64,000 bases of DNA. Origin: Albidovulum denitrificans. GTDB taxonomy: Bacteria > Pseudomonadota > Alphaproteobacteria > Rhodobacterales > Rhodobacteraceae. The position numbers and the translations under genes are program-made. Positions 1 to 64,000 of the stretch are shown piece after piece. The notes under the pieces were generated by a model. It was not told where the DNA came from, did no database searches, and was given only the letters and a program-made list of their open reading frames with translations. The stretch spans positions 434,001-498,000 of the forward strand of contig NZ_PVEP01000002.1 of NCBI RefSeq assembly GCF_002973535.1, read 5' to 3'. Numbering within the stretch: the stretch's first letter is position 1; each line of letters begins with the position of its first letter.

Positions 1-487
1 TTTGGCGCAGCGGATCGGTCGCCTCGCGGATCAGCGACAGCGACACGAAGATCAGCGCGACGCCGATCAGGACCCGGCCCGTCATCCGCCCCTCGCGCCG
101 CCGCGCGCGCAGGAACAGGCCGACGCCAAGGACCATGAGGACCGGCATCACCCAATCCGCCCGCGCCAGCAGGACCTGCGCAACCAGCGCCGAGCCGACA
201 TCGGCGCCCAGCAGGATCGCGAGCCCCCCCGCCGCCGTCAGCGTTCCGGCGGCGACGAAAGAGGTGGTCAGGATCGCCACGGCGGTGGAACTTTGCAGCG
301 CCAGCGCCGCGATCATGCCGCTCAGCGCCGCCATGATGCGGTTGTCGTCGCCCTTGCGCAGCCAGCGGCGCAACTGCACCGACCAGCCGCGCTCAACGCC
401 GGTGCGCACCAGGCGGACCGCCCAGATCAGCAGCGCCGCCGCGCCCGCGACATGCAGAAGAAAAAGGATCGGCGAGGTGCTTTCCAA
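1..487 (-). CDS. Na/Pi cotransporter family protein (N-terminal part, cut by window edge)
   Basis: The reverse strand encodes about 162 residues of a hydrophobic protein that runs off the left edge. The visible part has repeated membrane segments and small-residue stretches such as ALQSSTAVAILTTSFVAAG, which resembles the QSS repeat of NptA/PhoU-type sodium-phosphate symporters. The family takes up phosphate, or exports it, across the inner membrane. No ATG lies upstream before an in-frame stop, so a TTG codon at 487 is the likely start; this is uncertain. The C-terminal part, including any PhoU-like domain, is outside the window. Confidence 0.7.
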   Translation of the reverse strand, partial: MESTSPILFLLHVAGAAALLIWAVRLVRTGVERGWSVQLRRWLRKGDDNRIMAALSGMIAALALQSSTAVAILTTSFVAAGTLTAAGGLAILLGADVGSALVAQVLLARADWVMPVLMVLGVGLFLRARRREGRMTGRVLIGVALIFVSLSLIREATDPLRQ

Positions 488-574
488 GGCGTCATCCGGC
501 GGGTCGGGGGCCGCGCGAGTCGCGGCCGTTACAAAACTGTTACAAAGAGTTCACATTCCGGGGCCTGCCACAAT

Positions 575-612
575 GGCAAACATCCGGGGGCAAACATCCG
601 GGGGCAAACATC
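575..612. repeat. 14-bp direct tandem repeat, 2.7 copies
   Basis: The unit GGCAAACATCCGGG is repeated head to tail at 575-588, 589-602 and partly at 603-612. It sits in the gap between two reverse-strand genes, just downstream of the acyltransferase stop. It could be slippage-prone DNA; no function is evident. Confidence 0.9.
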
Positions 613-628
613 TTTGCCTGACCCGCGG

Positions 629-1504
629 TCACTTCCAGCGGCGGTGAATCCAGAACCACTGGCCCATATGCTGCCGGACCAGCGCCTCAAGGCTGTCGTT
701 GATCGCCTGCGTCATGGTCACCGGATCGCCTTTGGGGATCGGCGCCTCGGCCCGGATGTCGAAGTTCAGCCCGTCGTCGCGGCGGATGCCGTAGATCGGG
801 ATGATCTCGGCATCGTATTTCAGCGCCAGATCGGCGGCGGAGGTGGCGGTATAGGCGCGCTTGCCGAAAAAGGTGATCGGCGCCCCGTGGCCCATGTGCT
901 GATCCATGACGAGGCCAAGCATGCCGCCCGATTTCAGGAACCGCACCATCGCGCCAAGCCCTTCCGGCCCGCGCGGGAAAAGCGGCTTTCCGATCGTGGA
1001 GATCGCCTTGACGTAATGGTCGTTGAAGAGCGGGTTCTTCATCGGCTTGTAAAGTCCGCCGACGCGATAGCCCCGCGCCACCAGCGCGCCGCGCGCCACG
1101 TCGTAATTGCCGAAATGCCCGGTGGCGAGGATCACCGGGCGGCCTTCGCGATGCGCCGCCTCAAGGGCGGCCGCGCCGGGACCCTGGATCGGCAGGTCGC
1201 GGACGCGGTCGATGAAATCGGTGCCGGAGTAAAGCTCGATCGTGGTGCGGCCGACATTGTCGGGGACATCGCGAAGAAGGCGCGCGACCTCTGCCGGCGG
1301 CAGGTCGGGGCAGACGAGGGCGAGGTTTTCGCGGATCCGGGTCGTATAGCCCGCCAGCGGCGCCACCAGGCGCGAGACGACCCAGCCCGCGACCGGCACG
1401 CGGCGGCGATAGGGCAGGCGGAAGGCACACCACAAAAGCGCGCGGAAGGCGCCATCGACGATCCGGTCGGACAGGGTCGGTTTGCGCGGGGTCTTTCTCG
1501 CCAT
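629..1504 (-). CDS. Lauroyl/KDO2-lipid A acyltransferase-like protein (LpxL/HtrB family)
   Basis: This 291-residue protein matches the LpxL/HtrB acyltransferase family, which transfers acyl chains to lipid A precursors at the inner membrane. An N-terminal hydrophobic segment (about residues 15-45) is followed by the HX4D-like motif region ATGHFGNYDVARG and by a later GLVMDQHMG segment typical of the family. It ends with the WFWIHRRWK C-terminus common in this group. The ATG at 1504 was preferred; an in-frame ATG at 1561 would add 19 residues rich in Arg and Asp. Neither has a strong ribosome binding site. Confidence 0.85.
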   Translation of the reverse strand: MARKTPRKPTLSDRIVDGAFRALLWCAFRLPYRRRVPVAGWVVSRLVAPLAGYTTRIRENLALVCPDLPPAEVARLLRDVPDNVGRTTIELYSGTDFIDRVRDLPIQGPGAAALEAAHREGRPVILATGHFGNYDVARGALVARGYRVGGLYKPMKNPLFNDHYVKAISTIGKPLFPRGPEGLGAMVRFLKSGGMLGLVMDQHMGHGAPITFFGKRAYTATSAADLALKYDAEIIPIYGIRRDDGLNFDIRAEAPIPKGDPVTMTQAINDSLEALVRQHMGQWFWIHRRWK

Positions 1505-1610
1505 CTCGGGTATCGGGTTGCGGCCGCGACCGTCGCGGTCCGGCTTTCGGGCGCCAGACATAGTCAGGGCCGGGCCGGGTGACAAGACGAAGGCGGGCCG
1601 GGCCGTTGCG

Positions 1611-2681
1611 TCAGCCCTCATCCTCTTCCTCGCCCTGGCGCAGCGCCAGCTCGCCCGTGGCCTCAAGATCGCGGATCGCGGCGATAAGGGCGGTCTGGGC
1701 GGCGTCGGCATCCTTGACCTTGACGTTGCCCCTTGCCTCCATCTCTTCGCGCAGCGTGGCGGCCATGCGTTGCGAGAGGTTGGAGAGGATGAATTCCGCG
1801 CTGGTGGCATCGTCGCCCTCGGTCGCGGCGGCAAGCGCGGTGACAAGCTGCGCCTGGTCGATGCCGCGCGTGACCTTGGGAATGTCGCGCCCCTCGATCC
1901 GTTTGGCGATGTCGGCGAAGGTGAAGATGGTGCGGCGGACCCGTTCGGCGAATTCGGCGTCCTCTTCCCCCAGGCCTGCCAGAACCGCGTCGCGGGTCTG
2001 GGCCGGGGTGACGTTCAGGATCGCGCCGACGCGGGCTTCGGGGGCATCCTCGAAGGCGCGCGGCGCGACGTTGGAAAGCTGCCCGATCAGCGACTGGCCG
2101 ATCTGGCGCACCGTTTCGGGTTTGACAACGCCGGTCTGGCCCATGGCATGGGCGAGCCTGCGGGCGCGGTCACCGGGCAGTTGCGCCAGAAGATCGGCCG
2201 CGCGCCCGACCGGCAGCTTGGACAGCAGCACCGCCCCGATCTCGGCGCTTTCGTCGTTCAGGACGGCGATCAGGCGTTCATCCTCAAGCGCGCCGATCCG
2301 TTCCCACGGGTCGCCGGTCGCCGATGTCGCGCGGGCGTTGCGCAGCCGCGTCGCGGCGGCGGGCGAGATATGGCCCTGAAGCAGGTCCAGCGCGCGTTCG
2401 ATGCCGCCGGGGAAGGAAAGACCGACCGAATCGAGACGCCCCACGAATTCCTCCACTACCGCCCGCAGCGTCGCGCGATCGACGCTGCGCATGGAGCCCA
2501 TCTGTTCGGTCAGCGCTGCCTGAAGATCGTCGGGGAGCGAGGTCAGCGGCAGGTTGCCGCCCTCGGCCAGCAGGAACCGCACGATGATGGCGGCCTTCTG
2601 CCGTCCGGTCACGACCCTCGGGTCGTGCCGGGCGGGCGTCTGGCCCGTGTTGCTGTCAGCCTGTCGTGCAACCGCCGTCAT
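1611..2681 (-). CDS. fliG: Flagellar motor switch protein FliG
   Basis: The 356-residue product resembles FliG, the rotor protein that links the MS ring to the torque-generating C-ring. The start GRQKAAIIVRFLLAEGG matches the family's N-terminal domain, and the middle and C-terminal armadillo-like helices follow, with a FTFADI/RIEGRDIPKV region near residues 255-275 corresponding to the charged torque helix area. No other flagellar gene is next to it, so it is an orphan here. The C-terminus is acidic (EEEDEG). The ATG at 2681 gives a slightly long N-terminus compared with typical FliG. Confidence 0.85.
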   Translation of the reverse strand: MTAVARQADSNTGQTPARHDPRVVTGRQKAAIIVRFLLAEGGNLPLTSLPDDLQAALTEQMGSMRSVDRATLRAVVEEFVGRLDSVGLSFPGGIERALDLLQGHISPAAATRLRNARATSATGDPWERIGALEDERLIAVLNDESAEIGAVLLSKLPVGRAADLLAQLPGDRARRLAHAMGQTGVVKPETVRQIGQSLIGQLSNVAPRAFEDAPEARVGAILNVTPAQTRDAVLAGLGEEDAEFAERVRRTIFTFADIAKRIEGRDIPKVTRGIDQAQLVTALAAATEGDDATSAEFILSNLSQRMAATLREEMEARGNVKVKDADAAQTALIAAIRDLEATGELALRQGEEEDEG

Positions 2682-2752
2682 GGGTCCTCTCCGCCGCGTT
2701 GGAGCGACGGTCGCAGAACCGGGTTAACGGCGGCTTACGAATGAGCCGTTTC

Positions 2753-2917
2753 TCAGCTTTGCAGCTTCACGCAGGTCCGGGTCGCGCTGTCCCAGGCGGT
2801 CCCTTCCGCGCAGGACATGGCGGCCTGCTTGTCATGGCCGGAACAGTTCCCGAAGGCAAAGCCGGGGGCGACAGAAGCGGCAAGGGCGATCAGTGCGGCA
2901 AAGGCGTGTTTCGTCAT
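2753..2917 (-). CDS. Small secreted Cys-containing protein
   Basis: A 54-residue reading frame starts at an ATG with a good Shine-Dalgarno (AAGGAAAGGAG about 6 bases upstream). It has a signal-peptide-like N-terminus (Lys, then a hydrophobic Ala/Leu stretch ending near AFG) and a short mature part with three cysteines and a C-x(n)-W-x6-C arrangement (SCAEGTAWDSATRTCV) reminiscent of chitin-binding/peritrophin-like minimal modules. Similar small proteins sit near purB in related bacteria, to my recollection. Function is unknown. Confidence 0.65.
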   Translation of the reverse strand: MTKHAFAALIALAASVAPGFAFGNCSGHDKQAAMSCAEGTAWDSATRTCVKLQS

Positions 2918-3023
2918 GGCATGCTCCTTTCCTTCGTAAAGGGTGCCAGTCCCCCTGACCTTGCGGCAAGTGTTTCTTGGCCGGAAACAGCCGGATCACG
3001 CAATCGTGTGGCCTGTGGGGTGG

Positions 3024-3045
3024 GGATGGGCAATATTGCCCATCC
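3024..3045. repeat. Dispersed palindrome, copy 1 (GGATGGGCAATATTGCCCATCC)-type
   Basis: A perfect 22-bp palindrome (arm GGATGGGCAAT) begins at the last base of the purB stop codon. The same sequence recurs at 8919-8946 and, with one arm changed, at 9019-9044. It could act as a transcription terminator or as a REP-like element. Confidence 0.85.
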
Positions 3046-4349
3046 TACGCGCCGAAAACGCGGGCAAAGATCGTGTTGACATGCTTGGTATGGTAGCCAA
3101 GGTCGAATTTTTCCTCGATCTCGGCGGGCGACAGGGCGGCGGTGACCTCGGCATCGGCCAGCAGCTCTTCCTTGAAATCCGCGCCCTTTTCCCAGACCTT
3201 CATCGCGTTCCGCTGCACCAGCCGATAGGCGTCCTCGCGGCTGACCCCCGCCTGGGTCAGCGCCAGAAGGACCCGCTGCGACATGACCAGCCCTTTGAAC
3301 TTGTTCATGTTCCTCAGCATGTTTTCCGGGTAGACGACGAGCTTTTCGATAACCCCCGCCAGCCGGTTCAGCGCGAAATCGAGCGTGATCGTGGTATCGG
3401 GGCCGATGGCGCGCTCGACCGAGGAATGCGAGATGTCGCGTTCATGCCAAAGCGCCACATTCTCCAGCGCCGGGACCACGGCCATGCGCACCAGCCGGGC
3501 AAGGCCGGTGAGGTTCTCGGTCAGGACCGGGTTCCTCTTGTGCGGCATGGCCGAGGACCCCTTCTGGCCGGGGGAGAAGAACTCCTCCGCCTCCAGAACC
3601 TCGGTCCGTTGCATGTGACGAATCTCGATCGCGATGTTTTCGATGCTCGACGCGATGACGCCCAAGGTGGCGAAGAACATCGCGTGGCGGTCGCGCGGGA
3701 TCACCTGCGTCGAAATAGGTTCCGGGCGCAGGCCCAGTTTTTCGCAGACATGCTCCTCGACCGCAGGGTCGATATTGGCAAACGTGCCGACGGCGCCGGA
3801 GATGGCGCCCGTCGCCACCTCCCACCGGGCCTTTTCAAGCCGGTTCTTGTTGCGATCCATCTCGGCGTAAAAGCGCGCGAAGGTCAGGCCCATGGTCGTC
3901 GGTTCGGCATGGATGCCGTGGCTGCGGCCGATCCTGACCGTGTCCTTATGCTCAAAGGCGCGTTTCTTCAGCGCGGCGAGGACCTTGTCCATATCGGCCA
4001 GAAGGATGTCGGCGGCGCGGACAAGCTGAACGTTCAGCGTGGTGTCCAGCACGTCGGATGAGGTCATGCCCTGATGGACAAAGCGCGCGTCCTCGGACCC
4101 GATATGTTCGGCCAGATGGGTCAGAAAGGCGATGACGTCGTGCTTGGTGACCGCTTCGATCTCGTCGATGCGCGCCACATCGAATTCCACGTCCTTCGCG
4201 CGCCACACCGCCTCGGCATTCGCCTTCGGGATCACGCCAAGGGCGGCTTGCGCGTCGCAGGCATGGGCCTCGATCTCATACCAGATGCGGAACTTCGTCT
4301 CGGGCGACCAGATCGCAACCATCTCGGGGCGGGAATAGCGGGGGATCAT
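3045..4349 (-). CDS. purB: Adenylosuccinate lyase
   Basis: The 434-residue protein is adenylosuccinate lyase, which acts twice in purine synthesis (SAICAR to AICAR, and adenylosuccinate to AMP). It carries the fumarase/aspartase superfamily signature [11 protein letters not shown] around residue 265, a [10 protein letters not shown] substrate motif near residue 95, and [11 protein letters not shown] near residue 143. The length is normal for the family. The start [10 protein letters not shown] is the standard N-terminus. The stop codon runs directly into a perfect palindrome. The gene stands alone, downstream of a divergent DUF6314 gene. Confidence 0.97.
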
Positions 4350-4427
4350 GGTGGGCCTCTTGCTTGTGACGGGGTTGCCGGGCTTCTAGAATGCGCGCCG
4401 CCGGGGAGCAAGGATGACAGGCCGGAA

Positions 4428-4862
4428 ATGAGGCTGAAGATCGCGGATTTCGAAGGGCTCTGGCATGTGCGGCGGGTAATCTCGGATCATCTGGCCGGGC
4501 AGAGCGGCGTTTTTACCGGCACCGCGACCCTGTCACCGCGCGGTGACGGGCTTTGGGACTGGTCAGAAAGCGGGGTAATCGCGCTTGGCGGCGGCAGGCC
4601 GATGAGCGCGGCGCGGCGCTATCTGTGGCGCGCTGAGGGGGGTCGTATCGCGGTCCTGTTCGAGGACGGCCGCCCGTTTCACGACTTCGCCCCGGTGGGC
4701 GCGCCCGAGGCCGCCCATTGGTGCGCGCCCGACGATTACCGGGTGCGCTACGATTTCTCCCGCTGGCCGGATTGGCAGGCGGAGTGGGTCGTGAAGGGGC
4801 CGCGCAAGGACTACACGATGCTTTCGCACCATGGGCGCGCGGCAATGGATCACGCTTCGTGA
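4428..4862 (+). CDS. DUF6314 family protein
   Basis: A 144-residue protein divergent from purB. It opens with MRLKIADFEGLWHVRR and contains GxFTGTATLSP, RYLWR and YRVRYDFSRWPDW segments that I associate with the DUF6314 family of short beta-rich proteins. No signal peptide or membrane segment is seen. The ATG at 4428 lies after a purine-rich GCCGGAA. Function is unknown. Confidence 0.75.
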   Translation: MRLKIADFEGLWHVRRVISDHLAGQSGVFTGTATLSPRGDGLWDWSESGVIALGGGRPMSAARRYLWRAEGGRIAVLFEDGRPFHDFAPVGAPEAAHWCAPDDYRVRYDFSRWPDWQAEWVVKGPRKDYTMLSHHGRAAMDHAS

Positions 4863-4947
4863 TGAATATCCGCACGATCATTCATTTCTGAAATGGATCG
4901 GCCCGCCTTATCTGATCGGCAGAGACCCGACAGACAGGAGGTCAGTC

Positions 4948-5142
4948 ATGCCCGCCAGGATCGCCCCGACGCCCCGCTTTGCCGCCAGTCGGCCCCTCCC
5001 GGCCCTTGCCGGGGGCCTTGCCGTTCTGGCCGTCATTGTGCTTGCGGCGACCCTGCCGCGGCCCGCGCCCGGACCGGACGCGCCCGAGGATTGGCACGGC
5101 AATGTCGCGGCCTCCCACTGGCACCCGGTCACGCCCCGGTAA
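4948..5142 (+). CDS. Small single-pass membrane protein, hypothetical
   Basis: This 64-residue frame is preceded by an unusually good ribosome binding site (AGGAGGT, 6 bases before ATG). One hydrophobic helix (about residues 19-34, LAGGLAVLAVIVLAATL) follows a short basic N-terminus, and the tail ends in WHGNVAASHWHPV. Its last 14 bases overlap the end of the convergent dddP. I recognise no family; the strong RBS is the best argument that it is real. Confidence 0.5.
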   Translation: MPARIAPTPRFAASRPLPALAGGLAVLAVIVLAATLPRPAPGPDAPEDWHGNVAASHWHPVTPR

Positions 5143-6469
5143 GCGCCGGGTCGAAGGGATAGCGCGTCAGGTTTTCGCACCCGTCCGCCGTCACCAGCAC
5201 CTGATCCTCGATCTTGATCGAAAAGTCGCCGCCCTCGGGACTAACCAGCGCCTCGACGCAGATCACCATGCCTTCCTCGATCACATGGTCAAAGGCGCCC
5301 TCGGCCCAGTTGTCGGGGTAGGGCACATAGGGCCATTCGTCGCAAAGCCCGACACCGTGCATCTTACAGGAATATTTCTGCGCCCAGTACTGGTCCTCAA
5401 GCTGATGCCCCTCAAGCACCAGCTCCCGGATCGGCACGCCCGGTTTCAGCCGCGCCTGATGGTCGCGGATATGATCAAGCGCGTGGTTCATGGCGGAAAT
5501 CATCGCGTTCGCGGGCTTGGCGTCACCCACCCACCATGTCCGCGAGATGTCGATGCAGATGCCGTAGGACCCGATCAGGTCGGTGTCGAAGGCGACGATT
5601 TCGTTATTCTGCACGATCCGCGGGCCGCATTCCTGAAACCACGGGTTCGTGCGCGGGCCAGAGGCCAGAAGCCGGGTCTCGATCCATTCGCCGCCGCGCC
5701 GGATATTGCCCTTGTGCAACTCCGCCCAGATGTCATCCTCGCTGACGCCGCCCTTCGGGACATTGGTGCGCGTGAAATCCTCCATCTCGGCAATAGCGCT
5801 TTCGCAGGCATGGTGCGCGCAGCGCATGGCGAGGATTTCGTCCGCCCCCTTGATGGCGCGGGTGCGTTCGGTCAACTCCTCCCCCTCCATCACCTGAAAC
5901 CCGGCGCGTTCCAGCGCACGCAGGCCGTGGATCTGGATCTTGTCGACGGCAAGGCGCCGGTTCGCGCCGGCATGGGCGCGCATCACCTCATCCACCTGAC
6001 CGGCAAAGGCATGGGCGTCGCGGTCGCCCAGATCGCCTGAAACGGCGTAGAAGAAGGACGCGCCCGACCGAAGTTCCTTCACCAGCGGGTTGAAATCGAC
6101 GAGGAAGGGGGAATTCTTGTATTCCCAGACCACCATATGCCCGTCGGCGCAGACAAGGCAGGCGCGGAACGGGTTATGCGCGTTCCAAAGCTGCATGTTC
6201 GTGGTGTCGGTGGCATAGCGGATGTTGAGGGGATCGAACATCAGGATGCCGCCATAGTCGCGATCCGCCAGCGCCCGGACCAGCCGCCTCCAGCGATCCT
6301 CACGCATCGCGGAAAGGTTCGGCAGCGTCAGCCCCGCCGCCTCCCATTCGCGGAAGGCAAGTTGCGTCGGCCCGATCTCTACCCGGTCGTTGTCGTTGGG
6401 GGTGCCGTCGCCAAGGGTCGCGCCCCGGCTTGGGTCGATCTTGCGGCGGTCGCGGTAGTGATCGGTCAT
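5129..6469 (-). CDS. dddP: DMSP lyase DddP (M24 metallopeptidase fold)
   Basis: This 446-residue protein has the creatinase/aminopeptidase-P (M24) fold but matches DddP, which cleaves dimethylsulfoniopropionate to acrylate and dimethyl sulfide in marine Rhodobacteraceae. The N-terminus (RKIDPSRGATLGD, NDNDR) is DddP-like. Counting from the ATG at 6469, the metal and active-site residues known from the Ruegeria lacuscaerulensis enzyme fall at identical numbers: D295, D297, D307, H371, E406 and E421, with the proposed base D377 in HGVGLCDEWP. That agreement makes a plain peptidase unlikely. The gene stands alone; the divergent DUF3445 gene starts 113 bases away. No regulator of DMSP uptake is nearby. 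Confidence 0.92.
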   Translation of the reverse strand: MTDHYRDRRKIDPSRGATLGDGTPNDNDRVEIGPTQLAFREWEAAGLTLPNLSAMREDRWRRLVRALADRDYGGILMFDPLNIRYATDTTNMQLWNAHNPFRACLVCADGHMVVWEYKNSPFLVDFNPLVKELRSGASFFYAVSGDLGDRDAHAFAGQVDEVMRAHAGANRRLAVDKIQIHGLRALERAGFQVMEGEELTERTRAIKGADEILAMRCAHHACESAIAEMEDFTRTNVPKGGVSEDDIWAELHKGNIRRGGEWIETRLLASGPRTNPWFQECGPRIVQNNEIVAFDTDLIGSYGICIDISRTWWVGDAKPANAMISAMNHALDHIRDHQARLKPGVPIRELVLEGHQLEDQYWAQKYSCKMHGVGLCDEWPYVPYPDNWAEGAFDHVIEEGMVICVEALVSPEGGDFSIKIEDQVLVTADGCENLTRYPFDPALTGA

Positions 6470-6581
6470 GGGGTCCTCCTTCGGCTTGGTGCGATGCTGG
6501 GGCGGGGTGGGGGCGCCGTCATGCCGGTTCGCGACATCGGAAGGCATGGAAATCGTCACCGCGTTGGGGCAATGAAGGGGC

Positions 6582-7325
6582 ATGCAGTCAGACCCGATCC
6601 TTCAACCGACGATCCCCGACGCCCAGCGAGAGGCGGCCGCGCGGCGTCTGCCCGCGATGCAGCCGGTGGCGGAGGGGGCGCTTCTGACCGTGGACGCGGG
6701 GTATTCCGCGCAACTGGCGGAAAAGGCGCGGCTGATCGCGGCGGGCCGGGACCGGGTGATCGCGGTGACGCCGGGCGCCGGGGCGGCGGTGGCGGAGCTG
6801 TTGGAGTTTGTGCTGGACGACCTCTCGCGCCGCCCGGATTTCGCGGTCAGGGGCGGGACCGTCCGCCGCCCGGATGGCGTCACGGTCACGGTAGAGCGGG
6901 ACGATCCGTTCCTGACCCTGTCACGGCTGGTGCAAGAGGATCTTTGCGTTCTGGAAAAGCGCGGGGCGGAGCACGTGCTGACCGCCGCTCTCCTCTGCTT
7001 TCCCGCCGCCTGGACGCTGGCCGAAAAGATCGGGCAACCTCTGTTGCGGATCCATCTGCCGGTGCCGGTCTATGACGCGGACATCGCCCGGCGGGTGCAG
7101 CGGATGTTCGACGGGGTACAGCCGGGGCGGGCGGTCTGGCGCGCGAACCTTCTGCGCTACGACCTGCCGGACCTCTATCAGCCGCATTCCGAGGCCAATC
7201 CGCGCAAGGTCGGTCGGCCGGACAGCGTTTATGAGAGAAGCGAGCGGCAAAGCGTCTTTCGCCTGCCCGTGACCGGCGCGGTGGTCTTTGCCATTCACAC
7301 GACGGTGGCCCGCCGCGCGGTCTGA
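6582..7325 (+). CDS. DUF3445 / haem-dependent oxidative N-demethylase-like protein
   Basis: The 247-residue protein fits the DUF3445 family (HODM alpha-subunit-like). Family members are proposed to bind haem and oxidatively demethylate small amines. Supporting segments are the early LxxLxPMQP-like RRLPAMQPVAEGALL, the central VQEDLCVLEK, the CFPAAWTLAEKIGQPL motif and the final FAIHTTVA. It is divergent from dddP and could share a promoter region with it, but a functional link to DMSP or methylated amines is only inference. It is shorter than some homologues. Confidence 0.75.
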   Translation: MQSDPILQPTIPDAQREAAARRLPAMQPVAEGALLTVDAGYSAQLAEKARLIAAGRDRVIAVTPGAGAAVAELLEFVLDDLSRRPDFAVRGGTVRRPDGVTVTVERDDPFLTLSRLVQEDLCVLEKRGAEHVLTAALLCFPAAWTLAEKIGQPLLRIHLPVPVYDADIARRVQRMFDGVQPGRAVWRANLLRYDLPDLYQPHSEANPRKVGRPDSVYERSERQSVFRLPVTGAVVFAIHTTVARRAV

Positions 7326-7345
7326 TCCGGCCCGGTCGGGGGGGA

Positions 7346-7549
7346 TCAGAGGTGCAGGATCCGCGACAACTGCCCCAGCGCATCGTCGCGCTTGGCGATG
7401 TCCACGACGCTTGGCATCTCATAGCGCCGCATCGTCGCCTCGATCATGTCGTCCACCCGCAGCGCGGCATTGCGCCGTGCCTGCCAGGCGATGACATGCG
7501 CTTTCGGCGGTGTCGCCGAACCGGTCGGTCTGATGTGAAGTCCCGTCAT
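7346..7549 (-). CDS. Hypothetical small protein
   Basis: A 67-residue frame on the reverse strand with purine-rich AAGGG before the ATG at 7549. The product is basic, contains a helix-forming segment (IEATMRRYEMPSVVDIAKRD) and ends LSRILHL. It has no membrane segment. An upstream ATG at 7663 would extend it by 38 residues, but that extension looks less protein-like. I do not recognise the family. Confidence 0.5.
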   Translation of the reverse strand: MTGLHIRPTGSATPPKAHVIAWQARRNAALRVDDMIEATMRRYEMPSVVDIAKRDDALGQLSRILHL

Positions 7550-7738
7550 GCCCTTAACCCTTTTGAGGTCTTTTACCCAGCTTCTGGTTAATGAGGGATT
7601 TAGGCGGAAATCTGCCGAGATCGGTACGCTTTCGCGATGCTTTTCCGGCAATGACGGGGCCAAGGCGCTGGAAACGCATGAAAAACCGGCGCAGGGGCAG
7701 GGTTCGCCGGGGTTTCGGGCGAAACGGGAACGGGCGTG

Positions 7739-8053
7739 TCAGGCAAAGCCCTCGCCGCCGCAGGTCGGGCAACGCGAGGTTTTCAGGCCAAAGCAGCCGC
7801 CGCAGCGGTCAAGGATCTGCCGCCCGCGCATGTCCACCCCCTTCACCACCTGCCCGGACCCCCGGCAGATCGCGCAAGGCACCCGGCCAGAGCCGTGGCA
7901 CCTGTGACAGCGCCGCTTGACCGGCTTTTCCGTCCCTTTGCCCTGATGCGGTGGCTGCATGGCGGCGCTGCTTTTTCTGTTCCCCGCGCGCAGCCAAGCA
8001 CGATTCGCCCGGTCTGTCACCTCATTGACGGTGCCGGTCGCGGGCGCGCCCAT
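7739..8053 (-). CDS. DnaJ-type cysteine-rich zinc-finger protein
   Basis: A 104-residue protein whose second half carries four CxxC motifs (CHRCHGSG, CAICRGSG, CGGCFG, CPTCGGEG), the spacing of the DnaJ central zinc-binding domain. It lacks the J domain and substrate domains, so it is a stand-alone zinc-ribbon protein rather than a chaperone DnaJ. The N-terminal 30 residues are uncertain: an in-frame ATG at 7960 would give a 73-residue form beginning MQPPHQGKG. Role unknown. Confidence 0.65.
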   Translation of the reverse strand: MGAPATGTVNEVTDRANRAWLRAGNRKSSAAMQPPHQGKGTEKPVKRRCHRCHGSGRVPCAICRGSGQVVKGVDMRGRQILDRCGGCFGLKTSRCPTCGGEGFA

Positions 8054-8163
8054 CCGGGCCGCAACCGGTGGCGGGATGGCCTGCGCGGGCGGGAATCCGC
8101 GAGGTTGGAGGCGGCTTGAGGAGGCGATTGGAGTGACTCCTGATAACAGCCGTCGTGTGGCTT

Positions 8164-8583
8164 CTATTTGGCGACTGGGTTGGTGTTGAGCCGGTAAAAA
8201 GCAATTAGAAAAAAGACAGCGACGGAAGTAGCTGTGGCAAGGAAGAAAACAACACTATACCCCAAAAACGTAGTGCTCAATAGCGCAAGGGGACCATCTT
8301 GAAGCAGCATGATCGTCCCCCAGAAAATAACGAAAAGAGCGGAGCATATTAACGCAAACCAAAGAAACGGGCGAAAGCTGATCCTCTTCAGTTTTCTAAA
8401 GTATAAGAAGTAGGCCGGTATACCTAAAATGATGGCAAAACCATACCCAGTCATTGAGCCTATGCCGAGAAAAAACTCCCACAACACAACCCTGCCTGAG
8501 ATATAGCCTTCGATAATCACCAAGATTGGCACGATAATCGGAGCGACTATAAACGCCGCAACCACTCTTCCGTTAGGAGTCAT
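8164..8583 (-). CDS. Four-helix membrane protein, downstream partner in an AT-rich pair
   Basis: A 139-residue hydrophobic protein with about four membrane segments (near residues 7-27, 38-60, 75-95 and 108-130) and short basic loops (YFRKLKRISFRPF). Its ATG overlaps the upstream gene's stop as ATGA (8580-8583), so the two are probably translationally coupled. Base composition is clearly lower in G+C than the neighbours, which suggests transfer. I recognise no family. One reading is a membrane immunity-like or accessory protein for the upstream product, but nothing in the sequence proves this. Confidence 0.6.
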   Translation of the reverse strand: MTPNGRVVAAFIVAPIIVPILVIIEGYISGRVVLWEFFLGIGSMTGYGFAIILGIPAYFLYFRKLKRISFRPFLWFALICSALFVIFWGTIMLLQDGPLALLSTTFLGYSVVFFLATATSVAVFFLIAFYRLNTNPVAK

Positions 8584-8840
8584 TCCCCAACACCCGTACC
8601 GCAAGTGCATTTATCCATAATTTCTTGATTCAGGGGCGGCCAAACACTGTTGATTGAATCTGCGTAACGCCCGCCTGGCCATTGTAAGTGACCATTCCCT
8701 TCCCCATAAGTTCGAATTCCGTGCGGCGTAGCGATACGAACCACGATACCATCTGAGAGGAAGTGGCCTCGTCTGGTGACATTTACTATTCCTCTGTTAC
8801 CGTAGCAATCACCGAAGCTATAACTGTCTACTGGATTCAT
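8580..8840 (-). CDS. Hypothetical protein, upstream partner in an AT-rich pair
   Basis: An 86-residue soluble-looking protein starting MNPVDSYSFGD with TTAAGG directly before the ATG; an in-frame ATG at 8864 would add eight residues. It is rich in Gly, aromatic residues and charged residues (RTYGEGNGHLQWPGG) and ends in a CTCGTGVGE tail with two cysteines. There is no signal peptide. Codon use is unlike the surrounding genes. An imperfect hairpin (about 8875-8911) and a perfect palindrome (8919-8946) lie upstream. No family recognised. Confidence 0.5.
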   Translation of the reverse strand: MNPVDSYSFGDCYGNRGIVNVTRRGHFLSDGIVVRIATPHGIRTYGEGNGHLQWPGGRYADSINSVWPPLNQEIMDKCTCGTGVGE

Positions 8841-8918
8841 CCTTAATCTGTCTAGCCCTCCCATAGGGTTAGCGTAATTTCGAGTCGGGCAATGCCCGGC
8901 CTTTCGAAATTATCCGGC

Positions 8919-8946
8919 GTAGGATGGGCAATATTGCCCATCCTAC
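8919..8946. repeat. Dispersed palindrome, copy 2 (perfect 28 bp)
   Basis: GTAGGATGGGCAAT is followed at once by its exact reverse complement. It lies between the AT-rich module and glnA. It is the longest of the three copies in the window. Confidence 0.9.
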
Positions 8947-8988
8947 GGCTGCGGCGGCGTGCATCCCGAGTTACGCGCGCCGCGACGC

Positions 8989-9014
8989 AAAAAGGGCGCC
9001 CGAAGGCGCCCTTT
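8989..9014 (-). terminator. Intrinsic terminator of glnBA
   Basis: A 10-bp perfect stem (AAAGGGCGCC / GGCGCCCTTT) closes a CGAA loop, and on the reverse strand it runs into five T residues. It lies 35 bases after the glnA stop. Confidence 0.85.
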
Positions 9015-9018
9015 CCCC

Positions 9019-9044
9019 GTAGGATGGGCAATCCTGCCCATCCC
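9019..9044. repeat. Dispersed palindrome, copy 3 (imperfect)
   Basis: GTAGGATGGGCAATCCTGCC and CATCCC repeat the same arms with changes at the centre and right end. It starts four bases after the glnA stop, between that stop and the glnA terminator. Confidence 0.8.
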
Positions 9045-9048
9045 AAAC

Positions 9049-10458
9049 TCAGCAGGAATAATACATCTGGTACTCGATCGGGTGCGGCGTGTGTTCGTAG
9101 GCATAGACCTCTTCCCACTTCAGCGCCATGTAGCCGTCAAGCTGGTCCTTGGTGAACACGTCGCCCGCAAGCAGGAAGTCGTGGTCCTTCTCCAGCTCTT
9201 CCAGCGCCTCACGGAGCGAACCGCAGACGGTCGGGATTTCGGCCAGTTCTTCCGGCGGCAGGTCGTAAAGGTCCTTGTCGGAGGCCGCGCCGGGGTCGAT
9301 CTTGTTCTTGATACCGTCAAGACCGGCCATCAGAAGCGCGGCAAAGGCCAGATAGGGGTTCGCCGCCGGATCGGGGAAGCGGGCCTCGACACGCTTGGCC
9401 TTCGGGCTTTCGGTCCACGGAATACGGACGCAGCCCGACCGGTTGCGGGCCGAATAGGCGCGCAGGACCGGGGCCTCGAAGCCGGGGATCAGACGCTTGT
9501 AGGAGTTGGTGGAAGGGTTGGTCAGCGCGTTCAGCGCCTTGGCGTGCTTCAGGATGCCGCCGATGAAGTAAAGCGCCTCCTGGCTGAGATCGGCATATTT
9601 GTCGCCCGCGAACAGCGGCTTGCCGCCCTTCCAGATCGACATGTTGACGTGCATGCCCGAACCGTTGTCGCCCTTCATCGGCTTCGGCATGAAGGTCACC
9701 GACTTGCCATAGGCGGCGGCGACGTTGTGGATGACGTATTTGTATTTCTGGATGTTGTCCGCCTGTTCGACGAGGCCGCCGAAGATCAGGCCAAGCTCGT
9801 GCTGGGCGGTCGCCACCTCATGGTGGTGCTTGTCGACCTTCATGCCCATGCGCTTCATGGTCGACAACATCTCGCCGCGCAGGTCCTGGCTGGCATCGAC
9901 CGGGTTGACCGGGAAGTAGCCGCCCTTGTGCATGGCGCGGTGGGCCTGGTTGCCCATCTCGTATTCGGTGTCGGTGTTCCAGGCGGCGTCCACGGCGTCG
10001 ATCTGGAAGGCGACCTTCTGCGGCGTCACGGAATAGCGCACGTCGTCGAAGACGAAGAATTCGGCTTCCGGGCCGAAATAGGCGGTGTCACCGATGCCCG
10101 ACGCCTTCAGATAGGCCTCGGCCTTGACCGCGGTGCCACGCGGGTCGCGGCTATAGGGTTCGCCGGTGTCCGGCTCGGCGACGGTGCAATGCACGCACAT
10201 CGTCTTTTCGGCATAGAACGGGTCGATATAGACCGAAGAGGGGTCAAGGATAAGCTTCATGTCGGACTGGTCGATCGACTTCCAGCCGGCGATGGAGGAG
10301 CCGTCGAACATGAAGCCTTCCTCGAAGAACTCCTCATCCACCAGATCCACGACCAGCGTCACGTGTTGCAGCTTGCCTTTGGGGTCGGTGAAGCGGATGT
10401 CGACATATTCGACCTCCTCGTCCTTCATCAGCTTCAAGGCGTCCTTGACCTTGCTCAT
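9049..10458 (-). CDS. glnA: Glutamine synthetase, type I
   Basis: The 469-residue enzyme makes glutamine from glutamate, ammonia and ATP. It shows the family landmarks: FDGSSIAGW near residue 52, the [10 protein letters not shown] metal-binding segment, [10 protein letters not shown], and NRSGCVRIP. The LYDLPPEE segment near residue 397 contains the tyrosine that is adenylylated in class I-beta enzymes, so activity is probably controlled by GlnE. glnB lies 48 bases upstream on the same strand, the usual alphaproteobacterial glnBA operon. Downstream are a palindromic repeat and a clear terminator. Confidence 0.98.
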
Positions 10459-10506
10459 CCTTCAATCCTTTCGTTTGGATGTATCACCGGGGCCTGGCCC
10501 CGAACC

Positions 10507-10885
<379 letters not shown>

Positions 10886-11023
10886 TGTCACCACTTTCGC
10901 GGGGCGCGAACAATTGGCTAGGGTTCCGGGGCGCCGGGCGGGCGGGGGATTCCTGCGCTGTTGCCTAATTTTTGTGCAAACTGTCCGGGTGATGGGCAGT
11001 TCGCGAACTTTGCGGGGAAAGCC

Positions 11024-12922
11024 ATGACCGAGCTTCTGACAGCCGCCCAGATGCGCGCGATAGAGCAGTCGGCAATTGCCTCGGGCGAGGTGACGGGGCT
11101 GGAGCTGATGGAACGCGCCGGGCGGGGCGTGGTCGAGGCGATCTTTGAGGAATGGCCGGAGCTTAAAGCGGGGTCATTCCGCGCCGTCGTCCTCTGCGGT
11201 CCGGGCAACAACGGCGGCGACGGGTTTGTGGTGGCGCGGCTGTTGAAAGAGTGGGGCTGGGAGGTGGAGGTGTTTCTCTACGGCGACCCCGAAAAGCTGC
11301 CGCCGGATGCGCGGGTGAATTATGAGCGGTGGTTGGGGCTGGGCTGCGAGGTCACTGGACTTAAGTTCACTGATGAACCAGAGACGTGGCGGGCTACCAA
11401 CCTGATGCTGAGATCAGATGTTGTAGTGGATGCGCTTTTCGGAACCGGGCTGTCTCGCAAGCCGCCAGACATCGAACCTTTCTATCACGTTGTTCATTTC
11501 GCGTTTGCTGACCGCTTATGGAAGTATGGTGTTGCGGAACGACCATTCGTCGTCGCGGTGGATGTTCCAACCGGTCTTTGCTCAGATTCCGGCAGGCAAC
11601 TTCTTGCACCTGGGGAATACTGGCTTGGCGAGCCATACGCCGCGCATCTCACCGTCACGTTTCACCAACGAAAGCTGGGGCATGTTCTAGATGGCGGACC
11701 GCACGTCTGCACGAAAGTTGTCTGCATCGACATCGGCCTGAAAGATAGCGCCAGCGGGGCGTCAGCCCCGCTTCGCCCCCGACCCGCCCCCCAGGGCGGG
11801 GGCGAAATCGCCCCCACCCTCGGGCCGGGGGCTACGCTTGGGGGGGCAAAGATGCCGGTCAGATTGACGGACGGGCGCGCGCTCGACGGCCTCGCCAAAC
11901 TGTCCACCCACAAATACACCCACGGCCACGCCCTGATCCTTTCCGGCGGCGCGGGCAAAGGCGGGGCCGCCCGCCTCGCCGCGCGGGGGGCGCTGCGGAT
12001 CGGGGCGGGGCTGGTCACGGTGGGCTGTCCGCCCGAGGCGCTGGCGGAGAATGCCGCGCGGCTCGATGCGGTGATGCTGACGCCCATGGCGGATGCCGAT
12101 GCGTTGGGGCGCGTGCTGGAGGACAGGCGGATCAACGCGCTCTGCCTCGGGCCGGGGCTGGGGACCGGGGCGCGGGAGGTGGCGCTGGTGGCCTGCGCGC
12201 TTGGTGTCCCCGTCCCGGCCCTGAGCCGGGACCTCTGCACCCCCGAAGCGCGCGGCGAAGGCGAAGGCCCCGGATCGGGTCCGGGGCGCGATGGGGGGAT
12301 TGTGGGCGGCGGGGGCAAAACCGACCCCGTCCCGGGCCTGACCCGGGACCTCTCGTCAAACGATAGCGACGGCGCGCAGGGAGGCCCCGGATCGGGTCCG
12401 GGGCGCGGTCACGGTTCCCGCCGCCTCGTCCTCGACGCAGACGCCCTGACGATCCTCTCCCGCGAACCCGACCTCTTCGCCGCGCTCCACGAAAATTGCG
12501 TCCTCACCCCCCATGCCGGGGAGTTCGCCCGCCTTTTCCCCGACATCGCGGAAAAGCTGGCGGAACCCGCCACCAAAGGCCCCGCTTATTCCAAGGTCGA
12601 TGCCACCCGTGAGGCCGCCGCCCGCGCGGGCTGCATCATCCTTTACAAAGGCCCCGACACGGTGATCGCCGACCCCTCGGGCCGCTGCTCCATCAACTCC
12701 GCCCAGTACGATCGCGCCGCGCCATGGCTTGCCACCGCAGGCTCGGGCGACGTTCTCACGGGCTTCATCACCGGCCTTCTCGCCCGTGGTTTCGCGCCCA
12801 TGCAGGCGGCCGAAACCGCCGCCTGGCTCCATGTCGAATGCGCGTTGACCTTCGGCCCCGGCCTGATCGCCGAAGACCTGCCGGATCAGCTTCCGGCCGT
12901 CTTCCGCGACCTCGGCCTCTGA
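11024..12922 (+). CDS. nnrD/nnrE: Bifunctional NAD(P)HX epimerase / ADP-dependent NAD(P)HX dehydratase
   Basis: The 632-residue protein repairs hydrated NAD(P)H. The N-terminal half is the YjeF_N epimerase (AAQMRAIEQ, then VVLCGPGNNGGDGFVVARLL near residue 60). The C-terminal half is the ribokinase-like dehydratase (SGGAGKGGAARLAARGALR, LTPHAGEFARLFP, and the ATP-site ATAGSGDVLTGFITGLLARG). It is longer than the family norm because three GC-rich palindromic insertions (11753-11808, 12212-12287, 12329-12404) are translated in frame. The stretch around 11340-11720 has more A+T and different codon choice from the flanks. The ATG at 11024 gives the usual N-terminus. Confidence 0.93.
   Translation: MTELLTAAQMRAIEQSAIASGEVTGLELMERAGRGVVEAIFEEWPELKAGSFRAVVLCGPGNNGGDGFVVARLLKEWGWEVEVFLYGDPEKLPPDARVNYERWLGLGCEVTGLKFTDEPETWRATNLMLRSDVVVDALFGTGLSRKPPDIEPFYHVVHFAFADRLWKYGVAERPFVVAVDVPTGLCSDSGRQLLAPGEYWLGEPYAAHLTVTFHQRKLGHVLDGGPHVCTKVVCIDIGLKDSASGASAPLRPRPAPQGGGEIAPTLGPGATLGGAKMPVRLTDGRALDGLAKLSTHKYTHGHALILSGGAGKGGAARLAARGALRIGAGLVTVGCPPEALAENAARLDAVMLTPMADADALGRVLEDRRINALCLGPGLGTGAREVALVACALGVPVPALSRDLCTPEARGEGEGPGSGPGRDGGIVGGGGKTDPVPGLTRDLSSNDSDGAQGGPGSGPGRGHGSRRLVLDADALTILSREPDLFAALHENCVLTPHAGEFARLFPDIAEKLAEPATKGPAYSKVDATREAAARAGCIILYKGPDTVIADPSGRCSINSAQYDRAAPWLATAGSGDVLTGFITGLLARGFAPMQAAETAAWLHVECALTFGPGLIAEDLPDQLPAVFRDLGL
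11753..11808. repeat. Paired hairpin insertion in the nnrE-nnrD linker
   Basis: Two adjacent palindromes lie in frame: AGCGGGGC-GTCA-GCCCCGCT (11753-11772), then a long arm TCGCCCCC...CCGCCC matched by GGGCGG...GGGGCGA (to 11808). They encode Ala/Pro/Gly-rich filler in the linker between the two enzyme domains. Confidence 0.75.
12212..12287. repeat. In-frame paired-palindrome element, copy 1
   Basis: The unit has palindrome a (GTCCCGGC-CCTGA-GCCGGGAC type, 12212-12232), a variable 33-base middle, and palindrome b (GGCCCCGGATCGGGTCCGGGGC type, from 12266). Copy 2 starts exactly 117 bases later with the same 54-base spacing between its palindromes. Both are translated within nnrD. Confidence 0.85.
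12329..12404. repeat. In-frame paired-palindrome element, copy 2
   Basis: Same layout as copy 1: palindrome a (GTCCCGGG / CCCGGGAC, 12329-12349), an unrelated 33-base middle, and palindrome b from 12383. The 117-base period equals 39 codons, so the reading frame is kept. Confidence 0.85.
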
Positions 12923-13023
12923 GCGGCCGAACACGCCATTTTACCCTCGCATCGCGCCTTTCTTCTTGCTAGAAGGGCGCGGATTTCGGGGGCGGTTCCT
13001 GATCGGGGCCGCCTTCAGGCATT

Positions 13024-13108
13024 GCGGGTGTGGCGAAATTGGCAGACGCACCAGATTTAGGTTCTGGCGCCGCAAGGCGTGGGGGTTCAAGTCCCTCCAC
13101 CCGCACCA
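13024..13108 (+). tRNA. tRNA-Leu (anticodon TAG)
   Basis: The 7-bp acceptor stem GCGGGTG pairs with CACCCGC. The anticodon stem CCAGA/TCTGG holds loop TTTAGGT, giving anticodon TAG (Leu, CTA codons). A long variable arm (CGCCGCAAGGCG) and a standard T arm (GGGGGTTCAAGTCCCTC) fit a class II tRNA. CCA is encoded at 13106-13108. The tig start codon follows 20 bases later. Confidence 0.97.
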
Positions 13109-13128
13109 TGGACAAGAAGGACGAAGGA

Positions 13129-14463
13129 ATGCAGGTCACCGAGACCCTGAAAGACGGCCTGAAGCGCAGCTACACGATCACCGTGCCGGCCGCCGATCTG
13201 GACGCGAAAGTGAACGAAAAGCTCGTCGAGGCACAGCCCGAAGTCGAGATGAAGGGCTTCCGCAAGGGCAAGGTGCCGATGGCGATCCTGAAAAAGCAGT
13301 TCGGCGAACGCCTGATGGGCGACGCCATGCAGGATGCCATCGACGGCGCGATGAAAGAACATTTCGACGCCACCGGCGACCGCCCGGCGATGCAGCCGAA
13401 GGTGGAGATGAAGGACGGCGAGAAGTGGCAGAAAGGCGACGATGTCGTCGTCGAGATGTCCTATGAGGCGCTGCCCGAGATCCCGGAAGTCGACCTCTCC
13501 AAGCTGAAGCTGGAAAAGCTGGTGGTCAAGGCCGACGACGCGGCGGTGACCGAGGCGCTGGACAACATCGCCAAGTCGGCGAAGAACTTCGAGGACCGCA
13601 AGAAGGGGTCGAAGGCCAAGGACGGCGATCAGGTCGTCATCGACTTCGTCGGCAAGATCGACGGCGAGGCGTTCGAGGGCGGCGCGGGTGAGGATTACCC
13701 GCTTGAGCTTGGCTCCGGCTCGTTCATCCCCGGTTTCGAGGAGCAGTTGGTCGGCGCCAAGGCCGGTGAAGAGGTCGCGGTCAAGGTCTCCTTCCCCGAG
13801 GAATACGGCGCGAAGCATCTGGCGGGCAAGGAAGCCATCTTCGACTGCACCGTGAAGGCGGTGAAAGAGCCGAAAGCGGCCGAGGTCAATGACGAGCTGG
13901 CCAAGCAGTTCGGCGCCGAGGATCTGGAGGCGCTGAAGGGCCAGATCACCGAGCGTCTGGAAGCCGAATACACCGGCGCCGCGCGTCAGGTGATGAAGCG
14001 CGCGCTGCTCGACCAGCTTGACGGGATGGTGAAATTCGACCTGCCGCCGAGCCTGGTTGAGGCCGAGGCGAACCAGATCGCCCACCAGATCTGGCACGAC
14101 GAACACCCCGAGGAACATGGCCACAACCACGGCTCCATCGAACCGACGGACGAACACAAGTCGCTGGCCGAGCGCCGGGTGCGCCTTGGCCTTCTCCTGG
14201 CCGAGATCGGCCGCAAGGAGAATGTCGAGGTCACGGATTCCGAGATGACGCAGGCCGTGATGATGCAGGCCCGCCAGTATCCGGGCCAGGAACGCGCCTT
14301 CTTCGAATTCGTGCAGAAGAACCCGCAGATGCAGCAGCAACTGCGCGCCCCGATCTTCGAGGACAAGGTCGTCGACCTCGTCGTCGAGGGGGCCAAGGTG
14401 ACGGACAAGACCGTTTCCAAGGACGACCTTCAAAAGGCCATCGAGGCGCTGGACGAAATCTGA
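13129..14463 (+). CDS. tig: Trigger factor (ribosome-associated chaperone / PPIase)
   Basis: The 444-residue protein binds nascent chains at the ribosome exit tunnel. The ribosome-docking motif GFRKGKVP is near residue 45, the FKBP-type PPIase domain ([21 protein letters not shown] to [17 protein letters not shown]) spans about 160-245, and the helical C-terminal arms follow with a His-rich stretch near residue 335. The ATG at 13129 has AAGAAGG 9 bases upstream. An in-frame ATG at 13108 overlaps the last base of the tRNA and is less likely. A terminator follows the stop. Confidence 0.97.
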
Positions 14464-14470
14464 CGACGGC

Positions 14471-14500
14471 CGGGCCGGGGGCGACCCCGGCCCGTCTTTA
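14471..14500 (+). terminator. Intrinsic terminator of tig
   Basis: A perfect 10-bp stem (CGGGCCGGGG / CCCCGGCCCG) with a GCGA loop is followed by TCTTTAT, eight bases after the tig stop codon. Confidence 0.8.
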
Positions 14501-14536
14501 TGCGATGACGACCTTTGGCGGTATTACGGCCGGGGG

Positions 14537-15340
14537 TTAGCCCTTCTCCGCCGCCCTAGCGGCCCGCCTTGCCCGCCACCAGCCGAACCCGACCTTCTGG
14601 GCCGAGCGCAGCAGGGTGGCGATGTAAAGACCCTCGATCAGGATCAGCGACAGCCAGAACCGCGTCAGCATCATGCCGACGACGAAGGGCAGGGCGATCA
14701 TCACCCAGATGATGGCCCCGCGCGGGATGCGCAGCGCCTTGGGCGAGAAGGTCGGCAGGCGGCTGGCCATCAGGAAGCCCACCACCAGCAGCCAGCCCGC
14801 CACCAGCATCGGCGCCTGACGGGCATCCAGCGCGTTTTCGAAGGTCAGGAACACCGGGAAGAGCGCCAGAAGCGCCCCGGCAGGCGCCGGAACGCCGGTG
14901 AAGTGCTTGGGCGAGGCGCCGCCCGTCGCTTGCAGCTTGTCATGGGCGACGTTGAAGCGCGCAAGGCGCAGGCAGCAGCAGCTTGCATAGATCAGGACCG
15001 CGATCCAGGCCCCGGTGCGGGCGCTGGGGGCCAGCGTGAATTCCCACACGAGAAGCGCGGGCGCGACGCCGAAATTCAGGAAATCCGACAGCGAATCCAG
15101 TTGCGCGCCAATCTCGCTCGTCGCCCTCAGGCGGCGGGCAAGCAGCCCGTCCAGCCCGTCGATGGCGGCGGCAAAGAGGATCAGGATCACGGCGAAATGG
15201 AAGTTGCCGGTAAAGACGAAGCGGATCGCCGTCAGCCCGGCGCACAGGCCCAGCAGCGTGACCATGTTCGGGACCAGCGACAGGAAGGGCAGGGTATCGC
15301 CCTCAAGCTCCATCTCCTCACTCTTGGGGCGGCGCGCCAT
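14537..15340 (-). CDS. pssA: CDP-diacylglycerol--serine O-phosphatidyltransferase
   Basis: The 267-residue membrane protein has the CDP-alcohol phosphotransferase signature (DGLDGLLARRL then GAQLDSLSDF near residue 75-95) with the catalytic aspartates. It joins serine to CDP-diacylglycerol to make phosphatidylserine, and several hydrophobic helices surround the motif. Its ATG follows the psd stop codon with no gap, so the two genes are probably translationally coupled and act in sequence toward phosphatidylethanolamine. The C-terminus ends in a basic tail (RARRAARAAEKG). Confidence 0.95.
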   Translation of the reverse strand: MARRPKSEEMELEGDTLPFLSLVPNMVTLLGLCAGLTAIRFVFTGNFHFAVILILFAAAIDGLDGLLARRLRATSEIGAQLDSLSDFLNFGVAPALLVWEFTLAPSARTGAWIAVLIYASCCCLRLARFNVAHDKLQATGGASPKHFTGVPAPAGALLALFPVFLTFENALDARQAPMLVAGWLLVVGFLMASRLPTFSPKALRIPRGAIIWVMIALPFVVGMMLTRFWLSLILIEGLYIATLLRSAQKVGFGWWRARRAARAAEKG

Positions 15341-16039
15341 CTAGCGGATCGCCCCGCGCCGCTGGCCTTCGTCCGAGGCAAGATCGGCGATCACGGTTTC
15401 CCCGGCCACGGTGGTCTGGCCCACCGCCACCAGCGGCGCCACGCCCTCGGGCAGATAGACATCAAGGCGGGAGCCAAAGCGGATCATGCCGAAACGCTGC
15501 CCGCCCATCAGGTGAACGCCCTCATTGACCTCGCAGACGATGCGGCGCGCGACAAGGCCCGCGATCTGCACCACACCGATGCGGCGGCCATCCTCCATCA
15601 GGATCGTCAACCCGTTCCTTTCGTTATCCACGCTCGCCTTGTCGAGCGAGGCGTTCAGGAACTTGCCCGGCCGGTAGGCGATGGTTTCGACCGTGCCGGG
15701 GACGGGCGCGCGGTTCACATGGCAGTTGAAGACGTTCATGAAGACCGAAACACGGGTCAGCGGCACCGCGCCCAGCCCAAGCTCCGCCGGGGCGACGGCG
15801 GGTTCGATCATCTGCACGATGCCGTCCGCGGGGGAAATCACCAGCCCCTCGCGCGCCGGTGTCACCCGGTCGGGGTCGCGGAAGAAGTAATAGCACCAGA
15901 CCGTCAGCCCGACGCCGATCCAGCCCAGCGGCTCCCAGATCAGGAACAGGACGACCGTGATCGCGGCGAAGATGGCGACAAAGCGATAGCCCTCGCGGTG
16001 CATGGGCTTGAGGAAGGTGGACAGCATCGACACTGACAT
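15341..16039 (-). CDS. psd: Phosphatidylserine decarboxylase proenzyme
   Basis: The 232-residue protein is the short-type Psd that decarboxylates phosphatidylserine to phosphatidylethanolamine. It self-cleaves at a Gly-Ser pair to form the pyruvoyl group; here that is G189-S190 in [11 protein letters not shown]. Other family segments are [14 protein letters not shown] and [14 protein letters not shown]. Two hydrophobic helices occupy residues 18-50. The ATG at 16039 was chosen; an ATG at 16027 is also possible. It is the upstream gene of psd-pssA. Confidence 0.94.
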
Positions 16040-16123
16040 CGGCGGTTGGCCCCGGCTTGTTCCGAACGGATACCTTTTGACGATGAATGCGGTGGCGCGC
16101 AACCGTTACGCGCCCGTCCGGGG

Positions 16124-17068
16124 TCAACGGGTCGAGAGGTTCTCCCGGTAAAGGACGTAAAGCCCGGCGCCGATGATGACGAAGATCCCGGTCCAGCCGG
16201 TCGCATCGGGCCAGTCGCGCCAGAAGAGCCAGCCGTAAAGCACGCCCCAGACCATCGCGGTATATTCGAACGGCGCCACAAGGGCCGAGGCGGAGACGCG
16301 GTAGGCCTGCGTCAAAAGCGTCAACCCCGCCGCCGCGATCCCGCCGCAGAGCATCATCAGCGCAAGGTCGCGCGGCGTCGGCGTAACCCAGCCGCGCGTC
16401 AGGAAGCCAAGGCTGGGATGGACCTGATCCGAAAACTGCCCGTCCGCCAAGAGCAGCGTCATGGCAAGCGCGATGGCAAGGAACACGAGATTGCCCCAGA
16501 AGGCCAGCGCGGCGGCGGTCTCTGTGGTTCCCAGGCGTCGGGCTGTCACCATCGACAGCGCATAGGCCAGCCCCGCGCCAAGCGCCAGAAGCGCCGCCCA
16601 GTCGAACAGGTCCGACCCTGGCCGCACCATGATCAGAACCCCGCCAAAGCCCGCCAGCACCGCAACCCAGCGGCGCGGCCCCACCTGTTCGCGCAGGATC
16701 AGGACCGACAGGATGGTGATGAAGAGCGGCGCGGTGAAGAAAAGCGCGACCGTGGTCGCCAGCGGCAGCGAGGCCAGCGCGAGGTAATAGGCCGTATAGG
16801 CGCAGAAAAGCAGCCCCCCGCGCAGGATCATCTTGCCCATGGCGGGCGTGAAGAGCGTGCGGGTCCCGCCGTTTAGATACACCAGCAGCAGAAGGAACGG
16901 CAGCGCGGTCAGGCTGCGAAAGACCATCGCCTCATAAAGCGGATAGCTGCCGCTGAGAAGCTTCAGGATCAGGTCCTGAACCGAAAAGACCGCGATCCCC
17001 GCAACCAGATAGCCGATGCCGGAGGCACCGGCGCGCGGGCTGGGAAGCGGGGCTGCAAGATGTGCCAT
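16124..17068 (-). CDS. EamA/DMT-family transporter
   Basis: The 314-residue protein has about ten membrane segments in two EamA repeats (first from about residue 18, second from about residue 160). The drug/metabolite transporter superfamily exports metabolites, amino acids or drugs, and the substrate cannot be read from sequence. Motifs such as FRSLTALPFLLL, LATTVALFFTAPLF and APFEYTAMVWGVLYG are typical. The gene is separate from psd (85-base gap) and from rplI, whose terminator lies upstream. Confidence 0.88.
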   Translation of the reverse strand: MAHLAAPLPSPRAGASGIGYLVAGIAVFSVQDLILKLLSGSYPLYEAMVFRSLTALPFLLLLVYLNGGTRTLFTPAMGKMILRGGLLFCAYTAYYLALASLPLATTVALFFTAPLFITILSVLILREQVGPRRWVAVLAGFGGVLIMVRPGSDLFDWAALLALGAGLAYALSMVTARRLGTTETAAALAFWGNLVFLAIALAMTLLLADGQFSDQVHPSLGFLTRGWVTPTPRDLALMMLCGGIAAAGLTLLTQAYRVSASALVAPFEYTAMVWGVLYGWLFWRDWPDATGWTGIFVIIGAGLYVLYRENLSTR

Positions 17069-17218
17069 CGGGGGCCGTCCGTCCTGATCTTGTCAGGAAG
17101 GCTAGGGGAGGCGGCAGGACGGCGCTGCGCGACGCGCGACATCGGGTGTGACGGAAATGGCGGATGGGCTTCTGTCCGCCCGCAGACAGGGCGCGCCGCC
17201 GCGCCCCCCTTGCCAACG

Positions 17219-17250
17219 AAAAACCGCGCCGGGTTGCCCCGACGCGGTTT
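17219..17250 (-). terminator. Intrinsic terminator of rpsF-rpsR-rplI
   Basis: AAACCGCG and CGCGGTTT bracket a GC-rich loop, and on the reverse strand the stem runs into five T residues. It lies 25 bases after the rplI stop codon. Confidence 0.8.
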
Positions 17251-17275
17251 CCATTGTCTCTCGGGATCGGGCCGG

Positions 17276-17857
17276 TTATTCGGCCATCTCGTCGTCCTGA
17301 CCGGCGCTGCCGATATCGTCGAACAGCTCCGCAATCTCGAAGTTCGCTTCGGCTTCGGCCTCGGCGGCAAGGTCCTGAATGGACTTGCCCGACGCCTGAA
17401 GCTCCGCTTCCTCGTTCGACCGCGCGACGTTCAGCGTGACGGTCGCCGTAACCTCGGGGTGCAGCACGACCTCGACCGTGTGCAGGCCCAGTTCCTTGAT
17501 CGGGCGGGTCAGCACGACCTGCTTGCGATCGACGGTAAAGCCCGCCGCGGTCGCCGCATCGGCGGCGTCACGGGTGGTGACGGAACCGTAAAGCGCGCCG
17601 GAATCGGAGGCCGAGCGAATCACGATGAAGGTTTCACCGTCAAGCTTGGCGGCCACACCGTCGGCCTCTTTCTTGGTCTCGAGGTTTTGCGCCTCAAGCT
17701 GCGACTTGCGGGCCTCGAAGGACTTGATGTTGTCCGCCGACGCGCGCAGCGCCTTGCCCTGCGGCAGAAGGAAGTTGCGCGCATAGCCGTCTTTCACTTT
17801 GACGACTTCGCCCATCTGGCCAAGCTTGGCCACACGCTCCAGAAGGATGACTTGCAT
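17276..17857 (-). CDS. rplI: 50S ribosomal protein L9
   Basis: The 193-residue protein opens with [19 protein letters not shown], followed by [15 protein letters not shown], the L9 N-terminal RNA-binding domain. The connecting helix and the C-terminal domain (to about residue 150) are present, followed by an acidic extension ending [10 protein letters not shown] that is longer than in enteric L9 and common in alphaproteobacteria. It is the last gene of the rpsF-rpsR-rplI operon. Confidence 0.98.
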
Positions 17858-17869
17858 GGGACTCGCTCC

Positions 17870-18097
17870 TTACTTCACGGCATAGGGCAGCAGGGCGAGG
17901 AAGCGGGCGCGCTTGATGGCGCGGGCCAGCTCACGCTGCTTCTTGGCCGAAACGGCGGTGATGCGGGCAGGCACGATCTTGCCGCGCTCGGAGATGTAGC
18001 GCTGAAGAAGACGGACATCCTTGTAGTCGATCTTCGGCGCGTTGTCGCCCGAGAAGGGGCAGACCTTGCGGCGGCGGAAAAACGGTTTGTTCGCCAT
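17870..18097 (-). CDS. rpsR: 30S ribosomal protein S18
   Basis: The 75-residue basic protein has the S18 signature ([19 protein letters not shown], then [20 protein letters not shown]). An N-terminal [10 protein letters not shown] segment is also typical. It lies between rpsF and rplI with gaps of 29 and 12 bases, in the usual operon order. Confidence 0.98.
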
Positions 18098-18126
18098 GGC
18101 TTATATTCCTTTCCTCAGGTCCCGGA

Positions 18127-18498
18127 TCAACGACGGTCGCCACGGTCGCGGCGATCGCCACGGTCCCCGCGCTCGTCACGCTTCTGCATCTGGACCGAAG
18201 GGCCCTCTTCATGCGCGTCGACCTTGATCGACATCACGCGCATGACGTCGTCATGCAGACGGGCCAGACGCTCCATCTCCTGCACGGCGGCCGAGGGCGC
18301 GTCGGTGCGCAGATAGGCATAATGCCCCTTGCGGTTCTTGTTGATCTTGTAGGCCATCGTCTTGACGCCCCAGTACTCGCTCTCGACGACCTTGCCGCCG
18401 TTATCGGTAAGCACCGTGGAGAAATGTTCGACAAGGCCTTCGGCCTGCGCGTTGGACAGATCCTGACGCGCGATGAGGACATGCTCGTAAAGCGGCAT
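18127..18498 (-). CDS. rpsF: 30S ribosomal protein S6
   Basis: The 123-residue protein begins MPLYEHVLIARQDLSNAQ and contains VESEYWGVKTMAYKINKNRKGHY, both diagnostic for S6. The C-terminal part is charged and low in complexity, with repeated RGDR-type units (RDERGDRGDRRDRGDRR), longer than the compact enterobacterial tail. It is first in the rpsF-rpsR-rplI operon and has AAAGGAG upstream of the start. Confidence 0.98.
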   Translation of the reverse strand: MPLYEHVLIARQDLSNAQAEGLVEHFSTVLTDNGGKVVESEYWGVKTMAYKINKNRKGHYAYLRTDAPSAAVQEMERLARLHDDVMRVMSIKVDAHEEGPSVQMQKRDERGDRGDRRDRGDRR

Positions 18499-18649
18499 GT
18501 AGGCTCCTTTTTCGTCTCAGGCGGCTTCATAGGCGGGCGACCCCTTCCGCAGCCCGCCACGAGAGGCATCGCCGGTTCCCGTGAATGCGGAAGGATGCGG
18601 CCTTATAGAGGAACGCGGGACGGATGCAAGCCGAAGGACTCCCGCCTGC

Positions 18650-18702
18650 TTCTTCGTTGTCCAAATACTCCGGGGGGGGTCTTGGGGGGCTGGCCCCCCA
18701 AG
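18650..18702 (-). repeat. Hairpin + GGAGTATTT dispersed element, copy A
   Basis: Read on the reverse strand: a GC-rich hairpin (CTTGGGGGGC / GCCCCCCAAG), a C run, then CCGGAGTATTTGGACAACGAAG. It fills part of the 306-base gap between divergent rpsF and fabD. Apart from this element and the presumed promoters I see nothing else there. Confidence 0.75.
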
Positions 18703-18804
18703 CGGGTCCGCGCCGCAAGGCGCGGAAGCATGTCCGGACGCGCCCTCGGCTTGTTTCATGACATTAAAGACCTTAGAGGTGATCGAAACGACGAAGGGGG
18801 CATC

Positions 18805-19734
18805 ATGACACGGGCATTCGTATTTCCGGGACAGGGGGCGCAGACCGTGGGCATGGGCCGCGCGCTGGCCGAGGCCTATCCGGTCGCCAGGGCGGTGTTC
18901 GATGAGGTCGACGCGGCGCTTGGCGAAAAGCTCTCCACCCTGATCTGGGAGGGGGATCAGGACACCCTGACCCTGACGCAGAATGCCCAGCCCGCGCTGA
19001 TGGCGACCTCGATCGCCGCGATGCGCGCGCTTGAGGCGGAGGGGATCGCGGTCACCTCGGCGGCCTATGTCGCGGGGCATTCCCTGGGTGAATATTCGGC
19101 GCTTTGCGCGGCCGGCAGCCTCAGCCTGGCCGATACCGCGCGGCTGTTGCGGCTGCGCGGGCAGGCGATGCAACAGGCGGTGCCGGTCGGCGTTGGCGCG
19201 ATGGCAGCGCTTCTGGGCCTCGATTTCGACACCGCGCGCGCCGTGGCCGAGGAGGCCGCGGAGGGCGAGGTCTGCCAGGCCGCGAACGATAACGACCCGG
19301 CGCAGGTCGTGGTGTCCGGCCACAAGGCGGCGGTCGAGCGGGCGGTGGAAATCGCCAAGGCGAAAGGCGCCAAGCGGGCGCTGCTCCTGCCGGTTTCGGC
19401 CCCCTTCCACTGCGCACTGATGGAACCTGCGGCGCGCGTAATGGCCGAGGCGCTGGACGATGTGGAGATCCATGAACCCGCCGTGCCGCTGGTCGCCAAT
19501 GTGCGGGCCGAGGCGGTGCGCAACCCGGCGCTGATCCGGTCGCTTCTGGTCGAGCAGGTGACGGGATCCGTGCGCTGGCGCGAGTCCGTCGCATGGATGG
19601 CCGCGAAGGGTGTGACCGAGTTCTGGGAGATCGGCGCCGGGAAGGCGCTGTCGGGGATGATCCGGCGCATCGCGAAAGAGGCGGAGACCCGCGCGGTCGG
19701 CACGCCCGAGGATGTGGCTGCCACCAAGGGCTGA
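18805..19734 (+). CDS. fabD: Malonyl-CoA-ACP transacylase
   Basis: The 309-residue enzyme loads malonyl groups onto ACP for fatty acid synthesis. The N-terminal FPGQGAQ loop, nucleophile serine 93 in GHSLGEY, and histidine 202 in SAPFHCALM form the expected active site. The length is normal. The ATG at 18805 has AAGGGGG a few bases upstream. fabG follows after a gap holding dispersed element copy B, and acpP and fabF follow further on. Confidence 0.97.
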   Translation: MTRAFVFPGQGAQTVGMGRALAEAYPVARAVFDEVDAALGEKLSTLIWEGDQDTLTLTQNAQPALMATSIAAMRALEAEGIAVTSAAYVAGHSLGEYSALCAAGSLSLADTARLLRLRGQAMQQAVPVGVGAMAALLGLDFDTARAVAEEAAEGEVCQAANDNDPAQVVVSGHKAAVERAVEIAKAKGAKRALLLPVSAPFHCALMEPAARVMAEALDDVEIHEPAVPLVANVRAEAVRNPALIRSLLVEQVTGSVRWRESVAWMAAKGVTEFWEIGAGKALSGMIRRIAKEAETRAVGTPEDVAATKG

Positions 19735-19746
19735 GCAGATGGAGAG

Positions 19747-19807
19747 GCCGGGGCGGGCGCCGCCCTCCCCGGACCCCACCCGGAGTATTTTTGAACAGAA
19801 GAAGATG
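19747..19807 (+). repeat. Hairpin + GGAGTATTT dispersed element, copy B
   Basis: A GC-rich imperfect hairpin, then GGACCCCACCCGGAGTATTTTTGAACAGAAGAAGATG. It fills the fabD-fabG gap, and its purine-rich end lies directly before the fabG ribosome binding site. Confidence 0.8.
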
Positions 19808-19818
19808 AGGAGCGGGCA

Positions 19819-20556
19819 ATGTTCGATCTGACGGGAAAGGCGGCGCTGGTCACGGGTGCTTCGGGCGGGATCGGCGGCGCGATCGCGACGGCGTTGCATG
19901 GCGCGGGGGCGGTGGTCGGGCTGTCCGGCACGCGCGAGGCGCCTTTGGCGGAGCTGGCGGCGGAACTGGGGGAGCGGGCGCATGTGCTGCCCTGCGACCT
20001 GTCGGACATGGCGGCGGTCGAGGCGCTGCCGAAGCGGGCGGTGGAGGCGATGGGGGCGCTCGACATCCTCGTCAACAATGCGGGCATCACGCGCGACAAC
20101 CTTTTCATGCGGATGTCGGACGAGGACTGGCAATCGGTCATCGACGTCGATCTGACCTCGGCCTTCCGGCTGTGCCGGGGCGCGGTCCGGGGCATGATGA
20201 AGGCGCGCTGGGGCCGGATCGTGAACATCACCTCGGTCGTCGGGACGGCGGGCAATCCGGGGCAGGCGAATTACTGCGCCGCCAAGGCCGGGCTGACCGG
20301 CATGTCGAAGGCGCTTGCCCAGGAAGTGGCGAGCCGGGGGATCACCGTCAACTGCATCGCGCCGGGCTTCATCGCCACCGCGATGACCGACAAGCTGAAC
20401 GATGAACAGAAGGGCCGGATCACCGCGTCGATCCCGACGGGGCGCATGGGCGCGCCGGAGGAGATCGCCTCGGCCGTGCTATATCTGGCGAGTGTCGAGG
20501 CGGGCTATGTCACCGGCGCGACGCTGCATGTGAACGGCGGAATGGACATGGTCTGA
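19819..20556 (+). CDS. fabG: 3-oxoacyl-ACP reductase
   Basis: The 245-residue SDR protein reduces beta-ketoacyl-ACP with NADPH. It has the TGASGGIGGAIA cofactor loop (residues 12-23), the LVNNAG motif and the catalytic S139, Y152 and K156 triad (NITSVVG ... NYCAAKAG). The C-terminus VTGATLHVNGGMDMV is the FabG hallmark. It lies between fabD and acpP. Its start is preceded by GAGGAGCGGGCA within the tail of the dispersed element. Confidence 0.97.
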   Translation: MFDLTGKAALVTGASGGIGGAIATALHGAGAVVGLSGTREAPLAELAAELGERAHVLPCDLSDMAAVEALPKRAVEAMGALDILVNNAGITRDNLFMRMSDEDWQSVIDVDLTSAFRLCRGAVRGMMKARWGRIVNITSVVGTAGNPGQANYCAAKAGLTGMSKALAQEVASRGITVNCIAPGFIATAMTDKLNDEQKGRITASIPTGRMGAPEEIASAVLYLASVEAGYVTGATLHVNGGMDMV

Positions 20557-20584
20557 GCCGGTCTTTTCGGCGTTGCGAAAGCGT

Positions 20585-20612
20585 TTGCGTCCCGTCTAGA
20601 CTGTGATATAGG
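20585..20612 (+). promoter_or_regulatory. Candidate sigma-70 promoter of acpP
   Basis: TTGCGT (20585-20590) and TATAGG (20607-20612) are separated by 16 bases in the fabG-acpP gap, which is richer in A+T at this point than its surroundings. A separate promoter would fit the high expression expected for acpP. Confidence 0.4.
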
Positions 20613-20731
20613 CGGCGCTGACCCGCCGGGGGGCTTGGCCGACCCGGGCGCCTGCGCTACATGCGGGGGCATAGCCGCTCGGAACGAGCAGAGAGAGGAG
20701 CGGGCCTGTCCCGCCAACATGAGGAAGTGAC

Positions 20732-20965
20732 ATGAGCGACATCGCCGATCGCGTGAAGAAAATTGTCGTCGAGCATCTGGGCGTCGAGGAAGACAAGGTG
20801 ACCGAGAATGCGTCGTTCATCGACGATCTGGGCGCGGACAGCCTTGACACCGTCGAACTGGTGATGGCGTTCGAAGAGGAATTCGGGATCGAGATCCCGG
20901 ACGATGCCGCCGAAACCATCCAGACCTTCGGCGATGCGGTGAAATTCATCTCTGACGCGTCCTGA
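20732..20965 (+). CDS. acpP: Acyl carrier protein
   Basis: The 77-residue acidic protein carries the 4'-phosphopantetheine attachment serine at residue 37 in [18 protein letters not shown]. It shuttles acyl intermediates during fatty acid synthesis. ATG follows GAGGAAGTGAC. A strong terminator follows the stop codon. fabF, usually next, is here separated by a GNAT gene and dps. Confidence 0.98.
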
Positions 20966-20991
20966 TCGGCCAAGGGCCGAGGGATCGGAAG

Positions 20992-21022
20992 CGGCGCCCC
21001 AAGCGGGCGCCGTTTTGCTTTT
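20992..21022 (+). terminator. Intrinsic terminator of acpP
   Basis: A perfect 8-bp stem (CGGCGCCC / GGGCGCCG) with a CAAGC loop is followed by TTTTGCTTTT, 27 bases after the acpP stop codon. Confidence 0.9.
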
Positions 21023-21034
21023 GGAGGGGTGGGT

Positions 21035-21559
21035 ATGATACCGCGTATCGAGACGGACCGGCTGATCCTGCGCGGCTATGTCCGCGACGATTTCGAGGAT
21101 TATGTGGCGCTGTGGCAGGACCCTGACGTGGTGCGGTTCACCGGGGGGCGGGCGCGGTCGGTTGCCGAGAGCTGGGGGCGCTTTCTGAACATCGTAGGCC
21201 ATTGGGCACTGGAGGGTTACGGCCAATGGGCGGTGATCCGCCGCGCCGATGGCAGGCTGATCGGGCAGACCGGGATCTTCCGGGCCATGCGCGGCCTTGG
21301 TGCTGAGTTCGATGCGGCGCCTGAAGCAGGGTGGATTCTGACAGGCGCGGCGCATGGGCAGGGCTATGGGGGCGAGGCGGTGGACGCGGCGCATCGCTGG
21401 TTTGACGCCAGCCGCCATGCCGGGCCGCTTCACGCGATGATCGAGCCGGAGAATGCGGCCTCGTTCCGCATCGCGGAGCGGTTCGGCTATCTGCGGGGCC
21501 GCGAGGCTGAATATGAGGGCGCGGGGGTGGTGCTGATGCGGCGGCCCGCGCAGCGCTGA
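21035..21559 (+). CDS. GNAT family N-acetyltransferase
   Basis: The 174-residue protein resembles RimJ/RimL-type acetyltransferases: IETDRLILRGYVRDDFEDY at the N-terminus, and a C-terminal acetyl-CoA-binding region with GQGYGGEAVDAAHRW followed by IEPENAASFRIAERFGY. The acceptor is unknown. The ATG at 21035 has GGAGG 8 bases upstream; a GTG at 21029 is the alternative. It sits after the acpP terminator, so it is probably transcribed separately. A GC hairpin (CTGCCGGG/CCCGGCAG) lies 12 bases after the stop. Confidence 0.9.
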   Translation: MIPRIETDRLILRGYVRDDFEDYVALWQDPDVVRFTGGRARSVAESWGRFLNIVGHWALEGYGQWAVIRRADGRLIGQTGIFRAMRGLGAEFDAAPEAGWILTGAAHGQGYGGEAVDAAHRWFDASRHAGPLHAMIEPENAASFRIAERFGYLRGREAEYEGAGVVLMRRPAQR

Positions 21560-21674
21560 AGGGCGCGGGGTCTGCCGGGAAATTTTGCCCCGGCAGCGGA
21601 ACCGGGCCGGGGGGCAGTCCGTTCTGATCCCGAGTGCCGCGAGGATACGCGGCGACGGGATGAAGGAGGCTGCC

Positions 21675-22145
21675 ATGCCGGTTAAAGGCTTGAAAGATAA
21701 CGCCATCAAAACCTCGATCGAGACGCTGAACGCCACGCTGGCCGACCTTGTCGCGCTGCGTCTTGCGCTGAAACAGGCGCATTGGAACGTGAAGGGACGC
21801 AACTTCATCGCCATTCATGAGCTGTTCGACGCGGTCTTCGACCGGGTGGGTGAAGGGGCCGATACGGTGGCCGAACGGGTGCAGATCCTTGGCGGCGTCG
21901 CCATGGGGACGGCCGAAGTGGTCGCGGGCAAGGCGAAGATGGCGCCCTATCCGACCGATGCGGTTGAAGATGCGCGCCATGTCGAGGAAATCTCCACCCG
22001 CCTCGCCGATGTCGGGGGCCGGGTGCGCAAGGCGATCGAGACGGTCGCAGAGACCGGGGACGAGGGGACGGTGGACATCTTCGTCGGCCTGTCGCGGCAG
22101 ATCGACAAGGATCTGTGGTTCATCGAAAGCCATCTGGGCAAATAG
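21675..22145 (+). CDS. dps: Dps-family ferritin-like protein
   Basis: The 156-residue four-helix protein matches Dps, the starvation and oxidative-stress protein that oxidises and stores iron with hydrogen peroxide. The ferroxidase segment KQAHWNVKGRNFIAIHELFD, with His and Asp/Glu ligands, lies near residues 37-56, and the family end DLWFIESHL is present. AAGGAGG lies upstream of the ATG. It has no obvious functional tie to the fatty acid genes around it. Confidence 0.93.
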   Translation: MPVKGLKDNAIKTSIETLNATLADLVALRLALKQAHWNVKGRNFIAIHELFDAVFDRVGEGADTVAERVQILGGVAMGTAEVVAGKAKMAPYPTDAVEDARHVEEISTRLADVGGRVRKAIETVAETGDEGTVDIFVGLSRQIDKDLWFIESHLGK

Positions 22146-22276
22146 CCTGGCAGGAAAGCCCGGCCCGCGCGCGGGGATGTGCCGCGGGGCATGGGGGCGT
22201 GGTCTCGGCGATTGCAGAGGCCGCGCCCCCCGTGTATCACCCTTTCGGACGTAAGAACTTGGCCGGAGAGGTGGGC

Positions 22277-23539
22277 ATGAGGCGGGTCGTAGTCACGGGT
22301 TTGGGGATGGTCACGCCGCTGGCGGCGGGCGTCGAGGAGACCTGGAAGCGCTTGATCGCGGGGCAGTCCGGGGCCGGGCCGATCACGAGGTTCGACACGT
22401 CGAACGTGGTGACGACCTATGCCTGCGAGATCCCCTTTGGCGATGGCAGCGACGGGACGTTCAACCCCGATGCCTATATGGAGCCGAAGGACCGCCGGAA
22501 GGTCGACGATTTCATCCTTTACGGCATGGCCGCCGCGCAGATGGCGGTCGAGGATGCGGGCTGGACGCCCGAGGACAATGAAAGCCGGTTGCGCACCGGC
22601 GTGATGATCGGGTCGGGGATCGGCGGGCTGTCCTCCATCGCCGAGACGGCGGTGCTGATCAAGGAAAAGGGGCCGAAGCGGGTGTCGCCCTTCTTCATCC
22701 CCGGCGCGCTGATCAACCTCATCTCTGGCCAGGTGTCGATCCGCTACGGCTTCAAGGGGCCGAACCATGCGGTTGTCACGGCCTGTTCGACGGGCGCCCA
22801 TGCCATCGGCGACGCGGCGCGGCTGATCCAGTGGGGCGATGCCGACGTGATGGTCGCGGGCGGCGCGGAAAGCCCGATATCCGAGATCGGGATCGCCGGG
22901 TTCAACGCCTGCAAGGCGCTGTCCACCAAGCGCGGTGAGGAGCCGACGAAGGCCAGCCGCCCCTATGACGCGGATCGCGACGGGTTCGTGATGGGCGAGG
23001 GCGCGGGCGTCGTCGTGCTTGAGGAATACGAACACGCCAAGGCGCGGGGTGCCAAGATCTATGCCGAGGTGCTGGGCTATGGCCTGTCGGGCGACGCCTA
23101 TCACATCACCGCGCCGTCGGAGGATGGCGAGGGCGGCTATCGCGCGATGGAGGCGGCGCTGAAGCGCGCCGGGATCGCGCCCTCGGCGGTCGACTACATC
23201 AACGCGCATGGCACCTCGACCATGGCCGACACGATCGAGCTTGGCGCGGTGGAGCGACTTCTGGGCGATGCGGCGGCGAAGGCGACGATGTCGTCGACGA
23301 AATCCGCCATCGGCCACCTTCTGGGGGCTGCGGGCGCGGTGGAGGCGATCTTTTCCATCCTCGCGATCCGGGATCAGATCGCGCCGCCGACCATCAACCT
23401 CGACAACCCTGCGGTGACGCCGAAGCTTGACCTGGCCGCGAACAAGGCCGTGAAGCGCGACATCAAGGTGGCTTTGTCGAACTCCTTCGGGTTTGGCGGT
23501 ACCAATGCCTCGCTCGTCCTTGGCAAGGTGGACGGCTGA
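22277..23539 (+). CDS. fabF: 3-oxoacyl-ACP synthase II
   Basis: The 420-residue condensing enzyme elongates acyl-ACP with malonyl-ACP. The Cys-His-His triad is C170 (VVTACSTGAH), H311 (INAHGTSTM) and H347 (SAIGHLLGAAG). The start MRRVVVTGLGMVTPL is standard and follows GGAGAGGTGGGC. The stop codon overlaps the mltG ATG (TGATG), so the two are probably cotranscribed and coupled. Confidence 0.97.
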   Translation: MRRVVVTGLGMVTPLAAGVEETWKRLIAGQSGAGPITRFDTSNVVTTYACEIPFGDGSDGTFNPDAYMEPKDRRKVDDFILYGMAAAQMAVEDAGWTPEDNESRLRTGVMIGSGIGGLSSIAETAVLIKEKGPKRVSPFFIPGALINLISGQVSIRYGFKGPNHAVVTACSTGAHAIGDAARLIQWGDADVMVAGGAESPISEIGIAGFNACKALSTKRGEEPTKASRPYDADRDGFVMGEGAGVVVLEEYEHAKARGAKIYAEVLGYGLSGDAYHITAPSEDGEGGYRAMEAALKRAGIAPSAVDYINAHGTSTMADTIELGAVERLLGDAAAKATMSSTKSAIGHLLGAAGAVEAIFSILAIRDQIAPPTINLDNPAVTPKLDLAANKAVKRDIKVALSNSFGFGGTNASLVLGKVDG

Positions 23540-24705
23540 TGTGGCGTAGCATCGCCTCGAACTTCCTGACCATCGCGATTGTGCTGATCGCGGGGGTGGC
23601 GGGGATCATCGCCTGGGGGAAGAACCAGTATTCCGGCCCCGGACCGCTGGCCGATGCGATCTGCCTGAAGGTTCCGAACGGGGCCACCTTCCGCAGCGTC
23701 GCGGCCGATCTGGCCGACAGGCAGGCCGTCAGTTCCGCCTATATCCTGAAGGTCGGCGCGGAGTATGAGGGCAAGACCGCCAAGCTGAAGGCGGGGTCGT
23801 TCCTTGTCCCCGAACATGCCTCGATGGCCGAGATCGTGGACGCGGTGACGCGCGGCGGGCAATCGACCTGCGGGACGGAGGTGAATTATCGCATCGGTGT
23901 GAACGGCTCCGACCTGATCCTGCGGGAGCTTGATCCGGCGACCACCAATTACGTCGAGGTGGTGAAGTTCGACCCCGCGCAGGGGGCCGCGCCGGAGGAG
24001 TACACCCGGGCCACGGGCGATGCCGATGTGCGCTACCGCGTGACGCTGGCCGAGGGGGTGACAAGCTGGCAGGTGGTCGATGCGCTGACGCGGGCCGATT
24101 TCCTGAGCGGTGAGGCGGGCGACGTGCCGCCGGAAGGCATGCTGTCACCCGACAGCTATGAGGTGACGAAGGGCGAGCCGCGGGCCGAGCTGCTGGCCGA
24201 CATGCAGGCGCGGCAGGAGGCGACGCTGGCCGAGCTGTGGGCCACGCGGGCCGAGGGGCTGCCCTATGCGACGCCGGAAGAGGCGCTGACCATGGCCTCC
24301 ATCGTCGAGAAGGAAACCGGCATCGCGGATGAACGCCCGCTGGTGGCGAGCGTCTTCATCAACCGGCTTGAGCAGGGGATGAAGCTGCAAACCGACCCGA
24401 CGGTGATCTATGGCATCACCAAGGGGCAGGGCATCCTCGGGCGCGGTCTGCGGCAGAGCGAACTGCGCGGGCGGACGCCCTACAACACCTATGTGATCGA
24501 GGGGCTGCCGCCGACGCCGATCGCCAATCCGGGCCGCGACAGCATCGCCGCCGCGCTGAACCCGGCGACGTCGGACTATCTGTTCTTCGTGGCCAAAAGC
24601 CTTGTGCCGAGCGACGGCCATGTCTTCGCGGCTACGCTGGCCGAGCATAACGACAATGTCGCGAAGTTCCGGGCGCTGGAGCAGCAGGGGGGCGCGGGGA
24701 ACTGA
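23539..24705 (+). CDS. mltG: Endolytic murein transglycosylase MltG
   Basis: The 388-residue protein is anchored in the inner membrane by an N-terminal helix (residues 8-25, FLTIAIVLIAGVAGIIAWG) and cuts nascent peptidoglycan strands. The YceG domain includes a LysM-like portion and the catalytic glutamate segment ASIVEKETG, followed by LQTDPTVIYGI, and the YNTYVIEGLPPTPIANPG end motif. It is coupled to fabF, a linkage seen in many alphaproteobacteria. A hairpin covers the stop codon. Confidence 0.95.
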   Translation: MWRSIASNFLTIAIVLIAGVAGIIAWGKNQYSGPGPLADAICLKVPNGATFRSVAADLADRQAVSSAYILKVGAEYEGKTAKLKAGSFLVPEHASMAEIVDAVTRGGQSTCGTEVNYRIGVNGSDLILRELDPATTNYVEVVKFDPAQGAAPEEYTRATGDADVRYRVTLAEGVTSWQVVDALTRADFLSGEAGDVPPEGMLSPDSYEVTKGEPRAELLADMQARQEATLAELWATRAEGLPYATPEEALTMASIVEKETGIADERPLVASVFINRLEQGMKLQTDPTVIYGITKGQGILGRGLRQSELRGRTPYNTYVIEGLPPTPIANPGRDSIAAALNPATSDYLFFVAKSLVPSDGHVFAATLAEHNDNVAKFRALEQQGGAGN

Positions 24706-24714
24706 TCCCCGCGC
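24692..24714. terminator. Terminator-like hairpin between convergent mltG and DUF1772 genes
   Basis: GCGCGGGGA and TCCCCGCGC pair perfectly over a 5-base loop that contains most of the mltG stop codon. There is no T tract on either side, so termination may need Rho. Confidence 0.5.
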
Positions 24715-24717
24715 GGT

Positions 24718-25212
24718 CTACTGCCCCAGAGCGTATAGTCCCAGCGCGGTGAGCAGAAGCGCGGCGCCCGAGGCGATGGTGCGGATCTGGTTGAAGACCT
24801 GCCAGCGTGAGGAATAGTCCGCCCAGATCGCGCGGGCGGCCTCGGCGTCGTCAGGGATTGCGACGGCGGCCAAAGCCTCATTCATCGGAACGTTGACGGA
24901 TACCGTCAGGAAGAAGCCTCCCAGCGCGTAGGTTAGGGCCGCGACGGCGAAGAGCGTTGCGGGCAGACGCCGCCCCGAAGCCAGCGCGAGGCCCGCGGTC
25001 AGGAGCAGCGCGGGCGCGGTGCCGAAGAAGGTGGGCGCGAAAATGGCATTGCGGACCGAGGCGTTCATGGCCTGCATCGCCGCGATGGCGGTCCGTGGGT
25101 CGGTGGCATCGAGGCCCCACATTGTCGAGCAAACCCATGCGTAGAAGAAGCCGAAGATCCCCCCGGTGAGTAGGATTGAGACGAGAGCGGAGGGCAGGGT
25201 GAAACGTTGCAT
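24718..25212 (-). CDS. DUF1772 / anthrone oxygenase-like membrane protein
   Basis: The 164-residue protein has four membrane helices (about 8-30, 60-80, 85-108 and 145-162), the order seen in DUF1772/anthrone_oxy proteins. The PMNEAL segment after helix three is a family feature. Its biochemical role is not established; some fungal relatives oxidise anthrones. It is divergent from a TetR gene, with a palindromic site in between, so the TetR protein probably represses it. Confidence 0.8.
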   Translation of the reverse strand: MQRFTLPSALVSILLTGGIFGFFYAWVCSTMWGLDATDPRTAIAAMQAMNASVRNAIFAPTFFGTAPALLLTAGLALASGRRLPATLFAVAALTYALGGFFLTVSVNVPMNEALAAVAIPDDAEAARAIWADYSSRWQVFNQIRTIASGAALLLTALGLYALGQ

Positions 25213-25220
25213 GAAAAATC

Positions 25221-25253
25221 CGTAATTTAGGTTACGCTTTTCAATACGCGTAA
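25221..25253. promoter_or_regulatory. Candidate TetR operator in the divergent promoter region
   Basis: Two overlapping inverted repeats occur: CGTAA-N6-TTACG (25221-25236) and TTACGC-N10-GCGTAA (25232-25253). They lie in the AT-rich gap between the DUF1772 and tetR start codons, where an autoregulating TetR dimer would be expected to bind. Confidence 0.6.
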
Positions 25254-25291
25254 TCGTGTGTACGGTAATTGTCAATGGTCGGGAGATGGGC

Positions 25292-25912
25292 ATGCGCGAA
25301 GAAACACGGAGCGGGCGGCGGAAAGAGATCGAGGACGCGGCTTGCCGCTTGCTGGAAACGCAGGGATACGCCGGTGCGTCTATGTTGAGCGTCGCCAAGG
25401 CCGTCGGCGCATCGAACGAGACGCTCTATCGCTGGTATGGCGACAAGAAGGGACTGTTCCGGGCGGTTGCGGAAGCCAATGCAGAGACGGTAGGGGCGCG
25501 GCTGGACGCTGCGCTGGCGGGGCAGGGCGATCCCATTGCCGCACTTACAGAGGTCGGTGAGCCGCTGTTGAAAATGCTGACTGGCCCGCGTGCGGTCGCG
25601 TTGAACAGGGCCGCTGCGGCCGACCCAACGGGTGAACTGGGCAAGGCGATAGCAGAGGGCGGGCGGGAGGCTGTGCTGCCAAGGATCGTGGCGCTTGTGG
25701 CTGCGGGCGTCGGGGCAGGTCGGCTGGACGTTTCCTCAGCCGAGGCAGGGGCCGACCTATTCCTTCGGTTGCTGATCGGAGACTGGCAGGTTCGCCGGGT
25801 GATCGGGGCGATGGAGGTTCCGGAGCAGGCGGCAATTGCGGCACGGGCGCGAGAGGCCATGGTGGCGTTCCTGACGCTCTGCGCCCCGGCGAACGATCCG
25901 TTAACCATCTGA
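25292..25912 (+). CDS. TetR/AcrR family transcriptional regulator
   Basis: The roughly 206-residue regulator has the TetR helix-turn-helix near its N-terminus (GASMLSVAKAVGASNETLYRWYG, quoted in part, then DKKGLFRAV). The C-terminal ligand-binding domain is all-helical with no recognisable ligand. The ATG at 25292 follows GGGAG; ATG at 25286 or 25256 would lengthen it slightly. Its likely target is the divergent DUF1772 gene and itself. Confidence 0.9.
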   Translation: MREETRSGRRKEIEDAACRLLETQGYAGASMLSVAKAVGASNETLYRWYGDKKGLFRAVAEANAETVGARLDAALAGQGDPIAALTEVGEPLLKMLTGPRAVALNRAAAADPTGELGKAIAEGGREAVLPRIVALVAAGVGAGRLDVSSAEAGADLFLRLLIGDWQVRRVIGAMEVPEQAAIAARAREAMVAFLTLCAPANDPLTI

Positions 25913-25926
25913 TAACACAGTTTTTC

Positions 25927-25955
25927 TTGACTTTCCGAACGGTCGGGGATATTCC
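25927..25955 (+). promoter_or_regulatory. Candidate promoter of the GTA cluster
   Basis: TTGACT (25927-25932) and TATTCC (25950-25955) are spaced by 17 bases, upstream of g1 and just after tetR. In RcGTA the promoter is activated by GafA and indirectly by CtrA; I see no site I can assign to either. Confidence 0.4.
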
Positions 25956-25981
25956 TTCGGGCAAGCTAGAAGAAGTGGGCA

Positions 25982-26013
25982 AGCGGCCGGGGGCGACCTC
26001 AGGGCCGCTTTTT
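25982..26013 (+). terminator. Intrinsic terminator or attenuator ahead of GTA g1
   Basis: AGCGGCC (25982-25988) pairs with GGCCGCT (26003-26009), followed by TTTTT. It could simply end tetR transcription, or, if the promoter at 25927 is used, lie in the GTA leader as an attenuator. Confidence 0.65.
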
Positions 26014-26056
26014 CATTTCGCTCGTGCGGACAGGCATGAGAGGCGGGCCAGACTGC

Positions 26057-26383
26057 ATGATTACCTTGATTTCGGAAGACGAAATCTCCTCCAGCCCTTC
26101 GGTCGTGGAGGTTGGGGAACTGATCAATGAGGCGAAGGAGGCGCTGAACGCCGCGCTGCGGAGGTTCAGGGCGGGTGAGTTGGGGGAGGCAAGGGAGATC
26201 GCCAAGCAGATTGGCGAGGTCCGGTCTGCCTACAAGACGGCATTGGAAGAGAGGATACGCGTTGCAAAACTTCGCAAAGACGAAGCCGGGGTCGTTTACG
26301 ACTACGCGCTCGACTTCGACGCGGCGCGGGATGAAATCTGCCGCCGCCTGGCTTGCCTGCGCGACGCCGGAGACGGTCGATGA
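26057..26383 (+). CDS. GTA g1, putative small terminase-like protein
   Basis: The 108-residue, mostly helical and charged protein lies where g1 sits in RcGTA, directly before the large terminase, and it overlaps g2 by 53 bases. In RcGTA the g1 product is the small terminase that works in DNA packaging. The sequence has an acidic start (ISEDEISSSPSV) and a long helical region (NEAKEALNAALRRFRAGEL). The assignment rests mainly on position and length. Start ATG 26057; an upstream ATG at 26024 is possible. Confidence 0.75.
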   Translation: MITLISEDEISSSPSVVEVGELINEAKEALNAALRRFRAGELGEAREIAKQIGEVRSAYKTALEERIRVAKLRKDEAGVVYDYALDFDAARDEICRRLACLRDAGDGR

Positions 26384-27674
26384 GTTCCTGACCGGCCTCA
26401 GCGACGCGGCGCTGATGTCGCTGCCCTGGCTTTTCGAGGTCTGGGCGCTGCCGCATCAGCTGCCGCCCGAGGGGGTCTGGAAGACCTGGATCATCATGGG
26501 CGGGCGTGGCGCGGGCAAGACCCGCGCCGGGTCCGAATGGGTCCGGGCCGAGGTCGAGGGGGCGCGCCCCCTCGATCCCGGCCGGTCGAAGCGGGTGGCG
26601 CTGGTCGGCGAGACGCTGGAGCAGGTCGAGAAGGTGATGATCTTCGGCGACAGCGGCATCATGGCCTGTTCGCCGCCCGACCGGAAACCGAAATGGGAGG
26701 CGACGAAGCGGCGGCTGGTCTGGCCGAACGGGGCGGTGGCGGAGGCCTATTCCGCCTTCTCCCCCGAGGCGCTGCGGGGGCCGCAATTCGATGCCGCCTG
26801 GGCCGATGAACTGGCGAAATGGACCAAGGGCGAAGAGGCCTGGGACATGCTGCAATTCGCGCTGCGGCTGGGTCCCGACCCGCGCCAGGTGGTGACGACG
26901 ACGCCGAGGAACGTGGGCGTGTTGAAGGCGATCCTGAAGAACCCGTCGACCGTCATCACCCAGGCCCCGACCGAGGCGAACCGGGCCTATCTGGCGGCCT
27001 CGTTCCTCGAAGAGGTGCGGGCGCGCTATGCCGGGACAAGGAAGGGGCGGCAGGAGTTGAACGGCGAGTTGCTGGAGGATCTGGAGGGCGCGCTCTGGAC
27101 CGCGTCGATGATCGAGGCGGCGCAGGCGGAGGCGCCCAAGGCCTTCAGCCGCGTGGTGGTGGCGGTCGATCCGCCGGTCACCGGGCATGAGGGATCGGAC
27201 GAATGCGGTATCGTCGTTGTGGGCGCGCTGACCGAGGGGCCGCCGTCGGACTGGCGGGCCTGGGTTCTGGAGGACGCGAGCGTCAGCGCGGCAAGCCCCG
27301 ACGCCTGGGCGCGGGCCGCGGTGGCGGCGATGCACCGGCATGGCGCGGACCGGCTGGTGGCCGAGGTCAATCAGGGCGGTGCGCTGGTGGAAAGCGTGGT
27401 GCGGACGGTCGATCCGCTGATCTCTTACCGGCCGGTTCATGCCTCGCGCGGGAAGGCGGCGCGGGCGGAGCCGGTGGCGGCGCTTTACGAGCAGGGCCGG
27501 GTGCATCACCTGCGCGGGCTTGAGGTGCTGGAGGACCAGATGGGCCGGATGACGACACGCGGCTATGAGGGGCGCGGATCGCCGGACCGGGTGGATGCGC
27601 TGGTCTGGGCGCTGACCGACCTCATGCTGGACCCGGCGGCGAAATGGCGGCGGCCGCAGGTGCGAAGCCTGTGA
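26331..27674 (+). CDS. GTA g2, large terminase (packaging ATPase/nuclease)
   Basis: The 447-residue protein pumps DNA into GTA heads. The Walker A motif GGRGAGKTRAGSEW lies near residue 60, a Walker B-like region (FDAAWADELAKW) near residue 155, and the RNase H-like nuclease domain has acidic residues in VVAVDPPV, and later RVDALVWALTDLM. The ATG at 26331 lies inside g1. It stands at the front of the GTA structural operon. Confidence 0.93.
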   Translation: MKSAAAWLACATPETVDEFLTGLSDAALMSLPWLFEVWALPHQLPPEGVWKTWIIMGGRGAGKTRAGSEWVRAEVEGARPLDPGRSKRVALVGETLEQVEKVMIFGDSGIMACSPPDRKPKWEATKRRLVWPNGAVAEAYSAFSPEALRGPQFDAAWADELAKWTKGEEAWDMLQFALRLGPDPRQVVTTTPRNVGVLKAILKNPSTVITQAPTEANRAYLAASFLEEVRARYAGTRKGRQELNGELLEDLEGALWTASMIEAAQAEAPKAFSRVVVAVDPPVTGHEGSDECGIVVVGALTEGPPSDWRAWVLEDASVSAASPDAWARAAVAAMHRHGADRLVAEVNQGGALVESVVRTVDPLISYRPVHASRGKAARAEPVAALYEQGRVHHLRGLEVLEDQMGRMTTRGYEGRGSPDRVDALVWALTDLMLDPAAKWRRPQVRSL

Positions 27675-27681
27675 CGGCGCG

Positions 27682-27735
27682 GCGGGGGGCCGTCTGCCCC
27701 CCGCACCCCCCGAGAGTATTTCGACCACAGTGAAA
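27682..27735 (+). repeat. Hairpin + GGAGTATTT-type dispersed element, copy C (inside the GTA cluster)
   Basis: GGGGGGC / GCCCCCC hairpin, C run, then GAGAGTATTTCGACCACAGTGAAAG. It fills the g2-g3 gap, the first break between GTA genes. Confidence 0.75.
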
Positions 27736-27777
27736 GCAGGGGCGCCGGCCCCTGGTGGCTGAACGAGGAGAATTCGG

Positions 27778-28950
27778 ATGGCATGGAACATCTTCCGGCG
27801 CGCCGAGGGCGTGGTGCCGGAGCAAAAGGCCTCGGCCACGGGGCGGGTGATCGCCTGGGGATCGTCGGGGCGCGTGGCCTGGTCGCCCCGCGACGCGGTG
27901 AGCCTGACCAAGACCGGGTTTTCCGGCAATCCGGTGGGGTTCCGGGCGGTCAAGCTGATCGCCGAGGCGGCGGCGGCGCTGCCGCTGGTCTGTCAGGACC
28001 GCGAGCGGCGCTATGACCTGCACCCGGTGATCGACCTGATGCGGCGGCCCAATCCGGGGCAGGGGCGGGCCGAGCTGTTCGAGGCCTTGTATGGTCAGCT
28101 CTTGTTGAGCGGGAACGGTTATGTCGAGGCGGTGGGGGGCGCCGGGCTGCCGGTGGAGCTGCATGTGCTGCGGTCCGACCGGATGTCTCTGGTTCCCGGT
28201 GCCGATGGCTGGCCGGTGGCCTATGACTATACCGTCGGCGGGCGCAAGCATCGTTTCGACATGGCGGGGCCGGTCGATCCGGTCTGCCATATCAAGAGCT
28301 TTCATCCGCAGGACGATCACTACGGGCTGTCGCCGATGCAGGCGGCAGCGGTGGCGGTCGATGTGCATAACAGCGCCTCGAGCTGGTCGAAGGCGCTTTT
28401 GGACAATGCGGCGCGGCCTTCGGGGGCCATCGTCTACAAGGGGACGGACGGGCAGGGGGCGCTGGCGCCCGACCAGTATGACCGGCTGATCCACGAGATG
28501 GAGATGCACCATCAGGGCGCGCGCAATGCCGGGCGGCCGATGTTGCTGGAAGGGGGGCTGGACTGGAAGCCGATGGGGTTCAGCCCGTCGGACATGGAGT
28601 TCCAGAAGACCAAGGAGGCGGCGGCGCGGGAGATCGCGGTGGCCTTCGGGGTGCCGCCGATGCTGCTGGGCATTCCGGGCGACGCGACCTATGCGAATTA
28701 CCAGGAGGCGAACCGGGCCTTCTATCGCCTGACAGTTCTGCCGCTGGCAACGCGGGTCACGGCGGCGGTGGCCTATTGGCTGTCCACCCATCTGGGCGAG
28801 GAGATCGAGCTGAAGCCCGATCTGGACCAGGTGCCGGCGCTGGCGGGCGAGCGCGACCAGCAATGGAAGCGGGTCGGCGAGGCGCTGTTCCTGACCGATG
28901 CTGAAAAGCGCGCCATCCTTGGCCTGCCGCCGCTGCCGGGCGGGGCGTGA
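27778..28950 (+). CDS. GTA g3, portal protein
   Basis: The 390-residue protein belongs to the HK97-type portal family that forms the DNA entry ring of the head. The typical N-terminal region (LTKTGFSGNPVGFRAVKLIAE), the central YGLSPMQAAAVAVDVHN and the C-terminal FGVPPMLLGIPGDATYANYQEA are all present. GAGGAG precedes the ATG. It follows the repeat-containing gap after g2 and is followed by g3.5 after two bases. Confidence 0.95.
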   Translation: MAWNIFRRAEGVVPEQKASATGRVIAWGSSGRVAWSPRDAVSLTKTGFSGNPVGFRAVKLIAEAAAALPLVCQDRERRYDLHPVIDLMRRPNPGQGRAELFEALYGQLLLSGNGYVEAVGGAGLPVELHVLRSDRMSLVPGADGWPVAYDYTVGGRKHRFDMAGPVDPVCHIKSFHPQDDHYGLSPMQAAAVAVDVHNSASSWSKALLDNAARPSGAIVYKGTDGQGALAPDQYDRLIHEMEMHHQGARNAGRPMLLEGGLDWKPMGFSPSDMEFQKTKEAAAREIAVAFGVPPMLLGIPGDATYANYQEANRAFYRLTVLPLATRVTAAVAYWLSTHLGEEIELKPDLDQVPALAGERDQQWKRVGEALFLTDAEKRAILGLPPLPGGA

Positions 28951-28952
28951 GC

Positions 28953-29189
28953 ATGGCGGGTGCGGGGTCGCGTTACCTCAAGGAGCCGTTTCCCTGCGCG
29001 CATGAGCATCGCTTCGAGGCGGTGGACCGGATCATGTCCCTTCAGTTCGAGACCGTCGAAAAGCGGCTTGAGCGGATCGAGGGCATGATCCTGGGCGTGG
29101 AAAAGCGGCTTTGGATGACGGTGTTCGGGGTCGTCGGCGTGATCCTGAGCCAGGCGGCGCAGTCGATCATCGAGTTCGGGCCGAAATGA
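28953..29189 (+). CDS. GTA g3.5, head formation protein (RCAP_rcc01685 family)
   Basis: The 78-residue protein matches the small GTA head-formation protein in position and form. A helical middle (VEKRLERIEGMILGVEKRL) precedes a C-terminal hydrophobic helix (about 54-70). The stop overlaps the g4 start as ATGA. A GTG at 28947 is an alternative start. Confidence 0.85.
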   Translation: MAGAGSRYLKEPFPCAHEHRFEAVDRIMSLQFETVEKRLERIEGMILGVEKRLWMTVFGVVGVILSQAAQSIIEFGPK

Positions 29190-29755
29190 GGATGAGCCAG
29201 ATGGTGAACGAATACGGGCTGGAGACGAAGTTCTGCCGGCTGGGCGAGGATATCCGGCTGACCGAGGGCAGCCGGATCGAGGGCTATGCGTCCTTCTTCG
29301 GCCTGACCGATCAGGGCGGCGATGTGGTGATGCCGGGGGCCTATGCGCGGTCGCTGACACGGCTGAAGGCCGAGGGGCGCGCGGTCAGGATGCTGTGGCA
29401 GCATGACGCGACGCAGCCCATCGGCGTCTGGGACGAGATCGCCGAGGACGGGCGCGGCCTGAAGGTGAAGGGCCGTATCCTGACCGAGGTGGACAAGGGC
29501 CGCGAGGCGGCGGCGCTGGTTGCGGCGGGGGCGATCGACGGGCTGTCGATCGGCTATCGCACGGTGACGGCGGAGAAGGATGCGAAGGGCCAGCGGCTTC
29601 TTCGTGAGGTGGAGCTTTGGGAGGTGTCGCTTGTCACCTTCCCGATGCTTCCCGAGGCGCGGGTCGGGGCCAAGGGCGACAGCCCGGAGGCCATGGACCT
29701 GCGCGAACTGGCGGCGCTGTTCGACGCGGCGCGGCGGGTGTTGGCGGGGCGCTAG
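29186..29755 (+). CDS. GTA g4, prohead maturation protease
   Basis: The 189-residue HK97-family protease (U35) cleaves capsid scaffolding during head maturation. The family pattern is clear: EGYASFFGLTDQGGDVVMPGAY, the catalytic His in MLWQHDATQPIG, and the catalytic Ser in IDGLSIGYR, followed by EVELWEVSLVTFPMLP. The start is one of three nearby ATGs (29186, 29192, 29201). Confidence 0.93.
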   Translation: MRMSQMVNEYGLETKFCRLGEDIRLTEGSRIEGYASFFGLTDQGGDVVMPGAYARSLTRLKAEGRAVRMLWQHDATQPIGVWDEIAEDGRGLKVKGRILTEVDKGREAAALVAAGAIDGLSIGYRTVTAEKDAKGQRLLREVELWEVSLVTFPMLPEARVGAKGDSPEAMDLRELAALFDAARRVLAGR

Positions 29756-29795
29756 CCGCCCCTTTCGACGCAACCCCTGACACGAGGTGATGGGT

Positions 29796-31004
29796 ATGAA
29801 GACGACCGAGACGAAAGCTCGGGCCGGGGAAGGCGTGTCCGGCGCTCCGGCCGAGGAGGTGAAGTCCGCGCTTGCCGGTTTTCTGGGCGAGTTCAAGGGC
29901 TTTCAGGACGAGATGACATCGAAGCTGCAACAACAGGAAGAGCGACTGACCATGCTGGATCGCAAATCTACGACTGCCGGTTTTGCCCAGGGGCGCCCGG
30001 CGCTGTCCACCGCCGTTGACCTCGACGCGCCGCACAAGAAGGCGTTCGGCGCCTATCTGCGGTCGGGCGACGATGACGGGCTGCGGGGCCTTGTCCTTGA
30101 GGGCAAGGCGCTGAACACGCAGGTCAACGCCGATGGCGGGTTCCTTGTCGATCCCGAGACCTCGGACCGCATTCGCGGGGTTCTGAAATCCACCGCCTCG
30201 GTCCGCGCCATCGCCAATGTCGTGCAGGTCGAGGCGACCTCGTTCGACGTGCTGGTCGACCACACCGACCTCGGTTCCGGCTGGGCGACGGAGACCGGCA
30301 CGCTGAGCGAGACCGGCACGCCGCAGATCGACCGCATCTCCATCCCGCTGCATGAGCTTTCGGCGATGCCCAAGGCCAGCCAGCGCCTGCTGGACGACAG
30401 TGCCTTCGACGTCGAGGGCTGGCTGGCCGAACGCATCGCCGACAAGTTCGCCCGCGCGGAATCGCAGGCCTTCGTGTCGGGTGACGGGATCGACAAGCCG
30501 ACAGGTTTCCTGAGCCACACGGCGGTCGACAATGGCCTTTGGACCTGGGGCTCGCTGGGCTATGTGCCGACCGGCGCGGACGGCGATTTCGCGCCCACCA
30601 ACGCCTCGGATTCGATCATCGACCTGGTCTATGCGCTGGACGCCGAGTACCGCGCCAACGCGACCTTCGTGATGAATTCGAAGACCGCGGGCGCGGTGCG
30701 CAAGATGAAGGATGCCGATGGCCGCTTCCTGTGGTCCGACGGTCTGGCGGCGGGGGAACCCGCGCGCCTGATGGGCTATCCGGTCCTGATCTCGGAGGAC
30801 ATGCCGGACATCGCCTCAGGTACCTTCGCGGTTGCCTTCGGGGACTTCCACAACGGCTATACGGTCGCCGAACGCCCCGACATGCGGGTGCTGCGCGATC
30901 CGTTCTCGGCCAAGCCGCATGTCCTCTTCTACGCCTCCAAGCGCGTGGGCGGCGATGTGAGCGACTTTGCCGCGATCAAGCTTCTGAAGTTCGCCATCGC
31001 CTGA
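29796..31004 (+). CDS. GTA g5, major capsid protein (HK97 fold)
   Basis: The 402-residue protein is the GTA major capsid protein. The N-terminal delta-like region (about residues 1-100) is helical with an EFKGFQDEMTSKLQQQEERL segment, and the shell domain begins near GGFLVDPETSDRIRG and ends FYASKRVGGDVSDFAAIKLLKF. GAGG lies 8 bases before the ATG at 29796. A GC-rich hairpin region follows the stop before g6. Confidence 0.95.
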   Translation: MKTTETKARAGEGVSGAPAEEVKSALAGFLGEFKGFQDEMTSKLQQQEERLTMLDRKSTTAGFAQGRPALSTAVDLDAPHKKAFGAYLRSGDDDGLRGLVLEGKALNTQVNADGGFLVDPETSDRIRGVLKSTASVRAIANVVQVEATSFDVLVDHTDLGSGWATETGTLSETGTPQIDRISIPLHELSAMPKASQRLLDDSAFDVEGWLAERIADKFARAESQAFVSGDGIDKPTGFLSHTAVDNGLWTWGSLGYVPTGADGDFAPTNASDSIIDLVYALDAEYRANATFVMNSKTAGAVRKMKDADGRFLWSDGLAAGEPARLMGYPVLISEDMPDIASGTFAVAFGDFHNGYTVAERPDMRVLRDPFSAKPHVLFYASKRVGGDVSDFAAIKLLKFAIA

Positions 31005-31015
31005 GGTGGCGTTCC

Positions 31016-31068
31016 GGCCGGGGGCCTTCGCGGGTCTCCGGCCGTTCGGGCGCGGGTCGCCGGTTTTT
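31016..31068 (+). terminator. Hairpins after the capsid gene, possible partial terminator
   Basis: GGCCGG (31016-31021) can pair with CCGGCC (31038-31043), or CCGGC (31038-31042) with GCCGG (31059-31063) followed directly by TTTTT. The two foldings exclude each other. Partial termination here would raise capsid mRNA over the downstream genes. Confidence 0.4.
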
Positions 31069-31167
31069 CCCCCGTATTGTCTAGCTGCTCCCTCCGTCCG
31101 AGCAATGCGGGCAGACCCGCGCCCGTTTCCTTCCCGGATCGGGGGCGCATAAAGCGGAGATATTCCC

Positions 31168-31764
31168 ATGATGCTGAGCGAAGTTCTGGCGGTGCCGCAG
31201 GCCGCCTTGCCGGTGGCGGCCTTCAAGGACCATCTGCGGCTTGGCACCGGGTTCGCCGATGACGGCGTGCAGGACGCGCTGGCCGAAAGCTATCTTCGCG
31301 CGGCGATGGCCGCGATCGAGGGGCGGATCGGCAAGGCGCTGATCGCGCGGGATTTCCTGCTGTCGCTGGAAGGCTGGCGCTGGCCGGACAGCCAGGCGCT
31401 GCCGCTGGCGCCGGTGACGGGGGTGGTCTCCCTCACGGTTTATGACCGCGACGGGGTGCCGGACCTGATCGACCCGGCGCGCTACCGGCTGGCAAAGGAC
31501 ATGCATCGGCCGCGCCTTGTGGCGGCGGGCGCGCTGTTGCCCGGCATCGCCAGCGGCGGGCGGGCGGAGATCGTGTTTTCGGCCGGGTTCGGCCCGGCCT
31601 GGGCCGATGTGCCGGGCGATCTGGCGCAGGCGGTGTTCCTGCTGGCGGCGTCTTATCACGAGGTGCGCCATGAACAGGGCGAGGGCGCGGCGATGCCTTT
31701 TGGCGTGACGGCTCTGATCGAGCGCTGGCGCACGGTGCGCGTGCTGGGCGGGGGCGCGGCATGA
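31168..31764 (+). CDS. GTA g6, head-tail connector (adaptor) protein
   Basis: The 198-residue protein fits the phage gp6-like connector family that joins the portal to the tail. The N-terminal helices (VAAFKDHLRLGTGFADDGVQ, then LRAAMAAIEGRIGKAL) and the IVFSAGFGPAWADVPGDLAQAV region are characteristic. It is preceded by a 163-base gap after g5 and overlaps g7 by ATGA. Confidence 0.9.
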   Translation: MMLSEVLAVPQAALPVAAFKDHLRLGTGFADDGVQDALAESYLRAAMAAIEGRIGKALIARDFLLSLEGWRWPDSQALPLAPVTGVVSLTVYDRDGVPDLIDPARYRLAKDMHRPRLVAAGALLPGIASGGRAEIVFSAGFGPAWADVPGDLAQAVFLLAASYHEVRHEQGEGAAMPFGVTALIERWRTVRVLGGGAA

Positions 31765-32099
31765 GGGTGCCGCATCTGAACCGCAAGCTGGTGCTGGAAG
31801 AGGCGCAGCGCGTGGCCGACGGCGCGGGCGGGTTCGCGCTGACATGGGTGGCGATGGGCGCGCTTTGGGCCGCGGTCGATGCCGGGACGGGGCGCGAGCG
31901 GGCGGGCGAATTCGCGACGCTGTCGCAGGTCACCTACCGCATCACCGTGCGCGGTGCGCCGCAGGGGGCGCCGTCGCGGCCGAAGCCGGAGCAGCGGTTC
32001 CGGGACGGTGCGCGTATCTTCCGCATCACGGCCGTGACCGAGGCCGATGAGGCGGGCCGTTATCTGGTCTGTTACGCGCAGGAGGAGGTCCTGGCATGA
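31761..32099 (+). CDS. GTA g7, head closure / stopper protein
   Basis: The 112-residue protein matches the phage head-tail adaptor (head closure) family: MRVPHLNRKLVLEEAQRVADGAGG start, WVAMGALWAAVDAG, and FRITAVTEADEAGRYLVCYAQEE end. It overlaps both neighbours by ATGA. Confidence 0.88.
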   Translation: MRVPHLNRKLVLEEAQRVADGAGGFALTWVAMGALWAAVDAGTGRERAGEFATLSQVTYRITVRGAPQGAPSRPKPEQRFRDGARIFRITAVTEADEAGRYLVCYAQEEVLA

Positions 32100-32503
32100 G
32101 CTATGGTGTCGGCGCCGCGCTTCAGGCGGCGGTCTATCAGCGGCTGGTGGGGGACGGGGCGCTGGATGCGCTGGTTTCCGGCGCGATCCACGATTCGATC
32201 CCGCCGGGGACGGTGACGGGGACCTATGTCTCGCTTGGCCCCGAGGATGCGCGCGATGCCTCCGATCAGGTCGGACGCGGCGCGCTGCATGAATTCACCG
32301 TCTCGGTCGTCACCGATCAGGCGGGGTTCCAGCAGGCCAAGGCGGTCGCGGCGGCGGTGTCGGACGCGCTGACCGGGGCAAGCCTGCCGCTGTCGCGGGG
32401 GCGGCTGGTCGGTCTGTGGTTCCTGTCGGCGCGCGCAAGGCGGGTCGAGAAGGCGGATGTGCGCCGGATCGACCTGACCTTCCGGGCGCGGGTCGAGGAT
32501 TAG
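32096..32503 (+). CDS. GTA g8, tail terminator protein (DUF3168)
   Basis: The 135-residue protein has DUF3168 features (AALQAAVYQRLVGDGALDALV, TYVSLGPEDARDASDQ, LHEFTVSVVTDQAGFQQAK). The family caps the tail tube. It is last in the head-connector block; an AT-rich gap with two hairpins separates it from g9. Confidence 0.9.
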   Translation: MSYGVGAALQAAVYQRLVGDGALDALVSGAIHDSIPPGTVTGTYVSLGPEDARDASDQVGRGALHEFTVSVVTDQAGFQQAKAVAAAVSDALTGASLPLSRGRLVGLWFLSARARRVEKADVRRIDLTFRARVED

Positions 32504-32567
32504 AGCGATCTGATCGCTTTCACAAATCGAACAATATTTGGCAAGAAACGGCATAAAATCTGCCGTT
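32504..32567 (+). other. Two hairpins in the AT-rich g8-g9 gap
   Basis: AGCGAT-CTG-ATCGCT starts one base after the end of the g8 stop codon (32504-32518). AACGGCA and TGCCGTT (32547-32567) form a second hairpin with a 7-base AT loop. The gap is much richer in A+T than any other part of the GTA cluster and may stabilise or separate transcripts. Confidence 0.6.
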
Positions 32568-32592
32568 CTGTTTCACATATCGGAGAACTCTC

Positions 32593-33006
32593 ATGGGTGC
32601 CCAGAACGGCAAGGACCTTCTTGTCAAGCTCGACCTCACCGGGGGCGGGCAATTCACCACCATCGCGGGGCTGCGCGCCACGCGGATCAGCTTCAACGCC
32701 GAAACGGTCGATGTCACCAGCCTTGAAAGCCAGGGCGGCTGGCGCGAGCTTCTGGGCGGCGCGGGGGTGCGGTCGGCCTCGGTCTCCGGCTCGGGCGTGT
32801 TTGTGGACAGCGCCACGGATGACCGCGCGCGGCAGATCTTCTTTTCCGGCACGGTCGAGGCGTTTCAGGTGATCATCCCCGATTTCGGCATCGTCGAAGG
32901 GCCGTTCCAGATCACCGCCATCGAATATGCCGGAAGCTATAACGGCGAGGCGACCTATGAGCTGTCTCTGGCCTCGGCCGGGGCGCTGAGCTTCACGGCG
33001 ATCTGA
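32593..33006 (+). CDS. GTA g9, major tail (tube) protein
   Basis: The 137-residue protein matches TP901-1-like major tail proteins, which polymerise into the tail tube. Diagnostic parts are GKDLLVKLDLTGGGQFTTIAG, VDVTSLESQGGWRELL and the final EGPFQITAIEYAGSYNGEATYE. GGAGAACTCTC precedes the ATG. The stop overlaps g10 as TGATG. Confidence 0.93.
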   Translation: MGAQNGKDLLVKLDLTGGGQFTTIAGLRATRISFNAETVDVTSLESQGGWRELLGGAGVRSASVSGSGVFVDSATDDRARQIFFSGTVEAFQVIIPDFGIVEGPFQITAIEYAGSYNGEATYELSLASAGALSFTAI

Positions 33007-33326
33007 TGGCGAACCCCTGGACGGGCGAGGTCGCGATCACGCTGAACGGGGTGCCGCATGCCGCAAAGCTGACGCTGGGCGCGCTGGCGGAGTTGGAGGC
33101 GGAGCTTGGGACCGGGACGCTGGTCGAACTGGTCGAACGGTTCGAGGCAGGGCGGTTTTCCACCCGCGACGTGCTGATGCTGGTCGTCGCGGGCCTTCGC
33201 GGCGGCGGCTGGGGCGGAACGGCGGGTGACCTGATGGCGGTCGAGATCGGCGGCGGTCCGGTCGGCGCGGCGCGGGCGGCGGCAGAGCTTCTGGCCCGCG
33301 CCTTCACGGTGCCGGAGGCGCGATGA
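33006..33326 (+). CDS. GTA g10, tail assembly chaperone
   Basis: The 106-residue protein fits the GTA gp10 family: ITLNGVPHAAKLTLGALAELEAELG, VELVERFEAGRFSTRDVLMLV and a Gly-rich stretch (GGGWGGTAGD). In phage terms it acts as a tail assembly chaperone with g10.1. It overlaps g9 by one base and g10.1 by four. Confidence 0.9.
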   Translation: MANPWTGEVAITLNGVPHAAKLTLGALAELEAELGTGTLVELVERFEAGRFSTRDVLMLVVAGLRGGGWGGTAGDLMAVEIGGGPVGAARAAAELLARAFTVPEAR

Positions 33327-33571
33327 GCGCCTTCGACTGGCCCGGCCTGATGCGGGCGGGGATGGGGTCGCTTGGCCTGCATCCCGAGCAGTTCTGGAAG
33401 CTGACCCCGGCGGAGCTGGTGCTGATGCTGGGCGATCCGGCGGCGGTGGCGCCTCTGGACCGCGCGCGGTTGAGCGAACTGGCGCGGGCCTGGCCGGACG
33501 AGATCAAGGAGGACGAGGATGGCACTGACCGACGGGCTGGACGGCTTGGCCCAGCAGGTGACGACGCTTGA
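33323..33571 (+). CDS. GTA g10.1, small tail assembly chaperone (rcc01693-like)
   Basis: The 82-residue protein begins FDWPGLMRAGMGSLGLHPEQFW, followed by LTPAELVLMLG, the pattern of this small GTA family. The last 17 codons overlap g11 (53 bases), and the tail (TDRRAGRLGPAGDDA) looks like read-through of the g11 start region rather than a conserved end. Related proteins usually stop earlier, from memory. Confidence 0.85.
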   Translation: MSAFDWPGLMRAGMGSLGLHPEQFWKLTPAELVLMLGDPAAVAPLDRARLSELARAWPDEIKEDEDGTDRRAGRLGPAGDDA

Positions 33572-34181
33572 GCAGACGCTGGGCGGCGCGCAGACGATGA
33601 CGGCGGCCTTTGACGCCGAGCTGGGCCGGATGCGGGACAGCATGGTCTTCACGGGGCGCGAGGTGTCTTCGCTTTCCACCAGTATCGGGGGCGGGCTGCG
33701 GCGGGCCTTCGATGGTCTCGTCTTCGACGGGATGAAGCTGTCGGACGCGCTGAAGGGCCTGGCGCAGACCATGGTGGACAGCGTCTACAACATCGCCATG
33801 CGGCCGGTGCAGCAGGCCGTGGGCGGCGCGATCGCGGGCGGGATGAACGGCCTGTTGAGCGGGCTTTTCCCCTTCGAGAAGGGTGGCAGCTTTGCCCAGG
33901 GCCGGGTGATGCCCTTCGCCAGGGGGGGTGTCGTCTCCTCCCCCACCATGTTCCCGATGCGCGGTGCGCGCGGGTTGATGGGCGAGGCGGGGCCTGAGGC
34001 GATCATGCCGCTGACGCGGGGCGCGGACGGGCGGCTGGGCGTTCAGGCGCAGGGCGGCGGGCGCGCGGTCAATATCGTGATGAACGTGACGACGCCGGAT
34101 GTGCAGGGCTTCGCCCGCAGCCAGAGCCAGATCGCGGCGCAGATGAGCCGGGCGCTCGCGCGTGGCGAACGCAACAGGTGA
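33519..34181 (+). CDS. GTA g11, tail tape measure protein
   Basis: The 220-residue protein is the short GTA tape measure, matching the short GTA tail. It has an N-terminal coiled segment (DGLAQQVTTLEQTLGGAQ), a hydrophobic Gly-rich region (about 88-115), and the FPFEKGGSFAQGRVMPFARGG and MGEAGPEAIMPLTRG motifs common in tape measures. The ATG follows AAGGAGGACGAGG. It is far shorter than phage tape measures, as expected for GTAs. Confidence 0.92.
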   Translation: MALTDGLDGLAQQVTTLEQTLGGAQTMTAAFDAELGRMRDSMVFTGREVSSLSTSIGGGLRRAFDGLVFDGMKLSDALKGLAQTMVDSVYNIAMRPVQQAVGGAIAGGMNGLLSGLFPFEKGGSFAQGRVMPFARGGVVSSPTMFPMRGARGLMGEAGPEAIMPLTRGADGRLGVQAQGGGRAVNIVMNVTTPDVQGFARSQSQIAAQMSRALARGERNR

Positions 34182-34190
34182 GGGGCAGAG

Positions 34191-34823
34191 ATGGCATTTC
34201 ACGAGATACGCTTTCCCGCCAAGCTGAGCTTCGGTTCGGTCGGCGGGCCGGAGCGGCGGACCGAGATCGTCCAGCTGACGAACGGGTTCGAGGAACGCAA
34301 CACGCCCTGGTCCCAGTCGCGCCGGCGCTATGACGCGGGGCTGAGCCTGCGCTCGCTGGACGATATTGGCGAGTTGATCGCGTTTTTCGAGGCGCGGCAG
34401 GGGCAGTTGAACGGATTTCGCTGGAAGGACTGGGCGGATTACAAATCCTGCGCCGCCTCGGCCACGGTCGGGTATGAGGATCAGGTGATCGGGGTCGGGG
34501 ATGGCGTGACCCGCGATTTCGCGCTGTCGAAGACCTATGCCTCTGGCGGGTCGGCCGAGATGCGCGGGATCGCCAAGCCGGTGCAGGGCACGGTGCGGCT
34601 GGGCCTTCAGGGCGACGAACTGGTCGAGACGGTCCATTTCACGGTCGATTACGCCACCGGCATCGTGAGTTTCGCCAGCCCGCCCGCGGTTGGGGCGCAG
34701 GTCACGGCGGGCTATGAATTCGACGTGCCGGTGCGCTTTGACACCGACCGTATCCAGGTCTCGGTCGCGTCGTTCCAGGCTGGTGAGGTGCCGCAGGTGC
34801 CGGTGGTCGAGGTGCGGCTGTGA
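34191..34823 (+). CDS. GTA g12, distal tail protein (DUF2460)
   Basis: The 210-residue protein has the DUF2460 pattern: FHEIRFPAKLSFGSVGGPERRTEIV start, RNTPWSQSRRRYDAGL, and the FFEARQGQLNGFRWKDWADYK core. In RcGTA it forms the distal tail ring. It ends in TGATG with g13. Confidence 0.93.
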   Translation: MAFHEIRFPAKLSFGSVGGPERRTEIVQLTNGFEERNTPWSQSRRRYDAGLSLRSLDDIGELIAFFEARQGQLNGFRWKDWADYKSCAASATVGYEDQVIGVGDGVTRDFALSKTYASGGSAEMRGIAKPVQGTVRLGLQGDELVETVHFTVDYATGIVSFASPPAVGAQVTAGYEFDVPVRFDTDRIQVSVASFQAGEVPQVPVVEVRL

Positions 34824-35710
34824 TGGGCTATTCGGACGCTATGAAAGCGCATCTTGCGGGCGGCGCCACGACGCTGGCGCGCTGTTTCGCGGTGACGCGG
34901 AAGGACGGGCTTGTCCTTGGCTTTACCGATCACGACCGGGATCTGGGCTTCGACGGGATCACGTTTCGCGCCGATAGCGGCCTGACCGCGAAGGCGATCC
35001 AGCAGGCGACGGGCCTGTCGGTGGACAACAGCGAGGCCTTCGGCGCACTGCGGTCGGCCGCGATCACCGAGGCCGATATTCTGGCCGGGCGCTATGACGG
35101 CGCGGAGGTGCGCGCCTGGCTGGTGAACTGGGCCGATCCTGCGGTCCGGGTGCTGCAATTCCGCGGGACGTTGGGGGAAATCGTGCGGTCGGGCGGGGCC
35201 TTCACGGCCGAGTTGCGGGGGCTGAGCGAGGCGCTGAACCAGCCGGTCGGGCTGATCTATCACGCGCGCTGTTCGGCAGTGCTGGGCGACGGACGCTGCG
35301 GGTTCGACCTGTCGCAGCCGGGCTATGCCGAGGAGCGCGCCGTGGAGGCGATCGAGGAGGGCCGGGTGTTCCGCTTCGCCGCCATGCCGGGCTTCGAGGA
35401 CCGCTGGTTCGAGAAGGGGCGGCTGGTGGTGCTGGACGGTGTCGCGAAGGGGCTGGTCGGGTCGATCAAGAATGACAGGGTCAGGGGCGCGGGGCGCGAG
35501 GTGGAGCTTTGGCAGGGCCTTGGCGCCGTTCCCGCCGAGGGTGACATGGTGCGGATCGAGGCCGGGTGCGATCGGCGGGCAGAGACCTGTCGGTTGAAAT
35601 TCAACAATTTCCCGAACTTCCGCGGCTTTCCTCATGTTCCGGGAGAGGATTGGGTGATGTCCTATCCGGTCAGCTCCGCCCGCAACGATGGCGGGAGCCT
35701 TTCGGGATGA
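34823..35710 (+). CDS. GTA g13, baseplate hub protein (DUF2163)
   Basis: The 295-residue protein belongs to DUF2163, the hub of the GTA baseplate. Landmarks are LARCFAVTRKDGLVLGFTDHD near the start, the conserved CSAVLGDGRCGFDLS, and near the C-terminus AGCDRRAETCRLKF, then NNFPNFRGFPHVPGEDW. The paired cysteines could hold a metal centre; an iron-sulfur cluster has been reported for the RcGTA hub. It overlaps g14 by ATGA. Confidence 0.92.
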   Translation: MGYSDAMKAHLAGGATTLARCFAVTRKDGLVLGFTDHDRDLGFDGITFRADSGLTAKAIQQATGLSVDNSEAFGALRSAAITEADILAGRYDGAEVRAWLVNWADPAVRVLQFRGTLGEIVRSGGAFTAELRGLSEALNQPVGLIYHARCSAVLGDGRCGFDLSQPGYAEERAVEAIEEGRVFRFAAMPGFEDRWFEKGRLVVLDGVAKGLVGSIKNDRVRGAGREVELWQGLGAVPAEGDMVRIEAGCDRRAETCRLKFNNFPNFRGFPHVPGEDWVMSYPVSSARNDGGSLSG

Positions 35711-36144
35711 GCGGCACGAATGACCGCGCCGTTGCCGTTGCGCGGGGCTGGATCGGTACGCCTTATCGGCATCAGGCGGCGGTGCAGGGGGCCGGGACGG
35801 ATTGCCTTGGCCTCTTGCGGGGTGTCTGGCGCGCGGTCTACGGCACCGAGCCGGAAGCGGTGCCGCCCTATACCGAGGACTGGAGCGAGCCGGGCGGCGA
35901 GGAGCGGCTTTGGGCGGCGGCGCTGCGCCATCTGGCCCCGGTCGCGCCGGGTGCCGCGCTGGCGCCGGGGCAGGTCCTGCTGTTTCGGATGCGCGATGGC
36001 GCGGTGGCGAAGCATCTGGGGCTGGTCGGGCGGGCCGGGTCCGCGCCGACTTTCATTCACGCCTATAGCGGGCATTCGGTCGTCGAAAGCCCGCTGTCGG
36101 CGCCCTGGTTGCGGCGTGTCGTCGCCCGTTTTGACTTTCCCTGA
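35707..36144 (+). CDS. GTA g14, NlpC/P60-type cell wall peptidase
   Basis: The 145-residue protein has an NlpC/P60 fold: ARGWIGTPYRHQAAVQGAGTDCLGL with the catalytic cysteine at about residue 33, and HLGLVG with the histidine near residue 103. In RcGTA it opens the recipient's peptidoglycan during DNA delivery. It lies 12 bases before g15. Confidence 0.93.
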   Translation: MSGTNDRAVAVARGWIGTPYRHQAAVQGAGTDCLGLLRGVWRAVYGTEPEAVPPYTEDWSEPGGEERLWAAALRHLAPVAPGAALAPGQVLLFRMRDGAVAKHLGLVGRAGSAPTFIHAYSGHSVVESPLSAPWLRRVVARFDFP

Positions 36145-36156
36145 AGGAGCCTGAGC

Positions 36157-39100
36157 ATGGCGACCATAGTCCTTTCCGCTGTCGGTGCCTCGGTCGGGGC
36201 GGGGTTCGGTGGCTCGATCCTTGGCTTGTCCGGCGCGGTGATCGGCCGTGCGGTGGGCGCGACCATCGGCCGGGTCATCGACCAGCGCCTGATGGGCGGC
36301 GGCGCGCGCGCGGTAGAGACGGGCAAGGTCGACCGCTTTCGCCTGAGTGGCGCCAGTGAAGGTGCGCCCATCGGGCAGGTCTGGGGCCGGATGCGGGTCG
36401 CTGGCCAGATCATCTGGGCGTCGCGCTTTCTGGACAGCACCACGGTCAGCGGCGGTGGCGGCAAGGGCGCGCCGAAACAGCCCAAGGTTACGGAACACAG
36501 CTATTCGGTCAGCCTTGCCATCGCGCTCTGCGAGGGGGAGATCGCGCGGGTCGGACGGGTCTGGGCCGACGGGACCGAAATCTCGCTGAGCGATGTGTCG
36601 ATGCGCGTCTATACGGGCGCCGGGGATCAGCTTCCCGATCCGAAGATCGAGGCGGTCGAGGGGGCGGGGATGGCGCCTGCCTATCGCGGCCTTGCCTATG
36701 TGGTCTTCGAGGACCTGCCGCTTGGCGCCTATGGCAACCGGGTGCCGCAGTTCAGCTTCGAGGTGTTCCGCCCGGCGCAGGGGCCGGGGATCGGCGACGT
36801 GCCGGACCTGAGCCATGCCATCGCGGGCGTGACGCTGATCCCCGGCACGGGCGAATACGGGCTGGCAACGACGCCGGTGCATTATGCCGAGGGGTTGGGT
36901 CGCAACGTGTCGGCCAATGTCCATACGCCCGGAACGGCGACCGACCTGACGGTGTCTCTGAACGCTTTGGGCGAGGAATTGCCGGGCTGTGGGTCGGTCT
37001 CGGTCGTGGTGTCGTGGTTCGGGGACGATCTGCGTTGTGGCCAGTGCAGCGTCGCGCCGAAGGTGGAGAATACCGCCTTTGACGGGGTCGGGATGCCGTG
37101 GCGGTCGGGCGGGATCGGCCGCAGTCAGGCGGCCATGGTCGCGCGGGACAATGGGCGGCCTGTCTATGGCGGCACACCGGCAGATGCGGCCATTGTCGAG
37201 GCGTTGCAGGCTGTCAAACAGCGGGGCAAGGCGGCGGTTTTCTACCCCTTTATCCTGATGGAGCAACTGGCGGGCAATGGCCTGCCCGACCCGTGGAGCG
37301 GGGCGCCGGATCAGCCGGTCCTGCCCTGGCGCGGGCGGATCACGCTGTCGGTGGCGCCGGGGCAGGCGGGCAGCCCGGAGGGCAGCGCGCAGGCCGATGC
37401 CGAGGTTGCGGCCTTCTTCGGGACGGCGCAGGCAGGGGATTTTTCCACCACCGGGGGCATCGTCAGCTATTCCGGCCCGGCAGAGTGGTCCTATCGCCGC
37501 TTCATCCTGCACAACGCCCATCTTTGCGCGCTGGCGGGCGGCGTGGACGCCTTTTGCATCGGCTCGGAAATGCGGGGGCTGACACAGATTCGCGGCGCGG
37601 GGGGCGGGTTTCCCGCCGTTCAGGCGCTGCGCGCTCTGGCCGCCGATGTGCGCGCGATCCTCGGCCCTTCGGTCAAGATCGGCTACGCGGCGGACTGGTC
37701 GGAATATGCCGGGACGCAGGGCGCGGGGGGAGAGTTCCTTTATCACCTCGACCCGCTCTGGTCCGACCCCGAGATCGACTTTGTCGGCATCGACAACTAC
37801 ATGCCGCTGTCGGACTGGCGCGAGGGGGCCGACCATGCCGATGCGGGCTGGGGATCGGTCTATGACATCGACTATCTGAAGGCGAATGTGGCCGGGGGCG
37901 AGGGGTTCGACTGGTATTATGCCAGCGCGCAGGAGCGCGAGGCCCAGATCCGCACGCCGATCACCGATGGCGCCTATGGCGAGGACTGGGTCTGGCGGAT
38001 CAAGGACATACGGTCCTGGTGGGAAAACCCGCATCACGACCGGCCCGGCGGCGTGAAGGGCGCACAGACGGCTTGGGTGCCGGGATCGAAGCCGGTCTGG
38101 TTCACCGAGTTCGGCTGCGCGGCGATCGACAAGGGGACCAACCAGCCGAACCGCTTCCTTGATCCGAAATCCTCGGAATCCGGGCTGCCATACTACTCTA
38201 ACGGGCGCCGCGACGACCTGATGCAGATGCAATACCTGCGGGCCATGGTCGATTACTGGCGCGATCCGGCGAACAACCCGGTGTCAGAGGTCTATGGCGC
38301 GCCGATGGTCGATATGGGCCGCGCCCATGTCTGGGCCTGGGACGCGCGGCCGTTCCCGCAGTTTCCGGGCGACCGGGCGTTGTGGAGCGACGGCGACAAC
38401 TATGCGCGGGGCCATTGGTTGAACGGGCGGGCGACGGCGCAGCCCCTGGCCAATGTCGTGGCGGAGATCTGCGAACGCTCTGGCGCGGAAGGTGTCGATG
38501 TTTCAAACCTTTACGGCCTCTTGCGCGGCTATGTGGTGGCCGATAACGGCAGCGGGCGCGGTGCGCTTCAGCCCTTGATGGTCAGCTATGGTTTCGACGC
38601 GGTGGAGCGCGACGGCGCCCTGCGCTTCGTCATGCGGACGGGGCTTTCGGACGCGGCCCTGTCGGCCGGAGACCTTGCCGTCGGCGAGGACACGAATGGC
38701 TGGGTCGAGACGCTGCGCGCGACGGATGCCGAGACGGTCGGCCGGGTGCGGCTGAACTATGTCGAGGCCGAGGGCGATTACGAAAGCCGCGCTGTCGAGG
38801 CGCTGCATCCGGCGGGCGATCTGCAATCGGTGTCGCAATCGGAATTCGCCATCGCCTTCACCCAGGCCGAGGCGCAGCGGACGGTGGAACGCTGGCTGAC
38901 AGAGATGCGCGTCGCGCGGGACGGGGCGCGCTTTGCGCTGCCGCCGTCGCTGGGCCATGTCGGCGTCGGCGATGTGGTGGAGATGGAGGGCGGCCAGCGC
39001 TACCGGATCGACCGGGCCGAACAGGCGGGCGCGATCCAGCTTGAGGCGGTCAGGGTGGAACCGGGGGTCTATGTCGCCTCGGACGAAGCCGAGGGCGCGG

Positions 39101-40062
39101 TGGCGCCGCGCAACTTCGTGGCGCCGGTGCCGGTTCTGCCGATCTTCCTCGACCTGCCCCTGATGACGGGTGAGGAGGTTCCCCACGCGCCGCATCTGGC
39201 GGTGGCCGCGACCCCCTGGCCGGGATCGGTGGCGATCTATGGATCAGACCAGGATGCGGGCTATGTGCTGAACCGGCTGATCGCGGCGCAGGCGGTGATC
39301 GGGCGGACCGAAGGGCTTATGGCGCCGGCGCGTGGCTCGGTCTGGGACCGTTCGGCGCCTGTCCGGGTCGTGATGTCGGGCGGGGCGCTCAGCTCGGTCG
39401 CGGCGTCGCAACTGCTGAACGGGGCCAATCTCATGGCGGTGGGCGACGGCACGGCCGGCAACTGGGAGCTGTTCCAGTTCGCCGATGCCACGCTGGTTGC
39501 GCCCGATACCTACGATCTGTCGCTTTTGCTGCGCGGGCAGGCGGGAACCGAGGCTGCGGGCGCGGCAGGCTGGCCGGTGGGCAGTACGCTGGTCCTGATG
39601 AACGGCGCGCCGGGGCAGATCACCTTGCCTGTGAACGAACGCGATCTGGCGCGGCATTACCGGATCGGCTCTGCCCGGCTGGGCTATGACGATCCGTCCT
39701 ATGTCCACCGGGTCGAGGCCTTCGCGGGCAACGGCCTGCGGCCCTATGCGCCGGTCCACCTGCGGGCGCTGGCGGGCGCGGGGGGCGATCTGGATGTCAC
39801 CTGGACGCGCCGGACGCGGATCGGGGGCGATAGCTGGACCGGCCTCGATGTGCCGCTGAGCGAGGCTTACGAGGCCTATATGGTCCGTGTCCATGACGGC
39901 GGCCAGATGCGACGCGAGGCGGTGGTGAGCCAGCCGGGCTGGACCTACGGCGCGGCGCAGCAGGCCGCCGACGGGGTGGGTCAGAACTTTGAACTTCAGG
40001 TCGCCCAGCTGTCCGACACGTTCGGGCCGGGGGTGTTTGCGAGGATGGTCGTCAATGTCTAA
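36157..40062 (+). CDS. GTA g15, megatron (host-interaction baseplate protein)
   Basis: The 1301-residue protein is the largest in the window. Its N-terminus is hydrophobic and Gly-rich (SAVGASVGAGFGGSILGLSG), a possible membrane-inserting segment. A TIM-barrel-like GTA domain follows (about residues 420-770, with FCIGSEMRGLTQIRG, DYWRDPANNPVS and VWAWDARPFPQFP). Phage tail-type domains fill the C-terminal half, where carbohydrate binding is expected. The stop overlaps the next gene's start by eight bases. Confidence 0.94.
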   Translation: MATIVLSAVGASVGAGFGGSILGLSGAVIGRAVGATIGRVIDQRLMGGGARAVETGKVDRFRLSGASEGAPIGQVWGRMRVAGQIIWASRFLDSTTVSGGGGKGAPKQPKVTEHSYSVSLAIALCEGEIARVGRVWADGTEISLSDVSMRVYTGAGDQLPDPKIEAVEGAGMAPAYRGLAYVVFEDLPLGAYGNRVPQFSFEVFRPAQGPGIGDVPDLSHAIAGVTLIPGTGEYGLATTPVHYAEGLGRNVSANVHTPGTATDLTVSLNALGEELPGCGSVSVVVSWFGDDLRCGQCSVAPKVENTAFDGVGMPWRSGGIGRSQAAMVARDNGRPVYGGTPADAAIVEALQAVKQRGKAAVFYPFILMEQLAGNGLPDPWSGAPDQPVLPWRGRITLSVAPGQAGSPEGSAQADAEVAAFFGTAQAGDFSTTGGIVSYSGPAEWSYRRFILHNAHLCALAGGVDAFCIGSEMRGLTQIRGAGGGFPAVQALRALAADVRAILGPSVKIGYAADWSEYAGTQGAGGEFLYHLDPLWSDPEIDFVGIDNYMPLSDWREGADHADAGWGSVYDIDYLKANVAGGEGFDWYYASAQEREAQIRTPITDGAYGEDWVWRIKDIRSWWENPHHDRPGGVKGAQTAWVPGSKPVWFTEFGCAAIDKGTNQPNRFLDPKSSESGLPYYSNGRRDDLMQMQYLRAMVDYWRDPANNPVSEVYGAPMVDMGRAHVWAWDARPFPQFPGDRALWSDGDNYARGHWLNGRATAQPLANVVAEICERSGAEGVDVSNLYGLLRGYVVADNGSGRGALQPLMVSYGFDAVERDGALRFVMRTGLSDAALSAGDLAVGEDTNGWVETLRATDAETVGRVRLNYVEAEGDYESRAVEALHPAGDLQSVSQSEFAIAFTQAEAQRTVERWLTEMRVARDGARFALPPSLGHVGVGDVVEMEGGQRYRIDRAEQAGAIQLEAVRVEPGVYVASDEAEGAVAPRNFVAPVPVLPIFLDLPLMTGEEVPHAPHLAVAATPWPGSVAIYGSDQDAGYVLNRLIAAQAVIGRTEGLMAPARGSVWDRSAPVRVVMSGGALSSVAASQLLNGANLMAVGDGTAGNWELFQFADATLVAPDTYDLSLLLRGQAGTEAAGAAGWPVGSTLVLMNGAPGQITLPVNERDLARHYRIGSARLGYDDPSYVHRVEAFAGNGLRPYAPVHLRALAGAGGDLDVTWTRRTRIGGDSWTGLDVPLSEAYEAYMVRVHDGGQMRREAVVSQPGWTYGAAQQAADGVGQNFELQVAQLSDTFGPGVFARMVVNV

Positions 40063-40765
40063 TACCACTCAACTCGGTCTGCCGCTGGTTCAGGCGGCGC
40101 AGGCGCAGAAGCATGTCACCGTGAACGAGGCGCTGATGCGGCTTGACGGTCTGGTGCAGCTGGTTCTGGTGTCCAAGACGCTGACGGTGCCGCCGGTCGC
40201 GGTGGTGGATGGCAGTTGCTACGCGGTTCCGGTGGGCGCGGTGAATGCCTGGAGCGGGCAGGAGGGCGCGATCGCCATCGGCGCGAATGGCGGCTGGGAT
40301 TTCGTCGCCCCGAAGCGCGGCTGGCGCGCGTTCATCGCCGATGAGGGGGAGGCGGCGGTCTTTGACGGTGCGGACTGGCGCGACGGGTTCGTGACGCTGT
40401 CGCCCCATAACGCGGGCATGGCGATGCGGGTGGTCGAGGCCGATCACGTCATCGCGTCGGGGGCGACCTCGGCCACCGGATTCATCATCCCGTCAAACGC
40501 GGTGGTCGTGGGGGTGACCGGGCGTGTTCTGACAGACATCACCGGGACGCTTGGCACTTGGTCGCTGGGCAATCCCGGCGCGCCGACGCGGTTCGGGAGT
40601 GGGATCGGGACCGGCGCCGGGTCCTGGGTGCGGGGCCTACTGTCGCAGCCGACGGCCTATTACGCGCCCGAGGTCCTGCACCTTGAGGCGAGCGGCGGCG
40701 ATTTCGCGGGCGGCACGGTACGCTTCGCGGTCCACTACCTTCAGATCGGGTTGCCGGATCTTTGA
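40055..40765 (+). CDS. DUF2793 domain protein, GTA-associated
   Basis: The 236-residue protein overlaps the end of g15. The N-terminal half has the DUF2793 pattern (LPLVQAAQAQKHVTVNEALMRLD, EGAIAIGANGGWDFVAPKRGW, DEGEAAVFDGADW). The C-terminal half is beta-rich and phage tail-like (TRFGSGIGTGAGSWVRGL). DUF2793 proteins follow g15 in other GTA clusters, so it may be a tail or fibre component; direct evidence is lacking here. Confidence 0.85.
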   Translation: MSNTTQLGLPLVQAAQAQKHVTVNEALMRLDGLVQLVLVSKTLTVPPVAVVDGSCYAVPVGAVNAWSGQEGAIAIGANGGWDFVAPKRGWRAFIADEGEAAVFDGADWRDGFVTLSPHNAGMAMRVVEADHVIASGATSATGFIIPSNAVVVGVTGRVLTDITGTLGTWSLGNPGAPTRFGSGIGTGAGSWVRGLLSQPTAYYAPEVLHLEASGGDFAGGTVRFAVHYLQIGLPDL

Positions 40766-40771
40766 CCGCCG

Positions 40772-41065
40772 ATGCGCGAGGTCGTTCATGGCGACGTGGT
40801 GGCCACCGCCTGCGCCCTGATGGCGGTGCCGCCGGAGGGGTGGGAGGCCCGGATCGCGGGCTACCTGATCCGGGCCGATGCCGCGGACCGCTATCGCAGG
40901 CGGATCGGCCGGGCGCATCCCCACTGGGGCAATGGCAGCCTGATGGGCGCGGTCCTGTCCGGGGGCGATGTCTGGCCCGAACCGCGCCTGTCGGACCCGG
41001 TCTATGCCGAGGCGATGGTGGCTGTGCTGATGGCGCTGATCCGCCGAAAACAGGCGGTGCAATGA
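40772..41065 (+). CDS. Hypothetical protein between GTA cluster and cysE
   Basis: The 97-residue soluble protein starts seven bases after the DUF2793 stop. It has an Ala-rich N-terminal helix (VVATACALMAVPPEGWEARI), RYRRRIGRAHPHWGNGSLMG in the middle, and a C-terminal helix. I recognise no named family. The tight spacing suggests it is transcribed with the GTA genes. Confidence 0.7.
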   Translation: MREVVHGDVVATACALMAVPPEGWEARIAGYLIRADAADRYRRRIGRAHPHWGNGSLMGAVLSGGDVWPEPRLSDPVYAEAMVAVLMALIRRKQAVQ

Positions 41066-41145
41066 CAAATCATTATGGAACGGGGCCTTCCCGTTTCCTG
41101 CCGGTTGTCTATCTGATATGCTCTGCACGAATGCGGAGAATTGCC

Positions 41146-41955
41146 ATGTCTGAAAAACGCGCCGCCATTGCCCGAGTCGATCCCGTCTGGTCGCATATCT
41201 GCGACGAGGCCCGTGCCGCCGTCAGGGATGAGCCGCTGATGGGCGGGCTGATCCATTCCGGCATCCTGCACCACCCGACGCTGGAACGCGCGCTATCCTA
41301 TCGCTTTTCGCTGAAGCTCGCCTCGGGCGAGATGAGCGAGCAGATCCTGCGCGAGATCGCGGATGAGGCCTATGCAGCCGACCCCGATCTTGGCCAGTCG
41401 GCGCGGGCCGATATCGTTGCCGTCTATGACCGTGACCCGGCCTGCCACCGCTTTATGCAGCCGCTTTTGTACTTCAAGGGCTATCAGGCGGTTCAGGCCT
41501 ACCGGATCGGCCATTGGCTGTGGGGGCAGGGGCGGCGTGACCTTGCCTATTTCGTGCAGATGCGGGTGAGCGAGGCCTTTGGCGTCGATATTCATCCCGG
41601 CGCGGTGATCGGCAAGGGGATCATGATCGACCATGCCCATTCCATCGTCATCGGGGAAACGGCGGTCGTGGGCGACAATGTCTCCATGCTGCATTCGGTG
41701 ACGCTGGGCGGGACCGGGAAAGAGGACGGCGACCGGCATCCGAAGATCGGCGATGGTGTGCTGATCGGGGCCGGGGCCAAGGTGCTGGGCAATATCCATG
41801 TCGGCGACCGCTCCCGTATCGCGGCCGGGTCGGTCGTGCTGCATGACGTGCCGTGCTGCAAGACGGTCGCGGGCGTGCCGGCAAAGGTGATTGGCGACGC
41901 GGGCTGCGACCAGCCGGCGCTGCTCATGGATCAGTTGATCGACCGCGAAAGCTGA
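41146..41955 (+). CDS. cysE: Serine O-acetyltransferase
   Basis: The 269-residue enzyme makes O-acetylserine for cysteine synthesis. The N-terminal helical domain is followed by left-handed beta-helix hexapeptides with the catalytic DHAHSIVIGETAVVGDNV stretch and the HSVTLGGTGK loop, then IGAGAKVLGNI and GVPAKVIG. GGAG lies 8 bases before the ATG at 41146. cysE borders GTA clusters in other Rhodobacteraceae, as I recall. A very strong hairpin follows. Confidence 0.96.
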   Translation: MSEKRAAIARVDPVWSHICDEARAAVRDEPLMGGLIHSGILHHPTLERALSYRFSLKLASGEMSEQILREIADEAYAADPDLGQSARADIVAVYDRDPACHRFMQPLLYFKGYQAVQAYRIGHWLWGQGRRDLAYFVQMRVSEAFGVDIHPGAVIGKGIMIDHAHSIVIGETAVVGDNVSMLHSVTLGGTGKEDGDRHPKIGDGVLIGAGAKVLGNIHVGDRSRIAAGSVVLHDVPCCKTVAGVPAKVIGDAGCDQPALLMDQLIDRES

Positions 41956-41972
41956 CTTTCGACGGGCTTGAA

Positions 41973-42014
41973 CGAAAGGGGCCGGGCATCGCTGCCCGGC
42001 CCCTTTCGTGTTTT
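41973..42014. terminator. Strong bidirectional terminator between cysE and pdhC
   Basis: A perfect 16-bp stem (CGAAAGGGGCCGGGCA and its complement) with a TCGC loop is followed by TGTTTT on the plus strand. It lies between two convergent genes. Confidence 0.9.
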
Positions 42015-42026
42015 CGGCGAGGCCCC

Positions 42027-43325
42027 TCAGGCCAGCATCGCCATCGGGTTTTCCAGATAGTCGACAATGGCCTTCAACACCTCGGCGCCAAGCGCGCCGT
42101 CGATGACGCGGTGATCGACCGAAAGCGTCATCGACATCACCGTCGCGACCCCGATTTCGCCATCCGCCTTCACCACCGGCTTTTTCACCCCCGCGCCGAC
42201 AGCCAGGATCGCGCCATGCGGCGGGTTGATGACGGCGTCGAAATTGTCGATGCCGAACATGCCGAGGTTGGAAATCGCGAAGCTGCCGCCCTGATATTCA
42301 TGCGGTGCAAGCTTGCGGTTCCGGGCACGGGCGGCGAGGTCCTTCATCTCGGCCGACAGCGCCGAAAGCGTCTTTTTCTCCGCATCCTTCAGGACCGGCG
42401 TGAACAGCCCGCCCTCGATCGCGACGGCAACCGCGACGTCGGAGGGTTTGAGTTTCAGGACCCGGTCCCCGGCCCAGACGGCGTTTGCGTGCGGCACGTC
42501 CTGAAGCGCCAGCGCGCAGGCCTTGATGATGAAGTCGTTGACGGAGAGCTTCACACCGCGCGCCTCAAGCTGGGCGTTCAATTGGCTGCGGAACCTCATC
42601 AGGTTGTCAAGCTGCACGTCGCGGCGCAGGTAGAAATGCGGGATCGTCTGCTTGGCCTCGGTCAGCCGCGCGGCGATGGTCTTGCGCATCCCGTCGAGGG
42701 CGACCTCTTCATAGTCGCGCCCCTCATACATCTTGGCGACGGTGCTGGCCGACGGGCCGGCGGGCATCGCGGCTGCTGCCGGGGCAGGCGGCGCCGCCGG
42801 GGCCGCAGCGGGTTTGGCCGCGCCGCCCTTGGCCGCCGCCTCCACATCCGCCTTGACGATCCGGCCATGCGGGCCGGTGCCGGTCAGCGTGGCGATGTCG
42901 ATCCCCTGTTCCTTTGCCAGCCGCCGGGCGAGCGGCGAGGCGATCACGCGCTTGCCGCCGGATTTCGGCGCCGCCGGGGCCGGGGCAGATGTCGCAGCGG
43001 CCGGGGCCGCATCCGCCTTGGCGGGCGCCGCCGCTTCGGCCTTGGCCGCAGGTTTCGCCGCCGGGGCGGCATCGGCGCTTTCGCCCTCTTCGACCAGGAC
43101 CGCGATGGGCGTATTGACCTTCACGCCCGCCGTGCCTTCGGCGATCAGGATCTTGCCGACGATGCCTTCATCGACCGCCTCGAATTCCATCGTCGCCTTG
43201 TCGGTCTCGATCTCGGCCAGGATATCGCCGGACTTGACCTCATCGCCTTCCTTGACCAGCCATTTGGCTAGCGTGCCTTCCTCCATCGTGGGGGAGAGGG
43301 CGGGCATCAAAACTTCGGTTGCCAT
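42027..43325 (-). CDS. pdhC: Pyruvate dehydrogenase E2, dihydrolipoamide acetyltransferase
   Basis: The 432-residue protein has an N-terminal lipoyl domain with lipoyl lysine 43 ([12 protein letters not shown]), an Ala/Pro linker, a peripheral-subunit-binding domain ([17 protein letters not shown]) and the catalytic domain ending in the [19 protein letters not shown] motif. It transfers acetyl groups to CoA in the pyruvate dehydrogenase complex. It is third in pdhA-pdhB-pdhC, 12 bases after pdhB. Its lipoyl domain is nearly identical to that of pdhB. Confidence 0.97.
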
Positions 43326-43337
43326 GATCTCTCTCCC

Positions 43338-44693
43338 TTACCTGTAGGTAACTTTCTTGACCGCCGCGACGACCTCGTCCGACGTGATGAGCGCGTGCTT
43401 TTCAAGGTTCGCGGCATAGGGCATCGGCACGTCCTTGCCGGTGCAGTTGATGACCGGCGCGTCGAGATAGTCGAAGGCCTGTTCCATCAAGACCGCCGAG
43501 ATGTGGTTGCCGATCGAACAGACCGGGAAGCCCTCCTCGACCGTCACGCAGCGGTTGGTCTTCATGACCGAGTTGATGACCGTCGCGGTGTCCATCGGGC
43601 GCAGCGTGCGCAGGTCGATGACCTCGGCGCTGATCCCGTCTGCGGCGAGCTTCTCGGCGGCCTCAAGCGTATGGCTCATCCCGATGCCGAAGCTGACCAG
43701 CGTCACGTCGCTCCCCTCACGCCAGATCTTCGCCTTGCCGAAGGGGATGGTGAAATCCTCCATGTCCGGCACGTCGAAGGAACGGCCATAAAGGATCTCG
43801 TTCTCCAGGAAGATCACCGGGTTCGCATCGCGGATCGCGGTCTTCAAAAGGCCCTTGGCATCGGCCGCCGAATAGGGCTGCACGACCTTCAGGCCGGGGA
43901 TCTGTGCATACCAGGCGGCGTAGTCCTGGCTGTGCTGGGCGGCCACCCGCGCCGCCGCGCCGTTCGGGCCACGGAAGACGATGGGACAGCCCATCTGCCC
44001 GCCCGACATGTAAAGCGTCTTGGCGGCGGAGTTGATGATCTGGTCGATCGCCTGCATCGCGAAGTTGAAGGTCATGAACTCCACGATCGGACGCAGACCG
44101 CCAAAGGCAGAGCCGACGGCGATGCCCGCAAAGCCATGCTCGGTGATCGGCGTGTCGATCACCCGCTTCGGGCCGTACTTGTCCAGCAGCCCCTGGCTGA
44201 TCTTGTAGGCGCCCTGATATTCGCCCACCTCCTCACCCAAGAGGTAGACATCCTCGTCGCGCCCCATCTCTTCTTCCATCGCCTCTCGCAGCGCCTCGCG
44301 CACGGTCATGGTCTTCATCGCCGTGCCTTCGGGCCAGTCTGGCGATGCGTCCACCTTCGGCGCCGCCGGGGCCTCGGCAGGGGCGGATTTGGCCTCGGCA
44401 GGGGCCGCTGCCGCTTCGGCCTTGGGGGCGGGGGCCGCATCGGCGCTTTCGCCCTCCTCGACCAGAACCGCGATGGGCGTGTTGACCTTCACCCCATCGG
44501 TCCCCTCGGCCACGAGGATCTTGCCGACGATCCCCTCATCGACCGCCTCGAACTCCATCGTCGCCTTGTCGGTCTCGATCTCGGCCAGGATATCGCCGGA
44601 GGAGACGGTGTCGCCCTCCTTCACCAGCCATTTCGCCAGCTTGCCCTCTTCCATCGTGGGCGAAAGCGCGGGCATCAGTACTTCGGTTGCCAT
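43338..44693 (-). CDS. pdhB: Pyruvate dehydrogenase E1 beta with N-terminal lipoyl domain
   Basis: The 451-residue protein fuses a lipoyl domain (residues 1-80, lysine 43) and an Ala-rich linker to the E1-beta transketolase domain (from about residue 125: [21 protein letters not shown], then [20 protein letters not shown]). With E1-alpha it decarboxylates pyruvate using thiamine diphosphate. A lipoylated E1-beta is a known alphaproteobacterial arrangement. GGGAGAG precedes the ATG. Confidence 0.97.
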
Positions 44694-44706
44694 GGTCTCT
44701 CCCCCC

Positions 44707-45696
44707 TCAGGCGTAAATGTCGGTCCAAAGCTCCTCGAGCGCGGGCTCGGGGCTTTCCTTGGCGAAGTCGGCCGCCTCATTGACGATGGCCTTGATCTCC
44801 TTGTCGATGGCCTTCAGCTCATCATCGCTGGCATGCTTGCCTTGCAGGATCAACTCGCGCACATGCTCGATCGCATCGCGTTCCTCGCGCATCTTCTGCA
44901 CCTCTTCGCGGGTGCGGTACTTGGCGGGGTCAGACATGGAATGGCCGCGATAGCGGTAGGTCATGATCTCAAGAATATAAGGCCCTTCGCCGGAGCGGCA
45001 GTGCGCGACGGCCTTCTCGCTTGCCGCCTTCACGGCCAGCACATCCATGCCGTCCACCGTCTCGCCGGGGATGCCGAATGCCTCGCCCCGGGTGTGCAAC
45101 TCGGGCGTGGAGGTCGACCGTTTCTGCGCCGTCCCCATCGCGTACTGGTTGTTCTCGATCACGAAGATGACGGGCAGCTTCCAGAGTGCGGCCATGTTGA
45201 AGGTCTCATAGACCTGGCCCTGGTTCGCCGCGCCGTCGCCGAAATAGGTGAAGGTGACGCGGCCGTTTTCCTTGTACTTGTCGGCAAAGGCGAGGCCCGC
45301 GCCCAGCGGCACCTGCGCGCCGACGATGCCATGGCCGCCGTAGAAATGCTTTTCCTTCGAGAACATGTGCATGGAGCCGCCCTTGCCCTTGGAAAGCCCC
45401 CCCTCGCGCCCCGTCAGCTCGGCCATGACGCCCTTGGGGTCCATGCCGCAGGCAAGCATATGGCCGTGATCGCGGTAAGATGTGATGCGCTTGTCGCCCT
45501 CTTCCGCCGCCGCTTCCAGCCCGACGACAACCGCCTCCTGCCCGATATAGAGGTGACAGAAACCACCGATCAGGCCCATGCCGTAAAGCTGGCCGGCCTT
45601 TTCCTCGAATCGCCGGATCAGCAGCATGTCGCGGTAGAATTTCAGCAGTTCGTCTTTGGAAGTATTTGACTTCGCAGCGGACTTTCGTGCGGCCAT
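44707..45696 (-). CDS. pdhA: Pyruvate dehydrogenase E1 alpha
   Basis: The 329-residue protein binds thiamine diphosphate through [20 protein letters not shown] and ENNQYAMGT. The phosphorylation-loop region [20 protein letters not shown] is typical of E1-alpha. It is the first gene of pdhABC. The start [11 protein letters not shown] follows GGGAGGAGCG. The upstream gap contains two dispersed elements. Confidence 0.97.
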
Positions 45697-45821
45697 CGCG
45701 CGCTCCTCCCGTTGGCGTAAAAATAGTTCAACGTTAAACGATCTTATATCGCAAGGATTTGCAACAGGCGAGGGCTAATTCCGGGTCCTGAAGGATCGCC
45801 GCGCGTTCCGCGCGCCGACCC

Positions 45822-45878
45822 GCCGGGGAGGCGCTGCCTCCCCGGACCCCACCGGAGTATTTTAACCACAATGAAAGG
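45822..45878 (+). repeat. Hairpin + GGAGTATTT dispersed element, copy D
   Basis: GGGGAGGC-GCT-GCCTCCCC hairpin, then GGACCCCACCGGAGTATTTTAACCACAATGAAAG. It is the clearest copy. No gene follows directly on this strand. Confidence 0.8.
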
Positions 45879-45978
45879 AATAGGAGCTCAACTGGACCCA
45901 CGGTACAGGCGGGAGCGCCGATGACCGTCCACGGTGAAAGCACCCCGTTCGGCGCAAGCAGGGCGGGGTGCCGAACCT

Positions 45979-46012
45979 GCCTTTCAGCGTGGCCCAAATA
46001 CTCATGCCTGAG
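45979..46012 (-). repeat. GGAGTATTT dispersed element, degenerate copy E
   Basis: Read on the reverse strand, ATGAGTATTTGGGCCACGCTGAAAGG matches the downstream half of the element. The hairpin half is poorly conserved. Confidence 0.5.
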
Positions 46013-46072
46013 GAGGCGGCCGCAAGGCCGGTGACGAGGGAAAAATCCTGCGCCGCAGGCGCGCCTTCGGGA

Positions 46073-46375
46073 TCAGTGGATGACGATCTCGTCGGACCGG
46101 ATCATGCCCAGCACATTGCGGGCGCGTTCGTCCAAAAGGTCGAGGTCGAGATAGGTATCCGACAGCCGCCGCGTCAGGTTTTCCATCTTCGCGGCCTCGG
46201 CCTTCAGCCGGTCGCGTTCGGCGGTCAGCGCCTCGCGCTCCGCCTCGGCCTGGACGCGGCGGAAGACGCCGTAATCGCCCTGGATCGCGGCGAAGGTGAA
46301 ATAGAAGCCAAGCCCGCCGATGGCGAGGAAATAAAGCGCCATGCCGACGGCCGGCTTCTTGCGGGGTACGTTCAT
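46073..46375 (-). CDS. FtsB/DivIC-like septum formation initiator
   Basis: The 100-residue protein has one N-terminal membrane helix (about 11-30) and a long coiled coil (RRVQAEAEREALTAERDRL, KAEAAKMENLTRRLSDTY) followed by LDLLDERARNVLGMI, the layout of FtsB-type divisome proteins. It lies between the pyruvate dehydrogenase genes and a divergent acyl-CoA dehydrogenase. In alphaproteobacteria it is commonly near pdhA or eno. Confidence 0.88.
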   Translation of the reverse strand: MNVPRKKPAVGMALYFLAIGGLGFYFTFAAIQGDYGVFRRVQAEAEREALTAERDRLKAEAAKMENLTRRLSDTYLDLDLLDERARNVLGMIRSDEIVIH

Positions 46376-46535
46376 GCTCTGCCTCGAATGGGGCCTCTTG
46401 GCGGGTCCCCTGTTCCGCGAATCATGTCATATCCGAATCGGTTTGTGAATCCCCCGCAGGGCTGAAATTCCCTTGAAAAGCGGACTGTCGCGCGTTTCCG
46501 CCGGGCGCGGTAGACTGGCGGGGAAAGGATATGCC

Positions 46536-48191
46536 ATGGACCGCGATCCCGCGCCGCTTCCGCCCCGTTCCGTGCTTTCAACCCATGAGGTCGCGAACCA
46601 GCCGGGCGATCAGCCTGCCCGCGATCCCTGGGCGGGGGATGGGGTGTTGCGGGGCTGGCTCGGGCTGTGGGGCGGGGCGGTCGATGACGCGGCGCGTTTC
46701 GGGGCGGCCTTGGCAACGCCTGCCTTGCGCGCGGCGGCGAAGGCCGCGCGCCATGTGCCGCCGGAGCTTGCCCCTTTCGACCGGGCCGGGCGGCGGCTGG
46801 ATGAGGTGCGCTTTCACCCCGGCTACCACGCCGTCATGGCCACAGGCGTCGCGGCGGGCTATGCCGCCCTGCCGTGGGAGGGCGCCGCGGGCGGTCACAT
46901 GGGTCATGCCGCGATGGTCTACATGCTCAGCCAGGTGGAGCCCGCGATCTGCTGTCCGCTGACCATGACCTATGCCGCCGTTCCGGCTTTGGCGGTCGAT
47001 CCGGGCGTCGGGGCGGCGTGGCGGGCGAAGCTGACCGCGCGGGATTACGACCCGGCGATCCGGCCGCTCGCGGAGAAGGCGGGCGCGACGCTCGGCATGG
47101 CGATGACGGAAAAGCAGGGCGGGTCGGACCTGCGCGGCTGTTCCACGCGGGCCGAGCGGGACGGTGGGGGCTGGCGGCTGACGGGACACAAGTGGTTCTG
47201 TTCGGCGCCGATGTCGGACGGGTTCCTGACGCTGGCGCGGACTGGCAAGGGGCTGACCTGTTTCCTCGTCCCGCGCTGGCTGCCCGAGGGGCGCAATGCC
47301 ATCGCGCTGATGCGGTTGAAGGACAAGCTCGGCAACCGTGCCAATGCCTCGGCGGAGATCGAGTATCAGGGCGCGTTTGCCCATCGGCTGGGTGAGGAGG
47401 GGCGCGGCATCGCCACGATCATCGAGATGGTCCATCACACCCGCCTCGACACCGCCATCGCGCCCGCGGGCCTGATGCGCGCGGCGCTGGCGGAGGCGCT
47501 ATTCTGGGCCGAAGGGCGCACCGTATTCCAGCGCCGCTTGATCGACCAGCCGCTGATGCGCGCGGTTCTGGCCGATCTGGCGCTGGACTGGGAAGGCGCG
47601 CTGGCGCTGTCGATGCGGGTTGCCGCGGCCTTTGACGGCGGGGCGGAGGCCGACCGCGCCTTTGCCCGGATCGCCGTCGCGCTGGCGAAATTCCTCAACA
47701 ACAAGCGCTGCCCGGTGGTGGTGGCCGAGGCGATGGAGGCCCTTGGCGGCATGGGCTATGTCGAGGAGACGCCAATGCCGATGCTCTACCGTGAGGCGCC
47801 CCTGAACGGGATCTGGGAAGGCTCGGGCAACGTGATCTGCCTCGATATCCTGCGCACGCTGGCGAAAGAGCCCTTGGCGGCAGAGGTGCTGGCGGCGGAA
47901 CTGGACGCGGGCAAGGGGGCCGACCGGCGCTATGATGCGGCGCTGGCGGGGCATCAGGCGCGCTGGCCGGGATTGCCGCCGGAGGCGGAGGCGCGGCTTT
48001 TCGCCGAACGCACGGCGGTTCTGCTGGCGGCCTCGATCCTCATCCGCCATGCGCCCGGCGCGGTCGCGGACGGCTATGTCGCGACCCGCGTGGCGGGCGA
48101 AGGCGGGCGGGTTCCCGGCGCGGTGTCGGGCCTCGACACCGCCGGGATCCTGTCAAGGTTTGGCGATCAGCCCGCGACCGAGGCGTCGTAG
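46536..48191 (+). CDS. AidB-like acyl-CoA dehydrogenase
   Basis: The 551-residue flavoprotein aligns well with AidB of the E. coli adaptive response: RRLDEVRFHPGYH, CPLTMTYAAVPAL, MAMTEKQGGSDLRGCSTRAE, the HKWFCSAP segment, RLKDKLGNRANAS, and EALGGMGYVEETPMP, then NGIWEGSGNVICLD. AidB binds DNA and limits alkylation damage, but catalytic function of homologues is uncertain. The 3' end overlaps the convergent aldolase gene by 25 bases. Confidence 0.9.
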   Translation: MDRDPAPLPPRSVLSTHEVANQPGDQPARDPWAGDGVLRGWLGLWGGAVDDAARFGAALATPALRAAAKAARHVPPELAPFDRAGRRLDEVRFHPGYHAVMATGVAAGYAALPWEGAAGGHMGHAAMVYMLSQVEPAICCPLTMTYAAVPALAVDPGVGAAWRAKLTARDYDPAIRPLAEKAGATLGMAMTEKQGGSDLRGCSTRAERDGGGWRLTGHKWFCSAPMSDGFLTLARTGKGLTCFLVPRWLPEGRNAIALMRLKDKLGNRANASAEIEYQGAFAHRLGEEGRGIATIIEMVHHTRLDTAIAPAGLMRAALAEALFWAEGRTVFQRRLIDQPLMRAVLADLALDWEGALALSMRVAAAFDGGAEADRAFARIAVALAKFLNNKRCPVVVAEAMEALGGMGYVEETPMPMLYREAPLNGIWEGSGNVICLDILRTLAKEPLAAEVLAAELDAGKGADRRYDAALAGHQARWPGLPPEAEARLFAERTAVLLAASILIRHAPGAVADGYVATRVAGEGGRVPGAVSGLDTAGILSRFGDQPATEAS

Positions 48192-49060
48192 ATCGACTGG
48201 ATCGCGCCGTCGAGCATGGCGTTGAACTCTGCCTCGGACTGCTTGGCCGAGAGGCCTTCGGTCAGCCCGCGCGAGAAGCTGGCGATCATGCCCGCGTTCT
48301 GCGCCAGAAGCCTGTTGGCATCCTCGCGGCTATAGCCGCCCGACAGCGCCACGACGCGCATCACGCGCGGATGGTCGACCAGCGGCTTGTAGAGGTTGGC
48401 CTTGGTCGGCAGCGACAGTTTCAGCATCACCTGCTTGTCGGCGGGGACGGTGTCGAGATGCTTCAGGATCTCGGCCAGCAGGATATCTTCCGCCTCGGCC
48501 TTGTCGGCGATGGAGATCGTGACCTCCGGCTCGATGATCGGGACCAGACCGTGGGACAGGACCTGCGCGCCCAGCTCGAACTGCTGCGCGACGATGGCGG
48601 CGATGCCCTTGGGGTTGGCCGCGTCGATGACCGAACGTTCCTTGGTGCCGAAGATGCCCTTGGCGACCGCGCGTTTCAGCAGCTCGTCAAGGCCCCCGAT
48701 CGGCTTCATCATCTTCACGCCGTCCTTCTCCTCCTCAAGACCCTTGTCGATCTTCAGGAACGGGACGACGTGCTTTTCTTCCCAGAGGTAGGTGGCGGCG
48801 GGCTTGCCCTCGAAATCGCCATCCATGGTCTTTTCGAACAGGATCGCGCCGACGACGCGCTTGCCGTCGAAGACCGGGGCGGTGGCGATGCGGGCGCGCA
48901 TCTGGTGGATCAGGTCGAACATCCCGGCGTCGTCGGACCAGGCGCCTTCCTCCACCCCGTAAAGCTTCAGCGCCTTGGGCGTCGATCCCCCGCTTTGGTC
49001 GAGCGCGGCGATGAAGCCCTTGCCCGAACGCATCTGTTCCGCCTGCTTTTGCCGTGCCAT
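48167..49060 (-). CDS. Fructose-bisphosphate aldolase, class I
   Basis: The 297-residue protein is a class I (Schiff-base) aldolase of the bacterial type. It begins with GKGFIAALDQSGGSTPKAL and has PIIEPEVTISIADK and QVMLKLSLPTKANLY, where the lysine is the likely Schiff-base residue, plus VVALSGGYSREDAN. It splits fructose 1,6-bisphosphate into triose phosphates. Its location near pgk fits glycolysis/gluconeogenesis. Confidence 0.93.
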   Translation of the reverse strand: MARQKQAEQMRSGKGFIAALDQSGGSTPKALKLYGVEEGAWSDDAGMFDLIHQMRARIATAPVFDGKRVVGAILFEKTMDGDFEGKPAATYLWEEKHVVPFLKIDKGLEEEKDGVKMMKPIGGLDELLKRAVAKGIFGTKERSVIDAANPKGIAAIVAQQFELGAQVLSHGLVPIIEPEVTISIADKAEAEDILLAEILKHLDTVPADKQVMLKLSLPTKANLYKPLVDHPRVMRVVALSGGYSREDANRLLAQNAGMIASFSRGLTEGLSAKQSEAEFNAMLDGAIQSIYDASVAG

Positions 49061-49170
49061 GGAAGTACCTCGCTTGACTGGTGGACCCTGGGCGCCGCCC
49101 GATTGCCCCGCTTCTAGGGGAGTCTCCGGGGCGCTGCAATTCTGTTGCCGCTAACGCCGCGCGGCCGGGG

Positions 49171-49944
49171 CTATTTCAGAAACAATGCCGCGATCCGGGT
49201 GACGAACGCGCGCGGCACAAGACGTGGAGCAAATGCGAAAAGCTTGTTCGGCAGGCCGGTGACGTGAACCCGCTTGCCGCGCTTCATCGCCTTCCAGCCG
49301 GACTTTGCGACCCTGGCCGCCGTGGGGACGGGCAGGGTGCTGAAAAGCCTGATATGTTCCATCCCCGCATCCGTCGCGAAATTCGTTCGCGTCGCGCCGG
49401 GGCAAAGCGCGGTGATGGTGACGTCGCCGCCCCGCAGCTCCTCGGCCACAGCTTCGGAAAGCGACAGAAGATAGGCCTTCGTCGCGTGATAGACGGCCAT
49501 GTTCGGCCCCGGCATGAAGGCCGCGGTAGAGGCGAGGTTCAGCACCCGCCCGCCGCCCTGCTGCGCCATATGGGCCACCGCGCGTTTCATCAGGATCGTG
49601 GCGGCCACGACATTGACCATGACCGACTGCATTTCCCGCGCGCCGTCGCCGTCAAGAAACGGGCCGTTATAGCCAAGGCCTGCATTGTTCACGAGGATCT
49701 CGATATGCCGGCGCAGCGCGACCTTGCGCCAAAGCGTCTCGACCGTCTGCGGGTCCGACAGGTCCGCCGGGATCACCTCGACCGCGATCCTGTGTTTTGC
49801 GCGCAACTCATCGGCCAGACGCTCCAACTTCTGCGCCTGCCGCGCGACGAGGATCAGGTCACGCCCCTCGGCCGCCGCGAGACGGGCGAACTCCACGCCC
49901 AAACCTTCCGACGCGCCGGTGATCAGCGTCCATTTCGATGCCAT
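49171..49944 (-). CDS. SDR-family NAD(P)-dependent oxidoreductase
   Basis: The 257-residue protein has the SDR cofactor loop TGASEGLGVEFARLAA, the NNAG motif (VNNAGLGYNGPF), a catalytic serine region (LNLASTAAFMPGP) and YHATKAYLL with Tyr and Lys. It resembles the DltE-type SDRs of unknown substrate. A hydrophobic, basic C-terminus (PRAFVTRIAALFLK) may contact membrane. It lies between aldolase and pgk. Confidence 0.9.
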   Translation of the reverse strand: MASKWTLITGASEGLGVEFARLAAAEGRDLILVARQAQKLERLADELRAKHRIAVEVIPADLSDPQTVETLWRKVALRRHIEILVNNAGLGYNGPFLDGDGAREMQSVMVNVVAATILMKRAVAHMAQQGGGRVLNLASTAAFMPGPNMAVYHATKAYLLSLSEAVAEELRGGDVTITALCPGATRTNFATDAGMEHIRLFSTLPVPTAARVAKSGWKAMKRGKRVHVTGLPNKLFAFAPRLVPRAFVTRIAALFLK

Positions 49945-50000
49945 CCATACCTCCGCGCCCCCGGTCCCTAGCTAGGGCGCGGGCGGGGGAAGTCAACCGT

Positions 50001-51191
50001 TCAGCGTTGCAACGCCACGACGCCGGGCAGGGCCTTGCCCTCCATCCATTCCAGGAACGCGCCCCCGGCGGTGGAGATATAGCTGAAATCGCCCGCCACA
50101 CCCGCCTTGTTCAGCGCCGCGACCGTATCGCCGCCGCCTGCGACCGAGGTCAGCCTGCCCGCCTGCGTCAGGTCCGCCGCCTTGCGCGCCGCCGCGTTGG
50201 TGGCGGCGTCGAAAGGCGCGATCTCGAAAGCGCCCAGCGGGCCGTTCCAGATCAGCGTGCGGGACGCCTCGAACACCTTGCCGATCTCCTCGACCGATTT
50301 CGGCCCGGCATCAAGGATCATCGCGTCCGACGGGCAGGCATCCGCCGCCACGACCTCTGACGGCGCGCCGTCGCGGAATTCGCGGGCCACGACCACGTCC
50401 GAGGGCAGGTGGATCTTGCAGCCGGTTTCCTTCGCCCTTGCCAGGATCTCGCGCGCGGTATCGGCCATGTCATGTTCGGCCAGCGACTTGCCCACATCCA
50501 CGCCCTGCGCCACGAGGAAGGTGTTGGCCATGCCGCCGCCGATCACCAGATGATCGACCTTGGCCACAAGGTTGCCAAGCAGTTCCAGCTTGGTCGAGAC
50601 CTTCGCCCCGCCCACGACCGCGGTCACCGGGCGCAGCGGATCGCCAAGCGCGGCGGTCAGCGCCTTCAACTCCGCCTCCATCAGCCGACCGGCGCAGGCG
50701 GGCATCAGATGCGCCACGCCCTCGGTGGAGGCATGGGCGCGGTGGGCGGCTGAAAAGGCGTCGTTCACATAGGCATTGCCAAGCGCCGCAAGGCCAGCCG
50801 CGAAGACCGGATCGTTCTTTTCCTCGCCCTCGTGAAAGCGCGTGTTCTCCAGCAGCAGCACATCGCCCGGCCCCATCGCCGCGACGGCCTTCTTCGCCGC
50901 CAGCCCCACGCAATCCTCGGCGAACCCGACGGGCTGACCCAGCGCCGCCTCAAGCGCGGGCAGGGTGACCTTCAGGCTCATCTCCGGGACGACCTTGCCC
51001 TTGGGGCGGCCGAAATGGGCCAGCAGGACCGGGCGCCCGCCCTTCTTCTGGATGTCCTTGATGGTGGGGACGATCTTTTCGATTCGCGTTGCATCGGTCA
51101 CCCGCCCGGCCTCTACCGGCACGTTGATATCGACGCGGACAAGGACGATCTTCTCCGCAAGGTCCATGTCGTCGAGCGTTTTCCAGTCCAT
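50001..51191 (-). CDS. pgk: Phosphoglycerate kinase
   Basis: The 396-residue glycolytic enzyme transfers phosphate between 1,3-bisphosphoglycerate and ADP. It shows the N-terminal signature [40 protein letters not shown], and the C-terminal nucleotide region [10 protein letters not shown] and [12 protein letters not shown]. The length is normal. It is divergent from the ppiB pair. Confidence 0.98.
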
Positions 51192-51340
51192 CGCGGCATC
51201 CTTTCTGACAGGCGGCCTCGCGCCGCCGTTATCGCCAAATCACCCGAAGCATGGGCGAAGGTCAACTCATCACCGCGCTTTGCCCTTCCCTTGCCCCGCG
51301 CGCCCGACTAGGGTCCGCCCGAGATTTAAAGGAGACCCCG

Positions 51341-51839
<499 letters not shown>

Positions 51840-51847
<8 letters not shown>

Positions 51848-52460
51848 CACGCGGATTTTCGTGGGTGCGATGGCGGCGGGTGTCGCCGCCATCGCCGCTG
51901 CCTGGTTTCTTTACGCCAAGACCTCGACAAGCAGCTTCTCGGGCGAGGACGGGCCGGGTCCGAACCTGGTGATCGACATCAGCGGGCAGGGCGCGCAAGG
52001 CACCGTCGTGATCGACCTTCTGCCCGACGTCGCCCCGCAACATGCCCAGCGCCTGACCGAGCTTGCCGAGGCGGGCGCCTATGACAACGTGGTCTTTCAC
52101 CGCGTGATCGACGGCTTCATGGCGCAGACCGGCGATGTGGAGTTTGGCAAGGCCGATGGCGGGCAGCTGGACCTGGCCGGATCGGGCAAGTCCGACCTGC
52201 CCAACCTTCCGGCCGAGTTCTCCGACATCCCCTTCCTGCGCGGCATCGTCGGCATGGCGCGCTCGAACCGCCCCGACACCGCCAATTCCCAGTTCTTCAT
52301 CATGTTCGCGCCGGGCGAGTTCCTGAACGGCGATTACACCGTCGTCGGCCATGTCGTGTCCGGCATGGACGTCGTCGACAAGATCAAACGCGGCGACCCC
52401 GACCGCAACGGCCTTGTCGAGGACCCCGACAGGATGGTCACGGTCCGGGTGGACCGGTAG
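51840..52460 (+). CDS. Cyclophilin-type peptidyl-prolyl isomerase with membrane anchor
   Basis: The 206-residue paralogue has an N-terminal hydrophobic helix (about residues 6-22, FVGAMAAGVAAIAAAWFLY) followed by a cyclophilin domain (FHRVIDGFMAQTGD, NSQFFIMFA). It is probably exported or anchored facing the periplasm, dividing labour with the cytoplasmic copy upstream. It is the last core gene before the accessory region. Confidence 0.94.
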
Positions 52461-52581
52461 CGGCTGTCCGGGGGCATCCGGCCCGGCAAAAGGATCGTGG
52501 GGAAAGCGACGGTGGCGGAGAGACAGGGATACTACGCCATTTCCATTAGAGCATTGATATAGCGTGATAAATTAAGCTGTC

Positions 52582-52617
52582 GTTGTCCATTATGATGGGT
52601 TGTCTGTTCTGGACAAC
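52582..52617. repeat. GTTGTCC / GGACAAC inverted motif, left copy
   Basis: GTTGTCC (52582-52588) and GGACAAC (52611-52617) face each other over 22 bases, with a further GTTGTCT at 52599. The site covers the start region of the YaaC-like gene. The same motif recurs near the integrase start at 54437-54470. Confidence 0.6.
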
Positions 52618-53211
52618 ACTACATCGAAGCTCCTTTCTCTACAATCGCCTCTGATTGAAGTACTGAAAAGCATCGCTCGGCTTCATGGTGCGGCCTGCGA
52701 AGAGGGGGTGACGCCAATGGATAAGGAGACTTGGGCACGCCTATCGCGCCTCGAAAGCCAAGACGCCGTAGGGCGAGCCTATCAAATTTTGCATGGAAGA
52801 AACCTCAACGCAGCGAGAGCTAAACAGATCATGGCTTCAGCGCGGCAAGCGCGGGAGTACTTTCGAAACGCTAATTCAGCAGACGTGTCGGTGCGCCCCC
52901 TGTTAGCGTTCTATGGAGTATCAGGGTTGGCGAGAGCCTGTGTCCTGCTACTGGGAAAGCACTCCGGCGAAGCGTCCTTAACCCCCGGCCACGGCCTCCG
53001 CACAATCGAATGGAGGCAGGCGCTGTCAAGCAACTTGTCCGATGGCTTGACCTCGCTCGCGGGGCTGAGGGTGCTGAGTTGCCGTGGCCTGTTTTCCGAC
53101 CTCGTATTCCACACCAACAATTTGGTCTGCTGCCATGTTAGTTCAGGAGCAGTAGACTGGCACGTGGAACTACCCCACGCTCTTGCAGCCCAGCGCGAAG
53201 GGCGACTGTGA
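52600..53211 (+). CDS. YaaC-like protein, C-terminally truncated
   Basis: The 203-residue frame resembles the N-terminal part of YaaC-family proteins: QAREYFRNANSADVSVRPLL, then AFYGVSGLARACVLLL and PGHGL. Full-length relatives are clearly longer, from memory above 300 residues. The last dozen residues (HALAAQREGRL) come from DNA antisense to the integrase, so the true C-terminus is lost. Codon use is less GC-rich than the core. The start is uncertain: TTG at 52600 or an internal ATG at 52717. Function unknown. Confidence 0.5.
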   Translation: MSVLDNTTSKLLSLQSPLIEVLKSIARLHGAACEEGVTPMDKETWARLSRLESQDAVGRAYQILHGRNLNAARAKQIMASARQAREYFRNANSADVSVRPLLAFYGVSGLARACVLLLGKHSGEASLTPGHGLRTIEWRQALSSNLSDGLTSLAGLRVLSCRGLFSDLVFHTNNLVCCHVSSGAVDWHVELPHALAAQREGRL

Positions 53212-54487
53212 ACCAAGTGTGGCGGGTGGAGTGCATCGTCAGGCGACCGTCAGTCTCTTCTCCGAGGGTATCGCGACGGAAGCGGGTGAACCACTGGGAT
53301 ACAGCCGCAGCCTTCTCTGTGGCGGGCCTGATGGGCCATTCGGGGAACAGGCGACCTGTGGAGCCATGGGCGGCGAGGCGGGCCTGTAGCAGTGTTCTGG
53401 CTTCTCCGACGACGGGGATGAAGCGATTGCCGTTCTTGGTCTTGGCGTCTTCGACTCTGAACCCGGTCCCGTCAGGTTTTACTTGGGCGACATTGAGGGA
53501 TGCCAATTCGTCAACCCGGCAGCCTGTGGCGATGGCGAGGCGGATAACGTCGCCCTGCCGTGTCCCGCGACTAGTCGCTTTGAGGAGTTTCGCGGTCTCT
53601 TCGGGGGCGTATGGGTCGCGCTGGCGCTCGGTCTTGATGCCACTACGGCTCAGGCCCTCGGGGAAGTCCCAAGGATTTGTGGCATCCGGGCCGAGGCGTC
53701 TTGTCTCCATGGCCCACACCCATATCGGGCGGAGCAGGGTGATGTTCTTCGCAATGGTCTTCGCAGACAGACCGTCCGGGCTGCGGTGTCCTTTCAGTCC
53801 CGGCAGGTACTCATCGCGGAACTTGATGGTGTCCGATAGCGTCACGTCCTCCAAGCAGGCCGTTTCCCCGTCATCACGTAGGAATGCCCGGAGGTGTTTC
53901 ACGGCTGTTGCAAGGTTGAGGGTTGTGGCCAGCTTCAGGGGGGAATAGCCATGTGGGTTGCCGGGGCGGCGGGCGTGTAAGTATTGCTCATGGGCGCGGC
54001 TCAGAGGGAAACCCTTCCCGCTAGCGAAGCGAGAGAAACGCTCCAGTTCTACTTGGGGAACGCCACGGGCTTCTGCCTCTTCCAGCTTGCCATGCAGGAC
54101 AAGCTCTATGCCCACGTTGGCGCGGCTGGTCGCGGTTTCTCGGGCGGACAGCACGGCCTCGCGCCATTCTTCAGCAGTCGCTAGAGAGAAGGCGGCGTCA
54201 TCGGACAGGGCCTCTTGAAGCCTAAGGATGTCACCAAGAAGCTGATCGCGGCGCTTTCTTGCTGTCGGGAGATGCCGTGTCTTCAGCCCCCGAGCGATGG
54301 TTCCGCGTATCGGTTTGCCGTCCCAAGGGTTCGGAAGGCCGATGAGATGGGCGGGGGCGACGAAGCGAAACACCCAGCTTGTGCCGGGGCCACGGGGCTG
54401 CTTCAGGTAACGCATGTCCTCGCCGTCTGCCTTCCTGTTGTCCAATTTGGACAACGTGCTGCTGGACAACGTGCGATATTTCTTCAT
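53138..54487 (-). pseudogene. Tyrosine recombinase / phage-type integrase, truncated before the catalytic Tyr
   Basis: The 449-residue frame has an N-terminal SAM-like core-binding domain (about 190-290) and the catalytic domain with the first arginine in IATGCRVDELASLNV, a lysine hairpin (DAKTKNGNRFIPV) and the HSTRHTWFTVALRAG box. After that the sequence turns into LQERGVVPRASLLLLN and stops. The expected LGH...Y segment with the nucleophilic tyrosine is absent, so it should not be able to cut DNA. It converges with the truncated YaaC-like gene and overlaps it by 74 bases. Confidence 0.85.
54437..54470. repeat. GTTGTCC / GGACAAC palindrome plus extra half-site, right copy
   Basis: GTTGTCCAATTTGGACAAC (54437-54455) is a perfect 19-bp palindrome, followed by another GGACAAC at 54464-54470. 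It lies within the first codons of the integrase gene and could be an operator or recombinase-binding site. Confidence 0.65.
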
Positions 54488-54672
54488 CAGATCAATGCGT
54501 TAGGGAAAATGGCGGAGGGGATGGGCCTGATATCCAACCTTCTCCACTTTAAGTCATTGTTTTTGTTAGTTTTCAGACGTTCTTTTTGAGGGGACTTGAG
54601 GGGTCGACTGCGGCATCTTCGGCGGTTCGGCAATAGCCGCGACAGGAAAGTTCTTCTTGGTCGACAGGGCCG

Positions 54673-55107
54673 TCACTCAACTGCCTCGGAAATCCTGTGG
54701 TCCTGAGAGCAATGCGAATGGTCGCCGAGCACCTTGATGATCCGGCAGTCGGCGATGGTTCCCTGCGCACACTGGGCGATCATCCGCTCCAGTTCCGCTT
54801 TCAGCGCCGTCAGACGCGCGATGCGTGCGTCCACCGCGGCAAGCTGGTCCTTCGCGATTATGTCGGCGGCTGCGCACGACTGGTCAGGACGATCGGATAG
54901 GCTCAAGAGGTCGCGGATCGCCTCCAACGGAAACCCAAGCTCGCGGGAGTGGCGAATGAAGGCCAATCGTTCCAGCGCGGACTTCCCATAGAGCCGCTGG
55001 TTTCCAGCGCTCCGCTCCGGCTCCGGTAGAAGGCCGATCTGTTCGTAGTAGCGGATCGTCGGCACCTTTACCCCGGCCGCGTTGCCCAATTTTCCGATCG
55101 TGAGCAT
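54673..55107 (-). CDS. MerR-family metal-responsive regulator (ZntR/CadR-like)
   Basis: The 144-residue protein has the MerR N-terminal DNA-binding domain (IGKLGNAAGVKVPTIRYYEQ, GLLPEPERSAGNQRLY) and the long dimerisation helix. Possible metal ligands are C78, C113 and C121, with H130, H132 and C133 (DHSHC) at the end of the chain; C78 and C113 sit where ZntR has C79 and C114. It is divergent from a Zn/Cd-type ATPase with a MerR-type promoter in between, so Zn, Cd or Pb is the likely inducer. Confidence 0.88.
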   Translation of the reverse strand: MLTIGKLGNAAGVKVPTIRYYEQIGLLPEPERSAGNQRLYGKSALERLAFIRHSRELGFPLEAIRDLLSLSDRPDQSCAAADIIAKDQLAAVDARIARLTALKAELERMIAQCAQGTIADCRIIKVLGDHSHCSQDHRISEAVE

Positions 55108-55117
55108 CAGATGCCTC

Positions 55118-55148
55118 TTGAACCTCTATCTACTAGAGACATTAGGTT
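55118..55148 (+). promoter_or_regulatory. MerR-type promoter/operator of zntA
   Basis: TTGAAC (55118-55123) and TAGGTT (55143-55148) are separated by 19 bases, the over-long spacer typical of MerR-controlled promoters. Between them is the perfect dyad CTCTA-TCTAC-TAGAG (55124-55138), where the regulator should bind. Confidence 0.75.
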
Positions 55149-55195
55149 GCCGACTCGATGGAAACAAGAGCGCGTGTTGCGAGTGGGAGGACGAG

Positions 55196-57415
55196 ATGAC
55201 GATGAGGGATGGAACAAGCCGCGAGTGGACGGTCACCGGCATGGACTGCGGGGCCTGCGTGGGCAAGGTCCGGAATGCGGTAGAGCGTCTGCCGGGCGTA
55301 AGCCAGGTCGACGTCGCCCTGATGACCGAGCGACTGCGCGTCACGCTCGATGAGGGACAGACCACGCGCGAGCGGGTCGAGGCGGCGGTTCGGTCGCTCG
55401 GATACGGCATCGCGCAGAATGGGACAGCGCCCGAGCGCAAGGGCTTCGTACTGCCCGAGATCACCGGCAGCGACGCTGCCCTCGAAGACCAGACCGCGCA
55501 CGCTTCTGGAAGCGTTGCAGCCGACGCTCCCGTCAGTCGCTCAACGCCTTGGTATCGGACCGGCAAGGGCCGGCTGGTCATAGGGACCGGACTTCTGCTC
55601 GTTGTCGCCTGGACCGTCAGCCTTCTGGCGTCCGACGAGGTCGCGCGCTGGGCATTCGTCCTCGCGACGGTGATCGGGGTGATGCCCATTGCACGGCGGG
55701 CCTTCAGTGCTGCCCGCGCGGGCATGCCATTCACCATCGAAATGCTGATGACCATCGCCGCGACCGGAGCTCTGTTCATCAATGCAGCCGAAGAGGCTGC
55801 GCTGGTCGTCTTCCTATTTGCGGTGGGCGAGATGCTGGAAGGTGTCGCGGCGAACAAGGCACGCGACGGGATCCGAAGCCTCGCCAGTCTCGTGCCGAAG
55901 ACGGCGCTTCTGGAAGTGGATGGGAGAGCCCGTGAAGTGCCGGCCGAGGCGTTGCAAATCGGGCAGACGGTGCTCGTGCGTCCGGGTGATCGTATCCCTG
56001 CGGATGGAGAGGTGATCGAAGGCCTTTCGGGCGTGGACGAGAGCCCCGTCACAGGCGAGAGCGTGCCGAAGCCGAAGGAGCCGGGCGACTGGGTTTTCGC
56101 AGGTTCGATCAACACTGAGGCCGCATTGCGCGTGAAGGTCACCAAGGCTGCCGAGGACAACACGATCTCCCGCATCATTCGTCTGGTCGAGGAAGCCGAG
56201 AGCGCCCGCGCGCCGACCGAGCGTTTCATCGACAGCTTCAGCCGCATCTACATGCCCGCCGTGGTCGGGGTTGCGCTGCTGGTCGCCATCGTCCCGCCGC
56301 TCGCTTTCGCGCAGGCCTGGGATGTCTGGATCTACCGGGCGCTCGCACTGCTCCTCATCGGCTGCCCCTGCGCCCTCGTGATCTCGGTGCCGGCCTCCAT
56401 CGCATCAGCGCTGTCCTCCGGCTCGCGCCGTGGGCTGCTGATGAAGGGTGGCGCCGTCATCGAGGCTGCGGCGAGGACCACGGACATAGCTTTCGACAAG
56501 ACGGGCACGCTGACCCACGGTCGTCCGCGAGTGACGGATGTGGTCCCCCTCGGCGGGACGGAGGCCGAGGTTTTGTCGCTGGCTGCCGCAGTCGAGACCG
56601 GGTCGAACCACCCGCTGGCAGCAGCGATCGTCTCGCGCGCGCAGGCCGACGGCGCGCCGTCGCTGCCGGCCTCCGCAGCCAGAGCATTGCCGGGCAAGGG
56701 AGCGGAGGCGGTGATCGATGGCGAACCCGCATGGGTGGCCTCGCCACGGTTCGCTGGAGCCAGCGGCGTCATCAACGAAGAGGTCAGCCGTATTGCGGCC
56801 CGGCTCGAGGACGAGGGCAAGACCGTCGTGGCAGTGTTCCGTCCGGACCGGCTGATCGGGCTCGTCGCTCTTCGCGACGAGCCGCGCGAGGACGCGGCGG
56901 CAGCGGTCCGCCAGCTTCAGACGCTCGGCATCCGCTCAGTCATGCTCACCGGCGACAATGCCCGTACCGCCGCCGCCATCGCAGGCCATGTAGGCATTCA
57001 GTACCACGCTGAACTGATGCCCGAGGACAAGGTCGCCGCAATCCGCGAGATGGTGGCGAATGGCCGGGTCCTCATGGTCGGCGACGGCATCAACGACGCC
57101 CCGGCCCTGGCCTCGGCGCATGTCGGCGTGGCCATGGGGTCTGGAACCGATGTAGCTCTCGAGACCGCCGACGCTGCAATCCTGCGCAACCGGGTCACGG
57201 ATGTCGCCGGCAAGATCAGGCTCGCCCGCGCCACCATGGCGAACATCCGCCAGAACGTGGCGATCGCGCTGGGCCTGAAGGCGGTATTTCTCGTGACCAC
57301 CGTCCTCGGGATCACCGGACTCTGGATCGCGATCCTCGCCGACACCGGGGCGACGGTGCTGGTGACGCTCAACGCGTTGCGGCTCCTTGCCTTCAACCCG
57401 GATCGCGAGGTCTGA
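55196..57415 (+). CDS. zntA: Zn/Cd/Pb-translocating P-type ATPase (P1B-2)
   Basis: The 739-residue pump exports divalent soft metals from the cytoplasm. One N-terminal HMA domain carries GMDCGAC (C18, C21). The transmembrane metal site is CPC at residues 390-392 in IGCPCALVISVPA, the phosphorylated aspartate is D434 (DKTGTLT), and the last helix has LADTGATVLVTLNALRLL with the aspartate typical of ZntA rather than copper pumps. GGGAGG lies before the ATG at 55196. The divergent MerR protein is its likely regulator. Confidence 0.94.
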   Translation: MTMRDGTSREWTVTGMDCGACVGKVRNAVERLPGVSQVDVALMTERLRVTLDEGQTTRERVEAAVRSLGYGIAQNGTAPERKGFVLPEITGSDAALEDQTAHASGSVAADAPVSRSTPWYRTGKGRLVIGTGLLLVVAWTVSLLASDEVARWAFVLATVIGVMPIARRAFSAARAGMPFTIEMLMTIAATGALFINAAEEAALVVFLFAVGEMLEGVAANKARDGIRSLASLVPKTALLEVDGRAREVPAEALQIGQTVLVRPGDRIPADGEVIEGLSGVDESPVTGESVPKPKEPGDWVFAGSINTEAALRVKVTKAAEDNTISRIIRLVEEAESARAPTERFIDSFSRIYMPAVVGVALLVAIVPPLAFAQAWDVWIYRALALLLIGCPCALVISVPASIASALSSGSRRGLLMKGGAVIEAAARTTDIAFDKTGTLTHGRPRVTDVVPLGGTEAEVLSLAAAVETGSNHPLAAAIVSRAQADGAPSLPASAARALPGKGAEAVIDGEPAWVASPRFAGASGVINEEVSRIAARLEDEGKTVVAVFRPDRLIGLVALRDEPREDAAAAVRQLQTLGIRSVMLTGDNARTAAAIAGHVGIQYHAELMPEDKVAAIREMVANGRVLMVGDGINDAPALASAHVGVAMGSGTDVALETADAAILRNRVTDVAGKIRLARATMANIRQNVAIALGLKAVFLVTTVLGITGLWIAILADTGATVLVTLNALRLLAFNPDREV

Positions 57416-57442
57416 GACGCTTTCACCCCTTCCATGCGGTGT

Positions 57443-57904
57443 TCACTCGCCCCTCGTTACCGCCTGTTGGTATCCGCGCTCTCGCTCCGGCCAATTGCTC
57501 TTGATATATGCGAGCACGGCGCGAATGTCCGCGTCGCTCAGCACGTCTCCGAAGCCTGGCATGTCGCTCTCGTAGCCGCCGCCGACGATGGCGGCCGTGC
57601 CTTCCTTTACGATGCGGAATAGCACATCGTCGGGATGGTGCCAGGTGTGGCCGCTGGCATCATGCGGCGGCGCAGGCAACCGTCCGGACGGAAGCGGCGA
57701 GCGCCAGTCGGGCTGGCCCACCAGATCCGCGCCGTGGCAGGCGGCGCACTGATCGACATAGACCTGCCGACCTTGAGAAATGACTTCCTCGGATGCCGCT
57801 GCGGTGGACGCAGTACGGGTGTACTGCCATCCAGCGAAGATCGCGAGGATCAACACTCCGGCAAACAGTCCGATCCAGAAAGTATTGGGGAGGCCCTTTG
57901 GCAA
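57443..57904 (-). CDS. Membrane-anchored c-type cytochrome
   Basis: The 153-residue protein has an N-terminal membrane helix (about 8-27) and one c-type haem site CAACH near residue 53, with a plausible methionine axial ligand in YESDMPGF near residue 122 and the C-terminal helix SDADIRAVLAYIKSNWP. It faces the periplasm. It lies convergent with zntA and divergent from the multicopper oxidase group; it may pass electrons in copper oxidation, but this is inference. Confidence 0.88.
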   Translation of the reverse strand: MPKGLPNTFWIGLFAGVLILAIFAGWQYTRTASTAAASEEVISQGRQVYVDQCAACHGADLVGQPDWRSPLPSGRLPAPPHDASGHTWHHPDDVLFRIVKEGTAAIVGGGYESDMPGFGDVLSDADIRAVLAYIKSNWPERERGYQQAVTRGE

Positions 57905-57985
57905 AACGCTGATGTCCGTTGATTAGTAGGGCGCCTTCACTTCACGCCGAGTTGACGTTCTGCCTGAGACGCCCCGCTTCGCACA

Positions 57986-58381
57986 ATGGACATTCTCGTG
58001 AGCAGCGCCTATCTTTCGGCCATGCTTGCGCGTCTCATCAGCATCCTTGCCATACTCGCGATCGCCGTTGTCACCACGGTCAGCGCAGCGCATGCGGCGC
58101 GCATGGTTGGCATGCAGGTGGATCACGCGGTCCATGCGGGCGAGATGATGCACGCGTCGACCGACGGTCATCCGTCCTGCGACGGCGGCCAGCATTGTGG
58201 ATCGGCGGACGCCGGAATGTGCGAGTTCGTCTGCGCGGGCCTGTCGGTCGTTCTGACGATGCCGGGTGCTGAAACCGGCCACGCGTTCGGGCCTGCCAGC
58301 CACGATCTTCCGTCCGAGCCCAGCCATGTCAGCAGTTCGCCCGGACTGAACGAGCGACCTCCCAAACTCAGTCTCCTCTGA
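57986..58381 (+). CDS. Secreted Met/His/Cys-containing protein, hypothetical
   Basis: The 131-residue frame has a signal-peptide-like segment (LARLISILAILAIAVVTTVSAAHA) and a mature part with many Met and His residues (MVGMQVDHAVHAGEMMHAS) and four Cys in CDGGQHC, CEFVC patterns. This composition suggests periplasmic copper or other metal binding. An ATG at 58022 would give a cleaner signal peptide. It precedes the multicopper oxidase by 72 bases. No family is recognised with certainty. Confidence 0.7.
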   Translation: MDILVSSAYLSAMLARLISILAILAIAVVTTVSAAHAARMVGMQVDHAVHAGEMMHASTDGHPSCDGGQHCGSADAGMCEFVCAGLSVVLTMPGAETGHAFGPASHDLPSEPSHVSSSPGLNERPPKLSLL

Positions 58382-58453
58382 GCGCGCCCGGGCAGACGCC
58401 TGCGGCGTCCCATCGGTGTTGATGAACGGGACGGATGTCCCGAGGAGACGACC

Positions 58454-59989
58454 ATGTATACCCTTTCGCGACGCGGCTTTCTCGCCGCAAGTGCTGGCGC
58501 CATTGCCGCTGCACAGATGCCCCGTCTTGCTTTCGCGCAGACGGACTCCCCTGTCACCCTGTCCGCCGCAACCCGTACTCTCGACATCAACGGGCGCGCG
58601 GCCACCGTGTTCGGCCTTGCCGGTCCCGGCGGCCAAGGCCTCGTGCTCGATCCCGGCCAGATGTTCCGGGTCGACCTGAAAAACGATCTCGACGTCGCGA
58701 CGATCATCCACTGGCACGGCCAGATCCCGCCCAATGCGCAGGACGGCGTGCCAGACATGCCGATGCCCCTTCTCGCCCCGGGTGAGACCCGATCCTACGA
58801 CTTCGAGGCACGGCCGGGCACCCACTGGATGCACAGCCACGTGCCGATCCAGGAGATGCAACTGCTTGCCGCACCGCTGATTGTGCGCACGCAGGAGGAT
58901 TTGGCAGCAGACCGGCAGGAGGTCGTGATGTTCCTGCACGACTTCTCGTTCAAGTCTCCCGAAGAGGTTCTGGCGGAGATCAGCGGCGGGTACGGCGCAG
59001 GTCATGCCGCCGCCGCTGAAGCGAGCCCCAGGCAGGGCGTGCCCATGGAGGGCTTGGGCGGGATGCCGGGCATGGGTCATGGCGGTATGGGGCACGGTGC
59101 CATGGGCGGCATGGCGATGGGCAATATGCCAGGAATGGGCGGGATGATGGACATGGGCGGTATGGCCATGGACCTGAACGACTATAATTGGGATGCCTAT
59201 CTCGCCAACGACCGGACACTGTCGGACCCGGAGGTAGTGCGGGTCGAGCGCGGCGGGCGTATCCGGCTCCGGGTCATCAACGCCGCAGCGGCGACGGTGT
59301 TCTGGATCGACACCGGGGCGGCCGAGGCGCGGCTGGTCGCGGTGGACGGGCACGCCGTCCAGCCTATCGCGGGCTCGCGGTTTGGGCTGGCGATGGGCCA
59401 GCGGCTGGACATCGAGATCGACCTGCCGAACGAGGGCGGCGCCTGGCCGATCATTGCGCTACGCGAAGGGGCGCGGGAGCGCACCGGGCTCATCCTCGCC
59501 ACGCAGGGCGCCGAGGTCCGGCGCCTCGATGCCGTGGCGGAGTCCGAAGCGCCCGCTTTCGACACCGATCTGGCGCAGGAGGCGCGCCTGGTCGCGCTGA
59601 ATGCCCTGCCGGACCGGCCGGTGGATCGCAGCCAGATGCTTATGCTGGGCGGTTCGATGCAGCCCTATCTCTGGACGATCAACGGGGCTGTCTGGGGCCA
59701 GCACCAGCCGATCACCGCGCGCAGCGGCGAGCGCGTCGTACTGTCGTTCCACAACATGTCGATGATGGCCCACCCGATGCATCTGCACGGCCATGTGTTC
59801 CAGGTCGTCGGGTTGAACGGGCGACGCGTTACCGGTGCGCTGCGCGACACGGTTCATGTGCCGCCGATGTCCAGGGTCGACGTCGCGCTCGATGCAGGCG
59901 AAGCCGCCCGCTGGATGCTGCACTGTCACCACATGCCGCACCTCGCCTCGGGCATGATGACCGAGTTCGCGGTCACTGCTTCGGTCTGA
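58454..59989 (+). CDS. Multicopper oxidase, CopA/PcoA-like, Tat-exported
   Basis: The 511-residue oxidase starts with a Tat signal (LSRRGFLAASAG). Copper ligands are in HWHGQ (near residue 84), HWMHSH (near 122), HPMHLHGHVF (near 440) and HCHHMPHLASGM at the C-terminus, giving T1, T2 and T3 sites. A central Met-rich loop of about 50 residues (many MGGM and MGHG units, near 195-245) resembles the copper-binding insert of CueO and PcoA. The enzyme probably oxidises Cu(I) in the periplasm. GGAGACG precedes the ATG. Confidence 0.93.
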   Translation: MYTLSRRGFLAASAGAIAAAQMPRLAFAQTDSPVTLSAATRTLDINGRAATVFGLAGPGGQGLVLDPGQMFRVDLKNDLDVATIIHWHGQIPPNAQDGVPDMPMPLLAPGETRSYDFEARPGTHWMHSHVPIQEMQLLAAPLIVRTQEDLAADRQEVVMFLHDFSFKSPEEVLAEISGGYGAGHAAAAEASPRQGVPMEGLGGMPGMGHGGMGHGAMGGMAMGNMPGMGGMMDMGGMAMDLNDYNWDAYLANDRTLSDPEVVRVERGGRIRLRVINAAAATVFWIDTGAAEARLVAVDGHAVQPIAGSRFGLAMGQRLDIEIDLPNEGGAWPIIALREGARERTGLILATQGAEVRRLDAVAESEAPAFDTDLAQEARLVALNALPDRPVDRSQMLMLGGSMQPYLWTINGAVWGQHQPITARSGERVVLSFHNMSMMAHPMHLHGHVFQVVGLNGRRVTGALRDTVHVPPMSRVDVALDAGEAARWMLHCHHMPHLASGMMTEFAVTASV

Positions 59990-60092
59990 CTTAGTCGGGG
60001 CGCTCGGACCGATCGCCCCGACGTCCTGCCCCTTGTTGTCGCTAGGGTCAGTTACGAAGCCCATCCCAGGGCTGAAAAACACGGAGTATGAA

Positions 60093-60221
60093 ATGATGAA
60101 CGGCGACAACACGGGCTCGATGATGGGTTGGGGAATGGGCTTCGGTTGGCTCTGGATGATCGTCATCCTTGTGCTGGTCGGTCTCGTGATTGCCGCGCTG
60201 ATAAAATATCTGCGCAAGTGA
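60093..60221 (+). CDS. Very small Met/Gly-rich membrane protein
   Basis: A 42-residue frame with an N-terminal Met/Gly/Trp segment (GSMMGWGMGFGWLW) and one membrane helix (about 20-37) ending KYLRK. GGAG lies upstream. Similar tiny proteins, often with a SHOCT domain, lie near copper genes; this one is too short to have that domain. Confidence 0.65.
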   Translation: MMNGDNTGSMMGWGMGFGWLWMIVILVLVGLVIAALIKYLRK

Positions 60222-60308
60222 GGGCTTTCCCTTCTCTGAAAAACCAAGGGCATTGTTGCTTTGCTGAATGCGCTTAACTTGCAGCAACATTCGTTCAGGA
60301 GCTGAAAT

Positions 60309-60794
60309 ATGAACTACGGACGTTTCTTTGCAATGATTGCGACTTCGACGGTCGTGATGTTTGGATTGATGTATCTGAACACCTACGCGCTCGACCACAT
60401 CTTCTTCTCGCAGACGCGGATGTGGATGGCGATCTATATGGGCGCGGTGATGGCAATCATCATGCTCGCTTTCATGCTGGGCATGTATTCCAACAAGAAG
60501 GTCAATTTCGCGATCTTCGCGGGCGCTGCCGCAGCCTTCGCCCTGTCGCTGTGGCTTGTCCGCAGCCAGGAGACGGTCGACGACCTCGCCTGGATGCGGG
60601 CGATGATCCCACACCATTCCATCGCCATCCTGACCAGCGAGCGCGCCAATATCTCAGATCCTAGGGTTCGGGCACTGGCAGATGCAATCATCGAGGCACA
60701 GCTCAGCGAAATCGCTGAAATGAAGAGCTACATCGCAGACATCGAGGCGAATGGCGAGGCCCCCGCGGGCACGCCCCGCGCCGAAATTGAATGA
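60309..60794 (+). CDS. DUF305 family protein with membrane helices
   Basis: The 161-residue protein has three membrane helices (about 5-25, 40-58 and 65-83) followed by a DUF305 (ferritin-like) domain with the family's MIPHHSIAILTSERA motif and ALADAIIEAQLSEIAEMK. DUF305 proteins are frequent in copper and silver resistance regions. Histidines in PHH could bind metal. GGAG precedes the ATG. Confidence 0.87.
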   Translation: MNYGRFFAMIATSTVVMFGLMYLNTYALDHIFFSQTRMWMAIYMGAVMAIIMLAFMLGMYSNKKVNFAIFAGAAAAFALSLWLVRSQETVDDLAWMRAMIPHHSIAILTSERANISDPRVRALADAIIEAQLSEIAEMKSYIADIEANGEAPAGTPRAEIE

Positions 60795-60860
60795 CGCCAC
60801 AGCCTGGTGGAGAGCAGATTCCGCTGCTGGAGTAGAAGTGATGAACCGAAAGGAACGACA

Positions 60861-61247
60861 ATGGACTACACGATCAACCGCCTGATTGCGGACGCAGAAT
60901 TTGACGCCGTCGAGGCCCGCACCCGTGCGGCGTTGACCGACAACGGTTTCGGCATCCTGACCGAAATCGACGTCAAGGCGACGATGAAAAAGAAGTTGGA
61001 TGTCGAGATGCCGGCCTATCGCATCCTCGGTGCCTGCAACCCCAAGATGGCACATCAGGCGATCGGGATCGAGCCTAGGGTGGGCGCGATGCTGCCCTGC
61101 AACGTCATCTTGCGCGAAGTCGAGGACGGCGTCGAGGTCAGCGCTATCGATCCTGTGGCGTCGATGCAGGCGATCGAGAACGCCGAGCTGACGGCCGTGG
61201 CAGGCGAGGTGCGCGACCTGCTGACGAAAGCCGTCGAGGCGATCTGA
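60861..61247 (+). CDS. DUF302 family protein
   Basis: The 128-residue soluble protein has the DUF302 pattern: ALTDNGFGILTEIDVKATM, RILGACNPKMAHQAIGIEP and GAMLPCNVILRE. The cysteine in ACNP and the methionines are conserved in the family, whose role is unknown though often linked to metals or redox. AAAGGAACGACA precedes the ATG. The next gene starts one base after its stop. Confidence 0.88.
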   Translation: MDYTINRLIADAEFDAVEARTRAALTDNGFGILTEIDVKATMKKKLDVEMPAYRILGACNPKMAHQAIGIEPRVGAMLPCNVILREVEDGVEVSAIDPVASMQAIENAELTAVAGEVRDLLTKAVEAI

Positions 61248-61248
61248 G

Positions 61249-61923
61249 ATGAGCCTGCGCGCCGCCATCCTCACGGGCCTTGCGATCCTCGGGATCGGAC
61301 TGCTCGCTGTCTGGCAGTTCGCGCCTTCGGTATTCGCCGAGGCGCGCAGCCTTCTGGACGTCGAGCGTCTGGAAATGCTGGTGGCGCGCTCCGGTCTCTG
61401 GGGGCCGGTCCTGATCGTCACGCTTATGACCCTTGCGGTCGTGGCCAGCCCCATCCCGAGCGCGCCGATCGCACTGGCGGCAGGAGCGGCCTACGGACAT
61501 CTCTGGGGGACCGTGCAAGTCGTCATCGGCGCCGAGCTCGGGGCGCTGATCGCCTTCGGTCTCGCACGGGTTCTAGGGCATGATGTCTTGCGGCGGGTGT
61601 TCGGTGATCGCGTCGATGCCGGGCTTCTCGGCTCGCAGACCGCGTTGACGGCGACGGTTTTTGCCAGCCGCCTGATGCCCTTCGTGTCCTTCGACATGAT
61701 CAGCTACGCGGCCGGACTGAGCCGATTGCACGCCTGGCTTTTCGCCCTCGCAACATTGGCGGGGATCATCCCGGCAAGCTTCCTGCTGGCACATTTCGGC
61801 GGTGAGGCGGTTAGCGGAGACCTAGGGCGCGCGACATGGGCGGTACTTGGACTGGGGCTTGTGACGGGGCTGCCGCTGCTCTGGGTGGCGCTGCGGCAAA
61901 AGCCTGAAAAGGAAAATCCATGA
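61249..61923 (+). CDS. TVP38/TMEM64 (DedA-like) family membrane protein
   Basis: The 224-residue protein has about six hydrophobic segments and the family core (VVASPIPSAPIALAAGAAYG, then FASRLMPFVSFDMISYAAGLS). Members are lipid scramblase-like or transporter-like, with no fixed substrate. It is coupled to DUF302 (one-base gap) and to the APC permease (ATGA overlap). Confidence 0.88.
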   Translation: MSLRAAILTGLAILGIGLLAVWQFAPSVFAEARSLLDVERLEMLVARSGLWGPVLIVTLMTLAVVASPIPSAPIALAAGAAYGHLWGTVQVVIGAELGALIAFGLARVLGHDVLRRVFGDRVDAGLLGSQTALTATVFASRLMPFVSFDMISYAAGLSRLHAWLFALATLAGIIPASFLLAHFGGEAVSGDLGRATWAVLGLGLVTGLPLLWVALRQKPEKENP

Positions 61924-63230
61924 CGAAAAGCGATTACGAGAAGAATAGCATTACCCTGCCGGGCGCAGTGGCCATGGGAACCGGCGTGATGATCGGCGCG
62001 GGCATTTTCGCGCTGACCGGACAGATCGCCGAACTCGCCGGGCCGCTCTTCCCGCTCTCGTTCGTCGTCGGCGCCATCGTGACCGCGTTCAGCGCCTACA
62101 CCTACATCAAGATGTCGAACGCGTATCCGTCAGCGGGCGGCATCGGGATGATCCTGAAGAAGGCGTACGGCCCGACGACGGTCGCGGCGGGTGCTGCACT
62201 TCTGATGGCTCTGTCGATGGTGATCAACGAAAGCCTCGTCGCGCGCACCTTCGGCACCTACACTCTGCGGGCGTTCGGCGGCGATCCGGACAGCATCCTG
62301 GTGCCGGTGCTCGGCGTCGGGCTGATCGTCTTCGCGTATCTCGTGAACGTATCGGGCAACCGGTCGGTGGGGCTTTTGTCCATCGTCATGGCCGTTCTCA
62401 AGGTGGGCGGTATTGCGCTGTTCGGGGCCGCCGGCCTCTGGGCGAGCGGCATCTCGTTCGAGGCGACGGGTGGAGACATGGGCGCCACCGGCTTCGTTGC
62501 GTCGGTTGCGCTGTCGATTCTCGCCTTCAAGGGCTTCACGACCATCACCAACAGCGGCGCAGAGGTCACCGACCCGCATCGTAATGTAGGCCGGGCCATC
62601 ATCTGGTCGATCGCCATCTGCGTCGTCGTCTATCTGCTGGTGGCCTTCGCGGTCGGCTCGAGCTTGCCACTCGACCGCATCGTGGCGGCGAAGGACTATG
62701 CGCTGGCCGAAGCGGCCCAGCCCTCCCTCGGTCAGACCGGCTTCTACCTGACCGTGGCGCTGGCGCTGGTGGCCACGGCGTCAGGTCTGATCGCCAGCGT
62801 GTTCGCGGTCTCGCGGATGCTGGCGATGCTGACCGACATGAAGATGATCCCGCACAGCCATTTCGGAATGCCAGGCACGATCAAGGACCACACACTCGTC
62901 TACACGGTCGTGATCGCGGGCTTTCTGACGGTCTTCTTCGACCTCAGCCGGATCGCATCGCTCGGGGCCTTCTTCTATCTGGTGATGGACATCATCATCC
63001 ACTGGGGCGTGTTCCGGCACCTGCGCGAGGAGATCGGCGCGCAGGGCTGGGTGCTGCTGACGGCTATCGCCCTCGATGCCGTGGTGCTGACTGCCTTCGC
63101 CGCGATGAAATGGCAGTCCGACCCCCTCATCGTCGTCCTTGGCGCGATCGGCATGGCGCTGGTGTTCCTGTTCATACGGGTTTTCCTGGCGCGCAATCCG
63201 GTCAGGGAAGACGCTCACGACCATCACTAA
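61920..63230 (+). CDS. APC-superfamily permease
   Basis: The 436-residue protein has about twelve membrane helices and the APC start ITLPGAVAMGTGVMIGAGIFALTG (quoted in shorter form: GTGVMIGAGIFAL). Internal motifs include FKGFTTITNSGAEVTDPHRN. The substrate may be an amino acid or a cation; sequence does not tell. The last residues (EDAHDHH) are His-rich, which is unusual and suits a metal-related context. Confidence 0.9.
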   Translation: MTKSDYEKNSITLPGAVAMGTGVMIGAGIFALTGQIAELAGPLFPLSFVVGAIVTAFSAYTYIKMSNAYPSAGGIGMILKKAYGPTTVAAGAALLMALSMVINESLVARTFGTYTLRAFGGDPDSILVPVLGVGLIVFAYLVNVSGNRSVGLLSIVMAVLKVGGIALFGAAGLWASGISFEATGGDMGATGFVASVALSILAFKGFTTITNSGAEVTDPHRNVGRAIIWSIAICVVVYLLVAFAVGSSLPLDRIVAAKDYALAEAAQPSLGQTGFYLTVALALVATASGLIASVFAVSRMLAMLTDMKMIPHSHFGMPGTIKDHTLVYTVVIAGFLTVFFDLSRIASLGAFFYLVMDIIIHWGVFRHLREEIGAQGWVLLTAIALDAVVLTAFAAMKWQSDPLIVVLGAIGMALVFLFIRVFLARNPVREDAHDHH

Positions 63231-63297
63231 AAAGAGCTTGAGCTTCCAACGGCTGGAGGCCGCAAGCTGAAACGAGAGACCGAAAGGCTGGCAGACC

Positions 63298-64000
63298 ATG
63301 GAGCATGATCATCATCACGCGGCACCCGACATTCCGGCGGGGACAGAGACGGCGAAGGATCCGGTGTGCGGGATGACAGTCACGGTCAAGCCGGACGGGA
63401 GGCACGCGGAGTTCCAGGACAAAACCTTCCATTTCTGCTCGGAGAAGTGCCAGACGAAGTTCAAGGCGGATCCGTGGTTCTATGCCTCGGGTCGCGCCGC
63501 CGGGCAGAAGAAGGCCGCTCCGGCCAACGTCCAGTACACCTGTCCGATGCATCCCGAGATCGTGCGTGACGCGCCGGGGGCCTGCCCGATCTGCGGCATG
63601 GCGCTGGAGCCGATGGTGCCTTCGGATGAGCCTAGCGAGGAGCTAACCGACTTCACGCGGCGGATGTGGATCTCGGCGGCTGCGGCTGTGCCGCTCATCA
63701 TACTCACGATGGGCGAGCTGGTCGCCCTGCCGGTGCGCGACTGGATCGGGCACCAGACCGCAAGCTATCTCGAGTTCTTACTGGCCACACCCATTGTGCT
63801 CTGGGCGGCGCTGCCCTTCTTCAAGCGCGGCTGGGAGTCCATCGTGAACCGCAGCCCCAACATGTGGACGCTCATCAGCCTTGGCGTGGGGGCAGCCTAT
63901 CTCTATTCGATCGTCGCCACCTTCCTGCCGGGTGTTTTTCCGGAACAGTACCGGATGGGCCATGGCGTCGGGACCTACTTCGAGGCGTCCGTGGTGATCG
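63298..64000 (+). CDS. Copper-type P-ATPase with YHS and metal-binding N-terminal domains (5' part)
   Basis: The first 234 residues run off the window edge. They contain a His-rich start (MEHDHHHAAP), a YHS domain (DPVCGMTVTVKPDG ... FCSEKCQTKF), and a heavy-metal-binding domain (YTCPMHPEIVRDAPGACPIC), followed by the first membrane helices of a CopA/CopB-type ATPase. This architecture is found in copper/silver exporters. The catalytic domains lie outside. It is 67 bases after the APC gene. Confidence 0.9.
   Translation, partial: MEHDHHHAAPDIPAGTETAKDPVCGMTVTVKPDGRHAEFQDKTFHFCSEKCQTKFKADPWFYASGRAAGQKKAAPANVQYTCPMHPEIVRDAPGACPICGMALEPMVPSDEPSEELTDFTRRMWISAAAAVPLIILTMGELVALPVRDWIGHQTASYLEFLLATPIVLWAALPFFKRGWESIVNRSPNMWTLISLGVGAAYLYSIVATFLPGVFPEQYRMGHGVGTYFEASVVI

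Follow-up and report, generated by a model that had tools for sequence, protein, structure and literature searches.

Paired palindromic repeats within the NnrD half of nnr in Albidovulum denitrificans, probable in-frame survivors at a recurrently occupied loop

The window that we analysed, a 64,000-nt stretch of a 4.1-Mb genome (G000; other genomes carry G-numbers and individual loci L-numbers), contains the gene nnr (11024..12922, + strand), which encodes a housekeeping repair enzyme, the NAD(P)H-hydrate epimerase NnrE fused to the ADP-dependent NAD(P)H-hydrate dehydratase NnrD. Profile searches placed both halves, YjeF_N/NnrE and Carb_kinase/NnrD, above the domain-family cut-offs (Pfam PF03853 and PF01256; TIGR00197 and TIGR00196), and the product gave a fold match to 2ax3. 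Two 76-nt CCCGG paired-palindrome elements lie within the gene, unit 1 at 12212..12287 and unit 2 at 12329..12404 (both +). Each has a 21-nt palindrome a, found by hairpin search (12212..12232 and 12329..12349, +), and a 21-nt palindrome b that is an inverted relative of a (12267..12287 and 12384..12404, − strand). Both units and the surrounding stretch at 12204-12412 are in the nnr reading frame and are read through without a break. A preliminary description had reported two such in-frame units translated inside an enzyme domain; the units and their start-to-start distance of 117 nt (39 codons) were borne out, and the reading frame, open through the NnrD part of nnr, indicates that they would indeed be translated there. 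Its values for the spacing (54 nt) and the middle (33 nt) were each one short: the start of a lies 55 nt from the start of b, and the middle is 34 nt long.

The a palindromes of the two units differ at two positions, which are hairpin partners (C..G in unit 1, G..C in unit 2); because these positions pair with each other, both palindromes are still perfect. Altogether, 12204-12412 holds four perfect hairpins (arms of 8 bp, loops of at most 5 nt), a number reached by none of 2000 dinucleotide shuffles (mean 0.07, largest 3), which rules out chance palindromes. A known RNA family at the insert was considered and rejected, as Rfam at gathering thresholds gave only tRNA within the window. Nor did we find a plasmid copy of nnr: the single match, on a Paracoccus replicon, covered 10% of the gene.

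Two other parts of nnr drew our attention. The NnrE-NnrD linker (11745..11893, +) holds a further palindromic stretch with a perfect 8-bp-arm hairpin at 11753; its translated residues, approximately 243-275, match other places in G000 and in related genomes, and this palindrome-rich stretch is perhaps a further repeat within nnr. Upstream of it, NnrE residues of approximately 106-240 (window 11339-11743) have a within-genus mean pairwise identity of 0.41, compared with 0.92 for residues 1-105 and 0.90 for residues 467-632. The GC content of the same segment is 0.54-0.62 against 0.66-0.76, lower in 13 of 13 genomes compared, and it looks like a fast-evolving or exchanged piece of a conserved enzyme.

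Alignment with relatives delimited an extra NnrD loop segment (12203..12412, +; ends approximate) of approximately 69 residues beyond the empty-site loop. We modelled the nnr product with AlphaFold2 from a 45-sequence alignment, and obtained a mean pLDDT of 78 and a pTM of 0.55, with 296 of 632 residues at 90 or above. The pLDDT fell below 50 in two stretches, residues 401-463, within the extra loop segment, and residues 243-290, at the linker; the insert blocks scored 33-43 and most NnrD core blocks 80-98. The model scored 0.78-0.79 against the single-domain NnrD-like structures 1kyh and 2r3b and 0.52 (TM by target) against 2ax3 (TM0922), a two-domain comparison in which the orientation is uncertain. 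The insert, which connects helix 383-393 to strand 467-470, is thus predicted by the model to be disordered beside an intact NnrD fold. In ribokinase-like folds, helix-to-strand loops generally lie on the side away from the active site.

The palindromes are not confined to nnr. A joint a/b palindrome pattern gave 102 matches in G000 (48 forward, 54 reverse), compared with 3 for the reversed control. For the pairing count we took 88 of 100 listed matches, dropping 12 that were not family-like, and found 34 inverted pairs, most of them (27) spaced by 41 nt, 5 by 38, 40 or 42 nt and 2 by 55 nt. Both 55-nt cases are in nnr, and the other 32 pairs counted fall at 38-42 nt. The full paired layout with a variable middle was present in 19 of 149 same-family genomes (control 0 in each), with 76 copies in the top genome, then 22 and 13, and 2 in G000. 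At a second place in G012 (C49:218557-218632) we found a unit that is likewise 76 nt long with a spacing of 55 nt. As the paired layout with a variable middle recurs across genomes, it is normal in the family for similar palindromes to enclose differing middles, an exception being G170, in which the middles are alike. The unit is therefore not unique to nnr, its palindromes being multi-copy in G000 and family-wide. The search for fixed-spacing pairs proposed in the preliminary description succeeded across the family, but within G000 the 55-nt spacing is restricted to nnr.

Other CCCGG copies in open frames of G000 lie in glyS and nrdJ, gene families that were confirmed by domain search; because many open frames in a genome so rich in GC are spurious, only nnr, glyS and nrdJ are named as genic hosts. 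The glyS copy (L065, G000:C1:810070-810114) comprises two GCCCC-type palindromes side by side, and a single GCCCC-type palindrome (L066, G000:C1:1077456-1077476) lies in the gene for the adenosylcobalamin-dependent ribonucleotide reductase. Three CCCGG sites inspected in G012 sit in open frames that look spurious. Taking glyS as one comparison site, we found it filled in 2 of 22 same-genus genomes (G000 and G012, the latter called filled from a continuous alignment with a palindrome inside) and empty in the other 20 aligned. The glyS genes (L186-L205; G000 copy L185) also contain a segment of 17-137 residues between highly conserved stretches, with a mean identity of 0.12 compared with 0.86 upstream (19 genomes, one alignment) and a GC content of 0.48-0.54 compared with 0.65-0.69 (8 genomes checked).

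We then compared the NnrD loop across relatives. In the same-genus set, comprising G000 and 21 relatives, the loop was readable in 20 genomes, L016 showing the right half only. A palindromic insert was present in 12 of the 20. The CCCGG element occurs in G000 and in G012, there with half of a CCCTCCCC element, and the CCCTCCCC sequence occurs in nine loops, with G012 counted under both. G018 has a GTAG-type pair and G014 a fourth hairpin. Outside these 12, G008 has a short palindrome and G021 a non-palindromic insert. Six of the 20 genomes have an empty loop (0-1 extra residue), as do the outgroups, so that comparison with insert-free relatives, one of the checks suggested at the outset, confirms that many NnrD homologues lack these residues. 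For a wider view we added named Rhodobacterales loci, taking the 80 top-ranked of a longer list, and of the 110 loci examined we parsed 104 (L016, L107, L129, L132, L133 and L160 were left out), which gave 100 distinct sequences. Loop labels were assigned by eye from the DNA. By these author labels, in a set that includes the best 80 Rhodobacterales loci, 40 of the 100 distinct sequences carry palindromic inserts of at least three types, CCCGG, CCCTCCCC and a GTAG-tagged CGGGGTTCACCCCG: 15 have CCCTCCCC, 7 a CCCGG pair, 6 a GTAG-type pair, 6 a GTAG-type single, 2 a CCCGG single (L151 and L153, imperfect or weak), 2 CCCGG with CCCTCCCC and 2 the fourth hairpin. Three inserts are non-palindromic (L009, L102 and L147), and 57 loops have none, although the few extra residues in some of these may be remnants. 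The NnrD part beyond the loop measures 163-167 residues in 95 of 104 rows; because the rest of the domain is nearly constant in length, the length variation in this part of the protein sits in one loop.

Placed on a quick and weakly resolved tree, the nine loop labels needed 30 changes compared with a shuffled mean of 41.3. Any CCCGG needed 10 changes, any CCCTCCCC 13 and any GTAG type 9; when the count was limited to strongly supported branches, the CCCGG-pair group still required 3, CCCTCCCC 2 and the GTAG-type pairs 3. These comparisons make it clear that the state of the loop has changed repeatedly; the numbers themselves are approximate, and each change may be a gain or a loss.

Each palindrome type was also counted in its host genomes. 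Ten genomes labelled CCCGG at nnrD have 12-131 CCCGG matches against controls of 1-10 (controls in brackets: G048 17 (1), G049 27 (7), G050 70 (3), G051 87 (1), G052 12 (3), G053 35 (9), G054 101 (10), G055 87 (8), G056 131 (1) and G012 35 (3)). Three empty-loop genomes are at control level, G004 with 7 (6), G007 with 5 (4) and G057 with 1 (2), G007 nonetheless having one exact CCCGG pair. Copy number is not strictly tied to the state of nnrD, since G010, with an empty loop, has 18 (3) and G058, with CCCTCCCC in nnrD, has 64 (7). The GTAG type gave 6-25 matches (control 0) in seven genomes reached through GTAG-type loci, and elsewhere 16 in G008, 10 in G018 and 3 in G000. The exact CCCTCCCC palindrome, searched with up to 2 mismatches in 11 genomes, was found 18 times in G017, 4 in G018, 3 in G013 and 2 each in G002 and G012, and was absent from the other 6; the low counts are partly the nnr copies themselves, with one copy outside nnr in each of G002, G012 and G013. 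Because there are few copies beyond nnr, the multi-copy argument is weak for CCCTCCCC outside G017, and CCCTCCCC may for the most part be a long-standing occupant of nnrD.

Among known repeats, the closest likeness is to the CGTC REPs, described by Di Nocera et al. (2013, PMC3733652; consulted in part) as mainly alphaproteobacterial, mostly inverted dimers with spacers largely of 20-100 bp, stems of 8-9 bp and loops of 4-5, and without a dedicated transposase; some copies are intragenic, for example in DNA repair or tRNA synthetase genes. In the portion of that text seen there is no mention of Rhodobacter, Paracoccus or dehydratase. The window element is similarly a short inverted pair of palindromes, alphaproteobacterial and in some copies intragenic. 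A C precedes nearly all of its palindromes, giving CGTC at one end in the GTCCC type and CGCC in GCCCC copies (checked by eye; four exceptions, L036, L048, L064 and L067). Its 8-bp arms and 5-nt loop also fall within the ranges of CGTC REPs, provided that GTC counts as stem. However, the tag of CGTC REPs is unpaired, whereas here GTC is base-paired with the 3′-terminal GAC of the 21-nt palindrome, and the tail is CTC rather than CCA. CGTC REPs are mainly head-to-head dimers; the 34 inverted pairs among 88 matches have their CGTC ends outward, an orientation that may or may not correspond to head-to-head. Because GTC is paired and the CGTC ends face outward, we call the element CGTC-REP-like and not a member: judged by its sequence, it resembles REP dimers and stands close to, but not strictly among, the CGTC REPs.

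A second comparison is with the Rickettsia palindromic elements (RPEs; Ogata et al. 2000, 2002, via the parts seen of PMC10969869 and PMC3733652), which are likewise palindromic repeats in frame inside unrelated genes; RPE-6 and RPE-4 of R. conorii have been equated with CGTC REPs (PMC3733652). Open frames run through the palindromes in nnr, glyS and nrdJ, consistent with in-frame residence. In contrast to RPEs, which are approximately 150 bp long and encode a conserved peptide (PMC10969869), the unit here is 76 nt long and its left palindrome is used in two frames, and we treat the relation as a likeness. The third loop type is like GTAG-tagged REPs: a CGGGGTTCACCCCG hairpin comes after GTAG, it occurs both singly and in inverted pairs, and a genome holds several to 25 copies. 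Unlike RAYT-linked GTAG REPs, it had no accompanying PF01797 (REP-type tyrosine transposase) in the nine genomes searched whose loop holds it or a short relative of it. A RAYT as the mover of the window element was rejected, as G000 has no PF01797 match at E 1e-3. Across 26 genomes including G000, four gave a match (that of G012 below the cut-off), and 19 further genomes gave two marginal matches just over it, in G050 and G056, both CCCGG-rich, so that a RAYT link to CCCGG may exist in other genomes. Within the window, a palindrome GATGGGCAATATTGCCCATC occurs at 3025-3044, 8923-8942 and 9023-9042, against an expectation of 0; one of these copies has 2 mismatches. GTAG or CTAC adjoins the palindrome, and two copies lie just past the 3′ end of a glutamine-synthetase-like frame; it is perhaps a GTAG-type REP.

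In 20 CCCGG palindromes from nnrD loops, 158 of 160 pairs were intact, a figure inflated by pre-filtering for at least 7 of 8 matching pairs, which dropped the degenerate copies (the left arm in L134, L151 and the first copy in L097). More telling is the kind of change, which keeps the hairpin paired: pair 8-14 is A-T in 10, G-C in 9 and C-G in 1, and pair 2-20 is C-G in 10 and T-A in 9, with one mismatch. Five loci (L001, L007, L097, L100 and L105) share one reading frame through the left CCCGG palindrome, whereas L104, L110 and L113 use another, and this use of two reading frames makes a peptide kept by selection unlikely. The GTCCC-type palindrome is open in 5 of 6 frames and the GCCCC type in 6 of 6; because nearly all palindrome frames are stop-free, in-frame survival is easy.

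We conclude, with a probability of roughly 80%, that the insert consists of two copies of a dispersed, REP-dimer-like repeat that survive in frame at a tolerant NnrD loop, which serves as a recurrent landing site. The last point follows from the other palindrome families that occupy the same loop in relatives. Under this reading, the repeats would be copied or moved by some process and land widely; an insertion of suitable length would be readily translated, most palindrome frames being without stops; and selection would purge out-of-frame or disruptive insertions, so that survivors would collect in the loop between helix 383-393 and strand 467-470. The DNA hairpin would be the conserved thing and the peptide a by-product. 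Insertion would then be the event, tolerance the probable reason for its persistence, and the enzyme would presumably still be active. The mobile or copy-edited structure envisaged in the preliminary description is supported as far as in-frame insertion of a dispersed paired element goes, and middles that differ are the norm in the family; no movement was observed.

A local tandem duplication is a less likely but tenable alternative. Here, a single insertion would have been duplicated at a period of 117 nt, after which the middles drifted apart and correction templated by the hairpins held the palindromes similar. Such a duplication is possible because the 55-nt layout is found only in nnr within G000, and it would account for b palindromes that are identical over 26 nt, for similar flanks and for middles that match at 16 of 34 ungapped positions, shared CTC..G edges included (mononucleotide shuffle mean 9.9, p ~0.02). 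However, variable middles between constant palindromes are the rule in the family, and the middle of unit 2 is closer to that of a unit in the nnrD of L100 (23/34) than to that of unit 1. The loop might also go beyond tolerance and actively attract repeats, in which case a resident palindrome would favour capture or exchange, for example by template switching at hairpins, and REP families would replace one another. The side-by-side and half-replaced palindromes of L100 and L007 suggest replacement at the loop; we consider such attraction rather unlikely.

That the hairpins are kept for an RNA or DNA role in nnr or downstream genes (mRNA stability, translation pausing or gyrase sites) appears improbable. 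The paired changes and the recurrence of several hairpin types at one site would fit such a role, and REPs have been proposed as RNA or DNA elements (in the part seen of PMC3733652), but the paired changes are also present in dispersed CCCGG copies, close relatives have empty loops, and no structure or position within the loop was seen to be common to the types. Chance palindromes in a pre-existing hypervariable loop, where low-complexity sequence rich in GC would come and go, a reading that the 3 non-palindromic inserts among 100 loops and the variable NnrE half and linker might recall, are hardly credible, being largely refuted by the matches of the inserts to multi-copy families dispersed in the same genomes and by hairpins in excess of 2000 shuffles.

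Landing of dispersed repeats at a tolerant loop, as we favour, has a partial precedent in Xanthomonas, in which REPs occur at approximately the same recB site in two species (PMC3733652, seen in part). There, too, a single gene has acquired different REPs at roughly one position; the difference is one of scale, the NnrD loop being occupied in approximately 40 of 100 sequences and by three or more types of palindrome. In the literature searched we found no description of one enzyme loop that is repeatedly occupied by three or more palindrome types, and the titles and abstracts searched describe no nnrD inserts, which is weak evidence of absence as subscription papers lay mostly outside the search. 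REPs and RPEs within genes have been known from isolated examples, whereas here a single loop holds different repeats in approximately 40 of 100 sequences. The NnrD loop thereby offers a natural series (empty, single, paired, double and mixed) in which to study how repeats insert, which frames they use, and how they are tolerated or lost. It also illustrates a way for repeat DNA to extend proteins in free-living bacteria.
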